Assembly: GCA_011089965.1 (NCBI GenBank)
Contig: JAANAU010000001.1
Coordinates: 62,001-126,000, forward strand
Direction: 5' to 3'
DNA from: Magnetococcales bacterium
GTDB lineage: Bacteria > Pseudomonadota > Magnetococcia > Magnetococcales > Magnetaquicoccaceae
Length of the DNA: 64,000 bases
Below are positions 1-64,000 of this stretch, one piece after another. Position 1 is the first letter of the stretch. Every line of letters starts with the position of its first letter. Under the pieces are notes generated by a model. That model ran no database searches. It had not been told where the DNA came from and saw only the letters and a list, made by a program, of their open reading frames with translations. Made by a program: the position numbers and the translations under genes.

Positions 1-552
1 ATCGGCGTGGGCGGCGATGGGGACGGCTTTGCCATTGGCGGCGGACACATCTCGCATGCGGCCAAACGCAACGTGGATATCACCTATCTGCTGTTCGACA
101 ACGGCATTTACGGATTGACCAAGGGGCAGACCTCTCCAACCTCGGCAGTCGGGCTGCGCACCACCACCACCCCGTTCGAGAACCCGGAACGCCCGTTGAA
201 CCCCTTGATGATGCTGCTCTCCTATGGCGCAAGCTGGGTCGGACAAGCCTATGCAGGAAACCCGGACCATCTGCGGGAGATGATCACCCAGGCATTGGCC
301 CACCGGGGTTTTTCCTACCTGCACATTCTCAGCCCGTGCGTCACCTTCGACAAAACCAGCAAAACCTACACCAATCTGGGTCTTTCCGTGCGTGATCTCC
401 CGGAAAATCATGATTCCAGCGATCTCATGGCCGCCATGCATCAGGCCCAGGATCAGGAACATCCCGCCCTTGGTCTCTTTTATCAGCAATTCCGCCCCAC
501 CCTGGGAGACACCTTTGAACAGGTGATCGCCAAAGCCGGTGGCAATAACTGA
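1..552 (+). CDS. korB: 2-oxoacid:ferredoxin oxidoreductase beta subunit (5' truncated)
   Basis: The reading frame is open from base 1, so the true start lies before the window; 183 residues remain. The thiamine-diphosphate binding motif GDGDGFAIGG followed about 25 residues later by DNGIYGLTKGQ is typical of the beta subunit of 2-oxoglutarate or pyruvate:ferredoxin oxidoreductases, and TKGQTSPTS is characteristic of the KorB/OorB group. The complex carboxylates succinyl-CoA to 2-oxoglutarate (or runs in reverse) in the cytoplasm with ferredoxin as electron carrier. Its position directly before fumarate reductase/succinate dehydrogenase genes favours 2-oxoglutarate as substrate and a role in a reductive TCA cycle. 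The alpha subunit is presumably just outside the window. Pyruvate specificity cannot be excluded from this fragment. Confidence 0.9.
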   Translation: MGVGGDGDGFAIGGGHISHAAKRNVDITYLLFDNGIYGLTKGQTSPTSAVGLRTTTTPFENPERPLNPLMMLLSYGASWVGQAYAGNPDHLREMITQALAHRGFSYLHILSPCVTFDKTSKTYTNLGLSVRDLPENHDSSDLMAAMHQAQDQEHPALGLFYQQFRPTLGDTFEQVIAKAGGNN

Positions 553-565
553 AAATCAAAATAAT

Positions 566-588
566 ATCCATACCCCGAATGTATGGAT
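566..588 (+). other. Intergenic stem-loop between korB and sdhA/frdA
   Basis: ATCCATAC (566-573) and GTATGGAT (581-588) form a perfect 8-bp stem with a 7-nt loop. No run of T follows, so it is not a standard intrinsic terminator on the + strand. It lies just upstream of the Shine-Dalgarno sequence of the next gene and may affect mRNA processing or stability. Function is inferred only. Confidence 0.45.
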
Positions 589-618
589 GCAGGTGTCCGC
601 CAACTGGAGAATAGAGGA

Positions 619-2310
619 ATGAAGAGCCACGATCTGATCATCGTCGGTGCAGGACTGTCCGGGATGCGCGCGGCCTTGGAAGGGGCCAAAGCTGGTATCA
701 ATGTCGCAGTGGTCACCAAGGTTCACCCGTTGCGCAGCCACTCCTGTGCTGCGCAAGGGGGCATCAATGCCGCCATCAACCCCAACGACAAGTGGGAGGT
801 GCATGCCTATGACACGGTCAAAGGTTCGGACTACATCGGTGACGAGGATGCCATTGACCTGATGTGCCGCGAAGCCCCGATCATCATCCATGAGATGGAT
901 CGCATGGGCACTCCCTTCTCCCGCAATGACGATGGCGATATCGCCCAACGTCCCTTTGGCGGTGCCAGCTTTGACCGGACCTGCTATGCCGCTGACCGCA
1001 CCGGCCAGGTGCTGCTGCACACCTTGTGGGAACGGCTGGTCCATTCCGGAATCCATGTCTATGAAGAGTGCCACGTGTTTCGCCTGGTTCTGGCCTCCGA
1101 TGGACATGTCGCGGGTCTGGTCGTATATGACATCAAGACCGGTGAAATTTTTGGTATCCGTGGCAAAGGAATTCTCTTGGCCACCGGCGGGTATGGACGG
1201 GTCTATCTCTCTTCCACCAATGCCACGACCAATACCGGTGACGGCATGGCCTATGCCCTGCGCGCCGGTTCGCCGTTGGGCGACATGGAGTTCGTCCAGT
1301 TCCATCCCACGGGTCTGCGCACCTCCGGCATCCTGGTCACCGAAGGGGCACGCGGCGAAGGTGGCTACCTGATCAATGCCGAAGGGGAACGGTTCATGGG
1401 CCGCTACGCCCCGAAAAAATGGGAATTGGCCTCCCGCGATGTGGTCTCCCGCGCCGAACAGACCGAAATCCTCGAAGGTCGGGGCACAAACGGAGCGATC
1501 TTTCTGGATCTGCGTCACCTCGGACGTGAAAAGATCCTCGACCGTCTGCCCCAGATCCGTACCCTGGCCCTGGATCTGGAAGGGGTGGATCCGATTGATG
1601 CCCCGATCCCGGTCCGTCCGACGGTCCATTACTCCATGGGGGGAATCCGCACCAATAAATATGGGGCCTGCCCGGTGCCAGGCCTGTTTGCAGCCGGCGA
1701 GGCAGCCTGTGTGTCGGTCCATGGGGCCAACCGCCTGGGTGGCAACTCCCTGCTGGATACCATTGTCTTTGGCAAAATCACCGGTGCCCACGCCTGTGAA
1801 TATGTCCACGGCCAGAAGCTGCGCGATTTCCCGGAAAACACCATCTCCGAAGAGAAAGAGCGGGTGCGCGAACTGAAAAATCGTCCCAATCGCGGCATGC
1901 GGCCAGCCATGCTCCACCACCAGATGGCCGAAGCCATGAATACCTATTGCGGGGTCTACCGCGAACCCAAGGGCATGGCCACCCTGGCCGGAAAATTCCC
2001 GGAATGGCGCCAGGAGTACGAACGGATCCATCTGGATGACAAATCCGACATCTTCAACGTGGATCTGTTGCGCGCCGTGGAGTTGCGCAACCTGCTGGAT
2101 CTGGGCGAATGCATCATCAAGGGCGCACTGGCCCGCGAAGAGTCGCGCGGTGCCCACTATCGCATCGACTTTCCCAATCGCGACGATGCCAACTGGCGCA
2201 AGCATACCCTTGCCTTCTGGGACGAGACCAGCCAGACCGTGCGCCTGGAAAAAGAGGAAATACGTACGGTGGGCAATCCGGAATACGCACCCAAGGAGCG
2301 CACCTATTAA
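619..2310 (+). CDS. sdhA: Fumarate reductase/succinate dehydrogenase flavoprotein subunit
   Basis: 563 residues. The N-terminal Rossmann motif [18 protein letters not shown] binds [15 protein letters not shown] contains the histidine that carries covalent FAD in this family; [15 protein letters not shown] and the catalytic arginine region [13 protein letters not shown] are all present. It interconverts fumarate and succinate at the cytoplasmic face of the membrane. An upstream in-frame ATG at 583 would add 12 residues, but it sits inside a stem-loop, while the ATG at 619 has GGAGA 8 nt before it and begins directly with the FAD domain, so 619 was chosen. It is followed by the iron-sulfur and CCG subunits and no membrane-anchor gene. 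Beside korB it probably works as fumarate reductase in a reductive TCA cycle; direction cannot be read from sequence. Confidence 0.95.
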
Positions 2311-2346
2311 TTTCATGCCAACCGTGGGCATCGCGGAGAAGAGACC

Positions 2347-3330
2347 ATGACAGTACAAACCTATACCTTTCGCATCCAACGCAATATGCCTGGCCAGGTG
2401 GGCGCGGTGCAGTCCCACTGGCAGGATTATCAGGTGGAGGCAGAACCCAATACCACCATTCTCACGCTGTTGGAAACCATCAAGGGTGGTCAGGATGGCA
2501 GTTTGACCTTTCGTCAATCCTGTCGTTCGGCCATCTGCGGCTCGTGCGCCATCACCATCAGTGGGCGTACCCGGCTGGCCTGCAAAACCCATGTCGGGGC
2601 CGTGGCCAAGGATGGCCTGGTCGAGATCGCACCCCAGAAAAATCAACCGATCCTCAAAGATCTGGCCATCGATATCCGGCCATTCTTTGCCAAGGTCCAC
2701 GCCATCAAGCCCTATCTCCAGGATGGACCGGAGAGTGCGGGCAAGGTGACCAGTACGGCCTATGATCAGGTCAACCATGTCACGCAGTGCATCATGTGCG
2801 CCTGCTGCTACTCCGAATGCACCATGACCGAGGTCAATCCGCGCTATACCGGACCTGCTGCCCTGGCCAAGGCGTTCCGTTTCGTCTCCGACCCGCGCGA
2901 AGGCAGAAAAACCGAACGCCTTCAGGAGTTGAGCAAACAGGACGGAATGTGGAGCTGTGCCCGCTGCACCCTCTGCGTGGATGTCTGCCCCAAAGAGGTG
3001 GCTCCGATGGAAGCCATCATCAAACTGCGTACCCGTGGCATGGGCAAAGGATTCACCGATGCCGCTGGTCCCAGACACGCTTTGGCATTCCACGAAGATA
3101 TCAACCAGACCGGTCAACTCAACGAATTCACTCTGATGATGCGCACCCTGGGCATTTTCGGGGCGTTGAAAGAGACCGGCATGGCGCTGCATCTGGCCAA
3201 GAAAGGCAAAATTCCCTCGCCATTTCCGCACTATGTGGATGGCGTCGAGGAGCTGCGCCGCATCTATCAATCCCTGGAGCGCACCCCGGTCGATGTGGAA
3301 ACCAAGGCCAAAGAAGCTGTTCCGGAATGA
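2347..3330 (+). CDS. sdhB: Fumarate reductase/succinate dehydrogenase iron-sulfur subunit
   Basis: 327 residues, longer than the usual 230-260. The N-terminal ferredoxin domain has CRSAICGSCAI plus a later Cys (LACKTH) for a [2Fe-2S] cluster. The C-terminal half holds CIMCACCYSEC and CARCTLCVDVCP. The second of these has four cysteines spaced C-x2-C-x2-C-x3-C, as in a [4Fe-4S] cluster, rather than the three-cysteine [3Fe-4S] site of classical SdhB. That is the arrangement expected for enzymes whose partner is an HdrB-like subunit. An additional 90 or so residues follow the last cluster. The start has a good GGAGAAGAG Shine-Dalgarno. It passes electrons between the flavoprotein and the CCG subunit. 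Confidence 0.93.
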   Translation: MTVQTYTFRIQRNMPGQVGAVQSHWQDYQVEAEPNTTILTLLETIKGGQDGSLTFRQSCRSAICGSCAITISGRTRLACKTHVGAVAKDGLVEIAPQKNQPILKDLAIDIRPFFAKVHAIKPYLQDGPESAGKVTSTAYDQVNHVTQCIMCACCYSECTMTEVNPRYTGPAALAKAFRFVSDPREGRKTERLQELSKQDGMWSCARCTLCVDVCPKEVAPMEAIIKLRTRGMGKGFTDAAGPRHALAFHEDINQTGQLNEFTLMMRTLGIFGALKETGMALHLAKKGKIPSPFPHYVDGVEELRRIYQSLERTPVDVETKAKEAVPE

Positions 3331-3366
3331 ACACCCGCCGTCTGATTGTATAATGAGGAGAATACC

Positions 3367-4257
3367 ATGACTTTGGAGTTTGCCTATTATCCCGGTTGCG
3401 CGGCCAAACAGATTCAACGCGAGGCCGATCAGGCAGCCCGCGCGGTGTGTCAGGAACTGGGAATCACCTTGAAAAACATGCCGCGCGCCTCCTGTTGCGG
3501 TGCGGTAAGCCTGCGCGAAACCAAACCGGCCTTTGCCATGGCCGTGGCCGCCCGGATCCTCTCCGAGGCCGAAGCCATGGGCAAGGATCTGGTGACCATC
3601 TGCAACACCTGTCTGCAAACCTTGACCCATGCCAACTACCGGTTGAGCAATGAACCGGAACTGCGCGACAAGATCAATGCCGTCCTGACCGAATCCGGAG
3701 TGCGTCCCTATGAGGGGAGCATCAAGGTACGTCATCTGCTGTGGGTGGTGACTGATCTGGTCGATCCGCGCATCTTGAGCAGTCGCATCACCAAACCCCT
3801 CAAGGGACTGCGTATTGCCGGCTTTTATGGCTGCCACTCCCTGCGTCCCGAAGAGATCTTCAACCATACGACCCAACAGGCCGAAGGTCGCCATCTGGAA
3901 CGGCTGATCCGTCTGATGGGCGGGGTTCCGGTCGAGTATGTGGGTCAGGATCGCTGTTGCGGGTTTCATGTCATGCTTTCGGACAAACACGAAATGCATG
4001 CCATGGTGGCCAAAAACTGCCTGAGCGCCAAGGATGCCGGTGCCCAGATCATGATCACCCCCTGCACTTTGTGCGATATGATCATGGGTTCGGTGCAACA
4101 GATCGCTGAGAAAAGCGTTCAACGCACCATCAACCTGCCGGAGATGAATTTTGCCCAACTGCTCGGTCTGAGCATGGGCATCTCCAAAGATCAACTCGGT
4201 ATCTCGCGCCTGCATGTCGATCCGACAGCCGCGCTGGCCTCTGTCGGCTTGGCATGA
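3367..4257 (+). CDS. CCG-domain (HdrB/SdhE-like) subunit of fumarate reductase/succinate dehydrogenase
   Basis: 296 residues with two cysteine-rich CCG domains: YYPGC, ASCCG and CNTCLQTL in the N-terminal half, and FYGCHSL, DRCCGFH and TPCTLCDM in the C-terminal half. Each set forms the unusual non-cubane [4Fe-4S] sites of heterodisulfide reductase subunit B and of SdhE in type E succinate:quinone oxidoreductases. No transmembrane helix is apparent, so it substitutes for the heme b/quinone anchor, possibly binding the membrane peripherally. A TTG at 3346 is in frame, but the ATG at 3367 has TGAGGAG 6 nt upstream and starts at the domain. It is the last of three clustered subunit genes. The electron partner (quinone, thiol or another donor) is not known from sequence. 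Confidence 0.88.
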   Translation: MTLEFAYYPGCAAKQIQREADQAARAVCQELGITLKNMPRASCCGAVSLRETKPAFAMAVAARILSEAEAMGKDLVTICNTCLQTLTHANYRLSNEPELRDKINAVLTESGVRPYEGSIKVRHLLWVVTDLVDPRILSSRITKPLKGLRIAGFYGCHSLRPEEIFNHTTQQAEGRHLERLIRLMGGVPVEYVGQDRCCGFHVMLSDKHEMHAMVAKNCLSAKDAGAQIMITPCTLCDMIMGSVQQIAEKSVQRTINLPEMNFAQLLGLSMGISKDQLGISRLHVDPTAALASVGLA

Positions 4258-4267
4258 TTTTTTCAAT

Positions 4268-4312
4268 AGTTGTTGGTTCAGGGGTCACACCATCCACCCC
4301 TGAACCACAACT
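4268..4312 (+). other. Long intergenic stem-loop after the sdh/frd operon
   Basis: GGTTCAGGGGT (4275-4285) pairs perfectly with ACCCCTGAACC (4296-4306) across a 10-nt loop, and AGTTGT/ACAACT extends the stem by six pairs with one bulged T at 4274. The total is about 17 bp. No T-tract follows on the + strand, although six T residues occur just before it (4258-4263). It may end or stabilise the sdh transcript, or be a site of transcript processing. It is not a textbook intrinsic terminator. Confidence 0.6.
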
Positions 4313-4336
4313 GCCACCGCTGGAGCCTCTTGCCCC

Positions 4337-6451
4337 GTGAGCCACGATCACATTCACTTTGCCCATCTGCTCTCTCCCCACTCCATTGCCATTGTCGGTG
4401 CCTCGCGCTTTGCGGAAAAACTGGGCCACACCATTCTGCGCAATGCCATTTCCGGCGGTTTTTCCGGTCCGGTACACATTGTCAATCCCCATGGCGGAGA
4501 GATTCTGGGACATCCGGTCACACCCCATCTGAATGCCTGTCCGCGCGGAGTCGAGCTGGTGGTATTGGCAGTTCCGGCAGCCATCATCCTGGAACAGGCA
4601 AAACTGGCCATTTCCCGTGGCTGCAAAGCTTTGGTGGTCCTTTCGGACGGCTTCAGCGATCTGGATGCTGAAGGGACCAAACGGGAACAAACCCTGGCCA
4701 AACTCTGCCGTGAACGGGATGTTCCGTTGCTTGGACCCAATTCATTGGGGGTGATCCATCGCCGTCACGGTCTGAACGGTTCGTTGACTTTGGGCTACCC
4801 TCCTCCTGGCGAAGTGGCTTTGCTGACCCAATCGGGTGCCATTGCCGCTGCTGCCCTGGAGTGGATGGCCGGACGGAATCTGGGCCTCTCCAAAATGATC
4901 AGTCCGGGCAATGAAGCCGGACTCACCATGGCCCAATGTCTCTCTTATTTGACGCATGACCCGGAAACCCGCGTGATTGCCTGTCATCTGGAACGGATCA
5001 CGGATGGCGCCGGTTTCTTGCGGGCGGCCACGGAAGCATCCCGTGGCAAACCGGTGGTCTTGTTGTTGGGCGGCAGCAGTGAATGGCGCAACACAAACCG
5101 ATTGGATCCGGATGAAAGCTTGCCGGATGGACCTGCCGGGGTGTTTGCTGCGGCTTGTGATCGCACCGGCATCATTCAGGCTCACGACTTCCAGGGTTGG
5201 CTCGATTGTCTGATGGCTTTGAGCCACTGTCCGACCCCCCAGGGGGAACGGGTGGCCGTGATCAGCAATGGCATGGGTCCGGGTCTTTTGACAGCGGATC
5301 TGTTGGCCAAACAAGGTTTTCAATCGGTTGGGTTGGCCCCTTCACTGGCCACCCCTTTGAAACCCATGCTCCCGGATTGTGCCAGCCTGCGCGGTCCCCT
5401 GGATCTGTGCGGTGTGGCCCAACCCGATCACTTCCTGAAAACGTTGCAGGCCGTGGAACAGGACGACGACATTCACGCCGTGGTCGCCGTGATCACACCC
5501 CAGCCGTTAACCAAGCCGGTTCCCATCGTACGTGCTTTGCTCTCTGAAGGTCATCCGAAAAAACCGCTATTGACCGTACTCCTGGGTGGAACGCTGGCCC
5601 GCTCCGGCATTGCCGAGCTGGATCAACTGGAGTCCGCCGGCTACTCCACCCCGGAACGGGCTGCGGAAGCCTTGAGTGCTTTGCTTCAGTATGGACGGTG
5701 GCGTGGTCGTGGTCCGCGTATTCTGGAACAGTTCTCGGTCAATCGCAGCCGGGTGCGGCGTTTGATTCAGCGTCATCATGTCTTGGGGATCACCCATTTG
5801 TCGGATCTGTCTGCCAAAGAGATTCTGCATGCCTATGGGATCCAGATTCCGGAAGGAGAGATTGCCGCCACCCTCGATGAAACTTTGGAAATTGCCGAAC
5901 GGGTCGGTTATCCGGTTTCATTGCATCTGATCTCCCCTGAACTGCATCTGGCCAGCGAGATGGATACCAGACATGTGGATCTGCCTGATCCGCGCGCCCT
6001 GCGAGATGGTTTTGATCTGTTGACCTTGCGCTTTGCCAGACTGGTTCCCGAAGGACGCATGGAAGGCATTTTTGTCGAAAAGAATGTCACCCATGGCCGA
6101 CCGGCATCCATGGGTATGATCCGGGACCGACAGTTCGGACCGTTGTTGCATGTGGGCGGACCAGATCCCATGCCCCGCGAAGAAACCATCAGTCAGTTGG
6201 CTCCGGTCACCTCTGACGAGGCTCTGGCCATGCTCCGTGCCGGTTGCCGCCAGCAAAAGATCCACAACCTGTGCGCAGAGATGAACGAAAACGAACTGCT
6301 CGGCGTAGCCGAGGTCTTGCAACGTCTCAGCCAGCTGGCCATTGACTTTCCGGAGATTCGCCGGGTCGAAATCAATCCGTTGATCATCCGACGCGCCGGA
6401 CTGCCTCCGGTGGCCACGGCTTGTGAATTGCGTCTGCAACACGAGGAGTGA
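4337..6451 (+). CDS. NDP-forming acyl-CoA synthetase homologue, catalytic residues missing
   Basis: 704 residues starting from GTG (TGGAG 11 nt upstream). The order is CoA-binding Rossmann domain (about 1-130; SIAIVGASRF, LLGPNSLGV), two succinyl-CoA-ligase-like flavodoxin domains (about 140-460), then an ATP-grasp domain (about 490-700, ending EINPLI). In active ADP-forming acetyl/acyl-CoA synthetases a SHTG histidine is phosphorylated; here the aligned stretch between KPVVLLLGG and GVFAAACDRTGII reads LDPDESLPDG with no histidine. The ATP-grasp domain has also lost the usual VVLK lysine (VSLH) and the HKSD..GGV loop. The protein is therefore probably non-catalytic, like the synthetase half of Pat/PatZ lysine acetyltransferases, perhaps a CoA or acyl-CoA sensor. 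The next gene supplies a GNAT domain. Function is inferred. Confidence 0.8.
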   Translation: MSHDHIHFAHLLSPHSIAIVGASRFAEKLGHTILRNAISGGFSGPVHIVNPHGGEILGHPVTPHLNACPRGVELVVLAVPAAIILEQAKLAISRGCKALVVLSDGFSDLDAEGTKREQTLAKLCRERDVPLLGPNSLGVIHRRHGLNGSLTLGYPPPGEVALLTQSGAIAAAALEWMAGRNLGLSKMISPGNEAGLTMAQCLSYLTHDPETRVIACHLERITDGAGFLRAATEASRGKPVVLLLGGSSEWRNTNRLDPDESLPDGPAGVFAAACDRTGIIQAHDFQGWLDCLMALSHCPTPQGERVAVISNGMGPGLLTADLLAKQGFQSVGLAPSLATPLKPMLPDCASLRGPLDLCGVAQPDHFLKTLQAVEQDDDIHAVVAVITPQPLTKPVPIVRALLSEGHPKKPLLTVLLGGTLARSGIAELDQLESAGYSTPERAAEALSALLQYGRWRGRGPRILEQFSVNRSRVRRLIQRHHVLGITHLSDLSAKEILHAYGIQIPEGEIAATLDETLEIAERVGYPVSLHLISPELHLASEMDTRHVDLPDPRALRDGFDLLTLRFARLVPEGRMEGIFVEKNVTHGRPASMGMIRDRQFGPLLHVGGPDPMPREETISQLAPVTSDEALAMLRAGCRQQKIHNLCAEMNENELLGVAEVLQRLSQLAIDFPEIRRVEINPLIIRRAGLPPVATACELRLQHEE

Positions 6452-6459
6452 TCCATACC

Positions 6460-8337
6460 ATGAATCATCCCCATGCCAATCCCGATCCCCAGTGGACCAG
6501 CCGCTATGCCAAACAGATAACCAGTGCCACCGAGGCGGTTCGACGCATCAAACCGGGCCAGAGAGTTTTCCTGGGTACAGGCGCTGCGGTGCCTCGCGCT
6601 CTGGTCCGGGCCATGATTCAGGAACATGCCCGGCTGGCCGATATCGAAGTGGTCATGGTCTTTGTGGTTGGCGAACTGCCTCTGGTCGCCAAGGAGTTGG
6701 TTGACACCTTCACGGTGAATACCTTTTTTGTGGCCGACAATACCCGGGCCATGATACAGGCCGGGAGTGGCGATTATACGCCAATTTTGATGTCGGATAT
6801 TCCACGCCTTTTTTCCAGCGGTCAAATGCCTCTGGATGTTGCCATGATCCAGGTGACCACGCCGGATCTGGAAGGGGAGGTCAATCTCGGCATTGCCGTC
6901 GATGTGATCCGCTGTGCCACCGAAAACGCTGGCCTGGTTATTGCCCAGGTCAATCCATCTCTGCCACGTACCTATGGGGACTCCAATCTCTCCATTTGGG
7001 ACATTGACCTGTTGGTTCCGGAAGAGGAGTCCTTGCCTGAGGTGATCTTTCCGACTCCGGATGAGTCAATCGAAAGAATTGGCCGACACATCGCGGGGCT
7101 GATTCCAGATGGTGCCACCATCCAGATGGGACTGGGCCGGGTGGCGCAATCATCGATCAAATACCTGACAGGAAAGAAAAATCTTTCAGTTCATACCGAA
7201 ATGATTTCGGATTCGGTCCTGGATCTGATCAGTGCAGGTGCCATCACCAGCCCGGAAAAAAACCACGATGCCGGACAAGTGGTGACCAGTTTTGCCATGG
7301 GCAGCCGCAAACTGTATGCTGCGGTCAACAACTCCCCCTGGTTCTCATTTCGGCGCACCGAATATGTCAACGATGTGCGCACCATTGCCCGTCAGCAACG
7401 CATGGTGGCGATCAACGGTGCTTTGCAGGTGGATCTGACCGGACAGGTGTGTGTGGACTCGTTGGGTTCCACGCTCTACTCGGGTATTGGTGGCATTCTG
7501 GACTTCAATACCGGGGCTTCAAACGCTGCCGAAGGCCGTTCGATCATTGTGGTGCCGTCCACGGCCCGCAAAGGCAAAATCTCCCGCATTGTCCCACGTT
7601 TAACCCCAGGCGCAGGTGTTGCCTTGAACCGGGGTGTGGTTCATTACGTAGTGAGCGAATTCGGGATTGCCTATCTGTTCGGAAAAACCATCCAGGAACG
7701 GGCACTGGCACTGATCGGGATCGCCCATCCGGAGTTCCGGCTACGACTGCTGAAACGGGCCGTGAAACAAGGGCTGATCCGTCCGGAAATCGGCAATGTG
7801 GATGGCCAGATCTGGGTGGGCGGCAAGGAGCTGCGCACCTCCATGGTACTCGATACCGGTCAATTGGTCACCTTCCGCTCCTCCCGGCCCACGGACTGGA
7901 AACCGATCAAAAAGATGTTGTACTCGTTGTCCGAGGGCACGGTCTATCGCCGTTTCATGAGTCACGTCAAACGGTTCCCGTTCAATCGGGTCAAGAATTT
8001 CACCTTCATCGATCAACGGCGCGACGTGGTGATTGTGGGCGTGATTGCCGATGGCAAGGACGAGTGGGTGATTGCCATCGGTGGCTACAACGTCGAGGAG
8101 GGGGGCAGCAATCGCGCCGAAGTGGCATTCCTGGTGCGGGATGAGTGGCAGGGTCAGGGCATCGGCACCTTCATGATGCGCCATCTCACCAACATGGCGC
8201 GCAATGCAGGTCTGTCCGGAGTCACAGCCGAAACCCTCATGGACAACCGCCCCATGCAGGCCGTACTGGAAAAATGCGGCTTTTCGGTTCATACCCGCAT
8301 CGATGGGGAAACTGTCCATTTCGATATCGACTTCTGA
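6460..8337 (+). CDS. Acetyl-CoA hydrolase/transferase fused to GNAT acetyltransferase
   Basis: 625 residues. Residues about 1-430 match the acetyl-CoA hydrolase/CoA-transferase family (GQRVFLGTGAAVPRALV near the N-terminus, GLGRVAQSSIKYL, and GGILDFNTGA in the second half), which moves CoA between acetate and other short acids. Residues about 470-625 form a GNAT domain with the acetyl-CoA binding segment DEWQGQGIGTFMM and the C-terminal GFSVHTRIDG. The fusion occurs as a known architecture in several bacteria. It begins 8 nt after the stop of the synthetase homologue; a GTG at 6448 is also in frame but would overlap the GAGGAG ribosome site, so the ATG at 6460 is preferred. The pair may link CoA/acetate status to protein acetylation. 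The acetylated substrate is unknown. Confidence 0.87.
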   Translation: MNHPHANPDPQWTSRYAKQITSATEAVRRIKPGQRVFLGTGAAVPRALVRAMIQEHARLADIEVVMVFVVGELPLVAKELVDTFTVNTFFVADNTRAMIQAGSGDYTPILMSDIPRLFSSGQMPLDVAMIQVTTPDLEGEVNLGIAVDVIRCATENAGLVIAQVNPSLPRTYGDSNLSIWDIDLLVPEEESLPEVIFPTPDESIERIGRHIAGLIPDGATIQMGLGRVAQSSIKYLTGKKNLSVHTEMISDSVLDLISAGAITSPEKNHDAGQVVTSFAMGSRKLYAAVNNSPWFSFRRTEYVNDVRTIARQQRMVAINGALQVDLTGQVCVDSLGSTLYSGIGGILDFNTGASNAAEGRSIIVVPSTARKGKISRIVPRLTPGAGVALNRGVVHYVVSEFGIAYLFGKTIQERALALIGIAHPEFRLRLLKRAVKQGLIRPEIGNVDGQIWVGGKELRTSMVLDTGQLVTFRSSRPTDWKPIKKMLYSLSEGTVYRRFMSHVKRFPFNRVKNFTFIDQRRDVVIVGVIADGKDEWVIAIGGYNVEEGGSNRAEVAFLVRDEWQGQGIGTFMMRHLTNMARNAGLSGVTAETLMDNRPMQAVLEKCGFSVHTRIDGETVHFDIDF

Positions 8338-8393
8338 CCACGCATGAGCCGATCCCCCCCCTTGCCGAGTACATGAAAACCCATTAACATGCA

Positions 8394-8433
8394 CTGCATT
8401 GGCAACCATTCCATGATCGAATCCGCAATGCAG
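8394..8433 (+). other. Inverted repeat in the leader of the chemoreceptor gene
   Basis: CTGCATTG (8394-8401) and CAATGCAG (8426-8433) are perfect 8-bp complements separated by 24 nt, ending 5 nt before the ATG at 8439. The gene lacks a clear Shine-Dalgarno sequence. The structure could limit ribosome access, or be a protein-binding site. This could also be chance. Confidence 0.3.
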
Positions 8434-8438
8434 CCCGC

Positions 8439-11213
8439 ATGAATATCACCCAAAAAATCTATCTGGGTTTCCTCTCCCCACTCCTCATGTTACTGATTCT
8501 TGGCATCTGGGGCATTGTGGTCACCAATCAAGTGACCCATGAAACGCAACGGGCTTACGAACACGGATTCAAACTGGCCATCCGGGCCAAACAAATGGAG
8601 CTGCATGTCATTCAGGTACAGCAGTGGCTTACCGATATTTCCGCCACCCGGGCAGCCTCCGGCTTAGATGACGGATTCCGCAAGGCCGATGAACATGCCA
8701 AACAGTTTCTGGAGGGAGTGGACTCCTTCATACAACTGGGCCGCAGCCAGCAGGATCCGGCGCTGCTCAAAGAGATGGAGACACTCACGGAACGGTTTCA
8801 GAGCTATTATGCCATAGGCCAGAAAATGGCCAAAGCATATATCGAGGGCGGTCCAGTGCAGGGCAATGCCCTGATGAATGCCTTTGACACCCAGGCAGAA
8901 TCCTTCACCGCCATATTGAATCCGTTTCTGGAAAGATATCTGCAACTGGCGGAAAACCGCTTCGGATTGATTGAACGACGCCTGTCCATCTTGCAAGGCG
9001 GAACCATATTCATTCTGTTGGCAGCACTTGGTGTCGTTGTTTTTCTGGGATGGCGTTTGGGACGTTCATTGACCCAACCCATTCATGCCATGGTGGGCAT
9101 GATGGAACAGGTGGGCAATGGAGATCTGACCATGCCACCCCGGAATGACCAGCGCCAGGATGAACTGGGGTTGATGCAACACCATGTGGATCGGGTCATT
9201 CGGATTTTTGGTGAAAACATTCGTCAGATCAATCTCCAGGCTGCCAACATCACGGCCTTTGTATCCGAGATCCTCACCTTGCGCCAAAGCATCGGCACCA
9301 GCAGTCGGGATCTGAGTCATACGGCCCACGATGTTGCCCAACACAATCATGCCCTCATTCATGAAATCCAACAAATCAAGGATCATGTCGATCAATCGGT
9401 GCACAATCTGGAAGGGGTGCATGGCGCTGCCCGACAGGTTGCAGACGGTATCAGCACCATTGCCAACACCACGGAACAGGCAAATGACAGCCTCTATTCC
9501 ATGTCCAATGCCGCACAACGGATGTTGGGCAACATCGAGCGTGTCCATTCCCAGGTGACCGAAGTACATGATGCCATCAGCAGTGTGGCCGATTCTGCCG
9601 AAGAGATGAAACGCTCTTTGGAAAATGTGCGTCAACGCTGTCATGCAGCGGTTTTCGAGTCGGACACGGCCCGGGATCAGGCACGCGAGGCCGAAGCCGT
9701 CATGGAGAAGCTCTCGTTCTCAGCCCATGAGATTGGTGCGGTCATCGAGATCATCAATGGCATTACCGAACAGACCTTCATGCTGGCGCTGAACGCTGCC
9801 ATCGAAGCGGCAGGAGCGGGTGAAGCCGGCAAAGGATTTGCCGTGGTGGCCACTGAGGTCAAGGAGCTGGCGCGTCAAACCGCCAATGCCACCCTGTTGA
9901 TTCAAAGCCAGATCGAAGCCATTCGCGAACAGACCCGTGAAGCCAAAGAAAAAACCGATACCATTCATGATGCTGTGGAGCGCATCAGTGCGGCCAATGC
10001 CGCCATCAATCAATCCGTATCCGAGCAGAGCCAAGCCACCGATCAAATCGTTCAGGCAACGGGCAAGGTGGAGCAGGCCACGGCAGAGGTCAATCATGGG
10101 GCTGAAGAGTTGCAACAGGCTGCCAGCGAAGTGGCATTTGCTGCCGAACGGGCTGCCCAAAGCAGTCAGGAGATTGCCAACTCATCCGAACAGATTGCCA
10201 TTCTGGCCCAGGAGATGGAAGATCGCACCTATGCCACGGTTGAAGCGGCTCAGGCCATTCAACAGGCTGCCGGTCGCACCGATCAACTGGCAGCCGACGT
10301 GCGCGCCAAGACCGACCACTCCTTGCAGGTCGTGGCGATCACACATGGCATTGTCAACCATTTCCAATCCATGGGAGATGTGGTGGGGGGCATCAGCGAG
10401 GCGCTGTATGCAGCCCAGGCCCGCATGGATATCGGCCCGGAGCCATTCAACATCCGGCGCATCAAGGAAGCGGTGTTGCGTCTGATGTACCGGCTTCATA
10501 TGGCCATAACCACTCACGATCCCAGCCTGGCAGATCAGATCGCCGATCCACGCAGTTGTCTGGTGACCCGCTGGCTGGATGACGAGGTGCGCTCCCGGTT
10601 TGGCGCATTGCCGCTGTTTGACAAGATGGAGGCCACACATGACCAACTCCATAAAACCGCCATGGAAATATTGGAACTGGTCCGGAATGAGAAACCGGAT
10701 GAGGTCCAGGATGCCTTTATGTTTTTCCACGAGCTGCGCAAAGTATTGTTTGAGCAGCTCAATCAGCTCTATCTGGGAGAGGTGGATGACCATTTCTCCC
10801 ATGCTCCGCTCATCCGCTGGCGTGATTCCCTGTCCGTTGGCATTCAAGCCTTTGACATCGATCACCGCAATCTGATCGAGCGGATCAATCAACTGCACAC
10901 AGCCATCCAGCAGCAGCACACCAAAGAAGAGATGCAGAGGATCCTGGAGGAGTTGATCAACTACGCCACCACCCACTTCACCCGCGAAGAGCGCCTGTTG
11001 GCAGATCATGGTTACAGCCATCTGGAAGGTCAACAGCAGCAACACAACAAGTTCTTGAATTATATCAAAGAACAAACCCATCTACTCCACAGGGAAGACT
11101 CTTTTGCCCTGGCATCCGAACTGTTGAAATACCTCAAGGATTGGCTGTTGCAACACATTCTCAAGCATGATATGCGTTACAAAGAGTTTCTGGTATCCAA
11201 AGGCGTCAAATAG
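8439..11213 (+). CDS. Methyl-accepting chemotaxis protein with CZB-like and hemerythrin domains
   Basis: 924 residues. Transmembrane helix 1 (about 8-30), a helical periplasmic domain of about 150 residues, transmembrane helix 2 (about 187-207), HAMP (about 207-265), and a long coiled-coil signalling domain whose hairpin tip reads [16 protein letters not shown] region with C-x4-W (CLVTRW) and H-x3-H (HDQLH) resembles the zinc-binding CZB domain, although its first conserved histidine is not evident. The C-terminal 120 residues are a bacteriohemerythrin domain ([25 protein letters not shown]). The usual HKxxH pair reads QQQQH, so one expected iron ligand is glutamine. Likely role: aerotaxis or redox/metal taxis through CheA/CheW. 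No cognate che genes are in the window. Confidence 0.92.
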
Positions 11214-11241
11214 TTGTGCCCCCGTTACAGGAGCAGAATCC

Positions 11242-11541
11242 ATGTATTTTGTCATCATTGGCGAAGATGTCGTTGATTCTTTGCCGTTACGCCTGTCCGT
11301 TCGACCCGCCCATCTGGCCCGCCTGGAACTTCTGCGCGCTGAGAATCGTTTGTTGCTGGCCGGTCCTTTTCCCTTGTCTGAAGAGTCAACAGATGCACCG
11401 ACCGGTTTTTCCGGCAGTCTGATCGTGGCCGACTTTCCCACCCTGGCCGACTGCCAAAGCTGGGCCAATGCCGATCCGTATGTGCAGGCTGGAGTCTATG
11501 CCCGTGTGACCATCAAACCATTTCGAAAAGTTATGCCGTAA
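11242..11541 (+). CDS. YciI-family protein
   Basis: 99 residues. The pattern HLARLELLRAENRLLLAGPFP, then GFSGSLIVADF and ADPYVQAGVYARVTIKPF, is the signature of the small ferredoxin-like YciI/YCII family. The biochemical function of most members is not known; some act as dehalogenase-like or accessory domains. The start is ATG 11242 with CAGGAGC about 8 nt upstream; an earlier in-frame start at 11167 would lie inside the chemoreceptor gene. It lies 28 bp after the chemoreceptor and 84 bp before comEC. Its active-site histidine-aspartate pair is not clearly recognisable, so catalysis is uncertain. Confidence 0.85.
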   Translation: MYFVIIGEDVVDSLPLRLSVRPAHLARLELLRAENRLLLAGPFPLSEESTDAPTGFSGSLIVADFPTLADCQSWANADPYVQAGVYARVTIKPFRKVMP

Positions 11542-11559
11542 TGATCAATCCTGATCATT
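11540..11559 (+). terminator. Weak terminator-like hairpin after the YciI gene
   Basis: AATGATCA (11540-11547) and TGATCATT (11552-11559) form a perfect 8-bp stem with a 4-nt loop, and TT follows the stem's own TT, giving a short T run. The left arm overlaps the TAA stop. A third TGATCA is at 11589-11594. The stem is AT-rich, so termination would be weak. Confidence 0.35.
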
Positions 11560-11625
11560 TTCCATTGAGTGAGCCTTTCCACCCGGAATGATCAGATCCG
11601 GCATGGCCATCAGGCAAGAGAAAAG

Positions 11626-13989
11626 ATGTCCATAGCTCATGATCTGAACACACGACCTCCCTTACCGCTCTCCTCTCTGGCTCTTTTTCTGGCCTGGATG
11701 CTTGTTGGCCTCATTGCCACGCTTCCGGGTCTGTCCACAGAGCGTGTGACTTTGGTCCTGATTGCCCTGATTCCGGCAGGAGCTGCCGGGTGGTCCAGTC
11801 GACACCGAGGAGAAGCCCTGTTCTGGATCGCGTTGGCCGGTTTTGTTTGGGGTCTGGTTGCGGTCTGGGGCCATACCCTCCGGATCCCCGAGGCCACCCC
11901 TGCCTCCATCCCCGGCGTGACCATTCAAGCCACGGTGGCGGATCGCGAAGATCGCAACGACTCGGTGTTGCTGACACTCGACGGAATCACCTCGGAGAGT
12001 TGGAACCCATCCGGGCAACTGCGCCTCTCCCTGCATCACCAAACCACCCCCATCCTGCCTGGTGATCGCATCCGCGCCGAGATTCGGGTGCGCCCTTTGG
12101 GCAACAACACCAATCCCGGTGGTTTTGATTATCGTCAATACCAGCGCGATATGGGCATCATCGCCACGGCCACCACCAAACACCCGGTGGAACGGATCGA
12201 CACCACGGATCAGTGGTTCTGGAACCGACTGCGCCAACAGATCGCTGACTGGATCACAACCACCCTGCCCCCAGCCCAATCCCCTCTGGCCGAAGCCTTG
12301 CTCCTCGGCAAACGGGGCCATCTGGATGGCTCCTTGCAAAATGCCCTGTACGCCTCCGGCACCTATCATCTCGTGGCCATCTCCGGTCTGCACCTGAGTC
12401 TGGTGGCCGGAACGGTCTTTTTCCTGATACGTCTGCTCCTGACCCTGATCCTGCCTCTGTCCAGACGTTGGGACATGAAACGTCCGGCAGCCCTGATCAC
12501 CCTGATGCCAGTCACAATCTATGCCTGTCTGGCCGGCTGGTCGGTCTCCACACAAAGGGCCTATATCATGGTTGGGCTGTTTCTTCTGGCTCTTCTTTTC
12601 CGGCGTTACAGCCAAACCTGGCGCATTTTGACCCTCTCGGCCATTCTCATACTCTCCTGGCAGCCCGGTCAACTGCTGAATGCCGGTTTTCAACTCTCCT
12701 TTTTGTGTGTGGCCATCATTCTCTATCTGATCGACCATATGCCCCGCAGCAACTGGCAGCAGCGATTGCTGTTCAGTCTGGCCTGCACCGTCTCGATTGG
12801 CCTGATCACAGCCCCGGTTGCCCAATACGCCTTCCATCGCATCTCACCCTATGGGATGGGGATCAATTTGCTGGCCATCCCCTGGGTCGGAGAACTCTCC
12901 ACACCACTCGGACTGATGGCCATGGTACTCCATCCCATCTGGCCAGAAGGTGCCGATGGTCTGCTGCGGATGACTGGTTGGACCCTGGAACGGTTTCGCG
13001 ACGGGATTGAATGGTCTGTCACCTGGCCGGGTGCAGAACGGCGCACCCCCGGACCGTCATTGACCGGTTTGGCACTCTTTCTGGCTCTGGGTGCGGTAAC
13101 GGCGTCACTTCGTCACACTGGCCGGTGGAGGTGGCGTCCAGGAGTTCTTGGTCTGCTGGCACTGATCGGTTTGGCCTGGCCCAGGCAAACCACGCCCGCT
13201 GACCATATGCGTCTGATCGTTCTGGATGTGGGACAGGCCCTCTCGGTCATAGCCAAAACGCCCAGCGGAGGATGGACCGTGATCGATGCCGGAGGGGCGG
13301 TCAGCCCACGCTACAATGTCGGAGAAGCCGTGGTCTCAGCCGCCTTGTGGCATCATGGCGTCCACAGTCTGGAACGGGTAATCCTCACCCACCCCCAACA
13401 GGACCACATCTCCGGCATGAATCAACTCCTGCACAACTTTTCCGTCGGAGAACTCTGGATCCCTGAACTTCCCAAAGAGCTGGAGCAACCCGTGGCCTTG
13501 ACAGAACTGCTTGCCACGGCCAAACGTCTGCATATTCCGGTACGCCAACTGAACCAGCCAGAAACCATGCAAGATGGCACGGCTCAACTCCGGATTCTCC
13601 CGCCTTTGCCCAAAGAGCAGCTCACAAAACGCAACGACCTCTCTTTGACCATCGAGATTACCCATGGCCAACACCGCTTCCTGATTACCGGCGATATGGA
13701 GGCAAAACAGGAAAAATGGCTCCTGACCCAGAATGCCTTGCAGCCAGTCACCATGCTCACAGCCCCTCATCACGGCAGTCTCACCTCATCGACGCCGCAT
13801 TTCGTACAAACAGTCAGGCCGGAACATGTGGTTTTCAGTGTGGGTCGGGAGAATCCGTGGGGCTTTCCCAAAGAGGAGATCCTGCAACGGTGGGGTACTA
13901 CCGGAGCACAACTCTGGAGAACCGATCTGGATGGGGCCATGGCTTTTCTCAGCAATGGCCGTACACTCCAGGTAAGCCATTCCAGATGA
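11626..13989 (+). CDS. comEC: ComEC/Rec2-family DNA uptake channel protein
   Basis: 787 residues. Several hydrophobic helices at the N-terminus, a soluble OB-like segment with GGFDYRQYQRDMGI, the Competence domain with HLVAISGLHLSLVAG (about 245) and further membrane helices, then a C-terminal metallo-beta-lactamase domain (about 525-787). The last contains LDVGQALSV, THPQQDHISG, ITGDMEAKQ and APHHGSLTSS. The metal motif has Q where most homologues have D (HPDADH). ComEC carries one strand of DNA across the inner membrane during natural transformation. The ATG at 11626 follows AAGAGAAAAG; an in-frame start at 11569 would lengthen it by 19 residues with no signal there. It converges with the nitrilase gene with no gap. 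Confidence 0.92.
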   Translation: MSIAHDLNTRPPLPLSSLALFLAWMLVGLIATLPGLSTERVTLVLIALIPAGAAGWSSRHRGEALFWIALAGFVWGLVAVWGHTLRIPEATPASIPGVTIQATVADREDRNDSVLLTLDGITSESWNPSGQLRLSLHHQTTPILPGDRIRAEIRVRPLGNNTNPGGFDYRQYQRDMGIIATATTKHPVERIDTTDQWFWNRLRQQIADWITTTLPPAQSPLAEALLLGKRGHLDGSLQNALYASGTYHLVAISGLHLSLVAGTVFFLIRLLLTLILPLSRRWDMKRPAALITLMPVTIYACLAGWSVSTQRAYIMVGLFLLALLFRRYSQTWRILTLSAILILSWQPGQLLNAGFQLSFLCVAIILYLIDHMPRSNWQQRLLFSLACTVSIGLITAPVAQYAFHRISPYGMGINLLAIPWVGELSTPLGLMAMVLHPIWPEGADGLLRMTGWTLERFRDGIEWSVTWPGAERRTPGPSLTGLALFLALGAVTASLRHTGRWRWRPGVLGLLALIGLAWPRQTTPADHMRLIVLDVGQALSVIAKTPSGGWTVIDAGGAVSPRYNVGEAVVSAALWHHGVHSLERVILTHPQQDHISGMNQLLHNFSVGELWIPELPKELEQPVALTELLATAKRLHIPVRQLNQPETMQDGTAQLRILPPLPKEQLTKRNDLSLTIEITHGQHRFLITGDMEAKQEKWLLTQNALQPVTMLTAPHHGSLTSSTPHFVQTVRPEHVVFSVGRENPWGFPKEEILQRWGTTGAQLWRTDLDGAMAFLSNGRTLQVSHSR

Positions 13990-14802
13990 TCACAACTTGC
14001 GGTGCGACAGACAGGGGATGCGTTGTCGACAACGGCTGATGCGTTCCCGGTCCAGCGGTGCCAGGGTATAACCAACGCCATCGGCACATTGGGCCACAAT
14101 CGACCCCCAGGGTTCGACAATCATCGAGCGTCCATAGGTCTGCCGCCCACCGGCATGCTGTCCCCACTGTCCGGCAGCCAGCATATAGGCAAAATTCTCA
14201 ATCGCACGTGCCCTGACCAATGTCTCCCAATGGTCGCGACCGGTGACCACCGTAAATGCTGCCGGAAGCGTAAAAATCTCGGCATTTTGGGCTGTCAGGG
14301 CACGAAACAACTCGGGAAAGCGTAAATCATAACAAATCGTCAAACCGATACGACCAAATGGGGTATCCACCACCACCGGACGTTTGCCAGGCCGCACATG
14401 TTCGGATTCCCGATAGCGCGTCCCATCGCCAACATCCACATCAAACAGGTGGATCTTGTCATACCGGCCCCGCACGGAACCGGTATCATCCACCAGAAAA
14501 CAGACATTCAACGCCTTGCTCGATCCGGGATCGGCCAACGGGACCGATCCGCCCGAGATCCACACCCGGTGACGCGCGGCAAAGGTTTTCAAAAAGGTGA
14601 GACTCGGACCATGAACCGGATCTTCGCGGGCAGCCCGTTTCTCCTCTTCGCTGCCGCCGAAGAATGAGAAATTCTCCGGCAACACCAGCAGCGTGGCACC
14701 CTGGCTGACTGCGGCCTCCATCAGGCGTTCGGCCATGGACAGATTGATCCCCCGGTCCAGACCGGAGTTCATCTGGATGACGGCACACAAAGGAGGCATC
14801 AA
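13990..14802 (-). CDS. Carbon-nitrogen hydrolase (nitrilase superfamily, Nit1-like)
   Basis: 270 residues, the usual length for the branch that includes YbeM and Nit1/NitFhit. The catalytic triad is visible: Glu in LLVLPENFSFF, Lys in GRYDKIHLFDVDV, and Cys in GLTICYDLRFPEL. Members near this branch hydrolyse deaminated glutathione or omega-amides such as 2-oxoglutaramate. The RYDKIHLFDVDVGDG signature favours deaminated-glutathione amidase, which would fit the adjoining glutaredoxin. The gene overlaps the glutaredoxin stop by 4 bp (ATGA), so the two are translationally coupled. The exact substrate is an inference. Confidence 0.87.
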   Translation of the reverse strand: MMPPLCAVIQMNSGLDRGINLSMAERLMEAAVSQGATLLVLPENFSFFGGSEEEKRAAREDPVHGPSLTFLKTFAARHRVWISGGSVPLADPGSSKALNVCFLVDDTGSVRGRYDKIHLFDVDVGDGTRYRESEHVRPGKRPVVVDTPFGRIGLTICYDLRFPELFRALTAQNAEIFTLPAAFTVVTGRDHWETLVRARAIENFAYMLAAGQWGQHAGGRQTYGRSMIVEPWGSIVAQCADGVGYTLAPLDRERISRCRQRIPCLSHRKL

Positions 14803-15056
14803 GGCACCAGCAACGGATCGAGTTTGCCAGCCTGATCCAAGGCATGCAGATCGTCACAACCGCCGATATGCTGACCGTTGATAAAGATCTGCGGCACGGT
14901 GCGCCGCCCACCGGCCAGTTTGACCATCTCGTCGCGACGCTCTGGAGTCTTGTCGAGATTGATCTCTTCAAAAGAGACCTTTTTCTTGTTCAACAACTGT
15001 TTGGCACGCACACAAAACGGACATACCGTTGTGCTGTACATCACGATTTCCGCCAT
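14799..15056 (-). CDS. grxC: Glutaredoxin 3
   Basis: 85 residues with the dithiol active site CPFC in YSTTVCPFCVRAKQLL, the TVPQIFINGQHIGG loop that includes the cis-proline and glutathione site, and GGCDDLHAL. It reduces protein and mixed glutathione disulfides in the cytoplasm. The start at 15056 has GGGAGC 6-7 nt upstream; an upstream extension to 15110 has no matching domain. It sits in a likely four-gene operon: STAS protein, comF, grxC, nitrilase. Confidence 0.95.
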   Translation of the reverse strand: MAEIVMYSTTVCPFCVRAKQLLNKKKVSFEEINLDKTPERRDEMVKLAGGRRTVPQIFINGQHIGGCDDLHALDQAGKLDPLLVP

Positions 15057-15081
15057 CGATTGCTCCCAATAGATCCACTCA

Positions 15082-15816
15082 TCAAGGTTCGTGCCGCACG
15101 CGCGCTGCACACAAGGCCACCACCCGGACCGCTCCCGCCTTTTTCAGGGCCATAACCGCTGCCCGCATGGTGGCGCCGGTTGTCATGACATCATCCACCA
15201 CCAGAACCGTTTGACCTTTGAGCTGTGCCTTATGCACATGAAAGGCCCCACGTACATTCTGGTGACGTTCTCTGGCGTTCAAGCGGGTCTGGGGCCGGGT
15301 ACTTTTTTGGCGCAACAAGATATCGGTCACCAGGGGGCGTTCCAACCGTTTGGCCAACTCGCCTGCCAACAGTGCGGCCTGGTTGTAACGTCGTCCGATC
15401 AGTCGCCAGACATGCAGCGGCATGGGAATGACCATGTCCACGGCTTCCCAGTGCAGTGCTGTGGCAAGACGTTCCCAGCATAGCTGACCCAATACCCTGC
15501 TTTGCTCTGGATGATCTGCAAATTTTACACTCAAAATGAGTCTGGCCGCCACCCCTTCATATTCAAATGCAAAAAAAGTGGCGTCCGCAGAATAGGCCGC
15601 ATGCAGGCACTGGGCACATCCGGGTTCTGGACGCAACGTCGGTGCTCCGCAACGCAAACAGTAATTTTCCGGCAACGGGGTGAGGGCTGAGTGGCACTCC
15701 TGACACAACAACTCCTCTGACCCGATGCGGATTTGACAAGCAGGACACACCGCAGGGAACAACCAATTCAACACAGTCATGCCCCATCCAGCCATGTGAC
15801 GCCAAGGGGTCAACAT
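15082..15816 (-). CDS. comF: ComF-family phosphoribosyltransferase-like protein
   Basis: 244 residues. The N-terminal zinc-ribbon is formed by CPACQ, CQEC, CLRCG and CAQC; the C-terminal phosphoribosyltransferase fold has VIPMPLHVWRLIGRRYNQA and the PRPP loop TVLVVDDVMTTGAT. ComF is needed for natural transformation in several bacteria. It is often close to glutaredoxin or other redox genes. Two ATG codons (15816 and 15780) could serve as start; the ORF start is reported, but the second lies directly before the conserved NWLFPAVCPAC. comEC lies 1 kb away on the other strand. Confidence 0.88.
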   Translation of the reverse strand: MLTPWRHMAGWGMTVLNWLFPAVCPACQIRIGSEELLCQECHSALTPLPENYCLRCGAPTLRPEPGCAQCLHAAYSADATFFAFEYEGVAARLILSVKFADHPEQSRVLGQLCWERLATALHWEAVDMVIPMPLHVWRLIGRRYNQAALLAGELAKRLERPLVTDILLRQKSTRPQTRLNARERHQNVRGAFHVHKAQLKGQTVLVVDDVMTTGATMRAAVMALKKAGAVRVVALCAARVRHEP

Positions 15817-15840
15817 GATCGGATGAGACCGTTACCTTGA

Positions 15841-16137
15841 CTACACGATGGTAAACAGGGTATGAAAATTGGCCAATTGCAACAATTTACGTATTTCCGG
15901 ACGGGTATTGACAATCTGTATGTCCGCAGAAAGACCACCAGAAGTCTCGCGCAACAATAACAACATACCCAAAGCAGAACTGTCCATCCGTTCCACTTCC
16001 TGGAAATCCAGCTTATACCGGGTGCCGACGGGTTTGCCGCTGGTCGCCTGTTTGAATTCGGCGCGCACGGCAAAGCCAAACAATTTGGGAAGTCGGACCA
16101 CCACACGATCCCCTTCCTGAGAAACATTCAGTGCCAT
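15841..16137 (-). CDS. STAS-domain protein (anti-sigma-factor antagonist type)
   Basis: 98 residues, a single STAS domain. The phosphorylatable serine region reads VERMDSSALGMLLLLRE, matching the SpoIIAA/RsbV pattern; the remainder (DIQIVNTRPEIRKLLQLANF) follows the usual beta-alpha order. Such proteins are phosphorylated by a serine kinase and bind an anti-sigma or switch protein when unphosphorylated. No kinase or phosphatase partner is in the window. GAGG lies 7 nt before the ATG. It is similar to the STAS protein at 47586-47903. It heads a likely operon with comF, grxC and the nitrilase. Confidence 0.9.
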   Translation of the reverse strand: MALNVSQEGDRVVVRLPKLFGFAVRAEFKQATSGKPVGTRYKLDFQEVERMDSSALGMLLLLRETSGGLSADIQIVNTRPEIRKLLQLANFHTLFTIV

Positions 16138-16461
16138 CTTATGCCTCGTTTGTCTATTGTTTGCCTGAGTATTTGCGCTGCAACCAGGCAGACCGAGTTC
16201 TCACGGGATACTTTTCCACAACTGCAACCGGCTGTCCATGGTTCCGTGAGGTTCATTCGTGGCCAACATGGCCGACTCGTCAAGCTTCAATTGTGACAAC
16301 GTGATGCTTGCCGCAATATAAATCTTACACTCTGTAGTGAGAAAATGTACAGGCAAAATTTGCAACCCATCACCACCAGGAATGGATTGCAGAGTTGATG
16401 GTTCTCGCTATAATGAAATTCAGTCCAACTTCTTTCCATTCAGCAGGATGATGAGTCCATC
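16138..16461. other. Divergent intergenic region, 324 bp
   Basis: This is the longest non-coding stretch of the window. It separates the STAS operon (-) from the BioC-like/GGDEF genes (+) and must contain both promoters. A perfect TATAAT is present near the + genes (listed separately). Toward the minus genes only a weak candidate can be seen (TTGACG in the reverse complement of 16266-16300, with ACGAAT 17 nt further). GGCCA/TGGCC form a short inverted repeat near 16262-16274. No small gene is convincing. Confidence 0.7.
16387..16414 (+). promoter_or_regulatory. Probable sigma-70 promoter of the BioC-like gene
   Basis: TATAAT at 16409-16414 matches the -10 consensus exactly. The best -35 candidate is TTGCAG at 16387-16392 with a 16-bp spacer, a 3/6 match. 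Transcription would start near 16421, giving a 40-nt leader with AGGATGATGAG before the ATG at 16462. Confidence 0.55.
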
Positions 16462-17319
16462 ATGGAAACAGTCATTTCTCTGGAACATCGTCCTGTCGCC
16501 CGCCTGGATCCGCGTCGTGTCCGGCATGCCATGGGGCGTGCCGCCTGGCCGACATCAGACGATCTGCTGACCGCGATCCAGCAGCAGCTTGAAGAACGGC
16601 TGGCAGAAATTCCCATGACGCCATTGCGGATTCTGGAGCTGAGTCGTCAGCCTGGAGCCTTGACCAAGCCGTTGCAGGCGCGCTTTCCCAGGGCCAGAAT
16701 CATCAGCACGGCACTGGCAGCCCCACCCAAAGCGCACACATCCGGATGGCGCCTGCCGTGGAAAAGCCGTCCATTGGACATCATTGGCGATCTGACGCGT
16801 CTGCCTTTTGCCGGACAACCATTCGATCTCGTCATTGCCCACATGGTGCTGCATTGGTCACCCGATCCACTGACCACCCTGCGCGAAATCCGCCGTCTGC
16901 TCAAACCCGGTGCACCAGTGCTCGTGACCACACTGGGCGCAGATACCTTGAAGGAGTTGAAAACCACCCTTGCAGAGATCGACCAGATCCGTCATGGTCG
17001 CTCCTGGCCACGCATACTGGAATTTCCCATGCTCTCGGAGTTTGGCGATCTCATGCAGCATGCGGGTCTGTCACAACCGGTAGTGGATCGGGATGTATGG
17101 TGTCCACAGTTTGCGGATCTCTTCTCCTTGCTGGAAGAGATGCATCGCATGGGGGCGACCAATCCTTTTCGACAACGTTCCAACACGCTCACGGGTAAGG
17201 GTTATTTCTCAGCAGTGCAACATTTGTATCGCTCCAGATATGCCCATGGGCCTGACTCCCCGATACCAGTCTCTTTGGAAATTCTCTATGGCCACGCCTG
17301 GAAAAAAGGATCCCCATGA
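16462..17319 (+). CDS. BioC-like SAM-dependent methyltransferase
   Basis: 285 residues. A class I methyltransferase: LRILELSRQPGALTK stands at motif I, DIIGDLTRLPFAGQPFDLVIAHMVLHW matches motifs II/III with the LHW signature, and RRLLKPGAPVLVTTLG follows. The C-terminal half (FPMLSEFGDLMQHAGL, EMHRMGATNPF, EILYGHAWKKG) has the arrangement of BioC, malonyl-ACP O-methyltransferase, and of the related NDUFAF5 group. Motif I is atypical, with SRQPG where most have GCGTG/GSG, which may weaken SAM binding or mark a different subfamily. The gene overlaps the next by ATGA. No other biotin gene is nearby, so the biotin role is a family-based guess. Confidence 0.75.
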   Translation: METVISLEHRPVARLDPRRVRHAMGRAAWPTSDDLLTAIQQQLEERLAEIPMTPLRILELSRQPGALTKPLQARFPRARIISTALAAPPKAHTSGWRLPWKSRPLDIIGDLTRLPFAGQPFDLVIAHMVLHWSPDPLTTLREIRRLLKPGAPVLVTTLGADTLKELKTTLAEIDQIRHGRSWPRILEFPMLSEFGDLMQHAGLSQPVVDRDVWCPQFADLFSLLEEMHRMGATNPFRQRSNTLTGKGYFSAVQHLYRSRYAHGPDSPIPVSLEILYGHAWKKGSP

Positions 17320-18623
17320 CCAACTCGTCCCACACACCCGATCAGGAATTCTTGAAAAATCTAACCGTCTTGTTCGTGGAAGATGATCCGGACATCCACC
17401 GTTTGCTGGATCGGGTGATCTTGCGGCATGCCGGCACCTTGATCACGGCCCACAACGGTCAAGAGGGTTATGAACTCTACCTTGCCAAAAAGCCTGATAT
17501 CATTGTGACGGATATCCTCATGCCGACCCTCGATGGCTTGGCCATGACCGGCAAGATCCGGGAGAGCGACACGGAGATTCCGATCATCGTCACCACTGCC
17601 CACAACGACGAAGCCTATTTTTTACAATCAATTGATCTGGGTATCGACCGCTATGTACTCAAACCCACCCATCCGGAAATCCTGCTGAAGGCGCTATACC
17701 ATTGCGCCCGCGCCCTCTGGCGCAGACGGGAACAGGAGTCGGCCAACCGCTATGTGCGCTTCATTCTGGATATCCAACCCAATCTGCTGCTGGTCGCTGC
17801 ACATGGCCATCTGGAGTACATCAACCGCGCCTTCTTGAATCTGCTCGGCTACTCCAGCCTGGAAACATTCCTGGCCAGCGGCACCTCGTTGGGGGAGTTC
17901 CTGCGACATCGGAGCGGTGAACCCTTTCCCCCGCAGCCGGATGGTTGGATGCACGCCTTGTTACAAGTCGCCCGGGAGCATGGAATCGTTCAATTGCGCT
18001 GTCAGGAGTCGGAACAGAATGGATCCATTCCTTTTGCCGTCACCTGCAATGCCTTGCCAGAGTTGCAGAGGTATCTTTTCTCCTTTTCCGATGTCACTCA
18101 TCTGGAAAAAGAGAAGAGACAACTGGAGGTTCAGGCCTTCACCGATGCCTTGACCGGGGTCTGCAATCGTGCCCGTCTGCAAGGAGTCCTGAATGTCGAA
18201 ATACGCCGCTCCCAGCGCCATGAGATCCCTTTGGCAATCATCTTGTGCGATATCGACCATTTCAAACGCATCAATGATCAATTTGGACATCAGGTCGGGG
18301 ATGATGTGTTGCGGCAGGTGGCACACCTGATGGCATCCAACATCCGCGCCGAAGACACCCTGGCCCGCTGGGGTGGCGAGGAGTTCATGATCGTCTCGCC
18401 GCAAAATGATCTGGAAAACATGCGGCAGTTGGCGGAAAAGTTGCGCGCTCTGATCGAACATACCCGCTTTCCAACCGTGGAGCGCATCACATGCAGTTTC
18501 GGAGTGGCCCAGCGTCAGGGTGAGGATACCATGCGTGAATTGACGGAACGGGCGGATCAGGCTCTGTACGCTGCCAAAAATGGGGGACGCAATCGCGTGG
18601 AGGTGATCGATCACCCCAATTGA
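17316..18623 (+). CDS. Response regulator with PAS and GGDEF domains (diguanylate cyclase)
   Basis: 435 residues. Receiver domain about 15-130 (LFVEDDPDIHRLLDR; phospho-acceptor Asp in DIIVTDILMPTLDGLAM; Lys in YVLKPTHPE), a PAS-like segment about 150-260, and a GGDEF domain about 270-430 with ARWGGEEFMIV. RAED five residues before GGEEF is the RxxD inhibitory site for product feedback. It should make cyclic di-GMP from two GTP when activated by an unidentified histidine kinase. It is translationally coupled to the methyltransferase and its last 13 bp overlap the convergent methyltransferase gene on the other strand. Confidence 0.92.
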   Translation: MTNSSHTPDQEFLKNLTVLFVEDDPDIHRLLDRVILRHAGTLITAHNGQEGYELYLAKKPDIIVTDILMPTLDGLAMTGKIRESDTEIPIIVTTAHNDEAYFLQSIDLGIDRYVLKPTHPEILLKALYHCARALWRRREQESANRYVRFILDIQPNLLLVAAHGHLEYINRAFLNLLGYSSLETFLASGTSLGEFLRHRSGEPFPPQPDGWMHALLQVAREHGIVQLRCQESEQNGSIPFAVTCNALPELQRYLFSFSDVTHLEKEKRQLEVQAFTDALTGVCNRARLQGVLNVEIRRSQRHEIPLAIILCDIDHFKRINDQFGHQVGDDVLRQVAHLMASNIRAEDTLARWGGEEFMIVSPQNDLENMRQLAEKLRALIEHTRFPTVERITCSFGVAQRQGEDTMRELTERADQALYAAKNGGRNRVEVIDHPN

Positions 18624-19351
18624 ACCGATGCCTCCTCCGGTACGCGCGCACTGACCACCAGACCCCGCGCATAAAGCGATGCCGGAGAGCCTGCCATCCG
18701 CCAGAAGGCCGTCAACTCCTCAGAATCGGACGCACGCTCTTTCCACCGACAATGGAGCCATTGAGGAAATCCCAAAATACGTTCGTACGCATGTTTGGGG
18801 GCTGGCCAGGCGCTCTGATGGAGAGTGATCTCATGAAATCCCAGCATGCGCAGGATCAAGTAAAGCTGGGGAAAGGACCAGGGGGTGACATGCATGTGGG
18901 TGCCTGGTGCAATCCGCCCCACCAGACAGGGAAAACTCGGAAAAAAACCGCGCAACAGATATTGCAACCTGGCTCCAGGATACCAAACATTGGGAGTGGA
19001 GACAATCAATAAACCTCCAGGACGCAAATGACGTTTGGCAGCCTGCAAGAACACCGATGGAGCATGCAGATGCTCCAACCCTTCGCAGGAGACAATGCAA
19101 TCATACATCGGGCACTCTCTTGGAATACCCTCGTTCATGTCCGACTGAAAAAAATGACGATAATGAGCACCGGCCTCTGCCGCAAACAGATCCAATCCGT
19201 CGATGGCCACCTCTGCCGCACACGCCTGCCGCAACCATCCAGATCCCGAAGGGGCATCCAGAACCGATCCGGATTGCAAGGATCGCAATAAATCCAATAC
19301 GACTGGTTGATAGGGTTTCATGGCTGGCTCGTTGTTTCCTGTCCCGAACAC
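18611..19351 (-). CDS. Class I SAM-dependent methyltransferase, function unknown
   Basis: 246 residues, or 236 from the ATG at 19321; the longer form uses GTG and neither start has a convincing ribosome site. Motif I is SVLDAPSGSGWLR, and DCIVSCEGLEHLHAP followed by LRPGGLLIVSTPNVWYPGARL is typical of UbiG/MetW-type methyltransferases and of those in polysaccharide or cell-surface gene sets. The C-terminal part (HVTPWSFPQLYLILRMLGF) agrees. The substrate is unknown. It ends the hydrogenase-containing gene row, 35 bp after the PAS-GGDEF gene. The 3' end overlaps that of the convergent REC-PAS-GGDEF gene by 13 bp. Confidence 0.8.
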   Translation of the reverse strand: MFGTGNNEPAMKPYQPVVLDLLRSLQSGSVLDAPSGSGWLRQACAAEVAIDGLDLFAAEAGAHYRHFFQSDMNEGIPRECPMYDCIVSCEGLEHLHAPSVFLQAAKRHLRPGGLLIVSTPNVWYPGARLQYLLRGFFPSFPCLVGRIAPGTHMHVTPWSFPQLYLILRMLGFHEITLHQSAWPAPKHAYERILGFPQWLHCRWKERASDSEELTAFWRMAGSPASLYARGLVVSARVPEEASVQLG

Positions 19352-19386
19352 GTTGTTTCAATCGGTCCTGAATGGAGCTGAATCAT

Positions 19387-20859
19387 TCACACCGGCCAAC
19401 ACCGGACACGGTTGCGGCCACTCCTCTTGGCCACATACAGTGCCGCATCAGCCTGATGAATCAAGCTCTCCAATGACAGCTCTTCATCCGATCTCATCTC
19501 GGAAACCCCAATGCTGATCGTGATCTGCAAGAGCGTTGTCTGATCCAGCAACACCATTTTCTCCAACTCCACCCGGCTGCGCAACTTCTCGGCGATTTGT
19601 CTGGCCGTCTCCAATCCGGTCTCCGGCAACAGAATCATGAACTCCTCACCACCAAACCGGGCAGCCAGATCAATCTTGCGAATCGAGGCCGTGGCAATCC
19701 GTGCCACGCCCTGCAAACACAGATCCCCGTTGAGATGGCCATGGGTGTCATTGACCGCCTTGAAATGGTCGATATCCAGCAACAACAACGCCATTGGCTC
19801 CTGATGACGGGATTTCCGGTCCATTTCCAGCCGGAACCGTTCCAGAAAACGGTTCCGGTTTGCCAGCCCGGTCAGGGCATCATGCATGGCCAAAGACTCG
19901 ACACGCTGATGCGCTTCGGTCAAGGCATGGATATCCACATTCACCCCGCGATACCCCTGAAACTGACTGCGCCCATCATAAACCGGCTTGCCGTTCATGG
20001 CACACCAGACGGTTTGCCCGTTGGCATGGCGCAGTCGGGCCTTCCAATCCCGAAAGGCCACCTGCCCGGCAAATCGTTGACGCCAGAGTTCTGCCGCAGA
20101 CTCTTCCTCCTGGTTGTCCGCTGGGTCCGGGTCGAACAGCACCTCATACGGTTGACCAATCAGTTCGTCACTTCGATAACCCAACACCCCTTCAACACCA
20201 TGACAGGAGAGAATCTGTCCAATGGCGTTGGCCTCCCAGACAAAAATCGGGGAGTGCGCAATGGCCTCATCCATCATTTCGATGGCCAGGCGCGCTTCAT
20301 CCTTGGCCTTTTTCAATTCGGTGACATCCATGGCTGCTGCCAGAAAACCCACCACCAATCCATCGGCATCTTTCATCGGAGAGATGGACAGGGTGACGGC
20401 CAGATGGGTGCCGTCGCGACGCACCAGGGTCCACTCCACGGATTCAACCTGCTTCTCTGCCACATAGTGGCTGAAGATCCCCAGACCCGGTGCCTTTTGA
20501 ATAAAGGGCACCCCGGCCAGGGCGCTGCGTTCGATCAATTCGGGAATGGCAATCAGATCGGGCAACCGGCAGCGTCCCTTGACCTGCTCTTCCTTGTAGC
20601 CCAGCAGAATTTCTGCACCACTGTTGAACAGTTGCACCACGCCATCCAGATCCGTGACAATGATCGCCAGTCTGGTGGCGGCTTCCAGAACCGCCTGCCG
20701 TTGCGCATTGGCCTGCCGAAAGCGCCATTGCGCCTCTTCGGTCTGCTCGAACTGCTTGACCACCATCTCTGCGGTCAATTCCGCAGCCTGTCGGGCCACA
20801 CGGATTTCCGAGCGCAGGATCTCATTCTCAGCAATCAAGGCGGCAACTTTACTGGCCAT
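19387..20859 (-). CDS. PAS-PAS-GGDEF diguanylate cyclase
   Basis: 490 residues, no membrane segment. An N-terminal coiled coil (about 1-55), PAS 1 (about 60-185; TRLAIIVTDLDGVVQLFNSG), PAS 2 (about 195-320; SPIFVWEANAIGQILSCHGVEG), and GGDEF (about 325-490) with ARFGGEEFMILLP. RKID upstream is the RxxD inhibitory site. A cytoplasmic sensor that makes c-di-GMP; the PAS ligand (heme, flavin or none) cannot be told. A strong GGAGGAGG precedes the ATG. It lies 12 bp after the hydrogenase maturation protease gene on the same strand, so it may be co-transcribed with the hydrogenase. Confidence 0.92.
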   Translation of the reverse strand: MASKVAALIAENEILRSEIRVARQAAELTAEMVVKQFEQTEEAQWRFRQANAQRQAVLEAATRLAIIVTDLDGVVQLFNSGAEILLGYKEEQVKGRCRLPDLIAIPELIERSALAGVPFIQKAPGLGIFSHYVAEKQVESVEWTLVRRDGTHLAVTLSISPMKDADGLVVGFLAAAMDVTELKKAKDEARLAIEMMDEAIAHSPIFVWEANAIGQILSCHGVEGVLGYRSDELIGQPYEVLFDPDPADNQEEESAAELWRQRFAGQVAFRDWKARLRHANGQTVWCAMNGKPVYDGRSQFQGYRGVNVDIHALTEAHQRVESLAMHDALTGLANRNRFLERFRLEMDRKSRHQEPMALLLLDIDHFKAVNDTHGHLNGDLCLQGVARIATASIRKIDLAARFGGEEFMILLPETGLETARQIAEKLRSRVELEKMVLLDQTTLLQITISIGVSEMRSDEELSLESLIHQADAALYVAKRSGRNRVRCWPV

Positions 20860-20871
20860 GCCTCCTCCCGT

Positions 20872-21315
20872 TCATGGTGCGAGAGCAGCAAACTGGCTGC
20901 AATAATCCACACAGCGGGTGGCAATCGCCTCGATGACCGCTGCTTTCGACCCGCTGGCTGCACCGATAATCCGGATGACTGGCACAGGACCGTCACAGAC
21001 TTGAGGCAGAATGTGCATCAAATAAGGCAAACCCGCAACATGGTCAAATCTTCCATGACAGAGGTTTGCCACCTCCGCACGGGTCAACTCGATCACAGCT
21101 CCATGGTCGCCAAAACCGTTCAAGGTGTCCACGATCACCACCAGCCAGACCCCCTCAAACCGATACAGCAGATCAAGCCCACGGACACCGCCGTCGATCA
21201 ACTCCGTTGCAGACGGCAGTTCCAGGTTGGACAACACATCAAAAACGCGCGGCCCGATATCATCCACAGACCACAATCGATTGCCCAAACACAGTATGCG
21301 CGCTCTGCAACCCAT
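20872..21315 (-). CDS. Hydrogenase maturation endopeptidase (HupD/HycI family)
   Basis: 147 residues. ILCLGNRLWSVDDIGPRVFDVL has the GN...DD-x-G pattern whose acidic residue contacts nickel; DGGVRGLDLLY and the histidine in FDHVAGLPYLM supply the other metal-contact positions. The enzyme removes a short C-terminal peptide from the large subunit after nickel is inserted. It lies 16 bp behind the large-subunit gene, which does carry a peptide beyond the last cysteine-histidine motif. LWSVDDIG has two extra residues compared with the common GNPLLGDDGIG, a moderate divergence. Confidence 0.87.
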   Translation of the reverse strand: MGCRARILCLGNRLWSVDDIGPRVFDVLSNLELPSATELIDGGVRGLDLLYRFEGVWLVVIVDTLNGFGDHGAVIELTRAEVANLCHGRFDHVAGLPYLMHILPQVCDGPVPVIRIIGAASGSKAAVIEAIATRCVDYCSQFAALAP

Positions 21316-21331
21316 CGGGATCAGGAATCCC

Positions 21332-22873
21332 TCACGCCAACCGTGGCTGCGTACCCGCAGTCACGGCATGGACCGTACAGACCAGACACGGATCAAAAGA
21401 ACGAATGACATGACCGGCTTCCACAGGATGGGCCGGATCCCGCACCGGAACGCCGATCAAGGCCTCCTCCCAGGGGCCACGCAGACCGTTGCCATCCCGG
21501 GGGGATCCGTTCCAGGCCGTGGGGGTGATGATCTGGTAGTGGTCGATCAATCCATTCTTCAAGCGTACCCAATGGCCCAAGGCACCCCGTGCCGCCTGAA
21601 TCATTCCACTCCCCTTGCCGGCATGCAACGCTTCCGGTTGCTGATAGACCGCCCCTTCGGGATTGTGTTCCAACTCGATCAACCAGGCATCCATCACCGG
21701 AATCATGAAAACCGGCCTGACCAGACGGGCCAACTGCCGGACAAACGCCGATCCGCCCGTTTTTCCCACCAACTTGCGAAAGATCGGCTGATCGCTGATG
21801 AGCGCTTCGGCCAACGGACCGGTTTCCGGTGCAAATGGGCCGTAGCGCGGCGCCTTGGCCCACGAATAACGACCATCGTTCTCTCCTGGCTGGGGAGGTT
21901 GGGGTTGAGTGCGACCCTTGTATGGATGCAATCCCCCCTTGTACTCCTTGAACCAGGAACAGGCCACATGTTCGGTGATCCGTTCCGGATCCAACGGTTC
22001 CAGATTGCCCTTGCGAAAAAAACCGGACGGAACGAGTTGGGCCGCATCTTCCTGCGGATGAATCCCTGTCCGGCGGGGCAAAGGGAGTGATCCATAGGAA
22101 AGAAAAGCCCCATGCGCACCACCGATCCGATCCAAACCCAAATCCAGGGCAATCCGGACAAAAAAACCCAATTCACTCTCACGCCTGCTGACGCTCTGCT
22201 CGACCCACTCCCGCACATCCGTCACGGCATGCCAGGATTCCAGCACATCTCCAAGGATCCGCCGTTCATACCAGCGCCGATAGCCATCGAGAATGAACCG
22301 GCACAAACGCAACTCCGCAGCGCGTGCCGGCAGAACCACACCACCCGGCACCATGAAAGAGGTATGGGGCCATTGTCCACCCAGAATCGCAATGATCTCC
22401 GGAATTTTTTTGGTTTCACGGATCACCTCGATCACACTGCTCCCACGCATGGGGGCATAACGCCGGACAGCCTCCTCAAACCAGGGACGATCTGCATAGC
22501 AGGCATGGGCAAAATCGACCATGTACATCAGAATCGATTGCCGCAGATCGCTTTGCAAATTTTCCGCCATCAAGGCCAGGTTGCGCAGCCGCACGGCATT
22601 GTCCGGAATGGTGATGCGGGCCACGGCATCCAGGGCCATGGCTGCTGCCATCAGATGGGAGGTGGAACAGATCCCGCAAATACGCGGTGTGATCACCAGA
22701 CTGTCCATGGCGCTGCGTCCCACCAACAGCGACTCAAAACCACGAAACATGGTGCCGGAACTCCAGGCATCCACAATCACTCCATCCTCCACCACCACCC
22801 GAATCTCCAGATCCCCTTCAACGCGATTCAACGGGATGTGGCACTGGTAGCGGGTCGGTCGATTTTTGGCCAT
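21332..22873 (-). CDS. [NiFe] hydrogenase large subunit, group 2-like
   Basis: 513 residues. The nickel ligands lie in RICGICSTSH (L1, near residue 65) and SFDPCLVCTVH (L2, near residue 500). Eleven residues after that final histidine (AVTAGTQPRLA) would be cut off by the maturation protease. N-terminal IPLNRVEGDLEI is the usual RxEG motif. SFDPCLVCTVHA together with a small subunit without signal peptide points to cytosolic group 2 hydrogenases (uptake or sensory forms). The presence of the cleavable tail argues for an assembled, catalytically active enzyme rather than a HupV-type regulatory one, most of which lack it. It would oxidise H2 and feed electrons to quinone, ferredoxin or another partner. 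Confidence 0.93.
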   Translation of the reverse strand: MAKNRPTRYQCHIPLNRVEGDLEIRVVVEDGVIVDAWSSGTMFRGFESLLVGRSAMDSLVITPRICGICSTSHLMAAAMALDAVARITIPDNAVRLRNLALMAENLQSDLRQSILMYMVDFAHACYADRPWFEEAVRRYAPMRGSSVIEVIRETKKIPEIIAILGGQWPHTSFMVPGGVVLPARAAELRLCRFILDGYRRWYERRILGDVLESWHAVTDVREWVEQSVSRRESELGFFVRIALDLGLDRIGGAHGAFLSYGSLPLPRRTGIHPQEDAAQLVPSGFFRKGNLEPLDPERITEHVACSWFKEYKGGLHPYKGRTQPQPPQPGENDGRYSWAKAPRYGPFAPETGPLAEALISDQPIFRKLVGKTGGSAFVRQLARLVRPVFMIPVMDAWLIELEHNPEGAVYQQPEALHAGKGSGMIQAARGALGHWVRLKNGLIDHYQIITPTAWNGSPRDGNGLRGPWEEALIGVPVRDPAHPVEAGHVIRSFDPCLVCTVHAVTAGTQPRLA

Positions 22874-22918
22874 GAATCGGGATTCCTTTTGGGATGATTC
22901 CGCAACGCAACCGTTTCA

Positions 22919-23863
22919 TCACACATCGGTGATGCGTTTCTCCAATCGTTCCGGCGCAGCGGCAGCGGCCATGCTTTTATAGGCCATATAGTGCGCCCGA
23001 CTGATCCCCTTGGGGAGTTCATTGGGAACGCCTTCGATGTTGCGGGTTTGGAAGAACGGATAGGAGTGGGGAAAATTGGGAGAGGTACAGCCAAAACACG
23101 GCACTCCGGCCCGGGTTTTGGAGGAACGCTGATTCCACAAGGTACGGTTGCAGGGACCGGGAACCAGGGGACCATGACATCCCAAGTGAAAAAACAGACA
23201 ACCACGCTCGGCAAACGAGGACTCTTCCACGCGATATTCATGGTACTCATTGCGGGTACACCCCTGATGCACCATGATGTTGTACCAATCCAAAGGTCGA
23301 TGCATCTCATCCAGAGCCGGAACCTGCCCCGAAGCCAGGGCCATCAGGGAACCGGACATCACCTCCGGATGACAGGGACAACCAGCCAGGTTGATCACCG
23401 GTGCCTTGAGGCGCGAACGAAACTCCTCGCCCAGCAGTCCGCCTCTTTTGCTGCGTTTGAATTGCAGCCCGATGGAGCCGACCACGCTGTCCACGCCCAC
23501 TCCGCCATAGGCCGCACAGGTGCCCGCAGCCACCACATGACCTGCCTTCCCGGCCAGACGGCGTATCCACTCCAAACGCGGTTCGCCGCGCATCAGATCA
23601 AAACGTCCCGTGTTGTCCGGCCCGGTCAGTATCGAACCTTCCACGACCAATATATCGAGTGGTTTCTTTCCGGTTGAAATCTCATGCAAAATCTGATCAT
23701 GCGTTTCGGCAGAGTGATTGGACAAGGAGGGATGCCAGAGCAGTTCGATTTCCAACCGGTCGAACAGTTGACAAAGATCCGGATCCTGGGCATTCAGGAA
23801 AGAGATCGTATCTCCCCCGCAGCCACCGCATTGCATCCAATAAAGTGTCAACCCTCTGTTCAT
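22919..23863 (-). CDS. [NiFe] hydrogenase small subunit, group 2-like
   Basis: 314 residues. Starts MNRGLTLYWMQCGGCGGDTISFLN: no Tat signal peptide and no C-terminal membrane anchor, so the enzyme is cytosolic. Cysteines for the proximal cluster lie in CGGCGG, GTCAAYGG and LAGCPCHPE; the medial and distal clusters use HQGCTRNEYH, FFHLGCHGP, CNRTLWN and CFGCTSPNFP. It relays electrons from the nickel site. GGGAG is 7 nt before the ATG. The closest known type by these features is group 2 (cyanobacterial Hup, HupU or the Aquifex type); the subgroup cannot be settled by eye. It heads the hydrogenase gene row. Confidence 0.93.
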   Translation of the reverse strand: MNRGLTLYWMQCGGCGGDTISFLNAQDPDLCQLFDRLEIELLWHPSLSNHSAETHDQILHEISTGKKPLDILVVEGSILTGPDNTGRFDLMRGEPRLEWIRRLAGKAGHVVAAGTCAAYGGVGVDSVVGSIGLQFKRSKRGGLLGEEFRSRLKAPVINLAGCPCHPEVMSGSLMALASGQVPALDEMHRPLDWYNIMVHQGCTRNEYHEYRVEESSFAERGCLFFHLGCHGPLVPGPCNRTLWNQRSSKTRAGVPCFGCTSPNFPHSYPFFQTRNIEGVPNELPKGISRAHYMAYKSMAAAAAPERLEKRITDV

Positions 23864-23909
23864 GGCCAGCTCCCAAGGTGAAACTCAGTGGGGAAGAGTT
23901 GCGGGTGTC

Positions 23910-23937
23910 AGCCTATCGAATTATGAAACGATGTCAA
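23910..23937 (-). promoter_or_regulatory. Possible promoter of the hydrogenase operon
   Basis: On the minus strand a perfect TTGACA (23937-23932) is followed after 16 bp by TAGGCT (23915-23910), a poor -10 with 3/6 matches. A weak -10 with a good -35 would suit an activator-dependent promoter. Predicted start is near 23903, 40 nt before the small-subunit ATG. Confidence 0.4.
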
Positions 23938-23956
23938 GAAAAATCCAGAATGTTTC

Positions 23957-23971
23957 ATGTCGTCACGACAT
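23957..23971. promoter_or_regulatory. Perfect 15-bp palindrome upstream of the hydrogenase promoter
   Basis: ATGTCGT-C-ACGACAT is a perfect inverted repeat with 7-bp arms. Its centre (23964) lies about 61 bp upstream of the predicted start, the classical distance for a dimeric activator of class I type. The sequence does not match the FNR (TTGAT-N4-ATCAA) or CRP consensus. The regulator is unknown. Confidence 0.4.
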
Positions 23972-24003
23972 CACCGGACAGCAACAGAAGATTCAGAAAA
24001 ACC

Positions 24004-24960
24004 TCATGACCGCCTCTTGGAAAAAGAGGTCACAAGAGTGGTGGCACTCAACTCCACCCCTTGCACGGCGTTGCGGCCTGCCCGCTTGGCCAGATACAAC
24101 TGTTCATCCGCCTGGCCAAGCAGCCATTCCAAAGTGAGCGCCCGCGTCGGGATGAGTGCGGCCACACCCAGACTGATGGTCACCCGATCTGCCACATCCG
24201 ATTCCCGATGGGGCAACTCCAAACCCCATACCGCCTTGCGAATCCGTTCTGCCAAAGCCGTGGCACCTGCCAGCGGGGTCTCCGGCAGCACGCAGCAGAA
24301 CTCCTCGCCGCCATAGCGCGCCACACAGTCGGTCTCACGCTCCAGACAGGATTGCAGAGCGTGCGCCACTTGACGCAACGTGGCATCGCCCGCCAAATGA
24401 CCGTAACTGTCGTTGTATTTTTTGAAACAGTCAACATCAAGAAGAATAACAGAAAGCCATGAATTACCACGACGCACTGCCCGTTTCCACTCCAAAGCCA
24501 ATGTCTGGTCCAGAAAGCGCCGATTGGCCAATCCGGTCAAACCATCCTGATGGCTCAAGGCGCGCAGCAGGTCGGTATTTTTTTTCAACTCCAGATGGGT
24601 TTTGACCCGTGCCCGCAAAATCAAAGGGTAGACCGGCTTCGTGATATAATCCACGCCACCCAATTCAAACCCGGTGGTTTCATACTGCTCCTCACGAATA
24701 GCAGTTACAAAGATCACCGGGATGTCGCAAATCGTCTCCAGCTCCTTCAAACGCCGACACACCGCATAGCCATCCATGCCCGGCATGACCACATCCAACA
24801 AAATCAGATCAATCGGCACGGTCTCAACCAGGGTAACGGCCTGTTCTCCGTGAGTGGCGACCAGCACCCGATACTCATCGGCCAATATCTGGCCCACCAC
24901 CTCCAGATTGACAGGGTCATCATCCACCACCAGGACCACCGGTCGATTATCCGATCTCAT
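24004..24960 (-). CDS. Response regulator with GGDEF domain (diguanylate cyclase, PleD/WspR-like)
   Basis: 318 residues. Receiver domain about 8-125 ([42 protein letters not shown]), then GGDEF about 140-305 with [18 protein letters not shown] before it gives the RxxD inhibitory site. Its ATG overlaps the stop of the hybrid kinase upstream (ATGA), so the kinase is the likely phosphodonor and the output is c-di-GMP. It is the last gene of the minus-strand gene block that begins at 45050. It resembles the protein at 61465-62385 in length and domain order. Confidence 0.94.
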
Positions 24961-27900
24961 GGATCACTCTCCAGTTGTTGCAAACAGGCCAAGGCACGCG
25001 GATAATCAAACACCGTCAAGGCCGACGCCATGGCATCCAACACACCAACATCCAGCCCGTGCGTCCGCAAGGCAGGCAGCCAGGTGCGCAACCGTCCGGC
25101 CATGGCAAAATCGTTGTGACGGAATCCCTCCCGCAGGATTTCACGCCACTCATCCGGGACAACCACCTCAGGCCCAGGCTGTAACGCGGTACGCATCCAC
25201 TCCGCCATGTGCCGACTGGTCTGCATGAGCGGCATCAGCTCTTGTTGCAGGCGTTCCAGACCCACCACCTGTCGGAATCCGGCATCCGCAGCCGTCAGAT
25301 GCTCTTCCAGCTCAGAGGTTGCATCCATCACGCCGACAGCAGCCAGGTTGGCTGCCACCCCTTTCAACCCATGCACCAACTCTTTGGCCCGGCTCCACTC
25401 TCCGTTATGCACCAGAGCGGTCAGATCTGCAAGCAACGTGTGATAGCGTTCATGAAAACCGGCAATCAAACGCATCATCAGATGCTCATTGCCAAGCATC
25501 CTTTCCAATGCCGCCTGCCGATCAATACCAGGCAGATCCTTTGGCAGATCTCCAGAATCGGCCACGGATGGCTCCAGTGGTTCCGGGTTGGCTACGGATC
25601 TGGCTGCCAGATCCACAGGTGCCCAACGCGCCAATGTTCCATAAAATGCTTTGATCTGGATCGGCTTGGTCAGATAGTCGTTCATGCCCAGACCCAGACA
25701 ACGCTCCCGTTCGGATTGCAAAGCATGGGCGGTCATGGCCACAATCGGCAGTTCATTGATTTCAAAGTGGGTACGCAGAATCCGGGTGGCTTTGTAGCCG
25801 TCCACAATCGGCATTTGCAAATCCATCAAAACCAGATCAAACGATTCACGCCGTTCGATCAACCGCTTAAGCGCCTGTTGTCCGTCACAACTCCGTTCCG
25901 CCACCACCCCAACCCGGGAGAGGATCCCCTGAAGCACCTCCCAGTTGATGTCATGGTCCTCAACCACCAATACCCGCAGGCCAACCAGTTTCGGCACCAT
26001 GCCATTCTTGAGGTCACACACCTGCCGTTGGTCATCCGCACGCAACCCATCCCACTCCCGCAAACGGGTCGGCAGAGACAATGACTGGGCAACAGGATGA
26101 AAATTGGCGGTAAACCGGAACACGCTCCCCTCAAGAGGGGTACTGTCCACAAGAATCGTACCCCCCATCATCGCCACCAGACGCCGACAAATCGCCAATC
26201 CCAGTCCCGTACCGCCATAATGGCGGGTGGTGGAGCTGTCAGCCTGACTGAAGGCCTCAAACAGCCTGGAGATCTGTTCCGGCTGCATGCCGATGCCCTG
26301 ATCTTCCACGAAAAATTCCAAAGTCACACCCGAGGCATCGCTCTGCACCACCCGGATGCGATAGATCACCTCGCCCTGGTGCGAAAACTTGACCGCATTC
26401 GTTCCCAGATTGATCAACACCTGTTCCAGTCGCAACGGATCGCCGATCAACTGACGCGGAACCTGAGGAGGCACGTCAAAACAAACGGCCAACCCTTTCT
26501 CTTCGGCCTTGAAGGCAATCAGGGTTGCCACCTGCTCCAGCACCACATCCAGATCAAAGGGGATCTGTTCCAGCTCCAAACGACCCGCCTCGATTTTGGA
26601 AAAATCCAGAATATCATCGATGATCCCCAATAGTGACTGGGCGGCCATTTCGATCTTGAACACCTGATCCTGCCGCCTGGCATCCAGAGAGGTTTGACCA
26701 AGCAGATGGCTCATACCGATGATGGTATTCATCGGGGTGCGAATTTCGTGACTCATATTGGCCAAGAATTCACTTTTGGCCGCATTGGCCCGTTCCGCCT
26801 CCTGTTTGGCTTCCAGGATCGACAGCTCGTCCAGCCGATGCTGGATGATCCACCAGGCCCCTTCGAGGTAGCGTTCCAACTCCTCCTGATCCAGGGTGTC
26901 ATAATCCGTCGATTTGTTGGCCACGCCGATCAAGGCCACCACTTGACCCTGCTGGATCAAGGGGATGCTCATGAAACGATCAATCTCCAGATGACCGGAT
27001 GGCAAGATTCCCTTGGACAAGGTGCAACGGGCATAATCATTGACCACCAGACGCTCCTGCCGTTGCACCGAATCCCCAAACAGGGAAAATTTCTCATACG
27101 GCACTTCGATGATCGGTTTGTCCACCATCTGGCAGCGGGTCATCACCGCTTCGGACCAGGCGCGCACCTGAATCGTGGCACTGGCCGGATCCACGGTGGC
27201 AAAGAAACCGTAGGCACTGCCGGTCAACTGCGTGGCATCCGTCACCACCTGTCGGGCAAGATCGGTAACGGTCACATCATACATATTGTTGAGGTTCAAC
27301 AATAGTTCCTGACGCAGATTGTCTTGCAGATACTGGCGTTCGATCTCTTTTTGTCGTGTGATATCGTGGATTTGAGAGACAAAATGTACCGGCTGGCCAG
27401 TCAAGTCACGGACCAGCGACACGCCCAGCAAGACCCAGATCTGCCCGCCCTTTTTGTGCAGATAACGTTTCTCCAGGCGATAGTGGGAGATCTCTCCTGC
27501 CAGGAGCTGACGCACCAGGTTCAGATCTTTTTCCAGATCATCCGGATGGGTGATGGTCTGAAAATCGGTGGACAACAACTCCTCTTCATCGTACCCCATC
27601 ATGGCGCACAGCGCCTGATTCACCTGCAACCATTGGCCATCCAAAGAGACCAGGGCAATCCCGTGGGTTGCGGTTTCAAAAGCCCTGCGAAAACGCTCTT
27701 CGCTCGTGCGCAGCTCCGCTTCCATGGTCGCACGATCCGACACGTCCCGAGCCAGAGCCACCACATAGGCCCGTTCGTCCACAAGAACCCAGTTGACACT
27801 CACCTCCACCGGAAAAAGCGACCCATCCTTGCGACGTTGCAGCCCAGGATTGGTGACACTTTTCAGCTCGCGCAACATGGTCACCAACAACGGCCACTCC

Positions 27901-28196
27901 CGGGAATCGGCAAAATAGGTGTCGATATCCACCGGAGTCAATGCCAATAGCTCCTCGCGTGTGTACCCCAACGCCTGACACGCCCGTTGATTGACATCCA
28001 GAAAACGTCCTGAGTCCGGATCCGCGACAAAAAAGGCATCCTGGGTTCGATCCAACAGGGTTCTGAACAGGACAATCTCCTGTTCACGGCGTTTGAGTCT
28101 CGCAAGCTCCTTGCGCATCTCGAATTGCCGGAACAAGACCCAGATCATGATCAATGTCGGCACCACCCCCAGAATCCAGACCGCCGGCATCCCCAT
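24957..28196 (-). CDS. Hybrid histidine kinase (PAS-PAS-GAF-HisKA-HATPase-REC-Hpt)
   Basis: 1079 residues. One N-terminal membrane helix (about 5-22), PAS 1 (about 45-165), PAS 2 (about 170-290; [19 protein letters not shown]), GAF (about 310-455), HisKA with [16 protein letters not shown] (His near 480), HATPase with [14 protein letters not shown], a receiver ([29 protein letters not shown]), an Hpt domain with [12 protein letters not shown], and a short helical C-terminal tail. A complete internal phosphorelay whose probable receiver is the coupled REC-GGDEF protein. The ATG at 28196 overlaps the stop of the decaheme cytochrome gene (TGATG); a TTG at 28199 is also possible. Its place behind redox genes suggests that it reads their state; that is inference. 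Confidence 0.93.
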
Positions 28197-29173
28197 CAAT
28201 CGTCATGCTCCTCGCGTTTGCCATGCGATTTGGAACGTTCCGACTTGTGTCCCTTTTCGCTGTCACGCGGGGCATCAAGCAGCGGAACGGGTGTGCCAGG
28301 GGGCAATCCGTCACGCCAGCGGCCAGAACGCCACAACTGTTTGGCATCATCTTCGTTGGCATTGCGATGACAGAGCACGCACCGCTCGAAATCCCGTATT
28401 CCCTCTTCCAGATGCTCTTTGCGGATCTTTCCCTGGTTGTGTTCGTGACACCCATAGCAGGTGTAATTCTTGTAATCATCGGAGGGGTGACACGTGACAC
28501 ACTTGACATCATGATCCCGATCCAGGGCAAACGACTGGCGATGGTCGTAGGTGGCCGGTTTCCAGGCGGTCAAGGTGTGACACCGGCTGCATGGGGCCGT
28601 GAGTTGTCGGTGCAGCCCATCTGTCGGGGTTTTCGCCTGATGACACTCGACACACGCCGCACGCTGGCTGGCACTCAACAGGTCATGATTGAAACGGGCC
28701 GGTTTCCACCGTTCGGTCCCATGACATTGGGAACACAGATCGGTCACCAGGCGGTGCATCCCATCCTTGGGTCGCGCGTGACAGGCCACACACCCTTCAC
28801 GCGTGGCTGCATCGAGCAGTTGATGGGAAAAACGTTGCACCACCCGATATTTGGCCACACCAACATGATCCCCGTGACAGGCAACACAATCGTAGTCCGT
28901 CAACTTTTGATGAAACGGAGTCTTGCTCTTGCGCACGGCCAAAGGTTTTCCTTTTGTGTTCAATACACCAATAGAGTCTGATTTATGACATTTCAGACAC
29001 TTGTTCGACGTTGCTCCAGCAAACCAGTCGTGACAGGCAAAACAGTCCCGCTCCAGGCTGCGGTGTCCCGAAATCAGGGAACCAGGTGCCACCATCAGAT
29101 GGGGATAAAGCAGTACCAACAGGGCAATGAGTGCCAGATTGATTCCCAGGATCCAAGGGACCAGTCGTTTCAT
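28196..29173 (-). CDS. Decaheme c-type cytochrome, membrane-anchored, periplasmic
   Basis: 325 residues with ten CXXCH heme-binding motifs (CFACH, CLKCH, CVACH twice, CSQCH, CVECH, CSRCH, CVTCH, CYGCH, CVLCH). The N-terminus ([23 protein letters not shown]) is an uncleaved signal anchor. Two copies of a WKPA-x-(F/Y)-x-H motif ([27 protein letters not shown]) suggest distal histidine ligands in repeated class III-type modules. The last 40 residues are highly charged. It would carry electrons in the periplasm, accepting them from the membrane cytochrome b whose stop overlaps its ATG (ATGA). Electron acceptor unknown: metal, another cytochrome or a sensor. The start at 29173 is preferred over the in-frame GTG-type start at 29185. 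Confidence 0.9.
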
Positions 29174-29748
29174 CGCCACCCCCAAAATGCCAATACACTC
29201 ACGATGTGACCAACCGCCAGGATGGCAAAAACCAGTGAGACCGGAAAGTGGACGATGCGCCAGCGATGCATCAGGTCACAGGCCACCGCATCCCAGAACA
29301 CCTCTTTTTCCACCTCGACCTCAGACAACCCCTGACTGACGAACGCCTGCTTCTGGGCCGCCAGATGACGACGCGAACGGTCCAGAAGATAACGCCCCAC
29401 CAGACCGCTGATCACATTGACCACCATGGCCAAGGTCGCCAGCCACGGGAGAATGGCATGAAAATGGACTCCGGCATGGATAAAAATCATCAGGCTTCCC
29501 GCCCATGTGGCCCATTCGTGCCAACGCAACAAAACGCGCGGATTGCCGACAGAGATCTTCTTCCGCTTGCGCGCCGAATAGAGCAACGAGATAACGATCA
29601 ACAGGGTGCCGGGAATGCCCAGATAGCGACCCACCCACACCAATCCAAACTGATGCAACAACAGATCGCCCAACAGTGTTGCCACAAGGAGCAGACCAAA
29701 CCGGAGGGCAAATGGAAATACCTCAGCACGCCACAATGACGGATTCAT
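29170..29748 (-). CDS. Four-helix membrane protein, probable b-type cytochrome
   Basis: 192 residues with about four to five hydrophobic helices (about 15-35, 40-57, 78-100, 100-120, 165-190). Histidines are placed in or near helices: RWHEWATWAG, IHAGVHFHAIL, LMHRWRIVHFP and AVGHIVSVL. This pattern suits bis-histidine heme b in a transmembrane electron-transfer protein, similar in outline to cytochrome b561 or NapH/formate-dehydrogenase gamma types, but I do not recognise a named family. It sits between a cytosolic FAD/2Fe-2S reductase (16 bp gap) and a periplasmic decaheme cytochrome (4-bp overlap), as a membrane conduit should. Confidence 0.7.
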   Translation of the reverse strand: MNPSLWRAEVFPFALRFGLLLVATLLGDLLLHQFGLVWVGRYLGIPGTLLIVISLLYSARKRKKISVGNPRVLLRWHEWATWAGSLMIFIHAGVHFHAILPWLATLAMVVNVISGLVGRYLLDRSRRHLAAQKQAFVSQGLSEVEVEKEVFWDAVACDLMHRWRIVHFPVSLVFAILAVGHIVSVLAFWGWR

Positions 29749-29764
29749 GGATGCCTCTCTTCAG

Positions 29765-31024
29765 CTAAAGCGTCAAGGTGAGATCGGTACGCGGGCGCGT
29801 TACGCACAACAGACAGGTTCCCGGATCCGGGGTGAAATCGGGATTTTCCAGATATTCCACCTCACCTTGCGTCACTCCGGTCTGGCAGGCCCCGCACGCC
29901 CCGGAGCGACACCCAAAGGGGGCATCGATCCCCTGTTGTTCGGCAAACTCCAACAAAGTGACAACATTGGTATCCCATAACATTTTTTTCCCTGAAATAC
30001 GAAACGTGACCATCTGCTTGGCCCGTTTGGGAGGAGTAGCGACCTTCCTGACCTCTGGGGAAGGCTCTTTTGACCCCATGGATGGACCAAAATTCTCGGT
30101 ATGGATCTGTTCGGGCAACACGCCCCATCCGGCCAATGCAGGCCGCAACGTATCGATCATGGCCGTGGGACCGCACAGGAAAAAATGATACGGACGCAAG
30201 GCCAAACGCATCCGCAACAAGGTGATATCCACGCGCCCGGCATGGTCGAAGTCCTCCCTGGCCTGGGTGTCTGCGGCGGACTGGCTGTGACACGCCAAAT
30301 AACGAAAACCAGGATGGTTGTGTGACAACTCCCGCAACTGTCCATGAAAGGCCCGTTCGCTGGCGTCGCGCACCCCATAGAAAAACCACACCTCGCGTTG
30401 GGGTTCCTGAGCAAGCTGGGTCAGGATCATGCTCACAAGGGGTGTGATGCCGATGCCGCCAGCGATCAAGACCACCGGAGTCAAACCCGGCTCCAGAACA
30501 AAGCGGCCAGCAGGTGCCAATACGGAAAGCACATCACCAACCTGCACATGATCGTGCAGATGATTGGAAGCCACACCACCCGGCACCCGTTTGACCGAAA
30601 TGCGATAATGACGCAAACCAGGCCGATCCGATAATGAATAACAGCGACTGACGACCCGTTTTTCACCAGTGGCAGCATCCGGGACCGAAAGATGCAGGGT
30701 CAGAAATTGTCCGGGCAAAAAGGCGGGCAACACACCTCCATCCACAGGGAGCAGTTCAAAAGAACAGATGGAACCGGCATGATCTTCCAGATGTTTGCGC
30801 GCCACCCGCAAGGAGCGCCAACCGGACCAACCCACATTTCCCGAAGCGACCACCAAAGGGGGGACTGCCGGTACGGGTTCAACCCTGCCCGGATCGAGGC
30901 GCTCCAAACGTTGTTGCAACTCCTGATAGCGCAACCAGTGACGCCAGAAGGCCCAACCAGCCAGCAGCACAAGCTGCAACCCGATACCAAACGCGATCCA
31001 GAATACCAACTTGGCAACAGTCAT
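29765..31024 (-). CDS. Membrane-anchored FAD/NAD(P) reductase with C-terminal 2Fe-2S domain
   Basis: 419 residues. One N-terminal membrane helix (about 7-27), a short coiled coil, an FAD-binding domain with RCYSLSD (the RxYS motif), an NAD(P)-binding domain with VVLIAGGIGITPLVSMI and HFFLCGPTAMID, and a plant-type ferredoxin domain at the C-terminus with CRSGACGACQ and a later Cys (CLLCV). This is the reductase layout of Hcr, vanillate demethylase and other class I reductases. It probably moves electrons from NAD(P)H to its 2Fe-2S centre and then to the cytochrome b encoded next. ATG 31024 has AGGAG at 5 nt; a GTG at 31030 is also in frame. Confidence 0.87.
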   Translation of the reverse strand: MTVAKLVFWIAFGIGLQLVLLAGWAFWRHWLRYQELQQRLERLDPGRVEPVPAVPPLVVASGNVGWSGWRSLRVARKHLEDHAGSICSFELLPVDGGVLPAFLPGQFLTLHLSVPDAATGEKRVVSRCYSLSDRPGLRHYRISVKRVPGGVASNHLHDHVQVGDVLSVLAPAGRFVLEPGLTPVVLIAGGIGITPLVSMILTQLAQEPQREVWFFYGVRDASERAFHGQLRELSHNHPGFRYLACHSQSAADTQAREDFDHAGRVDITLLRMRLALRPYHFFLCGPTAMIDTLRPALAGWGVLPEQIHTENFGPSMGSKEPSPEVRKVATPPKRAKQMVTFRISGKKMLWDTNVVTLLEFAEQQGIDAPFGCRSGACGACQTGVTQGEVEYLENPDFTPDPGTCLLCVTRPRTDLTLTL

Positions 31025-31036
31025 GGTCACTCCTGC

Positions 31037-34000
31037 TCAGATCAGTAATTGAATGGCCTTCTTCAAAGTGTCCAGCTCAATCACCGCCTCCTTCATGCGA
31101 TATTTGCGCAGCAATTGTTCCAAACGGCCAATTGCGGCACCGATCTCTCCCGTCCAACCCATGGCCACCATGGATGTCACCAGAGGCAGACAGGGACGTG
31201 GCCGACTCTGTTGAACATGGGGGTACATCTCTTCCACCAAAGCGAGCAGAGCCTCCGGTTTGGGGGCGGATGATCCCCCGGTGCCCTGTTCTGGCCGGTC
31301 ACGCACCAGGCAGGCACACCCCTCCTCCACTACCGCCACCACGCTGCGCAAGGCTTCGCTCAAACGGACCAATCGCTCCTGTTCCAGAACCAGGCCACGG
31401 GTCAAGTCGTGTTCCATCTCCTGACACAACTCCTGCAAGACCGCGGCTCCAATACTGCCAGCCACCCCCTTCAAAGTGTGCAGCAGCCGCGTGGCCAAGG
31501 CGGTTTCACCCCTCTCCAGGGCCAGACGGATCTCACGATCACTCAGTCGATGCCCCTCCAGGAAACGGAACAGCAGTTTCACATACAGATCCCGATTGCC
31601 TGCCAGCCGGGTCAACGCACCCTCCCGATCCATCCCGGGCAAGACCGGCAATCGGAGTTCAGGTGGTTGTATGCCTGGCGTCGAGGTGGCAGGAGCTGCC
31701 AGCAGGGCTTCGGCATCCGGACAAAGCAAACGGACCAGAGTCGAAAACAATCGATCCACATCGACAGGTTTGGACAGGTAATCGTTCATGCCATTGGCCA
31801 GGCACTGCTCCCGTTCACCGGTCATCACGTTGGCCGTCATGGCGATGATGGGCACCCCCTGCCACTCGGGCATGGAGCGAATCCGCCGGGTGGCTTCATG
31901 GCCATCCATGACCGGCATTTGCAGATCCATCAGGATCACCAGATAAGGACCATCTTCCAAGACGCGCACCGCCTCGGCACCATTTTCGGCAATACGTACG
32001 GTCAATCCAGCCAACTCCAACAGATCCTTGGCCACCTGTTGGTTGAACTCATTATCTTCGACCAGCAGGATCGGCTGGGCAGCCACGCTGCGCAACATCT
32101 GCCCATATGCCTCGACCGGACGGGTCAAGGTCTTGGCTGCCAGTTTCGCCACCTCCTGGGCACTGGGCAGCGCAAACCAGGCCGTAAAGGCAAACTCGCT
32201 GCCCTGACCCAAGGCACTGTGTACCTCAAAACCACCCTGCATCATCTCCACCAACCGTTTGCTGATCGACAGTCCCAACCCGGTCCCGCCATAACGCCGG
32301 GTGGTGGAACTGTCGGCCTGGGAAAAGGATTGAAACAGTCGTCCCTGCTGTTCCGGGGTCAAACCGATTCCGGTATCCCGGACCGCCAATCGCAATCCGA
32401 TCTCCTCTCCCCGTTTGGCAGTGAATTGCACCACAACCGTCACTTCCCCTTTGGAGGTGAATTTGACCGCGTTGCTGGCCAGATTGGTCAGCACCTGTCC
32501 CAATCGCAACGGATCCCCGATCAGATGCTCCGGAACATCGGAATCGACCCGGACCACAAACGCCAACCCCTTTTCGCCGGCTGGCAAAGAGACCAGTGTG
32601 GCCACATGCTCCACCACGTCCCGGACCCGGAACGTGGTCTTCTCCATTTCCAACCGACCGGCCTCGATCTTGGAAAAGTCCAGAATATCATTCAAAATCC
32701 GCAACAGGGATTGGGCAGCCCGTTCGATCTTGCGCAGGTAGTTCTCCTGCTTGGGGGTCACCTCGGTATGCAGACACAAGGCGGTCATGCCGATGATGGC
32801 ATTCATGGGGGTACGGATTTCATGGCTCATGTTGGCCAGGAATTCGCTTTTGGCACGATTCGCCTCTTCGGCTGCGGCCTTGGCTGAACGGAGTTGGTCA
32901 TCGATCTCCCGCCGTTCCGTGATGTCCTCTTTGATGGCAATGAAATGGGTGATCACCCCATTGCTGGCGCGCAAGGGCGAAATCGATACCGACTCCCAGA
33001 ACAGCTCGCCACTCTTCTTGCGGGTCTGGAACTCCCCGTGCCACTCCTGGCCTTGCAGAATGCTGGCCCACAACTCCCGATACTCTTCATCCGGGGTATG
33101 ACCGGATTTCAACATCCGGGTATGCTGGCCGATAACCTCTTCACGGCTGTAGCCGCTGTTGAGACAGAATTTCGGGTTGACATATTCGATCACACCGCGC
33201 AGGTCGGTGATCACCACAGCCACCGGACTCTGTTCGATGGCATGGTACAGCTTCTGAAGCATCTCCTCGGCCTGCTTGCGCTCGATCACCCCCGCCAGAG
33301 TGGTGGTGACCAACTCCAGGAAATCCTCCAAAATCTCCTCGCGTTGCGTGCCGTCGCGCAGATTCAGATCCAACACCCCCAACAGCCGTCCACCAGACTG
33401 AATCGGCAAACAGACATGACCATGCGGACTCATATCCTTCAACCGGATCACATGCCGCTCATCCAGATGGGAGGCAAAAACCGTCTCATTGGTTTTGGCA
33501 GCCAAACCACACAAACAGGTTCCATAAGCAACGCGGGCACAACGCACCTGCAACTCCGGATGCATGCCCACGTTGGCACTCAGCAACAGACGCTCACCAC
33601 CGGGATCTTTCAGAAAAACAGCCCCTTTCTGCTCAATCGGCAACCAGGAAATGGCCAGAATCCGCTCCAAAGCCATGTGCAGGATCACCGGAAGAGGTTC
33701 GGCAATCAGGGAGATCTCCAACAGCTCATTGATCACGCCTTTGATGCGATCCGCATTTTCTGCCTGCTCTTTGGCCTGGACAAGCTGTTCTTCGGTCTGT
33801 TTCAGCCCGGTGATGTCATGGGCAAGCATGACAAACCCTTCCAGACGTCCACGTTTGGAATGGATCGGGGTCAAACCGAACTGTTGCCAACAGATATTCC
33901 CGGCTGTCTGGCTACCGTTCTGTTTGGGACGCACCGACAACAATCCGCGCCAGGAATTCCCCTCTTCAATCGCCTGCCGGATACCTTCCCGTACGGCTGA

Positions 34001-34996
34001 TTCCTGCAAATACCCTTCGATCTCGTGCAGGCTTTTGCCCACCACATCCGAGGAACTCCAACCCGTGGTCTGGGTGAAACCAGGGTTGATGAATTGAATG
34101 GCTCCCAGCGGATCAAGGGTGCCAATGGCATCCCCGGACGAATCCACCGCCTGTTGCAGACGCCGTTGACGGGTAGTGGCGACCTTCAGACTCCACAACA
34201 CCTTCAAGAACATTCCCAACAGTCCAAGTGAAACGCCCAACAACATGACTTGATAGATCAGCGCCGTCTTCTGACGTTTGAGATAATGGGCATAGGAGAT
34301 GCGCAGCAGATTTTGCCACTTCTGAGCCATGGGCAGATGGATGATCTCGTCCAACAATTGATCGGTGCGTGGCTTCCAGGCCAGAATCAGCCAGACATCA
34401 TCCACCACATCGGTAAACTGTGGAAAACCCACCATGTTGGCCAACAGACCCTCAATGCGACGCAACACCTCTTCATTGTCATGGCGGTTGAAAAAAAGCA
34501 TCATCTCCTGCAACAGATTCAGAAGTTCCCGAACGGCCCCATGATCCAGCTCCCCTTTCATCCCCTGCTCAATCATGCGCACGCGATCATGGATCATCAG
34601 TGGCAGATGGGCCATGGCATTCTTCAACAGGGCATGACCGGTCTTGAAACGCTCGATCCGATCCAGCTTGCCACGCAGCTCCAGCTCCAGAGCACGCCAT
34701 GCCTCCAGAAAACCCAACCCATCTTCTTCCTGGAATCCCACCTGATCGCGCGCCTGTTGCAAGGCGTTCATCACTTCACGCTGATAGGTCACGGTATCGT
34801 CATAATGGCTCAAGATCCCAAAGCGGATCAGGACCAGTTTCTGATTGAACCCGGTCTCCAGATTGAGCACCCGGTTGACCACCTCCTCCAATCGGTCGTG
34901 ATGGCTGCGATCCATATGGGAGTGGGAGGCAAACCAACCCATGATGACAGCAATCAGCACCCCACCCAGCCAGCGCAGTTGTTCGATCCCCTTCAT
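31037..34996 (-). CDS. Large membrane hybrid histidine kinase (PAS-GAF-PAS-HisKA-HATPase-REC-Hpt)
   Basis: 1319 residues. Transmembrane helix near 8-24, an all-helical periplasmic sensor of about 215 residues ([19 protein letters not shown] resembles the helical DAHL-type sensors), transmembrane helix near 248-272, PAS 1 (about 280-400), GAF (about 415-590; GTCLCGLAA), PAS 2 (about 595-715), HisKA with [16 protein letters not shown], HATPase with [14 protein letters not shown], a receiver ([30 protein letters not shown]) and Hpt with [14 protein letters not shown]. The last 60 residues form a helical tail like that of neighbouring kinases. The ATG overlaps the stop of the cytochrome c peroxidase-like gene (ATGA). 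The signal is unknown; the target could be the HD-GYP or GGDEF regulator of the same gene block. Confidence 0.93.
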
Positions 34997-35979
34997 CGGC
35001 AGTCACCATTCGTCTCGCCATCCAGGGTGAACAAAAAGGATACCAACAGGGTGCGTTCTTTCGGGGTGATGGTATAACCCAACTGACCACGCGCCATGAT
35101 GGTCACCGCTTCATCCAGAGTTGCCACACTCCCATGGTGAAAATAGGGGGCCGTTCGTGCCACATTGCGCAATCCTGGCACCTTGAAAGCGTGCCGATCC
35201 TCGGCCACACCGGTCACGACAAAACGATCCAGCTCTCCGGGTTCGGACGCGACCTCTTCGCCTCCCCCCCCAAGAATGCCAAAACGGTGAAACATGTTGC
35301 CACCAATATTGACACCCTGATGACAGGAGATACACCCAAGTGTTTTGAAAAGTTGATACCCTTCCTTTTCTTGTTTGGACAGCGCCGACTCATCCCCGCG
35401 CAGATGGCGGTCAAAACGGCTGTTGGGCGTGGTCAAGGTGCGCTCGAACGCGGCAATGGCATTCCGAATATTTTCGGCATGAATGCCTCCGCGATAGACG
35501 CGGGCAAACTCCTCGCGGTACTGCGGTTCCTGCGACAACTTGCGCACCACTTCGTTCCAGTTGGCACCCATATCCACCCGCACTGCCTCGTCCACCTGTT
35601 CTTCCAGAGTCAACACACGACCGTTCCAGAACTGGGCGAGATTGAAAACCGCATTGAACACGGTTGGCGTATGCATGGTGTTGAGAGTACCGTCAGCGCG
35701 CGTGGAATGGGGTATGCCATCCATGCCCCACTGGTCCAAAGGATGGCAGGTTGCACAACTCATGGCATTGTTGGCCGACAGACGCACCTCATGAAACAGT
35801 TGCCGTCCCAGACGCACCTTGGCACCATCCTCCATCCGGCACTCCGGAACGGGCAAAATCGGTTCGTTGAGCAGGGGAACAGCCCAGGCCGCTCCCTGCC
35901 CCCACCAGAACACAAGCATGCAACCAATCCGGAGCCAGCCGGACCGGTCAACGAAATTCCACCACATGTTCATCCACAT
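34993..35979 (-). CDS. Diheme cytochrome c peroxidase/MauG-like protein
   Basis: About 328 residues. After a signal peptide ([17 protein letters not shown]) the mature protein has two heme sites, [12 protein letters not shown] and [10 protein letters not shown], with [11 protein letters not shown] and [19 protein letters not shown], all characteristic of the CcpA/MauG family. It could reduce H2O2 in the periplasm or carry out a MauG-like oxidation. The reading frame extends to 36102, but the ATG at 35979, with GGAAAGAG close upstream, places a normal signal peptide at the N-terminus; ATG codons at 35973 and 35967 are alternatives. The 5' end overlaps the HD-GYP gene by about 30 bp, and the 3' end overlaps the next kinase by 4 bp. 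Confidence 0.87.
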
Positions 35980-37045
35980 CGTGCTCTTTCCAATTTTCCC
36001 GTACTTCGAGAACGCCAGGCAGAATGGAGACAAACAGCGGCACCAGGTTGGGATCAAAATGTGTTCCAGCACCATCGCGCAACAACTGCACCGCTTTTTC
36101 AACCGGCCATGCCTCCTTGTAGGGCCGTTTGGTGGTCAGCGCATCAAATACATCGGCAATGGCAACGATCCGTCCCACCATCGGGATCTCCGCGCCCACC
36201 AGACCACGGGGATAGCCGCTGCCATCCCACTTTTCGTGATGGGTCAAAGCCACGATACGGGCGGTCTCCAGCAACATGGAGTCCTGCTTGCCGATGATTC
36301 CGGCACCAATCTCCGGATGATTGCGCATCACGTTCCACTCTTCATTGGTGAGACGCCCCGGTTTGAGCAGAATCAGATCCGGTATGCCGATCTTGCCGAT
36401 GTCATGCATGGGGGCAGCCTGAAACAGGGTTTCCGCATCCTTCTCCTCCATGTTGGCAGCCAACGCCAACAGACGCGAATAGTGACTCATGCGAATGACA
36501 TGCAACCCGGTTTCATTATCCTTGTATTCCGCAGCCCGACCCAATCGCCGGATGATCTCCAGACGGGTCTCTTCCAGCTCCAGATTCTTGATATACAGCT
36601 CGGCTGTACGTTGACGCACCCGGTCTTCCAGAATCTCGTTGCTGCGCGCCAATTCACGTCGCGCCTTTTCGAGTTGCAGATGGGTCTTGACCCGCGCCAG
36701 CACCACGGCTGGCGAGAATGGTTTGGTGATGTAGTCCACAGCCCCCAGCTCCAGACCGTAGGTTTCATCCTCGGTCTCTTGTTTGGCCGTGACAAATATC
36801 AAAGGAATATTCTGGGTGCGCGGATCGGCCTTCAGACGTTTGCACACCTCATAACCATCCATATCCGGCATCATGACATCCAAAAGGATCAGATCCGGTG
36901 CCCGCTCCGGGATATCTTCCAAGGCGGTTGGACCATCCAGAGCGACACTGACCTCATAGGTATCGCCCAACGTTTCCAAAAGAATATCGATATTGGTCTC
37001 CGTGTCATCCACCACGAAGATTCTGGACATCTGTTCTTCAGACAT
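35948..37045 (-). CDS. Response regulator with HD-GYP domain (c-di-GMP phosphodiesterase, RpfG-like)
   Basis: 365 residues. Receiver domain about 6-125 (IFVVDDTETNIDILLE; DLILLDVMMPDMDGYEV; DYITKPFSPA), a coiled-coil linker (about 125-170), then an HD-GYP domain with MHDIGKIGIPD, HPEIGAGII, HHEKWDGSGYPRG and the later DVFDALTTKRPYK. All metal-binding residues are in place, so it should hydrolyse c-di-GMP. The ATG at 37045 has GGGGAG just before it and begins at the receiver; a longer frame to 37120 would overlap the hybrid kinase. It follows that kinase by 34 bp, its likely phosphodonor. It is the opposing enzyme to the GGDEF protein at the end of the same block. Confidence 0.94.
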   Translation of the reverse strand: MSEEQMSRIFVVDDTETNIDILLETLGDTYEVSVALDGPTALEDIPERAPDLILLDVMMPDMDGYEVCKRLKADPRTQNIPLIFVTAKQETEDETYGLELGAVDYITKPFSPAVVLARVKTHLQLEKARRELARSNEILEDRVRQRTAELYIKNLELEETRLEIIRRLGRAAEYKDNETGLHVIRMSHYSRLLALAANMEEKDAETLFQAAPMHDIGKIGIPDLILLKPGRLTNEEWNVMRNHPEIGAGIIGKQDSMLLETARIVALTHHEKWDGSGYPRGLVGAEIPMVGRIVAIADVFDALTTKRPYKEAWPVEKAVQLLRDGAGTHFDPNLVPLFVSILPGVLEVRENWKEHDVDEHVVEFR

Positions 37046-37079
37046 GCAACTCCCCTTTTGATCCAAGAACAACCGCCCC

Positions 37080-40000
37080 TCATGGTGAGGCGGATACGGA
37101 ATCCAAAGACAACAGGGCATTCAGCTCCTGTTCGGCCTCACGAAAACGGTATTTGCGAATCCATTTGATCAGGTTGGCCACCCGTTCTTGCTGATCGGGA
37201 GGAAGTTCCACCTGTTCCAACTTTTCCAACACCGGCTGACACAATTTGGGCTGACGCGCCCTGAGCGGTTCCTGCAAGGCATGGAACAGATCCATCAGCG
37301 CATCACGAGGCAACACCGCCTTGTCCGGGTTGCGCCCCTTTTGTTCCCCTCCGGAAGGAACCTCGGGCAACCCGGCCAGAGCAACCAGCAGTGGTTGCAG
37401 CAGATCCTCAACCTGAGTCATCAGCTCCGGAGCCATCTCCGGAGAACTGGTCAAACCATGTTCCAACTGTTGAGCAGCAGCCCGCAAGGTTTCGGCACCC
37501 AGACTGCCGGCCAATCCCTTGAGGGTGTGGGCCAGACGCACAGCCTGGGTCGTTTCCCCCTGATTCCAGGAGTCGCGCAACCGTTCGATGGCCCCTTGTT
37601 GGTCCACGGCAAAGCGGCGCAACAGACGCCACAACAGAGCACGGCTGCCCGCACAGCGTTGCAAGGCCACTCCCATGTCGATGCCTGCAATCTCCGGAGG
37701 CATGGGGGTCTCCTCTCCTGCCGGTGGTGCCGTTCCCTCCTCCACGACAGGGTGGACAGGAGCCGTGACGTTTCCATGGATGATCCAACGGTACAAGGTT
37801 CGATAAAGGTGTTGCGGGTCAATGGGCTTGGAAACATGATCGTTCATCCCGGATTGCAGACTCTTTTCCCGGTCTCCCACCATGGCGTTGGCTGTCATGG
37901 CAATCACCGGAAGATCCAGATGCAGCTCCTCCCGAATCCGTCGCGCCGCCTCATACCCATCCATGACCGGCATCTGCACATCCATCAACACCACATCAAA
38001 CGACTTGCGTCGCAGGATCTCCAGGGCGTCAGCACCGTGACCCGCCACCTCCACCACCACGCCAACCAACTCCAACAGATCCACAGCCACCTGCTGGTTG
38101 ACCACGTTGTCCTCGGTCAGCAGCACCCGTTTGCCGGTCAACTCGCGAAAACCGACCAATCCGCCCTGCTCTTTCACAATATGGCGCAACTGCCGGTTGG
38201 ACTCCACCCCGAACATCTCTGCCACGGCATCGAACAGCAGTGAGGCAGTCACCGGCTTGGACAAAGGTCGGGTCTCCGGCAGGCCACTGCACCACTCCTG
38301 CATGTTGACCATCTCCGGCTGCGGACAGAGCAGAATGGCCGGCACCCGTGACAAACCCACCCTGGAACGGATCTGGCGCAGCCACTCCACCGCCTCCCGA
38401 CAGGCATGATGGGGATCGATCACCACCAGATCGGGTTTTTCCAACCATTCCAATGGAATTGGATTCGCACTACGCTCTTTGCACACCCGGAAGGTCAAAG
38501 ATGACAGCAGCTCCATCATGATCTCGCGACCACGCTGGTTGTCCATGGCCAAACCAACCCGCAAACCGCGCACTTCCGGTGCAGGTTGGAACAGCCCCTG
38601 ATCCTCATCCATCACCCCCATCACAACCGTAAAGAGAAATTCACTGCCCACTCCGGGTTGACCATGAGCCGTGATGGTGCCTCCCATCAGTTCCACCAGG
38701 CGGCGACTGATCGCCAGGCCAAGTCCCGTTCCTCCAAACTGACGCGTGGTCGAACTGTCGGCCTGGGTGAACGATTCAAACAGATGAACCACCTGTTCCG
38801 GTCGAATCCCGATGCCGGTATCCCGCACCGAAAAACGCAACTCCACCTTGGAACCGCGTCGCACCACCAACTCGACCCGCAACTCCACCTCACCCTTGGC
38901 GGTGAATTTGACTGCATTGCCCAAGAGATTCAACAACACCTGCTGCAACCGCAACGGATCGCCACGCACCTGCTGCGGCACGCCCAAGCCACGAGAACAG
39001 AGCAGTTCCAACCCCTTTTCATGAAAGCGGGGTGCCACCAAAGTGGTGGCGGTCTCCAACACCTCGTCCATGCGGAAGACCACCTCTTCCAATTCCAGAC
39101 GACCGGCCTCGATCTTCGAGAAGTCAAGGATATCATTCAAAATCCGCAACAAAGCCTTGGCAGAACCATGAATCTTGGCCACATAGTCCTTCTGGCGCGG
39201 GGTCAGCTCGGTACTGAGGGCCAAGTGGCTCATGCCGATGATGGCATTCATCGGGGTGCGGATTTCATGGCTCATGTTGGCCAGAAAATCGCTTTTCGCC
39301 CGACTGGCTGCCTCGGCACTGCTGATGGCCGCCTTGAGTTGCTCTTCGGCGGCCTTGCGGGCCGTGATCTCCTGAAACACCCCGACCGAGCCGATGATCC
39401 GTCCATCCTCCTTCAAAGGCACGGAGACCAGGGAGATGGGAAAGGTTCGCCCTGACTTGTCGGTAAAATACTCCTCTTCCGAACGAAAAATCTCCCCGGC
39501 ACGGTTTTTCAACCAGATCGGACATTCGTGCGGCATCAAAGGCCGTCCATCAGCCAAACGATCATGAACGGTATTGTGAAACTGACGCCAGGTCATCTCT
39601 TCCCGGGACCAACCCAACAAACGTTCGGCCTCGCGGTTGAAGAAGGTGCAATAGCCATGGGCATCCAGGGCATAGACCCCTTCGCCCATGGATTCGGTCA
39701 GACTCTCCAGAAATTTACGGCTGGAGCGCAACTGCTCTTCCATCGCCTTCTGGGCCGTGATGTCGGTACGGATCGCAATGTATTGCACCGGCTTGCCATT
39801 CTCATCCAGAAACGGCACCACCGTGGCCGCCACCCAATAGAGCCGTCCATCCTTGGACCGATTGCAGATCTCCCCTTCCCACACCTCCCCGGAGCCAATG
39901 GTTTGCCAAAAGAAGCGGAAAAATTCCGACGGATGATAACCAGAATTGACAATACGATGATCCTGGCCCACCAGTTCATCACGATCATAACCGCTGATTT

Positions 40001-40541
40001 GACAGAACTTGTCATTGGCATACAGAATACGCCCACCCGTATCGGTCATGCTGACAATGGCATGCTGGTCCAAGGCAAACTTCTGACGGGCAAGCTGGGC
40101 ATTGGCTTCATGAAGACTGCTTTGGGCACGCAGATAATTTTCGACCAGAGTGGCCATCAACACGGTCAACTGTTCAACGCTGGCATCATCCTCGCCCAAC
40201 TCCTCCTGACCGGACAATACCAGCAACCGGTTGGCCGTGGAGCGCAACGATTCGATCACCCGCAAGCGACGTTTGGCATCCGTGCGCAGTTGTTCATTGA
40301 TGCGCGTCAACTCTTCGGAACTCAATTGCAGGCTGCGGTTGCGCAACTCCAGATCCCGTTCATGCTGATCGTAGCTCTGTCCGACGCGGGCGCAGAACTC
40401 CTCCAGACCGGCAACGATCTTCTCCGCCCCCGAACCGGGGCGATCTGCAATCAAGGGACGCAACTCCTCCATGGCCTGGGAGAACTCCTCTTCCGACAGG
40501 CCGAAAACGCGCTTGATCTGCCTGGCCAATAACCGGTGCAT
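37080..40541 (-). CDS. Cytosolic hybrid histidine kinase (PAS-PAS-HisKA-HATPase-REC-REC-Hpt)
   Basis: 1153 residues with no membrane helix. An N-terminal helical region (about 1-165, MHRLLARQIKRVFG onwards), PAS 1 (about 165-290), PAS 2 (about 295-410), HisKA ([16 protein letters not shown]), HATPase ([14 protein letters not shown]), a degenerate receiver (LAMDNQRGRE; LVVIDPHHACREA, with the acidic pair lost although the Asp remains), an intact receiver (VLLTEDNVVNQQV; VVLMDVQMPVMDGYEA) and Hpt (LAHTLKGLAGSLGA). A helical tail with [11 protein letters not shown] ends the protein. The start lies 4 bp after the FIST gene, so FIST is probably its sensory partner. The HD-GYP regulator is immediately downstream. 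Confidence 0.93.
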   Translation of the reverse strand: MHRLLARQIKRVFGLSEEEFSQAMEELRPLIADRPGSGAEKIVAGLEEFCARVGQSYDQHERDLELRNRSLQLSSEELTRINEQLRTDAKRRLRVIESLRSTANRLLVLSGQEELGEDDASVEQLTVLMATLVENYLRAQSSLHEANAQLARQKFALDQHAIVSMTDTGGRILYANDKFCQISGYDRDELVGQDHRIVNSGYHPSEFFRFFWQTIGSGEVWEGEICNRSKDGRLYWVAATVVPFLDENGKPVQYIAIRTDITAQKAMEEQLRSSRKFLESLTESMGEGVYALDAHGYCTFFNREAERLLGWSREEMTWRQFHNTVHDRLADGRPLMPHECPIWLKNRAGEIFRSEEEYFTDKSGRTFPISLVSVPLKEDGRIIGSVGVFQEITARKAAEEQLKAAISSAEAASRAKSDFLANMSHEIRTPMNAIIGMSHLALSTELTPRQKDYVAKIHGSAKALLRILNDILDFSKIEAGRLELEEVVFRMDEVLETATTLVAPRFHEKGLELLCSRGLGVPQQVRGDPLRLQQVLLNLLGNAVKFTAKGEVELRVELVVRRGSKVELRFSVRDTGIGIRPEQVVHLFESFTQADSSTTRQFGGTGLGLAISRRLVELMGGTITAHGQPGVGSEFLFTVVMGVMDEDQGLFQPAPEVRGLRVGLAMDNQRGREIMMELLSSLTFRVCKERSANPIPLEWLEKPDLVVIDPHHACREAVEWLRQIRSRVGLSRVPAILLCPQPEMVNMQEWCSGLPETRPLSKPVTASLLFDAVAEMFGVESNRQLRHIVKEQGGLVGFRELTGKRVLLTEDNVVNQQVAVDLLELVGVVVEVAGHGADALEILRRKSFDVVLMDVQMPVMDGYEAARRIREELHLDLPVIAMTANAMVGDREKSLQSGMNDHVSKPIDPQHLYRTLYRWIIHGNVTAPVHPVVEEGTAPPAGEETPMPPEIAGIDMGVALQRCAGSRALLWRLLRRFAVDQQGAIERLRDSWNQGETTQAVRLAHTLKGLAGSLGAETLRAAAQQLEHGLTSSPEMAPELMTQVEDLLQPLLVALAGLPEVPSGGEQKGRNPDKAVLPRDALMDLFHALQEPLRARQPKLCQPVLEKLEQVELPPDQQERVANLIKWIRKYRFREAEQELNALLSLDSVSASP

Positions 40542-40545
40542 GGGA

Positions 40546-41694
40546 TTACTCGACTTCCTCAGCCAGATAGGTAATGGTCATGGTTTGATTGTGCAGTTTG
40601 CAATCGGTACTGGACGAAAACGGACTGATTTCACCATACGAGTAGAAACCGGTCACCATCGTTCCCGCAGCCAGAACATTGGCCACCCCTTCCACCTCTT
40701 CATCAACATGATCGCCCATCACCAGCTTGCGACCCACGCAACTGACCAACACGGCCAACCCGGCCCCGCATTCAGCCACCATGTTTTGTGTGGTTTCGGC
40801 AGCCTCTTCGGCACCACTCACCAAAGCATCGGTGGAGGCGTGCATCAACCGCAAGAACCCCTGGGGATCGATGTCTCCAGCCAGGATCAGACTGCCCGCC
40901 TCTTCGTCGATCCCCAGAATGGTGCGGATCAATCCCAACCGGTTGTGATCTTCTCCCAGCATCTCGAACGGAAACAACAGCCCGGAAGCAGGCAGATCCT
41001 TGGCATAGTCGCCCAGATATCTTTTGTAGACATTCAAGGCCGGTTCATCATCCAGTTCATACAAAACATTGCCCATGCTGCGTGTGACCCGACGCGCCGG
41101 ACCAAACGGCTCCCACCCCCCATAGGAACCATAACCGATGCGTACCGCCGGTCCGTAAAACCCAATACCAACCAGCCCCACATCACTCACCCCCTGATCA
41201 TCCAGCACCCACGTCTGCTGAAAGGCTCCCCCATCCCCGGCCAACCCGCCGGTGATGGCCACCCCAGAGCGTACTGCACCGGTAATTCCCTGAATCACGG
41301 CACTGCCATTGACGGCCAATCCCTTGCAGAACAACAGCACACCACGCAGATCCTCGGCATCAAGCGCCTGGCCGAGGTGCTCACCCATGCGTTGCGAATC
41401 CTCCATGGCGTTGATCCGTGCACTGGCCGTGCGCAATCCGCACCGCTCGAACCGTACCGCAGTCACCACGCAAGCCCCTTCATACACCCGTTCCCCTGCA
41501 ATCTCTCCGGCTGTTGAACAACCGGCCAGATGAGCCGTGGGAAAGGCCGTACGCAAAACAGCATGCAATCCCGATTGGGCCAAAGCGGTTGCCGATCCAA
41601 ACACCAATACCAGATTGGGGGCGATTTCAACCAAAGAGTGCAAACCCTCTGCTTGCACCACCCCATCCTTGAACAGCTGTTGACGGATTTGCAT
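40546..41694 (-). CDS. FIST-domain sensory protein (FIST_N plus FIST_C)
   Basis: 382 residues. FIST_N motifs are LVLVFGSATALA, LAGCSTAGEIAG and VAITGGLAGDGGAFQQTWV; FIST_C runs to the end with GEISPFSSSTDCKLHNQTMT. FIST domains are thought to bind small ligands, probably amino acids or similar, and to pass the signal to kinases or c-di-GMP enzymes encoded beside them; that is family knowledge, not shown here. AGGAG stands 8 nt before the ATG at 41694. It lies between two kinases: 27-30 bp after the Cache kinase and 4 bp before the PAS hybrid kinase. No signal peptide, therefore cytosolic. Confidence 0.93.
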   Translation of the reverse strand: MQIRQQLFKDGVVQAEGLHSLVEIAPNLVLVFGSATALAQSGLHAVLRTAFPTAHLAGCSTAGEIAGERVYEGACVVTAVRFERCGLRTASARINAMEDSQRMGEHLGQALDAEDLRGVLLFCKGLAVNGSAVIQGITGAVRSGVAITGGLAGDGGAFQQTWVLDDQGVSDVGLVGIGFYGPAVRIGYGSYGGWEPFGPARRVTRSMGNVLYELDDEPALNVYKRYLGDYAKDLPASGLLFPFEMLGEDHNRLGLIRTILGIDEEAGSLILAGDIDPQGFLRLMHASTDALVSGAEEAAETTQNMVAECGAGLAVLVSCVGRKLVMGDHVDEEVEGVANVLAAGTMVTGFYSYGEISPFSSSTDCKLHNQTMTITYLAEEVE

Positions 41695-41724
41695 CACAAA
41701 AACTCCTTCCTGAAGTAATATATC

Positions 41725-43980
41725 TTAATTTTCCGATCCACTTCCCGGCATGTCTTCCTGCAACCACTGCTCCACCAACTGTTCGGCCTCTTTCAAACGA
41801 TACCGGCGGATCAACCGGGACAGCTCGGCAGCCCGCTCATGCCATGCGGATCCCAGCTCGAATCTGCCCAACCGTCCCAGCATCTCCTGACAGCTTTTGG
41901 GTTGCCGTGCGCGCAAGGGTTGCTCCAGATCATGCAGGAGGGTCTGCCACTCCTGCAATCCACAGAGTGGTGGGGTTGCGCCGTCAGAGAGGCATCTGAT
42001 CTCTGGATTCGCCTCGGATTGATGCGGCTGTTCGGCAACCCGTGTCCGGGCTGTCTGATCCTCGCGCAGCAAGAGTGTAAACCAGAAGCAACTCCCTTCA
42101 CCTGGTGTGCTTTCAACCCCGATCTCTCCTCCCATCATGGTGACCAGCGCCTGGCACAAGGCCAGGCCCAGACCTGTTCCCCCATGTCGCCGCGAGGAGG
42201 AGTCATCCCCCTGGGTGAAACGGTCGAACAGATGATTTTTTTGTTGAGGATCCAGCCCGATACCGGTATCACGCACCGCGAAACGCAGCAATATCTCGTC
42301 ATTCCGACGTTGGGCCACACTCACCTCGACGGTCACGCTGCCGTTGTCGGTGAATTTCAAGGCATTGTCCACCAGGTTGAACAGAACCTGCTGCAACCGT
42401 TGAAAATCTCCCACCAGACCATCCGGGGTATCGGCCTGACGCTGGTAGAGCAACCGCACGCCTTTCTCTTTGGCCCTGGCCTCACATGGGGGGGCGATTT
42501 TGCGCCAGACATCATCCAGACGAAACGGGACCAACTCCAGATGCAACCGGTTGGACTCGATCTGGGAGAAGTCCAACAGATCGTTGATCAGACGCAACAG
42601 CGCCTTGGACGAAGTATGAATTTTGGTCAACAACTCCCGATGTCTGGACGCCAGATCCCCCCCTTGCAACAAAAGGTGTGTCATGCCAAGAATGGCATTC
42701 ATGGGGGTGCGAATTTCATGACTCATATTGGCCAAAAAGGCACTTTTGGCACGATTGGCGCTTTCGGCCTGATCACGGGCATTGGCCAGGTCGCGATAGA
42801 GAGAGGAGAGACGAAACCGCATCCCCTCCATGGCCAAACCCACCCGACCGATCTCATCCGTACCCAAATCTGCAACCGGAGTGGTGAAATCCCCGCCTCC
42901 AATGCGGGTGCTGACCCTTTGCAACTGACGCAAAGGCATGACCACGATCCGCTGCAAGGCGTACAACATGGACAATCCGATAACCAGAAGCGCACCCAGA
43001 GTGACCAGAACAGTCATGATCAACACTTGATCGGTTTCGGCATACAGTTCCGCAAGCGGCACCAAGGCGACCACCACCAACTCCGATTCAAGGATTGCAG
43101 CAACCATCAGATAGGGAGTATGATTCCAGGTGATCACCATCTTATCCAGTGCATCACACCCCTTGCGTGCGCACCGTTGCATCCCTTCCGGCAGATAATG
43201 CCCCACCAAAGCAGGTTGATGGGCATAACGCACCCGCCCACTCCCATCAGCCACGACAAATCCTCCGGTCCGTCCCACCGGGGTGCGTTCAACCAGTTCT
43301 TGCAGAAAGGTGGGCCACATGCTGATGGCCAGATAACCCCGGATACTTTTGGACTCATCTCCAGATTTGATTCCTGCCCGACGGGGCGGATAAATGGCTT
43401 GGCCAGCCATCACCACCCATTCACCATTATCCGGATGGGTGAGCATGCCATGATACGGTCCCAATGGCAAACGGGTCAGTGCCTGAAAAAACGGTGTCGT
43501 TCCCTCCTCTTCGGAACGGTTGGGCAGCTCGAAGCTGGTCACCCGGGTATCTTCAAAGCCGTCCGGCATAAGCAGTCGCACCTCAAAATAGTCCTGGATC
43601 GCCTGCTGAAAACCGGTGAACAGCCGGATCAATGTCGGCTGCAACAAGGTATAACGTTCCTCCTCGTCCGTGGTATCGAGATATTTTTCCAATATCTCGG
43701 AACGGGTAAAAACCTCCAGATGGGAGTGCAGCGTGGCAAACTGATGTTGAATGGCCCCTTTGGCCTGATCCAGGGCATTGCGCAACTCGATGCGCGCCGT
43801 GGCCACGCGGGAATCCCGCAATTCATCATAGGCCAAATGACCCAGGATAATCAGAGAAACCACCAGCATCGGCAAAATCAGCAGCATCAGACGGATCTGC
43901 ACATTGGTCCTGACCAATCGCTTCAAACGGTCAGAAGGAATCGGATCTGCTGTTTCTGCCATTCCTGCCATTCCTGCCAT
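41725..43980 (-). CDS. Membrane histidine kinase (Cache-HAMP-HisKA-HATPase)
   Basis: 751 residues. Transmembrane helix near 32-53, a double-Cache-like periplasmic domain of about 260 residues (with [16 protein letters not shown]), a second helix near 320-345, HAMP, coiled coil, HisKA with [16 protein letters not shown], and HATPase with [14 protein letters not shown]. No receiver domain follows; the protein ends in a helical tail ([11 protein letters not shown]) like that of the hybrid kinase three genes on. Its phosphate probably goes to a receiver elsewhere in the block. The start lies in a tandem repeat with three in-frame ATG codons, so the N-terminus is uncertain by six residues. The first ATG overlaps the stop of the solute-binding protein (TGATG). 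Confidence 0.92.
43957..43980 (-). repeat. Nine-base tandem repeat at the kinase start
   Basis: On the minus strand the gene begins ATGGCAGGA ATGGCAGGA ATGGCAGAA, two exact and one near-exact 9-base units, each with an in-frame ATG. Copy-number change would keep the frame and only alter the number of start codons and N-terminal residues. Confidence 0.7.
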
Positions 43981-45050
43981 CACTTCATCAAACGGGAAAC
44001 GATGTCGTTGATACGACGTTGGGTACGCGCCCCGACCAGCCGAACCGTTTCTGAATGGGAAAGCAACTCTTCAGAAGGAAAAATGTTCGGATTGTTCAAA
44101 TACTCCCTGGTGGCCTGCTGCAATGCTGCACGGTTGGGAGTGGCGAAATGCAAAGATTCGGCATTGCGCACAGCCATGGCCGGGTCAAGCAGAAAATCCA
44201 GAAATGCCAAAGCCAGCTCCCGTCCCCCCTTGCCTTTGCCCAAGGCCAGATCATCCACCCACAAGACCGTGCCTTCACGGGGTTGGACATAACGGATCGA
44301 CGGGTTGAACTCCTGCAATTTCAAGGCATCGCCATTGAAAATCATGGCCATCCACACCTCCCCTGTCACCAGAGGGGCTTCAGCGTTCAAATCGGTATAG
44401 CGATAGGTTTTGACATGAGGTTTCTGCTCTTGCAACAGGCTTTCGGCAGCGGTCAATGCAGCGTTATCTTCGGTATTGACCGAATGACCCAAAGCCTTCA
44501 GCGCCATGCCAAGCAGTTCCCGATCCGACTCCAGAGCCTGAATGCGACCACGTACCACCTCCATGGGACGGAAAAAGTCCATCCAACTGGCAGGTGGCGT
44601 GGGCATCAGATCTTCCCGATAGGCCAGACCCATCGTGCCCCAGAAATAGGGAATCCCCAACAACCGGCCCGACTCGTCCGGTTCTGCGATCCATCTGGGA
44701 TCCAGATGTCCGAAATTTTTCAAAGCAGCCTTGTCCACCGGCACCACCCAACCCTGTTTGACGTAAAAAGGGAGATGAAGACGGTTGACCACCATGAGAT
44801 CAAATGATTCGCCACCCTTTTTGACCAGAAACTGATCCCGTTCGGCATCACTGTCAAAAAAGACCTGACGCACCTTGATCCCACGCTGTTTCTCAAACGC
44901 TGCGATCACCCCGCCATCCAGATAGTCCGGCCAGTTCAAAAGCGTCAACTCCGGACGTTTTACCGACTCGGCCCGGACCAGATTTGGCGCGAGCCAGGAG
45001 GCAGCCACAAGCCCCATTCCATGCATCAACACCTGCCTGCGATTCCACAT
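43980..45050 (-). CDS. Extracellular solute-binding protein (PotD-like), twin-arginine signal
   Basis: 356 residues. The N-terminus [26 protein letters not shown] is a likely Tat signal peptide. The mature part ([66 protein letters not shown]) follows the spermidine/putrescine-binding PotD/PotF family. No ABC permease or ATPase genes are near, and the next gene, overlapping by 1-4 bp, is a kinase with a periplasmic sensor. It may therefore act as a ligand-binding partner for the sensor, rather than in transport. The ATG at 45050 has GGGAGG 8 nt upstream; the frame runs to 45089. Confidence 0.86.
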
Positions 45051-45228
45051 CAGCCCACCCTCCCCGGCATTGACATTCACGGTTGACATACAGGTATCTC
45101 TTCTTCTATCAATTTACATCAAGATCTGGTTGCTTTCCACAGTCATCTTGCATATTTTGCAACAGAAGGGGTACATCCATTCTGAAGCAACTGCACCATT
45201 CCGACCTCCTGCCAACCGGAGAATCTCC
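45051..45228. other. Divergent intergenic region upstream of the bacterioferritin-like gene
   Basis: This 178-bp stretch must contain the promoters of the 21-kb minus-strand block and of the ferritin-like gene. TTGCA-TATTT-TGCAA (45148-45162) is a 5-bp-arm inverted repeat. No clear Fur or sigma-70 site is recognised. The AT content is higher than in the coding regions around it. Confidence 0.5.
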
Positions 45229-45741
45229 ATGATGTATAAAAAGAGTATCGACCTGCTCAAAAAAGCGGTGGCTGATGAACTCTCTGCCGTTCATCAATAC
45301 ATGTATTTTCACTTTCATTGTGACGATCAGGGACTGGATCTCTTGGCCGGGTTGTTCCGTCGCACAGCCATTGAAGAGATGATGCACATCGAACGACTGG
45401 CAGAAAGGATTCTCTTTCTCAAGGGCGATGTGGAGATGAAGGCCTCCCATGCCACAGAGTCGATCCAGGAGGTCAAAGAGATGTTGAAAAAGGCCAGAGA
45501 AATGGAAGAGCAAAGCATCCAGGATTACAACAATGCAGCCCTGGCATGCGGCCCTGACTCGGTCACCAAAAAGCTGTTCGAGTCTCTGGTCATGGATGAG
45601 GAGCGTCATTATCGCCAATATGATGATGAAAACGGCAACATCAAACGCTATGGAGACGACTATCTGGCCCAGCAATCCATGGAGCGCAGCCGCAACATTG
45701 CCCAGGCTGCGGCAGCCATCACCCCCAAAGGCGGGGCATAA
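45229..45741 (+). CDS. Bacterioferritin-like diiron protein
   Basis: 170 residues. The four-helix ferritin fold has the diiron carboxylate pattern: Glu in ADELSAVHQYMYF, EEMMHIERLAERI (ExxH), Glu in KAREMEEQSIQDYN, and DEERHYRQYD (ExxH). The segment EEMMHIERLAERILFLKGD is that of bacterioferritins, which store iron, or of related small ferritin-like proteins. The N-terminal WH motif of true Bfr is absent. GGAG lies 7 nt before the ATG at 45229; a second ATG follows directly. The frame opens at 45070, but that extension has no ferritin similarity. It is divergent from the solute-binding protein gene. Iron storage or peroxide detoxification would suit an iron-rich organism. Confidence 0.85.
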   Translation: MMYKKSIDLLKKAVADELSAVHQYMYFHFHCDDQGLDLLAGLFRRTAIEEMMHIERLAERILFLKGDVEMKASHATESIQEVKEMLKKAREMEEQSIQDYNNAALACGPDSVTKKLFESLVMDEERHYRQYDDENGNIKRYGDDYLAQQSMERSRNIAQAAAAITPKGGA

Positions 45742-45798
45742 CCTCTGCATGCGGCATGTGCGTTACCGAAAACCATACAGGCCAAGGCAGCTCTCCTC

Positions 45799-47547
45799 TC
45801 AAACCGCCTCCAAAGCCTCCATCAAGGTAACCTCTGGAATCATTGGCACCGTGGTGCGCAAAAAACGAACAATGGCCGTGACATCCTCCTCGCTGACCAT
45901 CGGGGCCTGGATGCGGCGCAATTCACGTCCGGGCGCGATGAACAATCCATCGCCCTGACCAAGCAGATTTTCTGCCCCTCCTTCGTCAAGAATCACCCGG
46001 GAATCGAGCTTGGAGGTCACCTTGAAAGCCAGACGCGCCGGAATGTTGGACTTGATCAAACCGGTCACCACGTCACGGGTGGGACGCTGGGTGGCCAATA
46101 CCAGATGGATCCCGGCGGCCCGGCCCATCTGTGCCAGACGCACCAGAGGCTCCTCAATCGCTTTGCCGCTCTGCAACATCAAATCGGCCAACTCATCAAC
46201 CACAACCAGCACCACAGGAGGAGGCAGAGGTACCGGATCCAGGGTGCCCCCACGTCCGACCGCGTCACTCCGTTTGGTCTGCCATCCCTGAAGATTGCGC
46301 ACGCCCAACCCATTCATGCGTTGATAACGGGACTCCATCTCCCCGGTCAACCACTGCAACGCTGCCAAAGCACGACGCGGCTCGGTCACCACCGGGGCCA
46401 ACAAATGGGGAACACCGTCATACAAGGAAAATTCATTACGTTTCGGATCCACCAGCAGCAGACGGGCCTGCTCAACCCGCGCGCGCAACAACACCCCGCA
46501 CAAAACCGCATGCAACAATACCGATTTGCCAGAGCGCGTGGTGCCAGCCACCAGCAAATGGGGCAGCAACTCCAGATTCTCCAGAACCGGTTGTCCACGC
46601 GCATCCACACCCAACGGCATCAGCAACGGCAATACCGGTTCCACCCCCATAGCACCTGTCAAAATACGCCGCAAAGGCACCACCGCCCGTTGCCGATTCG
46701 GGATCTCAATACCGATCACCCCATCGGTGAACAGAGGATCAATCCGCAAACCCGGACTGGACAACGACAAGGCCAGATCTGCCTCCAGACCAGTCACGCG
46801 CGTCACTTTCACGCCCGGGGCCGGATCCAGTTTATAGGTGGTGACCACCGGCCCCACATCCGCACCCACCACCTGCCCCTTGACATTGAACTCACCCAAG
46901 GTCCGCTCAATGGCACGCTGCATACGCTCAACCGCCTCCGCATCCTCCACCGATACGGGCAGATCATCCAAGGGCAACAATGATAATGGTGGAGCAGGCA
47001 CCAGGGAAGGTCGGTCCTCTTCCCGGGTGACCACACCATAATGGTCAGCCAGTGCTGCCAATCCCCCGGCAAAACCTTGTCCCAAGGTGTTGATACGCCA
47101 GGAACCATCCTTGCGATACAGCTCCAACAACAAAAGTGCACGCTCCTGATGGGCAAACAGGGCTGCCTGCAATACAAATCGAGCTGTAACCACACCCTTT
47201 TGCATCAGGCATACTTCTCCTTCTTCCAACCGGGAGAAATCATACGGCTCATCCAGCGTGACCACCACCACCAGGGCAGCCAAACTCTCCGGCAAACGTG
47301 CCAGAACCAACTCAAACCCCAAACCATATCCATGGGGAGCTGCCAGAGCGATCCCGGTGCATGGACTGACCGGCTGATTGAAAAAAATCGCATACCGGTC
47401 GTCGCTGGCCTTTTTGTCGTCATCCAACCCGAAGCAGACACAATCCACTGCCATGCCTGGTACATGAATCCCCATCCCGATCACAAATGGTGCCGCGATA
47501 TCCACCAATTGTTCCAGAGAAAGACGTTGACCGCGTTCCAGTTCCAT
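45799..47547 (-). CDS. TerD domain fused to an FtsK/SpoIIIE DNA translocase
   Basis: 582 residues. Residues about 1-172 form a TerD domain, the tellurite-resistance/stress calcium-binding fold: GMAVDCVCFGLDDDKKASDD, IFFNQPVSP and the diagnostic ELYRKDGSWRINTLGQGFAG. Residues about 195-300 match the FtsK alpha domain (GPVVTTYKLDPAPGVKVTRV, IGIEIPNRQR), and about 310-565 the RecA-like motor, with Walker A GTTRSGKS (335-342), LLVDPKRNEFSLYDGVPHL, Walker B VVLVVVDELADLM (445-457) and ATQRPTRDVVTGLIKSNIPA. The membrane domain and DNA-reading gamma domain of true FtsK are missing. It should be a soluble DNA motor with a stress-sensing head. It follows a STAS gene by 38 bp. The ATG at 47547 is used; GTG 47553 is possible. 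Confidence 0.92.
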   Translation of the reverse strand: MELERGQRLSLEQLVDIAAPFVIGMGIHVPGMAVDCVCFGLDDDKKASDDRYAIFFNQPVSPCTGIALAAPHGYGLGFELVLARLPESLAALVVVVTLDEPYDFSRLEEGEVCLMQKGVVTARFVLQAALFAHQERALLLLELYRKDGSWRINTLGQGFAGGLAALADHYGVVTREEDRPSLVPAPPLSLLPLDDLPVSVEDAEAVERMQRAIERTLGEFNVKGQVVGADVGPVVTTYKLDPAPGVKVTRVTGLEADLALSLSSPGLRIDPLFTDGVIGIEIPNRQRAVVPLRRILTGAMGVEPVLPLLMPLGVDARGQPVLENLELLPHLLVAGTTRSGKSVLLHAVLCGVLLRARVEQARLLLVDPKRNEFSLYDGVPHLLAPVVTEPRRALAALQWLTGEMESRYQRMNGLGVRNLQGWQTKRSDAVGRGGTLDPVPLPPPVVLVVVDELADLMLQSGKAIEEPLVRLAQMGRAAGIHLVLATQRPTRDVVTGLIKSNIPARLAFKVTSKLDSRVILDEGGAENLLGQGDGLFIAPGRELRRIQAPMVSEEDVTAIVRFLRTTVPMIPEVTLMEALEAV

Positions 47548-47585
47548 GACCACACAATCCCATCAACAATAAGTATCCATGCCAA

Positions 47586-47903
47586 TCAGAACAGATCAAA
47601 CAAGGTGGACATGCCGGAAGCCTTGATCAAACCGCTCAACCGGGGGGAGAGATTGACCAGCGAGATCTCCGCCTTGTCGTCTCCGGCATGTTTGCGCAAT
47701 TGAATCAACATGCCCATGGCCGAACTGTCCATCATGGTGACATCAGAAAAATCGACAATATAGTGCGTATTCGCCGGATAGCTGTAATAAGATTCCCGAA
47801 ACTGCTGACGCAAAGCGTGATTGAATGGTCCCTTGACCGCAATCCGCACCTCGCTGCTGCTTCTTTTCACCACCACCTTGCCGGTCGCTGTACTGGTATT
47901 CAT
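47586..47903 (-). CDS. STAS-domain protein
   Basis: 105 residues, a lone STAS domain (VDFSDVTMMDSSAMGMLIQLRK with the phosphorylatable Ser, then LSGLIKASGMSTLFD). A strong GAGGGG lies 8 nt before the ATG at 47903. It is related to the STAS protein at 15841-16137, with which it shares MDSSA-(L/M)-GML. It lies between an M48 protease gene (29 bp) and the TerD-FtsK gene (38 bp), the three probably forming an operon. It may regulate a sigma factor or a partner protein; no kinase is near. Confidence 0.9.
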   Translation of the reverse strand: MNTSTATGKVVVKRSSSEVRIAVKGPFNHALRQQFRESYYSYPANTHYIVDFSDVTMMDSSAMGMLIQLRKHAGDDKAEISLVNLSPRLSGLIKASGMSTLFDLF

Positions 47904-47932
47904 GATCATTTCCCCTCACAAATATGCAACAA

Positions 47933-48802
47933 TCATTTCTCTTCTGCCAGACGCCGCGGCAAATTGGCCTGATAGATGGGTAACACTTCCGGAAGAGTGG
48001 CCTGATTCTGGGTAATGCGGGTATCGTCACTGGGATGGGTGGAAAAAAACTCCGGAGGCACCTGCTTGCCCTTGTGGGCCACCACCTTGAACCTGGCCCA
48101 CAAATCCACGGCCTTGTGCGGATCGTAACCAGCCAAAGCCATGAAATGCATACCCATGCGATCCGCCTCAGACTCATGCAGCCGACTGTATGGCATCAAC
48201 ACCCCATATGTGGCAGCAGCCCCAAAACCAGCCGCCAACAGCTTGACTTTTGCCTGGTCTGCCGCTGAACTGCTTTTGGTGACCGCCCCAGCCGCAACCG
48301 ATGAAACCGCTGCCCCAGCCGCTGAAGCGAGCATTTTTTGACTGGCCCTTTCGCTCCCATGCTGGGCTATGGCATGCGCCACCTCATGTCCCAGCACCGC
48401 TGCCAATCCCTCTTCATCGCGCGTCAACGGCAAAATCCCGGTATACACCACGATCTTGCCGCCCGGCATGCAGAAGGCATTCGGGGTTTTGGCATCATCC
48501 ACCAAGGCAAACTGCCACTGGTATCCGTGTAATTGTCCGGCCAGATTGTGCTCGGTCATGTAGCGTTCAACCGCATGCTGAATACGCCTGCCCACCCGCT
48601 GCACCATCTGATCCTCGCGCGTCCCCTGGATGATGCGCGCCTGTTGCATGAATTCCCCATACGCCTGGCTGGCCTGCGCCATCATCTGGTTCGGGGGAAT
48701 CAACGCCAACTGCTGACGCCCGGTCAAAGGGACATTCTGACACCCTGTCAAAACCAATACAGTCAGCCCCAATATGGTCACAACACCGAGTCTCGATGGC
48801 AT
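47933..48802 (-). CDS. M48-family zinc metalloprotease, lipoprotein
   Basis: 289 residues. The signal sequence ends in a lipobox (LVLTGCQN), placing the protein on the outer or inner membrane facing the periplasm. The zinc motif HEVAH is found in AAVLGHEVAHAIAQHG, and the third ligand Glu in YSRLHESEADRMGM. The family includes BepA/LoiP, which degrade misfolded outer-membrane proteins. FCMPGGKIVVYTGILP is the conserved strand before the catalytic helix. AGGAG stands 5 nt before the ATG at 48802. It heads a putative operon with the STAS and TerD-FtsK genes. Confidence 0.93.
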   Translation of the reverse strand: MPSRLGVVTILGLTVLVLTGCQNVPLTGRQQLALIPPNQMMAQASQAYGEFMQQARIIQGTREDQMVQRVGRRIQHAVERYMTEHNLAGQLHGYQWQFALVDDAKTPNAFCMPGGKIVVYTGILPLTRDEEGLAAVLGHEVAHAIAQHGSERASQKMLASAAGAAVSSVAAGAVTKSSSAADQAKVKLLAAGFGAAATYGVLMPYSRLHESEADRMGMHFMALAGYDPHKAVDLWARFKVVAHKGKQVPPEFFSTHPSDDTRITQNQATLPEVLPIYQANLPRRLAEEK

Positions 48803-48948
48803 GGTCACTCCTTGGAAAATCCATGAAAGAATTGGGTTGCACGTTGATCATCTTATCATGTACTCGCTGACTGCGACAATGTAAGGATTACAAATTCAAA
48901 ATAATCAGAGATGGTGACTTGTCCAGGCCACTCTGATAAGCTCGCTCC

Positions 48949-49074
48949 ATGAACGAGATCACCCAGCCTCATGACCGCTTTATCAGGCTGCTGCTTTCCG
49001 ACCCGGAAAAAGCGGGAACTCTGTACAACACCATCTGCTCTCCTGACATCCCGGATGGCGTGGCTGGCTGGTAA
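48949..49074 (+). pseudogene. N-terminal remnant of an Rpn/YhgA-family nuclease gene
   Basis: A 41-residue reading frame begins MNEITQPHDRFIRLLLSDPE, which matches the start of Rpn recombination-promoting nucleases (PD-(D/E)XK, once called YhgA-like transposases), which commonly open with PHDRFFR.LLS.PE. The frame stops at 49072-49074, before the nuclease motifs would appear, so only the N-terminal helix region is left. No remaining part follows in the other frames before the copper ATPase gene. This is probably a decayed mobile-type gene. Rather than a remnant it could be a small expressed protein, but no clear ribosome site is visible. Confidence 0.5.
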
Positions 49075-49200
49075 CAGCCAACTATGATGCCAGCCATACT
49101 GGCAAACAAGTGCGGATCAACACATGAAACCTATGCGTCACAAATTTGGCCAAACACCAGACCGGTTGACGGAAAAAATGAGGGCAGCAAATCGTATACG

Positions 49201-51633
49201 ATGAACAACGCGACTCCCAAAATCTGTCACCATTGCCATCTGGACATACCTGCTGCCAGCCTGATTCAAGACGGTGAACAGGAGTTCTGTTGCACCGGAT
49301 GTCAGCTGGCTTGGCGCATGATTCATGGCATGGGGTTGGAGGAGTTCTACCAGCGTCGGGACAGCCACAATACCATGACTCCCCCGATCCAAACCGAAAT
49401 CGCATCGATCCGCTCCTTCGACGATCCGGAGTATCTATCCAGCCTGACCCGCATCGTGGACAATGGACGGGAGGTGTGTCTGTTGATCGATGGGATCCAA
49501 TGCGCTGCCTGCGTGTGGTTGAACGAACAGATGTTGCGGCGTTTGCCTGGCGTAACAGAGGTGTGGATCAATTTTGCCACCCATCGTGCCCGGATACGTT
49601 GGGATCCGGCGCAACTCCCATTGTCAGAGATCATCGCCACGATCCAGCGCATCGGCTATCGTGCCGAACCCTATGATCCCACCCAAGGTGAGGAACGACG
49701 CGCCCGCAAAAACCGGGATCTGTTGGCACGCTTGGGAGTGGCTGGATTTGGGGCTGCCAATGTGATGTTCATCGCCATTGCCCTGTATGCCGGATACTTT
49801 CAAGGCATGGATGCCAACGCCAAAAATTTTTTTCACTGGGTAGCCTGGTTTTTGGCCACTCCGGTGTTGCTCTACAGTGGTCACATTTTCCTTCGGGGCG
49901 CATGGAACGGCCTGCGCGCCCGACGCCTGACCATGGATCTGCCGATTGCCATTGGTGCCTGGGTCACCTATGGCTACAGCATGTTCGTCACGCTGCAAGA
50001 GAGTGGCGAGGTCTATTTCGATTCGGTCACCATGTTTCTGTTTTTTCTGCTCTCCGGACGCTATCTGGAATGGATCGCACGTGCCAAGGCCGCCAACTCC
50101 ATGGAACGGCTGCTCAATCTGGAACCACGCCAGGCTGTGGTACTCCGGGGTACAGAGACACTCTGCGTACCCGTGCGTCAGGTGCAGGTCGGAGACCGGG
50201 TGCTGATCAAACCGGGGGAACGAATTCCGGTCGATGGCACCATTGAATCCGGCACCACCAGCGTGGACGAATCGATGCTGACCGGCGAAGCCCTGCCTGT
50301 CACCCGTACCGCTGGTCAACCCCTGGTGGGCGGCACCTTGAATCTGGAAGGGTCCGTCATCCTGCGCGTGGAACGGGTGGGAGAAGAGACCGCCCTGGCG
50401 CGCATCCTGCGTCTGGTGGAAACCGCTCAGGCCGAACGTCCCCCCATCCAGGGAGTCGCCGACCGGGTGGCAGCCCGTTTCGTGGCCATTGTCCTGGTGC
50501 TGGCTGCTGCCACCCTGGGGTTCTGGTTGTGGTACGACCCAACTCAGGCACTGACCAACAGTGTGGCCGTGCTGATCATCACCTGTCCCTGCGCTCTGGG
50601 ACTGGGGGCACCTGCGGCCATGCTGGTGGCCATGGGAACCGCAGCCCGTATGGGCATTCTGCTGCGCAGCGGAGAAACCATCGAACGGTTGGATCGGGTC
50701 ACACAGGTCGTGATGGATAAAACCGGAGTGCTGACCACCGGTCAACTGCGTGTCGAACGTCTGGTTCCCGAAACGGGTCAGGATGCGGTTGCGCTGTTGA
50801 GCCGGGCCGCAGCCGTTGAACAGCACTCGGAACATCCGGTAGGCCGCGCCATTGTTCGTGCTTTTTACGAAACCTGTCCCGAAACTCCGCTGGCACCGGC
50901 TACCAACGCCCGCAATGTCCCGGGTCTGGGCATGGAAGCATGGTTGGATGATGCATGCATCCGGGTGGGAAGAGTGGGATTTGTGCTGGAAGCCCCCTCG
51001 GCACCACCTCCCCCGCCCGATCTGGATCAGGCACTGACCTGGAGCGCATGCAGCCAGGATGGCCGACTGCTCGGCTGGATCGGGCTGGGAGACGGCGTCA
51101 AACCCGAAGCACATTCCATGGTGGCAACACTGCACAAGCTCGATCTGCCGGTTTTGATGCTCTCCGGAGACCGTGCCCCGGTAGTTCAGCAGGTGGCACA
51201 CGCAACCGGAGTCACCTTGGCAGAAAGCGAACTGCTGCCCGAAGACAAAGCACGCATCATCGCCGATTTGCAAAACGCCGGAGCCGTGACTGCCATGGTG
51301 GGCGACGGGGTCAACGACGCCCCGGCTTTGGCACGTGCGGACGTTGCCCTGGTCGTGGCCAATGCCACGGATCTGGCCGTGGCCTCTGCGGATGTCATCC
51401 TGTTGAACCGGAATCTGCACGCCGTGGTCCACGCCTTCACCCTGGCGCGCCGCACCTTGCAGATCATTCGCCAGAATTATACATTTTCACTTGTGTACAA
51501 TCTTCTGGCCATCCCGATGGCCATGGCAGGCTGGGTGTCACCAATCATTGCCGCCATCTCCATGCCGCTCTCCAGCCTGGTGGTGATCATCAACGCCTTG
51601 CGTCTGCGTCATGCGGAGTCGAACACACCATGA
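49201..51633 (+). CDS. ccoI: Copper-type P1B ATPase (CcoI/FixI-like)
   Basis: 810 residues. The N-terminal cysteine-rich segment ([19 protein letters not shown]) is the one found in CcoI/FixI; an HMA domain with CAAC ([13 protein letters not shown]) follows. Eight membrane helices include the CPC metal site in [15 protein letters not shown]. Catalytic motifs: TGEALPV, the phosphorylation site DKTGVLTTG (V where DKTGTLT is usual), EHPVGRAI and [10 protein letters not shown]. It exports Cu+ for assembly of cbb3-type cytochrome oxidase. ATG 49201 was chosen because it lies before the cysteine motifs; the frame opens at 49084. The ccoS start overlaps its stop (ATGA). The oxidase genes themselves are not in the window. 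Confidence 0.93.
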
Positions 51634-51812
51634 ATACGATCTTTATATTGTTACCTTTGGCGGTTTTTCTCAGTCTGATCGGCCTGGTTTTGTTGATCTG
51701 GTCGGTCAAGCGAGGACAGTTTGACGATCTGGAGGGGCCGGCCCATCGCATCCTGTTCGAGGATGATGCGGCCCTGGTTCCAAACCAGAAAAAACAACCA
51801 AAAGACAAATAG
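51630..51812 (+). CDS. ccoS: cbb3-type cytochrome oxidase assembly protein CcoS
   Basis: 60 residues with one membrane helix ([21 protein letters not shown]) followed by [23 protein letters not shown], the hallmark of CcoS. It is needed for incorporation of cofactors into the cbb3 oxidase, a high-affinity terminal oxidase for low oxygen. The ATG overlaps the CcoI stop by 4 bp, the usual arrangement in ccoGHIS clusters. Confidence 0.95.
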
Positions 51813-51822
51813 TACCTGTCTC

Positions 51823-53046
51823 ATGAAAATCTGCCACACCTCAGACTGGCATCTTGGCCATCGCATTCATGGACAGACGCGACACGAAGAACATTTCCAG
51901 TTTCTGAAATGGCTGATCACCACACTGCGTCAGGAAACGGTCGATGTCTTGCTGATTGCCGGGGATCTGTTTGACACCACCACGCCCAATACCCGCGCCC
52001 AGGAGCTGTATTATCGTTTCCTGGCCAGCGCCAGTCAGCATGGATGCCGCCACATCGTGATCATAGGGGGCAATCATGACTCTCCGGCATTTCTGGATGC
52101 CCCAAAACGACTTCTGGCTGCATTGCAGGTCCATGTAATCGGAGCCATCGGCACGGATCCGGAAGAAGAGGTGCTGGTGTTGCATGCGCCCGATGGCCAA
52201 CCTGAACTGATTGTATGTGCCACCCCTTTTCTGCGGGATCGGGACATTCGTCTCTCTGAGGCTGCCGAAAGCATGGAAGAAAAAAGTCGCAAATGGATCG
52301 AAGGGATCTGTGGCCACTATACGCGCGTGCTGGAGATTGCCATGCACAAACGTCGCACATTATCCACCACGCTTCCGCTGGTGGTGATGGGTCATCTGTT
52401 TGCTTCCGGAGGTCGGGTATGCGATGGGGATGGGGTGCGTGAACTGTATGTGGGCACGCTCGCCCAGATCCCGGCAGGAATCTTTCCCGTCGATGAGGTG
52501 GATTATCTGGCCCTGGGCCATCTCCATCAGGCCCAACAGGTGGGAGGGCAGCCCAACAGACGCTACAGCGGCACCCCTCTGCCCATGGGATTTGACGAAA
52601 TCGGTCGCCAGAAAAGTGTCAGCATGATCACCTTCCAGGGACGCCAACCCTCCATTGAGCTGCGGGAAATTCCCTGTTTCCAGGAACTGCATCGCATTCA
52701 GGGAGACCGCACACAGATTCTTGCCGAGGTCACCCAACGAATTGCTGCCAACAGCCAGGCCTGGCTGGAGATCATCCATCAAGGACCAGGATTGATCGGA
52801 GATCTGCGCACCCGGTTGCTGGATCTTGCCGCTTCGAGCAATCTCAAGATTTTGCGCATTCGCGATCACCAGTCTGCCCTCACCTCCTTTGAGACCGATC
52901 AAGAGCTGCATCTGGAAGAGCTGGATGAATGGATGGTCTTTGAACGCTGTCTGGAGGGCCACAAGATCCCGGAACAGGAGCGGCCCGGATTGCGTCTGGC
53001 CCATCGGGAGATTGTGGCCGCGCTATCCGGACAGGAGCCGGACTGA
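51823..53046 (+). CDS. sbcD: Exonuclease SbcCD subunit D
   Basis: 407 residues. The Mre11-type phosphoesterase motifs are present: HTSDWHLGH, LIAGDLFD, IGGNHDS, VVMGHLF and LGHLHQAQ. Together with SbcC it cuts hairpins and blocked DNA ends during repair and replication. ATG 51823 begins at the first motif; the frame opens at 51721 within ccoS. The stop overlaps the sbcC start (TGATG), so the two subunits are translationally coupled. Confidence 0.96.
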   Translation: MKICHTSDWHLGHRIHGQTRHEEHFQFLKWLITTLRQETVDVLLIAGDLFDTTTPNTRAQELYYRFLASASQHGCRHIVIIGGNHDSPAFLDAPKRLLAALQVHVIGAIGTDPEEEVLVLHAPDGQPELIVCATPFLRDRDIRLSEAAESMEEKSRKWIEGICGHYTRVLEIAMHKRRTLSTTLPLVVMGHLFASGGRVCDGDGVRELYVGTLAQIPAGIFPVDEVDYLALGHLHQAQQVGGQPNRRYSGTPLPMGFDEIGRQKSVSMITFQGRQPSIELREIPCFQELHRIQGDRTQILAEVTQRIAANSQAWLEIIHQGPGLIGDLRTRLLDLAASSNLKILRIRDHQSALTSFETDQELHLEELDEWMVFERCLEGHKIPEQERPGLRLAHREIVAALSGQEPD

Positions 53047-56000
53047 TGCGCATCTTGCAGATTCGACTTCAAAACCTGAACTCACTCGCAGGCGAATGGT
53101 ATATCGATCTGACCCATTCCGCCTATCGGGCAGACGGGATTTTTCTGATCACCGGCCCGACCGGAGCCGGCAAGACCACGCTGTTTGATGCCATTTGTCT
53201 GGCTCTTTACGGTGCCACTCCCCGTCTGGGCCGGATCACGCGCACGGACAATGAAATCATGTCGCGTCTCACCGGCTCCTGTTTTGCCGAAGTGACCTTT
53301 GAAACCCCGGATGGACGGTTTCGTTGCCACTGGAGCCAGCACAGGGGGCGACGCAAGGCCACTGGCGAGTTGCAATCCCCTCTGCACGAAATCGCGGATG
53401 TTGCCACAGGCCGCATCCTGGAAGAGCGTTATTCCGGGGTGGCGAAAATGGTGGAGCAGATCACCGGCATGGATTTCGACCGTTTCACCCGTTCCATGCT
53501 GTTGGCCCAGGGTCGATTTGCCGCTTTTCTGCATGCCAACAGCGGAGAGCGTTCCGCCCTGTTGGAACAGATTACCGGCACCGAAATCTACAGCCGCATC
53601 TCCAAGGAGGTGCATTGGCGCCGTGGGGAGGAGCGGCGTCAACGGGATCTGCTGGCCACTCAACTGGAGGGGTTGCGACTGCTGGAACCTGCCGAAGAGG
53701 AACGTTTAAGGCGTGCTTTGGCTGGAGAACGTTTGGCTGCCGAAGCCTGCACCAACCGTCTGTTGGAGATCGAACAGGCGCTGTTGTGGTGGAACGAGAT
53801 CAAACAGCTTGCCGAGGAGTTGCAACGCATTCAGGGCCAGATGACCGCCTGGTCACAACGTTGGGAGAGGCTGACCCCGGAACGGGAGCGGTTGCAGCGC
53901 GCTCAACGTACCCTGGAACCCCGTGCCCGCCACGCTCTCTTGATCCAACTGCGTCAGGCGCAACAGGCGGATCAGCAAACGTTGGAAGGGCAGCGTCCAC
54001 TCACCGGATCGGCCCGAATCGCTCTGGTCAAGGCCGAGCAAACCCTGTCAGAGGCCAAAACAGACCTGGAGCACCTCAAAAAAGAACAAACCATTACCTG
54101 GAATGCACTGCGTTTGACGCGCGCTTTGGATGTGCGACTGAACGAGAAGAAAGGGCCGCTCCAACAGGCAGAGCACGAATGGACAGTACGGCAACAGGAG
54201 TCACGCACCCTCCACACAATACAACAACAAGCCCAGACACATCTGGCAACAACTCTTCAGCAACAACAAAAAATCGCAACGGCACTGGCCCTCTACCCGG
54301 CTGATCAGGGGCTGGTGGAGCAGGAGACCGGGATCCAGGCCCACCTGAAGTTGTTGCACACCTTGCGCACCCGCCGGGCTGCACGAGTTCAGACCGCACA
54401 GAGCGGCTCCACGCAGGTGACAGAGTCGCAAAAAACGGTCACCCACCTCGAAGCTGCCTTGACCCGGGGACGTGCCCAGCTGGAGGAGATGCTGGCCCAA
54501 CAGGAACCGACCTTCTGGCGCACCACGTTGAACCGACTCATGGAGCGACAACTTCGGTTGGAACAACTGCGTGAACTGCTCACCACCCGCCAGGCCATGC
54601 AGAACGGTTGCAACCAGTGGCACGTCCGCCATCAGACCGCTCTGCGCACCCTGGCAGAGCAGGAACAATCCATTCCGGAGTCAGAGGCAACCCTGCTCGC
54701 ACTGGAACAGGAACGGAATGGGCTTGAGAGCCGTCTGGCCGTGATTCAAGAGATCCAGGGATTGGCCACGGCGCGGCAACGTTTGCAACCGGATACCCCT
54801 TGTCCGCTGTGTGGTTCCAAAGAGCACCCCTATGCCACGGAACAACCACCTGTGGTTCATGCCACCTTGACCGCTTTGCAGAATATCCGCGCCGCATGGC
54901 AGCAGCAGCAGGAACGGTGTCAGCAGGCCCGTCTGGCTTTGGCCCACACCCGCCAGGAGTTGCACACCTGCGACCAACGTCTTCAGGAGTTGACGCGCGA
55001 TCTGGCTGGCCTGGATGAAGCGTGCCAACGCCAGTGTCTGGCACTATCGGTGGATCTGCGCACCCCTCTTTCCCGGGATGGCGTGGAGGGGTTGATCCAG
55101 GCCAACCGTCAACAACTGGAGCATGCGGGCGTTGTGGTGACGACACTCGACCGGTTGGAGCCGGAGTTGCTCAAAGGTCAACAGCAACTGGAGGCCGCAC
55201 GCCACCAACTGGACAGCCACAGCCGTGAGCAGGTGCGCCTTGCGGATGAGATCCAACAACTCTCCACACAGGAACAATCGATCTGCGCAGAACTGACACC
55301 AAAGCTGGCGATTTTTGGTTTGACCTTGAACCAGGTCGAAACACTGGAAAAACTCTCTGCAATCTTGACAGAACGACGCAAACGGTGGATCAAACTGGAT
55401 GCACAACAGAAGGAACAACAGGAGGCCCGCAACCGTCTGGAGTGGGAGATCAACCAGCGAACACACGATCTGAATCGTCTGGATATGGAGTCACGGATCA
55501 AAGAGAGGCTCTGCCAGGAGCTGGGCCAGGAGTGGCAACGTTTGCAGCAGGAGCGAAATGCCCTGTTTGGAGAGCGCGATCCAGACCAGGAGGAGCAACG
55601 TCTCTTGCAAATCATGGCCGATGCCGAGAATCGTCTCCAGGCCCGCATGGAAGAACGCGAGGCGGCCCAACATCATCTGTTGCGACTGGAAAGCCAATGC
55701 AACGAACTGGAGCGTTCCATGCAGGGTCGCATGCCGTCACTGATTGCCGAGGAGGCGGCACTGTTGACCGAGCTGGTCCGGTTGGGTTTTGCCGATGAGG
55801 CCGATTTCTGTGCGGCCTGTCTTCCGGAAGAGCAACGCCAGGCGCTGCTGAATCAGGAACGCCAACTGGCCGATGAAGGGACCGCCTTGCGTTCTGTCCA
55901 TCAGGCCAAAACCGCCCAGTGGAACGTTATGCAGGGCAGGCGCATCAGCGATCAACCGGTTGAGCTTCTGCAACAGGTCAAACACCGTTTGTTGGCTCGC

Positions 56001-56633
56001 CAACGGTTGATCCAGGGAGAGATCGGGGGAGTCGAACGTCTATTGGTCGAAAATCACGCCCTGCACCAACAACGGGCCAGTCAGTTGGACGCTTTGGAAC
56101 GTCAGCAGCAAGAGTGTACACGTTGGGAGATGCTGCATGGCCTGATCGGATCCGAGGATGGTAAAAAATATCGGGAGTTTGTCCAGGGGTTGACCTTTGA
56201 ACGGGTCTTGGGCCTTGCCAACCGGCATTTGCGTCAGATGACCGAACGGTATGCCATGGTCCCGGATCCAGGTCAGCCATTGCTCATCCGGATCATCGAT
56301 CAGGATCAGGCCGGAGAGGTCCGGAGTGTACGCAATCTGTCGGGAGGCGAGACCTTTCTGGTCAGTCTTGCGCTGGCCCTGGGTTTGTCAAATCTTGCAA
56401 GCCAGAAAATTCGTGTCGATTCCTTGTTTCTGGATGAGGGGTTTGGCACTCTGGATGAAGAGGCTTTGGAGATTGCGCTGGAGACCTTGGCTGGCCTGCG
56501 TCGCACCGGAAAACTGATCGGGCTGATCTCCCATGTCCCGGCTTTGCGCGAGCGGATCGCCACCCGCATCCGGGTCACCCCCCGTTCTGGCGGCAGAAGT
56601 GAGCTGTCAGGACCGGGTTGTACCAAGCGGTAG
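53046..56633 (+). CDS. sbcC: Exonuclease SbcCD subunit C (SMC/Rad50-like ATPase)
   Basis: 1195 residues. N-terminal Walker A ITGPTGAGKTTLFDAICL, a long antiparallel coiled coil rich in Gln/Glu/Leu, the zinc hook CPLCGSKEHP near residue 585, and a C-terminal lobe with the ABC signature NLSGGETFLVSLALALGLS and Walker B SLFLDEGFGTLDEEAL. It is the motor/scaffold of SbcCD nuclease. It ends 4 bp before the convergent NAD kinase gene. Confidence 0.96.
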   Translation: MRILQIRLQNLNSLAGEWYIDLTHSAYRADGIFLITGPTGAGKTTLFDAICLALYGATPRLGRITRTDNEIMSRLTGSCFAEVTFETPDGRFRCHWSQHRGRRKATGELQSPLHEIADVATGRILEERYSGVAKMVEQITGMDFDRFTRSMLLAQGRFAAFLHANSGERSALLEQITGTEIYSRISKEVHWRRGEERRQRDLLATQLEGLRLLEPAEEERLRRALAGERLAAEACTNRLLEIEQALLWWNEIKQLAEELQRIQGQMTAWSQRWERLTPERERLQRAQRTLEPRARHALLIQLRQAQQADQQTLEGQRPLTGSARIALVKAEQTLSEAKTDLEHLKKEQTITWNALRLTRALDVRLNEKKGPLQQAEHEWTVRQQESRTLHTIQQQAQTHLATTLQQQQKIATALALYPADQGLVEQETGIQAHLKLLHTLRTRRAARVQTAQSGSTQVTESQKTVTHLEAALTRGRAQLEEMLAQQEPTFWRTTLNRLMERQLRLEQLRELLTTRQAMQNGCNQWHVRHQTALRTLAEQEQSIPESEATLLALEQERNGLESRLAVIQEIQGLATARQRLQPDTPCPLCGSKEHPYATEQPPVVHATLTALQNIRAAWQQQQERCQQARLALAHTRQELHTCDQRLQELTRDLAGLDEACQRQCLALSVDLRTPLSRDGVEGLIQANRQQLEHAGVVVTTLDRLEPELLKGQQQLEAARHQLDSHSREQVRLADEIQQLSTQEQSICAELTPKLAIFGLTLNQVETLEKLSAILTERRKRWIKLDAQQKEQQEARNRLEWEINQRTHDLNRLDMESRIKERLCQELGQEWQRLQQERNALFGERDPDQEEQRLLQIMADAENRLQARMEEREAAQHHLLRLESQCNELERSMQGRMPSLIAEEAALLTELVRLGFADEADFCAACLPEEQRQALLNQERQLADEGTALRSVHQAKTAQWNVMQGRRISDQPVELLQQVKHRLLARQRLIQGEIGGVERLLVENHALHQQRASQLDALERQQQECTRWEMLHGLIGSEDGKKYREFVQGLTFERVLGLANRHLRQMTERYAMVPDPGQPLLIRIIDQDQAGEVRSVRNLSGGETFLVSLALALGLSNLASQKIRVDSLFLDEGFGTLDEEALEIALETLAGLRRTGKLIGLISHVPALRERIATRIRVTPRSGGRSELSGPGCTKR

Positions 56634-56637
56634 GGAG

Positions 56638-57507
56638 TCACTCCCCCCAACGCAACTTCTCGCGCAGGATGGTATAATGGTTGCGATCCGGGGCATGCAG
56701 CACCCGCAACGGATGGGTGGAACGCCGCACCCGTATTTCATCCCCGTCCGACAACGGAAAACCGGCCTGTCCATCCAGGGTCAACAGCCGATCCAGACCA
56801 TTGGCGGCCAGGGTGATGCGTGCCGTGCCGGTTCCAGGCACCACAATCGGACGGTTGGTCAAGGTATGCGGACAGATCGGCACCAGCAATATGGCGTTCA
56901 AGGCCGGATGGATGATCGGTCCGCCTGCCGACAAGGCATAGGCTGTTGATCCGGTGGGGGTGGAGACGATCAGTCCATCGGCACGGCTGGAAAAAACGAA
57001 TTGATCGTCCATCGAAACATCAAACTCCATCATGCGGGCCAACTCTCCCTTGTGGACCACCACATCGTTGAGTACCCGACACGCCAGGGGCAGCTTGCCC
57101 TGTCGCACCACCTCCACGGACAGACGCATCCGCTCTTCAATGCGATACTCGCCCGCCAACACCTGCTCCATGGCATCGAACATGCCATCCCGGGCCGTAT
57201 CGGTCAAAAACCCCAATCGCCCCATATTGACGCCCAGGAGCGGAACATCCACCTCCTCGACCGCCCGGGCAGCTGCGATGAAGGTGCCATCCCCACCCAC
57301 GACCACCACCAAATCCTGTCCTTCCGGAAGACGCTCCTGGGACTGACGCGCTGCACAACGGAGCGGAATCGAGGCTGCCGTGGCAATTTCACTGACCACG
57401 GTCACAGCGCGTCCCCGTTCCACCAGCCATTCGGCCAGTTGACGGGTGGCTTCCAGCGCCCGAGGGTCTGAACGTTTGGTGATGATTCCAATCTGTCGCA
57501 TATCCAT
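56638..57507 (-). CDS. nadK: NAD kinase
   Basis: 289 residues, close to the usual 290. The catalytic loop VVVVGGDGTFIAAARA (GGDG), FSSRADGLIVSTPTGSTAYALSAGG and the inner NE/D motif ACRVLNDVVVHKG are all present. It phosphorylates NAD to NADP in the cytoplasm. ATG codons at 57507 and 57501 are both possible; the frame extends to 57642 without similarity. It is divergent from folE2. Confidence 0.95.
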   Translation of the reverse strand: MDMRQIGIITKRSDPRALEATRQLAEWLVERGRAVTVVSEIATAASIPLRCAARQSQERLPEGQDLVVVVGGDGTFIAAARAVEEVDVPLLGVNMGRLGFLTDTARDGMFDAMEQVLAGEYRIEERMRLSVEVVRQGKLPLACRVLNDVVVHKGELARMMEFDVSMDDQFVFSSRADGLIVSTPTGSTAYALSAGGPIIHPALNAILLVPICPHTLTNRPIVVPGTGTARITLAANGLDRLLTLDGQAGFPLSDGDEIRVRRSTHPLRVLHAPDRNHYTILREKLRWGE

Positions 57508-57615
57508 TGCCTGCCATTCCATATTGCTATGCATGCGTGGTTGATCCTGAATGCCGCTCACCCCATGGCATCTGTGCTCTTGCTCCGGATCCAGGGTTGG
57601 TCTTAAACTGACACA

Positions 57616-57643
57616 TTTACGCAAAACCGGCTCCAGATACAAG
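57616..57643 (+). promoter_or_regulatory. Possible promoter of folE2
   Basis: TTTACG (57616-57621; 4/6 to the -35 consensus) and TACAAG (57638-57643; 4/6 to the -10) are separated by 16 bp. Transcription would start near 57650, 35 nt before the folE2 ATG, which has GGGAG as ribosome site. Confidence 0.35.
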
Positions 57644-57684
57644 AGTCACTGTTGTGCCGATGTCCGATCCCAAGGGAGTGATGT

Positions 57685-58479
57685 ATGGAACCGTTACCCG
57701 ATCTGCAATCCCAACCCGATAACCGACGTCTGGCCATTGATCGCGTCGGCGTCAAAGGAATCCGCTATCCCATCGTGGTCAAAGATCGCAGCCGTGGCCT
57801 GCAACGCACCGTGGCATCGATCAACATGTATGTCAATCTGCCGCACCACTTCAAAGGCACCCACATGTCCCGCTTCCTGGAGGTGCTGGCCGAACACGAT
57901 GAAGCCATCTCTGTGGACAGCCTCCCGGACCTGTTGGAAAAAGTCCGCGAACGACTGACTGCCGAAGAGGCCCATATCGAACTGGAATTTCCCTATTTCC
58001 TGCGCAAGTCGGCCCCTGTCTCCGGGGCTGCGGCATTGATGGATTACCAGGTGCGTTTCATCGGCACCCTGGGCAACCAGGGCTACCAGATGATCCTGGA
58101 AGTGCTGGTTCCGGTGACCACCCTGTGCCCCTGCTCACGGGAAATCTCCGAACGGGGTGCCCACAACCAACGGTCGCACGTCACGGTGCGGCTGCGCTTC
58201 AACCGCTTTGTCTGGGTCGAAGAGATCATCGAACAGGTCGAAGCCAATGCCTCCTGTCAACTCTATCCGGTACTCAAACGTCCAGACGAAAAATATGTCA
58301 CCGAACGGGCCTACGACAACCCGCGTTTTGTGGAGGATATGGTCCGGTCCGTGGCTGCGGATCTGGAAAACGATACACGCATCTCCTGGTTCTCCGTGGC
58401 TGCGGAGAATTTTGAATCCATTCACAACCATTCTGCCTACGCCTTTATCGATAGCGGTCGGGAGCCTAAATCATCATGA
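57685..58479 (+). CDS. folE2: GTP cyclohydrolase I type 2 (FolE2)
   Basis: 264 residues. The metal and active-site cysteine lies in [20 protein letters not shown], diagnostic of the metal-promiscuous type IB enzyme, and the final [14 protein letters not shown] is also conserved. It makes 7,8-dihydroneopterin triphosphate for folate or queuosine. Many bacteria with FolE2 induce it under zinc limitation; no Zur site is recognised here. GGGAG is 7 nt before the ATG. It overlaps proS by 4 bp (ATGA). Confidence 0.96.
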
Positions 58480-60209
58480 GATTCCGTGTCAGTCTGATCC
58501 CCACCCTCAAGGAAGCGCCGGTCGAGGCCCATACCGTCTCGCATCGCCTCATGCTGCGTGCCGGATTGATCCGTCCATTGGGATCTGGCATCTATACCTG
58601 GCTGCCGTTGGGACTGAAAACGCTGCGCAAGGTCGAGAACATCGTCCGGGAAGAGATGGACGCAGCAGGTGCCCAGGAGGTGTTGATGCCCGCTGTCCAA
58701 CCTGCGGAACTGTGGCGCGAATCAGGCCGCTGGGACCATTATGGCAAAGAGCTGTTGCGCATCCGCGACCGGCATGAACGGGAGTTCTGCTTCGGACCCA
58801 CCCACGAAGAGGTGATCACCGATCTGGCGCGCCGCGAGCTGAAATCCTATCGCCAGCTCCCGGTCAATTTCTATCAGATCCAGACCAAATTTCGCGACGA
58901 GATCCGCCCCCGCTTTGGCATCATGCGCGGACGCGAATTCCTGATGAAAGATGCCTACTCCTTTGACATGGATACCGCTGGCCTCGAAGTGACCTATCGC
59001 AGCATGTACGACACCTATGGACGGATCTTCAGACGCTGCGGTCTGCGTTTCCGACCGGTCGAAGCCGACACCGGCTCCATCGGCGGATCGGCCTCCCATG
59101 AGTTTCATGTGTTGGCCTCTTCGGGCGAGGATGTGATCGTCTCCTGCTCCCACTGCAACTATGCCGCCAACCTGGAAAAGGCCATCAGCGCCCCGCTGCT
59201 CGCCCCGCCCAACCCGGAGGGCGATGCACCCATGCGACTGGTCGAAACCCCGGGCCAGAAATCGATCCAGGAGGTCAGCACTTTTCTGAAGGTGGAGACC
59301 CGGCGACTCATCAAGACTCTGGTGGTCGAAGGGGATGGCCAGGCCTGCCTGTTGCTGCTCCGGGGAGACCACGAACTCAACCCGATCAAGGCAGCGGCAG
59401 CCTTGGGGGTCCGGAATCTCGTCATCCCCGAGGGGAGTCGCATTGCCGAGTTGACCGGAGGTCTGCCTGTCGGATTTATCGGACCTGTCCAGACCGACCT
59501 GCCGATTGTGGCCGATTACGCCCTGGAAGGAACCAGCGGCATGGCATGCGGCGGCAATGCCCCGGATCGCCACTGGATCGGGGTCACGCTGGGACGTGAT
59601 CTGCCCACACCCCGTTTTGCCGATCTGCACAATGTGGTCCAGGACGACCCCTGTCCACGCTGCGGCCCTGGTCTGCTCAGCCTGGATCGCGGCATTGAAG
59701 TCGGACATGTCTTCAAACTGGGCGACAAATATTCCAAAGCCTTGGGGGTCTCCGTACTCGACCCGGACGGCAAGGAGCGCACCCCGATCATGGGGTGTTA
59801 CGGCATTGGCGTTTCACGCATCGTGGCTGCGGCCATCGAACAGAACCACGATGACAACGGCATCATCTGGCCCGTGGCCCTGGCCCCCTTCGAGGTGGAG
59901 ATCCTGCTGGCCAACCCCAATGAACCTCTGGCCCTCCAGACCGCCGAAGCCCTCTATGCCGAATTGCGCTCACGCGGCATCGGTGTCCTGCTCGATGACC
60001 GGGACGAACGGTTGGGGATCAAGTTCAAGGATGCCGATCTGCTCGGCTGCCCGCTGCGTGTGGTCGCCGGAGGACGCGCCCTGAAAGAGGGCAAGGTGGA
60101 ACTCCAGATCCGTCGCACTGGTGAAGCCATTCCAGTGGAAATCCCTCAGGCCACCGCCACGATTCTCGAACGGTTGCAGACCCTGCTGCACGCGGAGTCC
60201 AAAGGGTGA
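58476..60209 (+). CDS. proS: Prolyl-tRNA synthetase
   Basis: 577 residues, normal for the bacterial type with the inserted editing domain (about 220-400; [15 protein letters not shown] precedes it as [13 protein letters not shown]). Class II motif 2 is [17 protein letters not shown] and motif 3 is [18 protein letters not shown]. The C-terminal anticodon domain follows ([20 protein letters not shown]). Charges tRNA(Pro). Coupled with folE2 before it and the sirtuin behind it by 4-bp overlaps (ATGA and GTGA). Confidence 0.97.
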
Positions 60210-61051
60210 CGGAATATCCGGACCTGACACGTGCTGCCCAATCCCTGCGTGCGGCCTCGGCGCTGTTGATCACTGCCGGGGCCGGCATGGGGGTGGACTC
60301 CGGTCTGCCTGATTTTCGCGGACAAACCGGTTTCTGGAACGCCTATCCTGCCATTGCCCGCCTGGGACTCTCCTTTGCGCAGATGGCCAATCCCCACTGG
60401 TTCCAACGGGATCCGCGTCTGGCCTGGGCCTTTTACGGCCATCGCCTCAACCTCTACCGCAACACCCAACCCCATGACGGCTTCACACAACTTCTCAAAA
60501 TGGCCGCCACAAAACCTGCCGGAGGCTTTGTCTTCACCTCCAATGTCGATGGCCACTTCCAGAAAGCCGACTGGTCCGAACAACAGGTGGCCGAGTGTCA
60601 CGGCTCGATCCATCACCTCCAATGCACCCGCCCCTGTTCTCCAGCCATCTGGAGTGCGAACGGGATCACACTCGACATCGATCCCGAATCGTTCCGGGTC
60701 ACAGGCCCCATGCCCACCTGTCCACACTGCGGGGCATTGGCCAGACCCAATATCTTAATGTTCGGGGATGGCAACTGGATCGAACACCGCTCCGCCCAAC
60801 AGGAACAACGCCTGCACCAGTGGCTGACCCGTCTGCACACAGAACGGCAACCTCTGGTGATCCTCGAAATCGGTGCCGGACATGCGGTTCCCACCATTCG
60901 TGTCAACTCAGAGTCGATTGCCGCACGCCATCAGGCCCTGCTCATCCGTATCAATCCCCGTGATCATGACCTGCCCCATGCCCGCCATGTTGCCCTGGCA
61001 TGCAACGGTGCTGCCGGGATCAAAGCTCTCTGGCAGAAACTGCACGATTGA
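60206..61051 (+). CDS. SIR2-family NAD-dependent protein deacylase
   Basis: 281 residues, GTG start overlapping the proS stop (GTGA). NAD site: ITAGAGMGVDSGLPDFRG; FTSNVDGHFQKA in place of TQNID..H; catalytic His in AECHGSIHHL; zinc cysteines in CTRPC and CPHCG; and LEIGAGHAVPTIR in place of the usual GTSL..VP. GAGMGVDSG instead of GAGIS marks a divergent sirtuin subfamily found in many proteobacteria whose substrate is not established. Deacetylation would oppose acetyltransferases such as the GNAT-domain protein at 6460-8337; this link is inference only. Confidence 0.88.
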   Translation: MTEYPDLTRAAQSLRAASALLITAGAGMGVDSGLPDFRGQTGFWNAYPAIARLGLSFAQMANPHWFQRDPRLAWAFYGHRLNLYRNTQPHDGFTQLLKMAATKPAGGFVFTSNVDGHFQKADWSEQQVAECHGSIHHLQCTRPCSPAIWSANGITLDIDPESFRVTGPMPTCPHCGALARPNILMFGDGNWIEHRSAQQEQRLHQWLTRLHTERQPLVILEIGAGHAVPTIRVNSESIAARHQALLIRINPRDHDLPHARHVALACNGAAGIKALWQKLHD

Positions 61052-61052
61052 T

Positions 61053-61081
61053 TTGCATATCGATCTTTTTTATTGTATCAT
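61053..61081 (+). promoter_or_regulatory. Probable promoter of the small cysteine-containing protein
   Basis: TTGCAT (61053-61058) and TATCAT (61076-61081; 5/6 to the -10 consensus) are 17 bp apart in an AT-rich stretch. The -35 matches only at TTG. Transcription would start near 61088, about 50 nt before the ATG, which has a strong G-rich ribosome site. Confidence 0.5.
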
Positions 61082-61139
61082 TTTATGAATTGATTTTCAT
61101 TTCCTGATTGATTGCCAGACCAAAAAGGGGGGACGCGCC

Positions 61140-61463
61140 ATGGCCAAAGAAGTCAAACGCAAAGGTGTGGTCTGCAAGAACGAGCATGACACCCTCCTGG
61201 CCATCAAGGTCGCCCTGCTGACCCAGATCTCCAACGAAGCGGCATTAAGCAATCAGGTGTTCTGGATCTTCGACAATCTGCCCAACATGCACAACTATGA
61301 TTTCAAATCAAAAAAGTGCGAAAAATGCAAGGGAAAGGATTGCGAGGCCTTCAAACAACTCAGAGATATCAAAAAAATGGTCAGCGATCCCGGTTCGGTC
61401 AAACAGGGGATCCACAAACTGACCAATCTTTATCAAATCCCCTCTCCACCATACGATCTGTAG
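61140..61463 (+). CDS. Small protein of unknown function with a cysteine cluster
   Basis: 107 residues, not recognised. It is basic and helical, with a CEKCKGKDC segment near residues 59-67 that could bind zinc or iron, preceded by SKK. An N-terminal cysteine (VVCKNEHDTLL) is the only other Cys. No signal peptide or membrane helix. Strong AAAAGGGGGGA precedes the ATG, and it has its own promoter-like sequence, so it is likely a real, separately transcribed gene. It ends 1 bp before the convergent REC-GGDEF gene. Confidence 0.7.
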   Translation: MAKEVKRKGVVCKNEHDTLLAIKVALLTQISNEAALSNQVFWIFDNLPNMHNYDFKSKKCEKCKGKDCEAFKQLRDIKKMVSDPGSVKQGIHKLTNLYQIPSPPYDL

Positions 61464-61464
61464 C

Positions 61465-62385
61465 TCACGGGGCATCAAACCGCATGGCACAAATCCGATT
61501 GCGCCCGGAAGATTTGGCACTGTAAAGCTGTTCATCGGCCTGAGCCACCACATGCAACGGGGAACGACCGGCAATGCAACGCACGGTGACCACCCCAAGA
61601 CTGGCTGTGACATGTTTGGCCACCGATGATTTGGCGTGCGGGATCTCCAGGGCATGAATGCCGGTGCGAATCCGCTCGGCAATTCTCAGTGCCCCTTCGT
61701 GTCCGGTTTCCGGAAGAATGCAGACAAACTCCTCACCGCCATAACGCGCACCCAGATCCGCAGCGCGCGTTATGGCCTGCAACACCACCCCGCCAATGCG
61801 ACGCAAACAGTCATCTCCGGCCAAATGGCCATAGGTATCGTTAAATGCCTTGAAATGATCGACATCAAACAGAATCATGGAGAGCAGCCCCCGGTTGCGC
61901 GCCAGACGGGGATACTCCTTCTCCAATACCAAATCAAAATGGCGTCGATTGGCCAATCCGGTCAAACCATCGGTCACTGCCAACCGCATCAGCTGATCAC
62001 GGGCATGTTTGAGTTCAATCTGATTGCGCACCCGGGCACGCACCACCGGCGGACTGACCGGCTTGGTGATATAATCCATGGCCCCCAGTTCCAGACCGCG
62101 AGCTTCATCATCCACATCGCTCATGGCCGTCACGAAGATCACCGGAATCTGCACGGTTTCCCGCTCTTCCTTGAGCTTCAGACATACCTCATATCCATCC
62201 ATGCCGGGCATCATGACATCCAGAAGGATCAGATCAGGCTGGGCCGTACGCGCCAGCTCCAGCGCCCTGGCCCCATCTGTGGCAAACAGGATTTCGTAAC
62301 GCTCCTCCAGGATATCGGTCATAACCGCAATATTGATCGGCTCGTCATCGACGATCAATACGGTGCCAGGCAGTTCCAGATTCAT
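61465..62385 (-). CDS. Response regulator with GGDEF domain (diguanylate cyclase)
   Basis: 306 residues. Receiver about 5-125 ([41 protein letters not shown]), GGDEF about 135-300 with [14 protein letters not shown] and the RxxD inhibitory site RAAD five residues before. The ATG overlaps the hybrid kinase stop (ATGA), so the kinase is its probable phosphodonor. Domain order and coupling repeat those of the pair at 24004-28196. Confidence 0.94.
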   Translation of the reverse strand: MNLELPGTVLIVDDEPINIAVMTDILEERYEILFATDGARALELARTAQPDLILLDVMMPGMDGYEVCLKLKEERETVQIPVIFVTAMSDVDDEARGLELGAMDYITKPVSPPVVRARVRNQIELKHARDQLMRLAVTDGLTGLANRRHFDLVLEKEYPRLARNRGLLSMILFDVDHFKAFNDTYGHLAGDDCLRRIGGVVLQAITRAADLGARYGGEEFVCILPETGHEGALRIAERIRTGIHALEIPHAKSSVAKHVTASLGVVTVRCIAGRSPLHVVAQADEQLYSAKSSGRNRICAMRFDAP

Positions 62386-64000
62386 CCACGCCCCTCCTGC
62401 TGAGTTTGCACAATACGGACGATCTTATCCAACTCCTGTTTGGCTGCCGCAAAATCCAGGCCATCCACCGCAACCTGCATGGCCTCCAGCTCCGAATCAC
62501 AGCCCGTTCCAGCAACCAGTGCCCGCCAGACCGGAAAATGCTTACGAATCGACATGCTGTTACGCTCCAGCAGCAAACCGATCTCATCGGCCAACGCGCG
62601 CACCTCGGACCACGGCACTGCGCGCCCGGGGCCACCCGCAGCCATCACCGGTCGTTCCACAGGTTCGACATCCAGTTTCCGAATGGCAGTCAATGCCCGG
62701 GACATGGACTCTTCCAATAAATTCAGCAGATAAGCAAAATCAACGGCTCCCTCCTGCTGACGACACGCCATCTCCAATTGCCAGGCGGATGAGCGCACCT
62801 CTTCGGCCCCCAAGGTCGCTGCCACTCCCTTCAACGCATGGGCCAGATGACAGGCGGCATCCCGCTCTTCGTGCGCCAACAGATGACGCAACCGGCTGAC
62901 CGTCTCACGGTTCTGCATGGCAAAGGCCTTCAACAATTTTCTCAACAATAGTGGCTTGCCATTCACCCGGGTCAAGGCAGCCTGCACATCAAATCCACTC
63001 CCCAACTCAGGCACCAGGGTCTGCTCCAATACCACCGGACGGCTGGGCGTAACAGGAGGCTCCACATTGTGCGGCTGAATCCAGCGTCCCAATACCACAC
63101 CCAATACCGCCGGTTCAATCGGTTTGGCAATGTGATCCACCATGCCCGCCTCGAAACAGAGCTGCTTCTGACTCTCCATGGCATGGGCAGTCATGGCAAT
63201 GATCGGAGGTGCCCGCTCACCCAAAGTGGCACGTATGCGACGTGTGGCCTCCAGACCATCCATCTCGGGCATCTGAATATCCATCAGAATCGCCTCGTAA
63301 ATCCCGGGACGGGCCATCATGGCCTCCACGGCCAAACGACCATTGCCCACCACATCCACCACCATACCCAGCTCGCCCAGCAACTCCTCGGCCACCTGCT
63401 GATTGATCTCATTGTCTTCGGCCAGCAATACCCGCGTACCCCGCAATTTGGGGCCTATGGGCGACATGGTCACCTCGGTCTGAACAGAGGAACCGGATGC
63501 AGACTCCCTCTGCCCGCGAAAAACCGAAACAATCGCATCAAACAAAACCGACGCCCCCACCGGTTTCATGAGGCACGCCCGCGCCCCCTCCTGTTCCGCG
63601 CGTCCGATCAACTCTTCGGTGCCAAAGGCCGTGATCAGAAAGATGGTGGGGTCTTTCACAAAACGCGGCATCAAACGGATCTGGCGCATGGTCTCGATCC
63701 CATCCATCTCCGGCATCTGCCAGTCCATCAACACCAGATCACACCGCTCACCGCGTGCGGCCATCTCCTCCAACAGACGCACCGCCTCCTGGCCACTGGC
63801 AGCCAATGTGACCGGCATGGACCAGTGTTTGAGCAAATCCATCATGATCTCTCGTGCCGAACTGTTATCATCCACCACCATGACGCGAATTCCAGACAGA
63901 TCGACCCAATGGTCCAGCTTGCGGGTCACGGGTTGCATGGGCGTGGCACTTTTGCCAAAACGGGCGATAAAGGTAAAGGTGCTGCCAATACCCATCCGAC
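62382..64000 (-). CDS. Hybrid histidine kinase, C-terminal part (HATPase end-REC-REC-Hpt), truncated by the window
   Basis: The frame stays open to the end of the window, so the N-terminus is missing; about 539 residues are visible. They begin at the end of the ATPase domain (GIGSTFTFIARFG) and continue with receiver 1 (VMVVDDNSSAREI; LVLMDWQMPEMDGIET; LMKPVGASVLFDA), receiver 2 (VLLAEDNEINQQV; AILMDIQMPEMDGLEA; IAKPIEP) and Hpt with LAHALKGVAATLGA. A helical tail of about 70 residues follows, as in the other kinases of the window. Both receivers have intact phospho-acceptor Asp. It feeds the coupled REC-GGDEF protein. Confidence 0.92.
   Translation of the reverse strand, partial: RMGIGSTFTFIARFGKSATPMQPVTRKLDHWVDLSGIRVMVVDDNSSAREIMMDLLKHWSMPVTLAASGQEAVRLLEEMAARGERCDLVLMDWQMPEMDGIETMRQIRLMPRFVKDPTIFLITAFGTEELIGRAEQEGARACLMKPVGASVLFDAIVSVFRGQRESASGSSVQTEVTMSPIGPKLRGTRVLLAEDNEINQQVAEELLGELGMVVDVVGNGRLAVEAMMARPGIYEAILMDIQMPEMDGLEATRRIRATLGERAPPIIAMTAHAMESQKQLCFEAGMVDHIAKPIEPAVLGVVLGRWIQPHNVEPPVTPSRPVVLEQTLVPELGSGFDVQAALTRVNGKPLLLRKLLKAFAMQNRETVSRLRHLLAHEERDAACHLAHALKGVAATLGAEEVRSSAWQLEMACRQQEGAVDFAYLLNLLEESMSRALTAIRKLDVEPVERPVMAAGGPGRAVPWSEVRALADEIGLLLERNSMSIRKHFPVWRALVAGTGCDSELEAMQVAVDGLDFAAAKQELDKIVRIVQTQQEGRG

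Follow-up and report, generated by a model that had tools for sequence, protein, structure and literature searches.

A synthetase paired with a CoA-transferase–GNAT protein: a proposed split acetate-switch lysine acetyltransferase in Magnetococcales and other bacteria

Two overlapping genes of a Magnetococcales bacterium probably encode a split acetate-switch lysine acetyltransferase, in which a GNAT domain carried on a CoA-transferase would be catalytic and a partner synthetase would report the acyl-CoA/CoA state. The genes lie in a window of 64,000 nucleotides (assembly GCA_011089965.1, contig JAANAU010000001.1, positions 62,001 to 126,000), which is the whole stretch of DNA analyzed here. 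Four properties of the pair are ones that we infer, namely acetyltransferase activity, AcsA as a target, complex formation and acyl-CoA sensing. The pair is widespread and apparently undescribed: no description of a CoA-transferase–GNAT fusion or operon was found in the literature searched, which covered few subscription journals.

The gene pair and its products

The upstream gene (positions 4337–6451; this and all features of the pair are on the forward strand) encodes an NDP-forming acyl-CoA synthetase of 704 residues. Its domain order, CoA_binding_2, Succ_CoA_lig, a weak Ligase_CoA and ATP-grasp_5, is identical to that of the single-chain ADP-forming acetyl- and acyl-CoA synthetases (ACDs; Nmar 8wzu), and a domain search found no GNAT domain in the ORF. 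The downstream gene (6448–8337) encodes a 629-residue fusion protein in which Acetyltransf_1 follows AcetylCoA_hydro and AcetylCoA_hyd_C; an earlier note on this DNA was thus right to place the GNAT domain on the next protein, fused to an acetyl-CoA hydrolase/transferase. The genes share a GTGA stop/start overlap at 6448–6451, consistent with translational coupling, and an alternative ATG start for the second gene occurs at 6460. In relatives the overlap is mostly ATGA rather than GTGA. It measures 4 nt in at least 12 Magnetococcales junctions and exactly −4 in 22 of 64 loci from outside this order.

The synthetase was aligned with the 4-hydroxybutyrate-CoA ligase (8wzu), E. coli PatZ (9isq) and homologues. 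The hallmarks of an active ACD, a phospho-histidine in an SHTG loop and the ATP-grasp motif HKSDxGGV, are both missing from the window protein. In the former phospho-histidine loop (residues 238–265, positions 5048–5131) His-Thr-Gly is gone, and RLDPDES stands where S-H-T-G is expected. The former ATP-grasp Lys/HKSDxGGV loop (residues 524–549, positions 5906–5983) is degenerate, with the lysine replaced by histidine and HLASEMDTRHV at the HKSDxGGV position, and the second Gly-rich loop has lost its VEV segment as well. The alignment therefore agrees with the earlier description of a synthetase without the phospho-histidine and the ATP-grasp lysine/GGV loop. That description would have failed had the histidine been displaced but present; the family has no conserved replacement histidine, and residues 255–258, at the expected site of the His loop, are among the few with pLDDT below 50 in an AlphaFold model whose mean is 90.5. 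Judged from its sequence, the synthetase is catalytically inactive. The best PDB match of the model is liganded PatZ (TM 0.87), whose synthetase likewise lacks the catalytic histidine, whereas the ATP-grasp site is more degenerate in the window protein than in PatZ. Sequence and fold were the basis for judging the putative CoA-binding residues of the window protein.

Over its N-terminal 440 residues the second protein shares the fold and the catalytic Glu of the 4-hydroxybutyrate CoA-transferases (3gk7, 2oas, 9vag). This domain (6505–7782) retains the Glu of HTE and differs from those enzymes in its C-terminal GNAT fusion and in its GGQxDF loop, which reads GGILDF in the window; GGQ has become GGI, GGV or GGL in all 19 paired Magnetococcales transferases that reach the motif. 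The Pat-like GNAT domain (7837–8334), with the Glu of AEVAF and the acetyl-CoA loop QGQGIG intact, belongs to the Pat family, and among solved structures it is closest to PatZ and mycobacterial Pat (MtPat). The catalytic-type Glu and the acetyl-CoA loop are kept in 19 of the 19 paired Magnetococcales proteins reaching the domain, one of which has Lys for the first Gly of the loop. The dN/dS of the GNAT domain is 0.01–0.07. No full-length CoA-transferase–GNAT fusion was found in the plasmid collection searched.

Distribution of the pair and decay of the synthetase

Among bacterial genome contigs, a CoA-transferase–GNAT gene adjoins the synthetase relative at 78 of 80 loci. The pair is found in Desulfobulbaceae, Verrucomicrobiota, Planctomycetes, Kiritimatiellae and other taxa, and in Desulfobulbaceae it is adjacent in 17 of the 18 genomes having the transferase. 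Outside Magnetococcales the phospho-histidine and HKSDxGGV are intact in every partner synthetase (65/65), which does not support the earlier supposition that a dead synthetase is the essence of the system. The relatives form an evolutionary series from an intact synthetase through loss of the ATP site and then of the histidine to an internal deletion; on sequence evidence, catalysis was lost stepwise, in that sequence, inside Magnetococcales, which are magnetotactic cocci. The dead synthetase is still kept and is under purifying selection (dN/dS 0.05–0.14 in f1 pairs other than G001–G002). Some genomes (G019, G020, G022 and G037) have a solo CoA-transferase–GNAT gene and no synthetase, so the synthetase is not indispensable. 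A 1071-aa ORF in G002 that resembled an ACS–transferase gene fusion proved to be an open frame running through the neighbouring gene in another frame.

Besides the loss of the catalytic His and ATP loop in Magnetococcales, what sets the paired clade apart from the ACDs is a linker motif of its own, W..R.PR....F.VN..RV.R (residues 454–477, positions 5696–5767). Even the dead synthetases retain it. W is found in 81 of 83 sequences, R458 in 79, R461 and N469 in all 83, and R472 and R475 in 82 each. This conservation is absent from Pat and the ADP-forming ligases, and the segment is a candidate for docking or signalling.

Genes around the pair

AcsA is the classic target of Pat and PatZ. In eight Magnetococcales genomes no more than about 1.2 kb separates its gene from the pair or from one member of it (divergent in G011, G012, G014, G015, G025, G026 and G013; tandem in G030), and 12 loci outside the order likewise have acsA near the pair. 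Each of the four AcsA proteins that were followed to the C-terminus has an intact PKTRSGK. In the window genome acsA is divergent, at 13.7 kb from the pair. It is not adjacent in G018 and G021, so that for these genera the link to the target rests on other genomes. An AcuB-like gene, whose product has AcuB as its best PDB match over the full length, is directly upstream of the pair in 17 loci, and a gene of the HDAC family (AcuC-type) is nearby in 25. Desulfobulbaceae loci have both the AcuB-like (CBS-CBS-ACT) and the HDAC-type gene, and those of Verrucomicrobiota have HDAC without AcuB. Neither AcuB nor AcuC genes adjoin the window pair, and a search of the window's genome found no HDAC-type gene. 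Taken together, the acsA, AcuB-like and HDAC-like neighbours point to protein acetylation.

The arrangement resembles that of B. subtilis, in which acsA and acuABC are divergently oriented (PMC13121692), in the divergence of acsA from the acetylation operon and in the AcuB- and HDAC-type genes adjacent in relatives. The acuABC system also provides a suggested precedent for regulation by a subunit acting in trans (PMC8556138, PMC13121692). Unlike AcuA, which stands alone, the acetyltransferase proposed here is a CoA-transferase–GNAT fusion with a synthetase partner.

Immediately upstream of the window pair are KorAB, SdhAB and HdrB-like genes. Proximity to reverse-TCA genes, as described earlier, therefore holds for this window; as a general link it was rejected, since relatives retain the pair without those genes and only a handful have them, which makes the association lineage-specific. 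A sirtuin gene (60206–61051, PF02146) is indeed present in the window. A role for it as a partner is not supported: it is about 52 kb from the pair, and sister systems have a gene for an HDAC-type deacetylase instead.

Proposed function and alternatives

We propose that the Pat-like GNAT domain would act on acetate-activating enzymes, switching them off by acetylation, while the synthetase would signal the acyl-CoA/CoA state. Most likely the module controls AcsA, with the synthetase as its acyl-CoA-sensing subunit in trans. Most bacteria with the pair have a synthetase that looks active and ADP-forming, and that may convert acetyl-CoA to acetate with formation of ATP; the operon would then link acetate release to AcsA shut-off and thereby avoid futile cycling. 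The dead synthetase of Magnetococcales may persist in a sensing or scaffolding role, having converged on the N-terminal half of E. coli Pat while being provided in trans. More tentatively, and at somewhat less than even confidence, the two proteins may constitute a widespread lysine acetyltransferase holoenzyme that falls under none of the five bacterial GNAT types in the literature, in which synthetase and CoA-transferase are paired acyl-CoA/CoA sensors and the synthetase has become, in one order, a pseudoenzyme sensor convergent with E. coli Pat.

Alternatively, the main business of the pair might be CoA-ester and acetate metabolism, by CoA transfer and an ADP-forming ligase, with a minor or self-regulatory role for the GNAT domain. 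The conservation of the transferase Glu (61/61 outside Magnetococcales and 19/20 inside, the exception being an Asp), the intact synthetases outside the order and the position of the window pair after KorAB/SdhAB/HdrB genes would all suit such a role. We consider it unlikely, given the dead synthetase of Magnetococcales, the changed GGQ, the one Glu-to-Asp transferase, a GNAT domain whose residues and dN/dS are the most constrained, and AcuB- and HDAC-type neighbours for which simple CoA metabolism offers no obvious role. GNAT domains serve many functions, and this one has a weaker match to the arsinothricin N-acetyltransferase family; it might acetylate a metabolite, such as a polyamine or amino acid, with acetyl-CoA managed by the transferase and no protein target. 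Its best matches, however, are the protein lysine acetyltransferases PatZ and MtPat, and its neighbours are acsA, AcuB and HDAC genes, making a small-molecule substrate improbable.

The earlier note saw in the pair a re-arranged Pat, split and with its GNAT moved onto the transferase. Both systems combine an NDP-forming acyl-CoA synthetase module of common overall fold with a Pat-family GNAT, and their working logic is similar. In the tree, however, the paired synthetases are placed outside the Pat clade (support 1.0) in a clade of their own (0.996), which groups with the ADP-forming acyl-CoA synthetase branch. The pair moreover occurs in multiple phyla, in some genomes alongside true Pat, so that descent from Pat is very improbable. 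The earlier note is supported in part: the synthetase is dead, the GNAT is nearest PatZ and MtPat, and the neighbourhood points to protein acetylation, but a re-arranged Pat is not supported. The pair further differs from Pat in that synthetase and GNAT are separate ORFs, that the GNAT shares its chain with a CoA-transferase, and that the synthetase is of another clade, intact in most bacteria that have the pair. Like the partner synthetases outside Magnetococcales, 14 of 16 sampled Pat sequences keep His at the phospho-histidine position.

That Pat and the pair exclude each other had seemed true in Magnetococcales, where the Pat genomes G029, G032, G035 and G039 have no CoA-transferase–GNAT and G037 has Pat with a solo copy. 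The idea was abandoned, as at least 12 Desulfobulbaceae genomes have both; there, AcsA may be modified by an enzyme other than the pair.

If the split acetyltransferase reading is true, the pair would add to the bacterial acetate switch a common branch that spans several phyla and is missing from the published scheme of five GNAT types. It would also offer a natural series from metabolic enzyme to sensor in which the partner and the linker motif are kept. Since the halves of a two-protein system can be mixed and mutated separately, the long-standing question of the role of Pat's inactive synthetase half would become testable.

The two proteins of the pair

The open reading frames of the synthetase (4337-6451) and the CoA-transferase-GNAT fusion (6448-8337) were confirmed, and ORF and domain calls bear out the domains that the earlier note had named; the alignment likewise bears out its loss of the SHTG loop and of the ATP-grasp lysine and GGV loop. 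The synthetase is matched at full length by an ADP-forming 4-hydroxybutyrate-CoA ligase and by E. coli PatZ, with nearly equal E-values. Its phospho-histidine loop aligns as RLDPDES against MSHTG in the ligase, and the ATP-grasp domain has histidine in place of the lysine and HLASEMDTRHV in place of HKSDxGGV. The predicted structure is confident (mean pLDDT 90.5, pTM 0.87), with the former histidine loop (residues 255-258) among the few segments below 50. Its top solved relative is liganded PatZ (TM 0.87 by query), followed by a Nitrosopumilus ligase (TM 0.79); the ACD1 alpha subunit aligns with residues 1-460 (TM 0.89 by target).

The fusion matches 4-hydroxybutyrate CoA-transferases across 430 residues, and its model (pLDDT 82.3) resembles the best-matching of these (TM 0.89-0.95 by target); its C-terminus matches the GNAT domains of PatZ and mycobacterial Pat. 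The transferase catalytic glutamate (HTEM), the GNAT glutamate and the QxxGxG loop are retained. The transferase GGQ motif is changed in every paired Magnetococcales protein that reaches it, and the GNAT residues are kept.

Distribution of the pair and loss of synthetase catalysis

The nearest named relatives are Magnetococcales, Ca. Magnetaquicoccus inordinatus UR-1 among them. Within the order, the synthetase adjoins a transferase-GNAT gene in 19 of 41 related genomes, mostly through an ATGA, GTGA or TTGA overlap. Beyond it, an alignment of paired synthetases run against 84,980 species genomes gave 80 loci, in 78 of which a transferase-GNAT relative adjoins the synthetase; hosts include Desulfobulbaceae, Verrucomicrobiota, Planctomycetes, Kiritimatiellae, Lentisphaerae, Nitrospinota and one Trueperaceae MAG. 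The trees, all FastTree approximations, speak against the earlier idea of a re-arranged Pat: the synthetases of the order form a single clade apart from Pat, this clade groups with other paired synthetases (support 0.996), and paired synthetases lie outside the Pat clade (support 1.0), near the ligase branch. Nor is the pair simply Pat's replacement, since at least 12 Desulfobulbaceae genomes carry both.

The histidine, the ATP-grasp lysine and the HK..GG loop are all retained in 65/65 non-Magnetococcales partners. In four deep Magnetococcales branches (G018, G021, G024, G025) HTG persists and the ATP loop is lost; the derived clade has lost HTG and has histidine in place of the ATP-grasp lysine in 14/14, two aligned rows showing a histidine in the phospho-histidine column, yet without TG. 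The synthetases of genomes G001 and G002 carry an internal deletion besides. Intact partners elsewhere, graded losses and the tree together indicate that synthetase death is derived and stepwise, inside a much older pair; judged from these sequences, the dead synthetase is an order-specific form of a widespread partner.

Its low dN/dS (0.05-0.14 in close genome pairs of set f1 except G001-G002, where it is 0.34), close to that of the transferase domain, marks it as a maintained protein. Constraint is in most cases tightest on the GNAT domain (0.01-0.07; 0.16 in G001-G002). In the inter-half linker (residues 454-477), W455, R458, R461, N469, R472 and R475 are each present in 79-83 of 83 paired synthetases, dead copies included, and are unconserved in Pat and other ligases.

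Two relatives hold extra synthetase copies (L088:3107-4741:- and L073:6838-8502:-), about 2.7 kb from acsA, with the N-terminal CoA-binding domain missing and dN/dS 0.53; they are probably decaying. A true Pat in genome G037 (L092:6721-9420:-) has a degenerate synthetase half, its histidine loop reading ADEN and its ATP loop lost, and by its sequence would have lost catalysis independently, in a fused Pat. A second transferase-GNAT paralogue (G000:C20:273362-275125; L095:8297-10186:-), 39% identical, has no synthetase neighbour; this type occurs in most Magnetococcales genomes and, in another Pseudomonadota family (L117-L122), precedes an HDAC-like gene.

Gene neighbourhoods

Reverse TCA cycle carbon fixation has been reported for members of Magnetococcales (PMC6783814). 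The proximity to reverse-TCA genes proposed earlier holds for the window pair and does not extend far: a Kor/Sdh/HdrB block lies upstream only in G000, G005, G008 and G010, with Sdh/HdrB also upstream in G006, where the contig ends. Other Magnetococcales pairs have different surroundings, with no such block upstream. In G011, G012, G014, G015, G025 and G026 the acetate-activation gene acsA diverges from the pair or from its synthetase gene; in G013 it diverges from a solo transferase (one without a synthetase neighbour), and in G030 it is in tandem with such a transferase. In the window's genome it lies 13.7 kb from the pair, likewise divergent, past the Kor/Sdh block; in G024 the row is acsA C-terminus, sodium:solute symporter gene, pair. 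Draft contigs conceal some neighbours.

The window's HdrB-like CCG protein (3346-4257), after SdhAB, is nearest the SdhE membrane anchor of 8-methylmenaquinol:fumarate reductase, with 198 bits, short of the cut-off. Directly downstream of the pair is a chemoreceptor (8439-11213) with HAMP, MCP signalling, weak CZB and C-terminal hemerythrin domains. The sirtuin noted earlier is indeed present, as a Sir2-family protein (60206-61051; PF02146, 70 bits) that diverges from classic sirtuins and directly follows the gene for a class II tRNA synthetase that has an editing domain.

Elsewhere, Verrucomicrobiota loci run synthetase, transferase-GNAT, histone deacetylase, acsA, and Desulfobulbaceae loci run histone deacetylase, AcuB-like, synthetase, transferase-GNAT; acsA is divergent in several further PVC-group loci. 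The deacetylase belongs to the Hist_deacetyl family, the whole length of the AcuB-like protein aligns with solved AcuB, and PKTRSGK is retained in the AcsA proteins read to the C-terminus.

A putative acetylation module of the acetate switch

Bacillus has acsA and acuABC in divergent orientation; AcsA is acetylated by AcuA and deacetylated by AcuC, with AcuB as a sensor of adenine nucleotides (PMC13121692, PMC13039410). From the domain, motif and neighbourhood facts, we infer that the pair serves the acetate switch as a lysine acetyltransferase module. The GNAT domain would be the catalyst and AcsA the main target. The synthetase would act as a partner in trans and possibly as the sensor, a role modelled on the synthetase half of PatZ and Salmonella Pat, which binds acetyl-CoA and is required for activity (reviewed in PMC8556138). 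This variant of the acetate switch, as read from genomes, appears real and well supported, and with this pair is apparently undescribed in the open-access literature. An operon with an intact partner may link ATP-yielding acetate release with AcsA shut-off.
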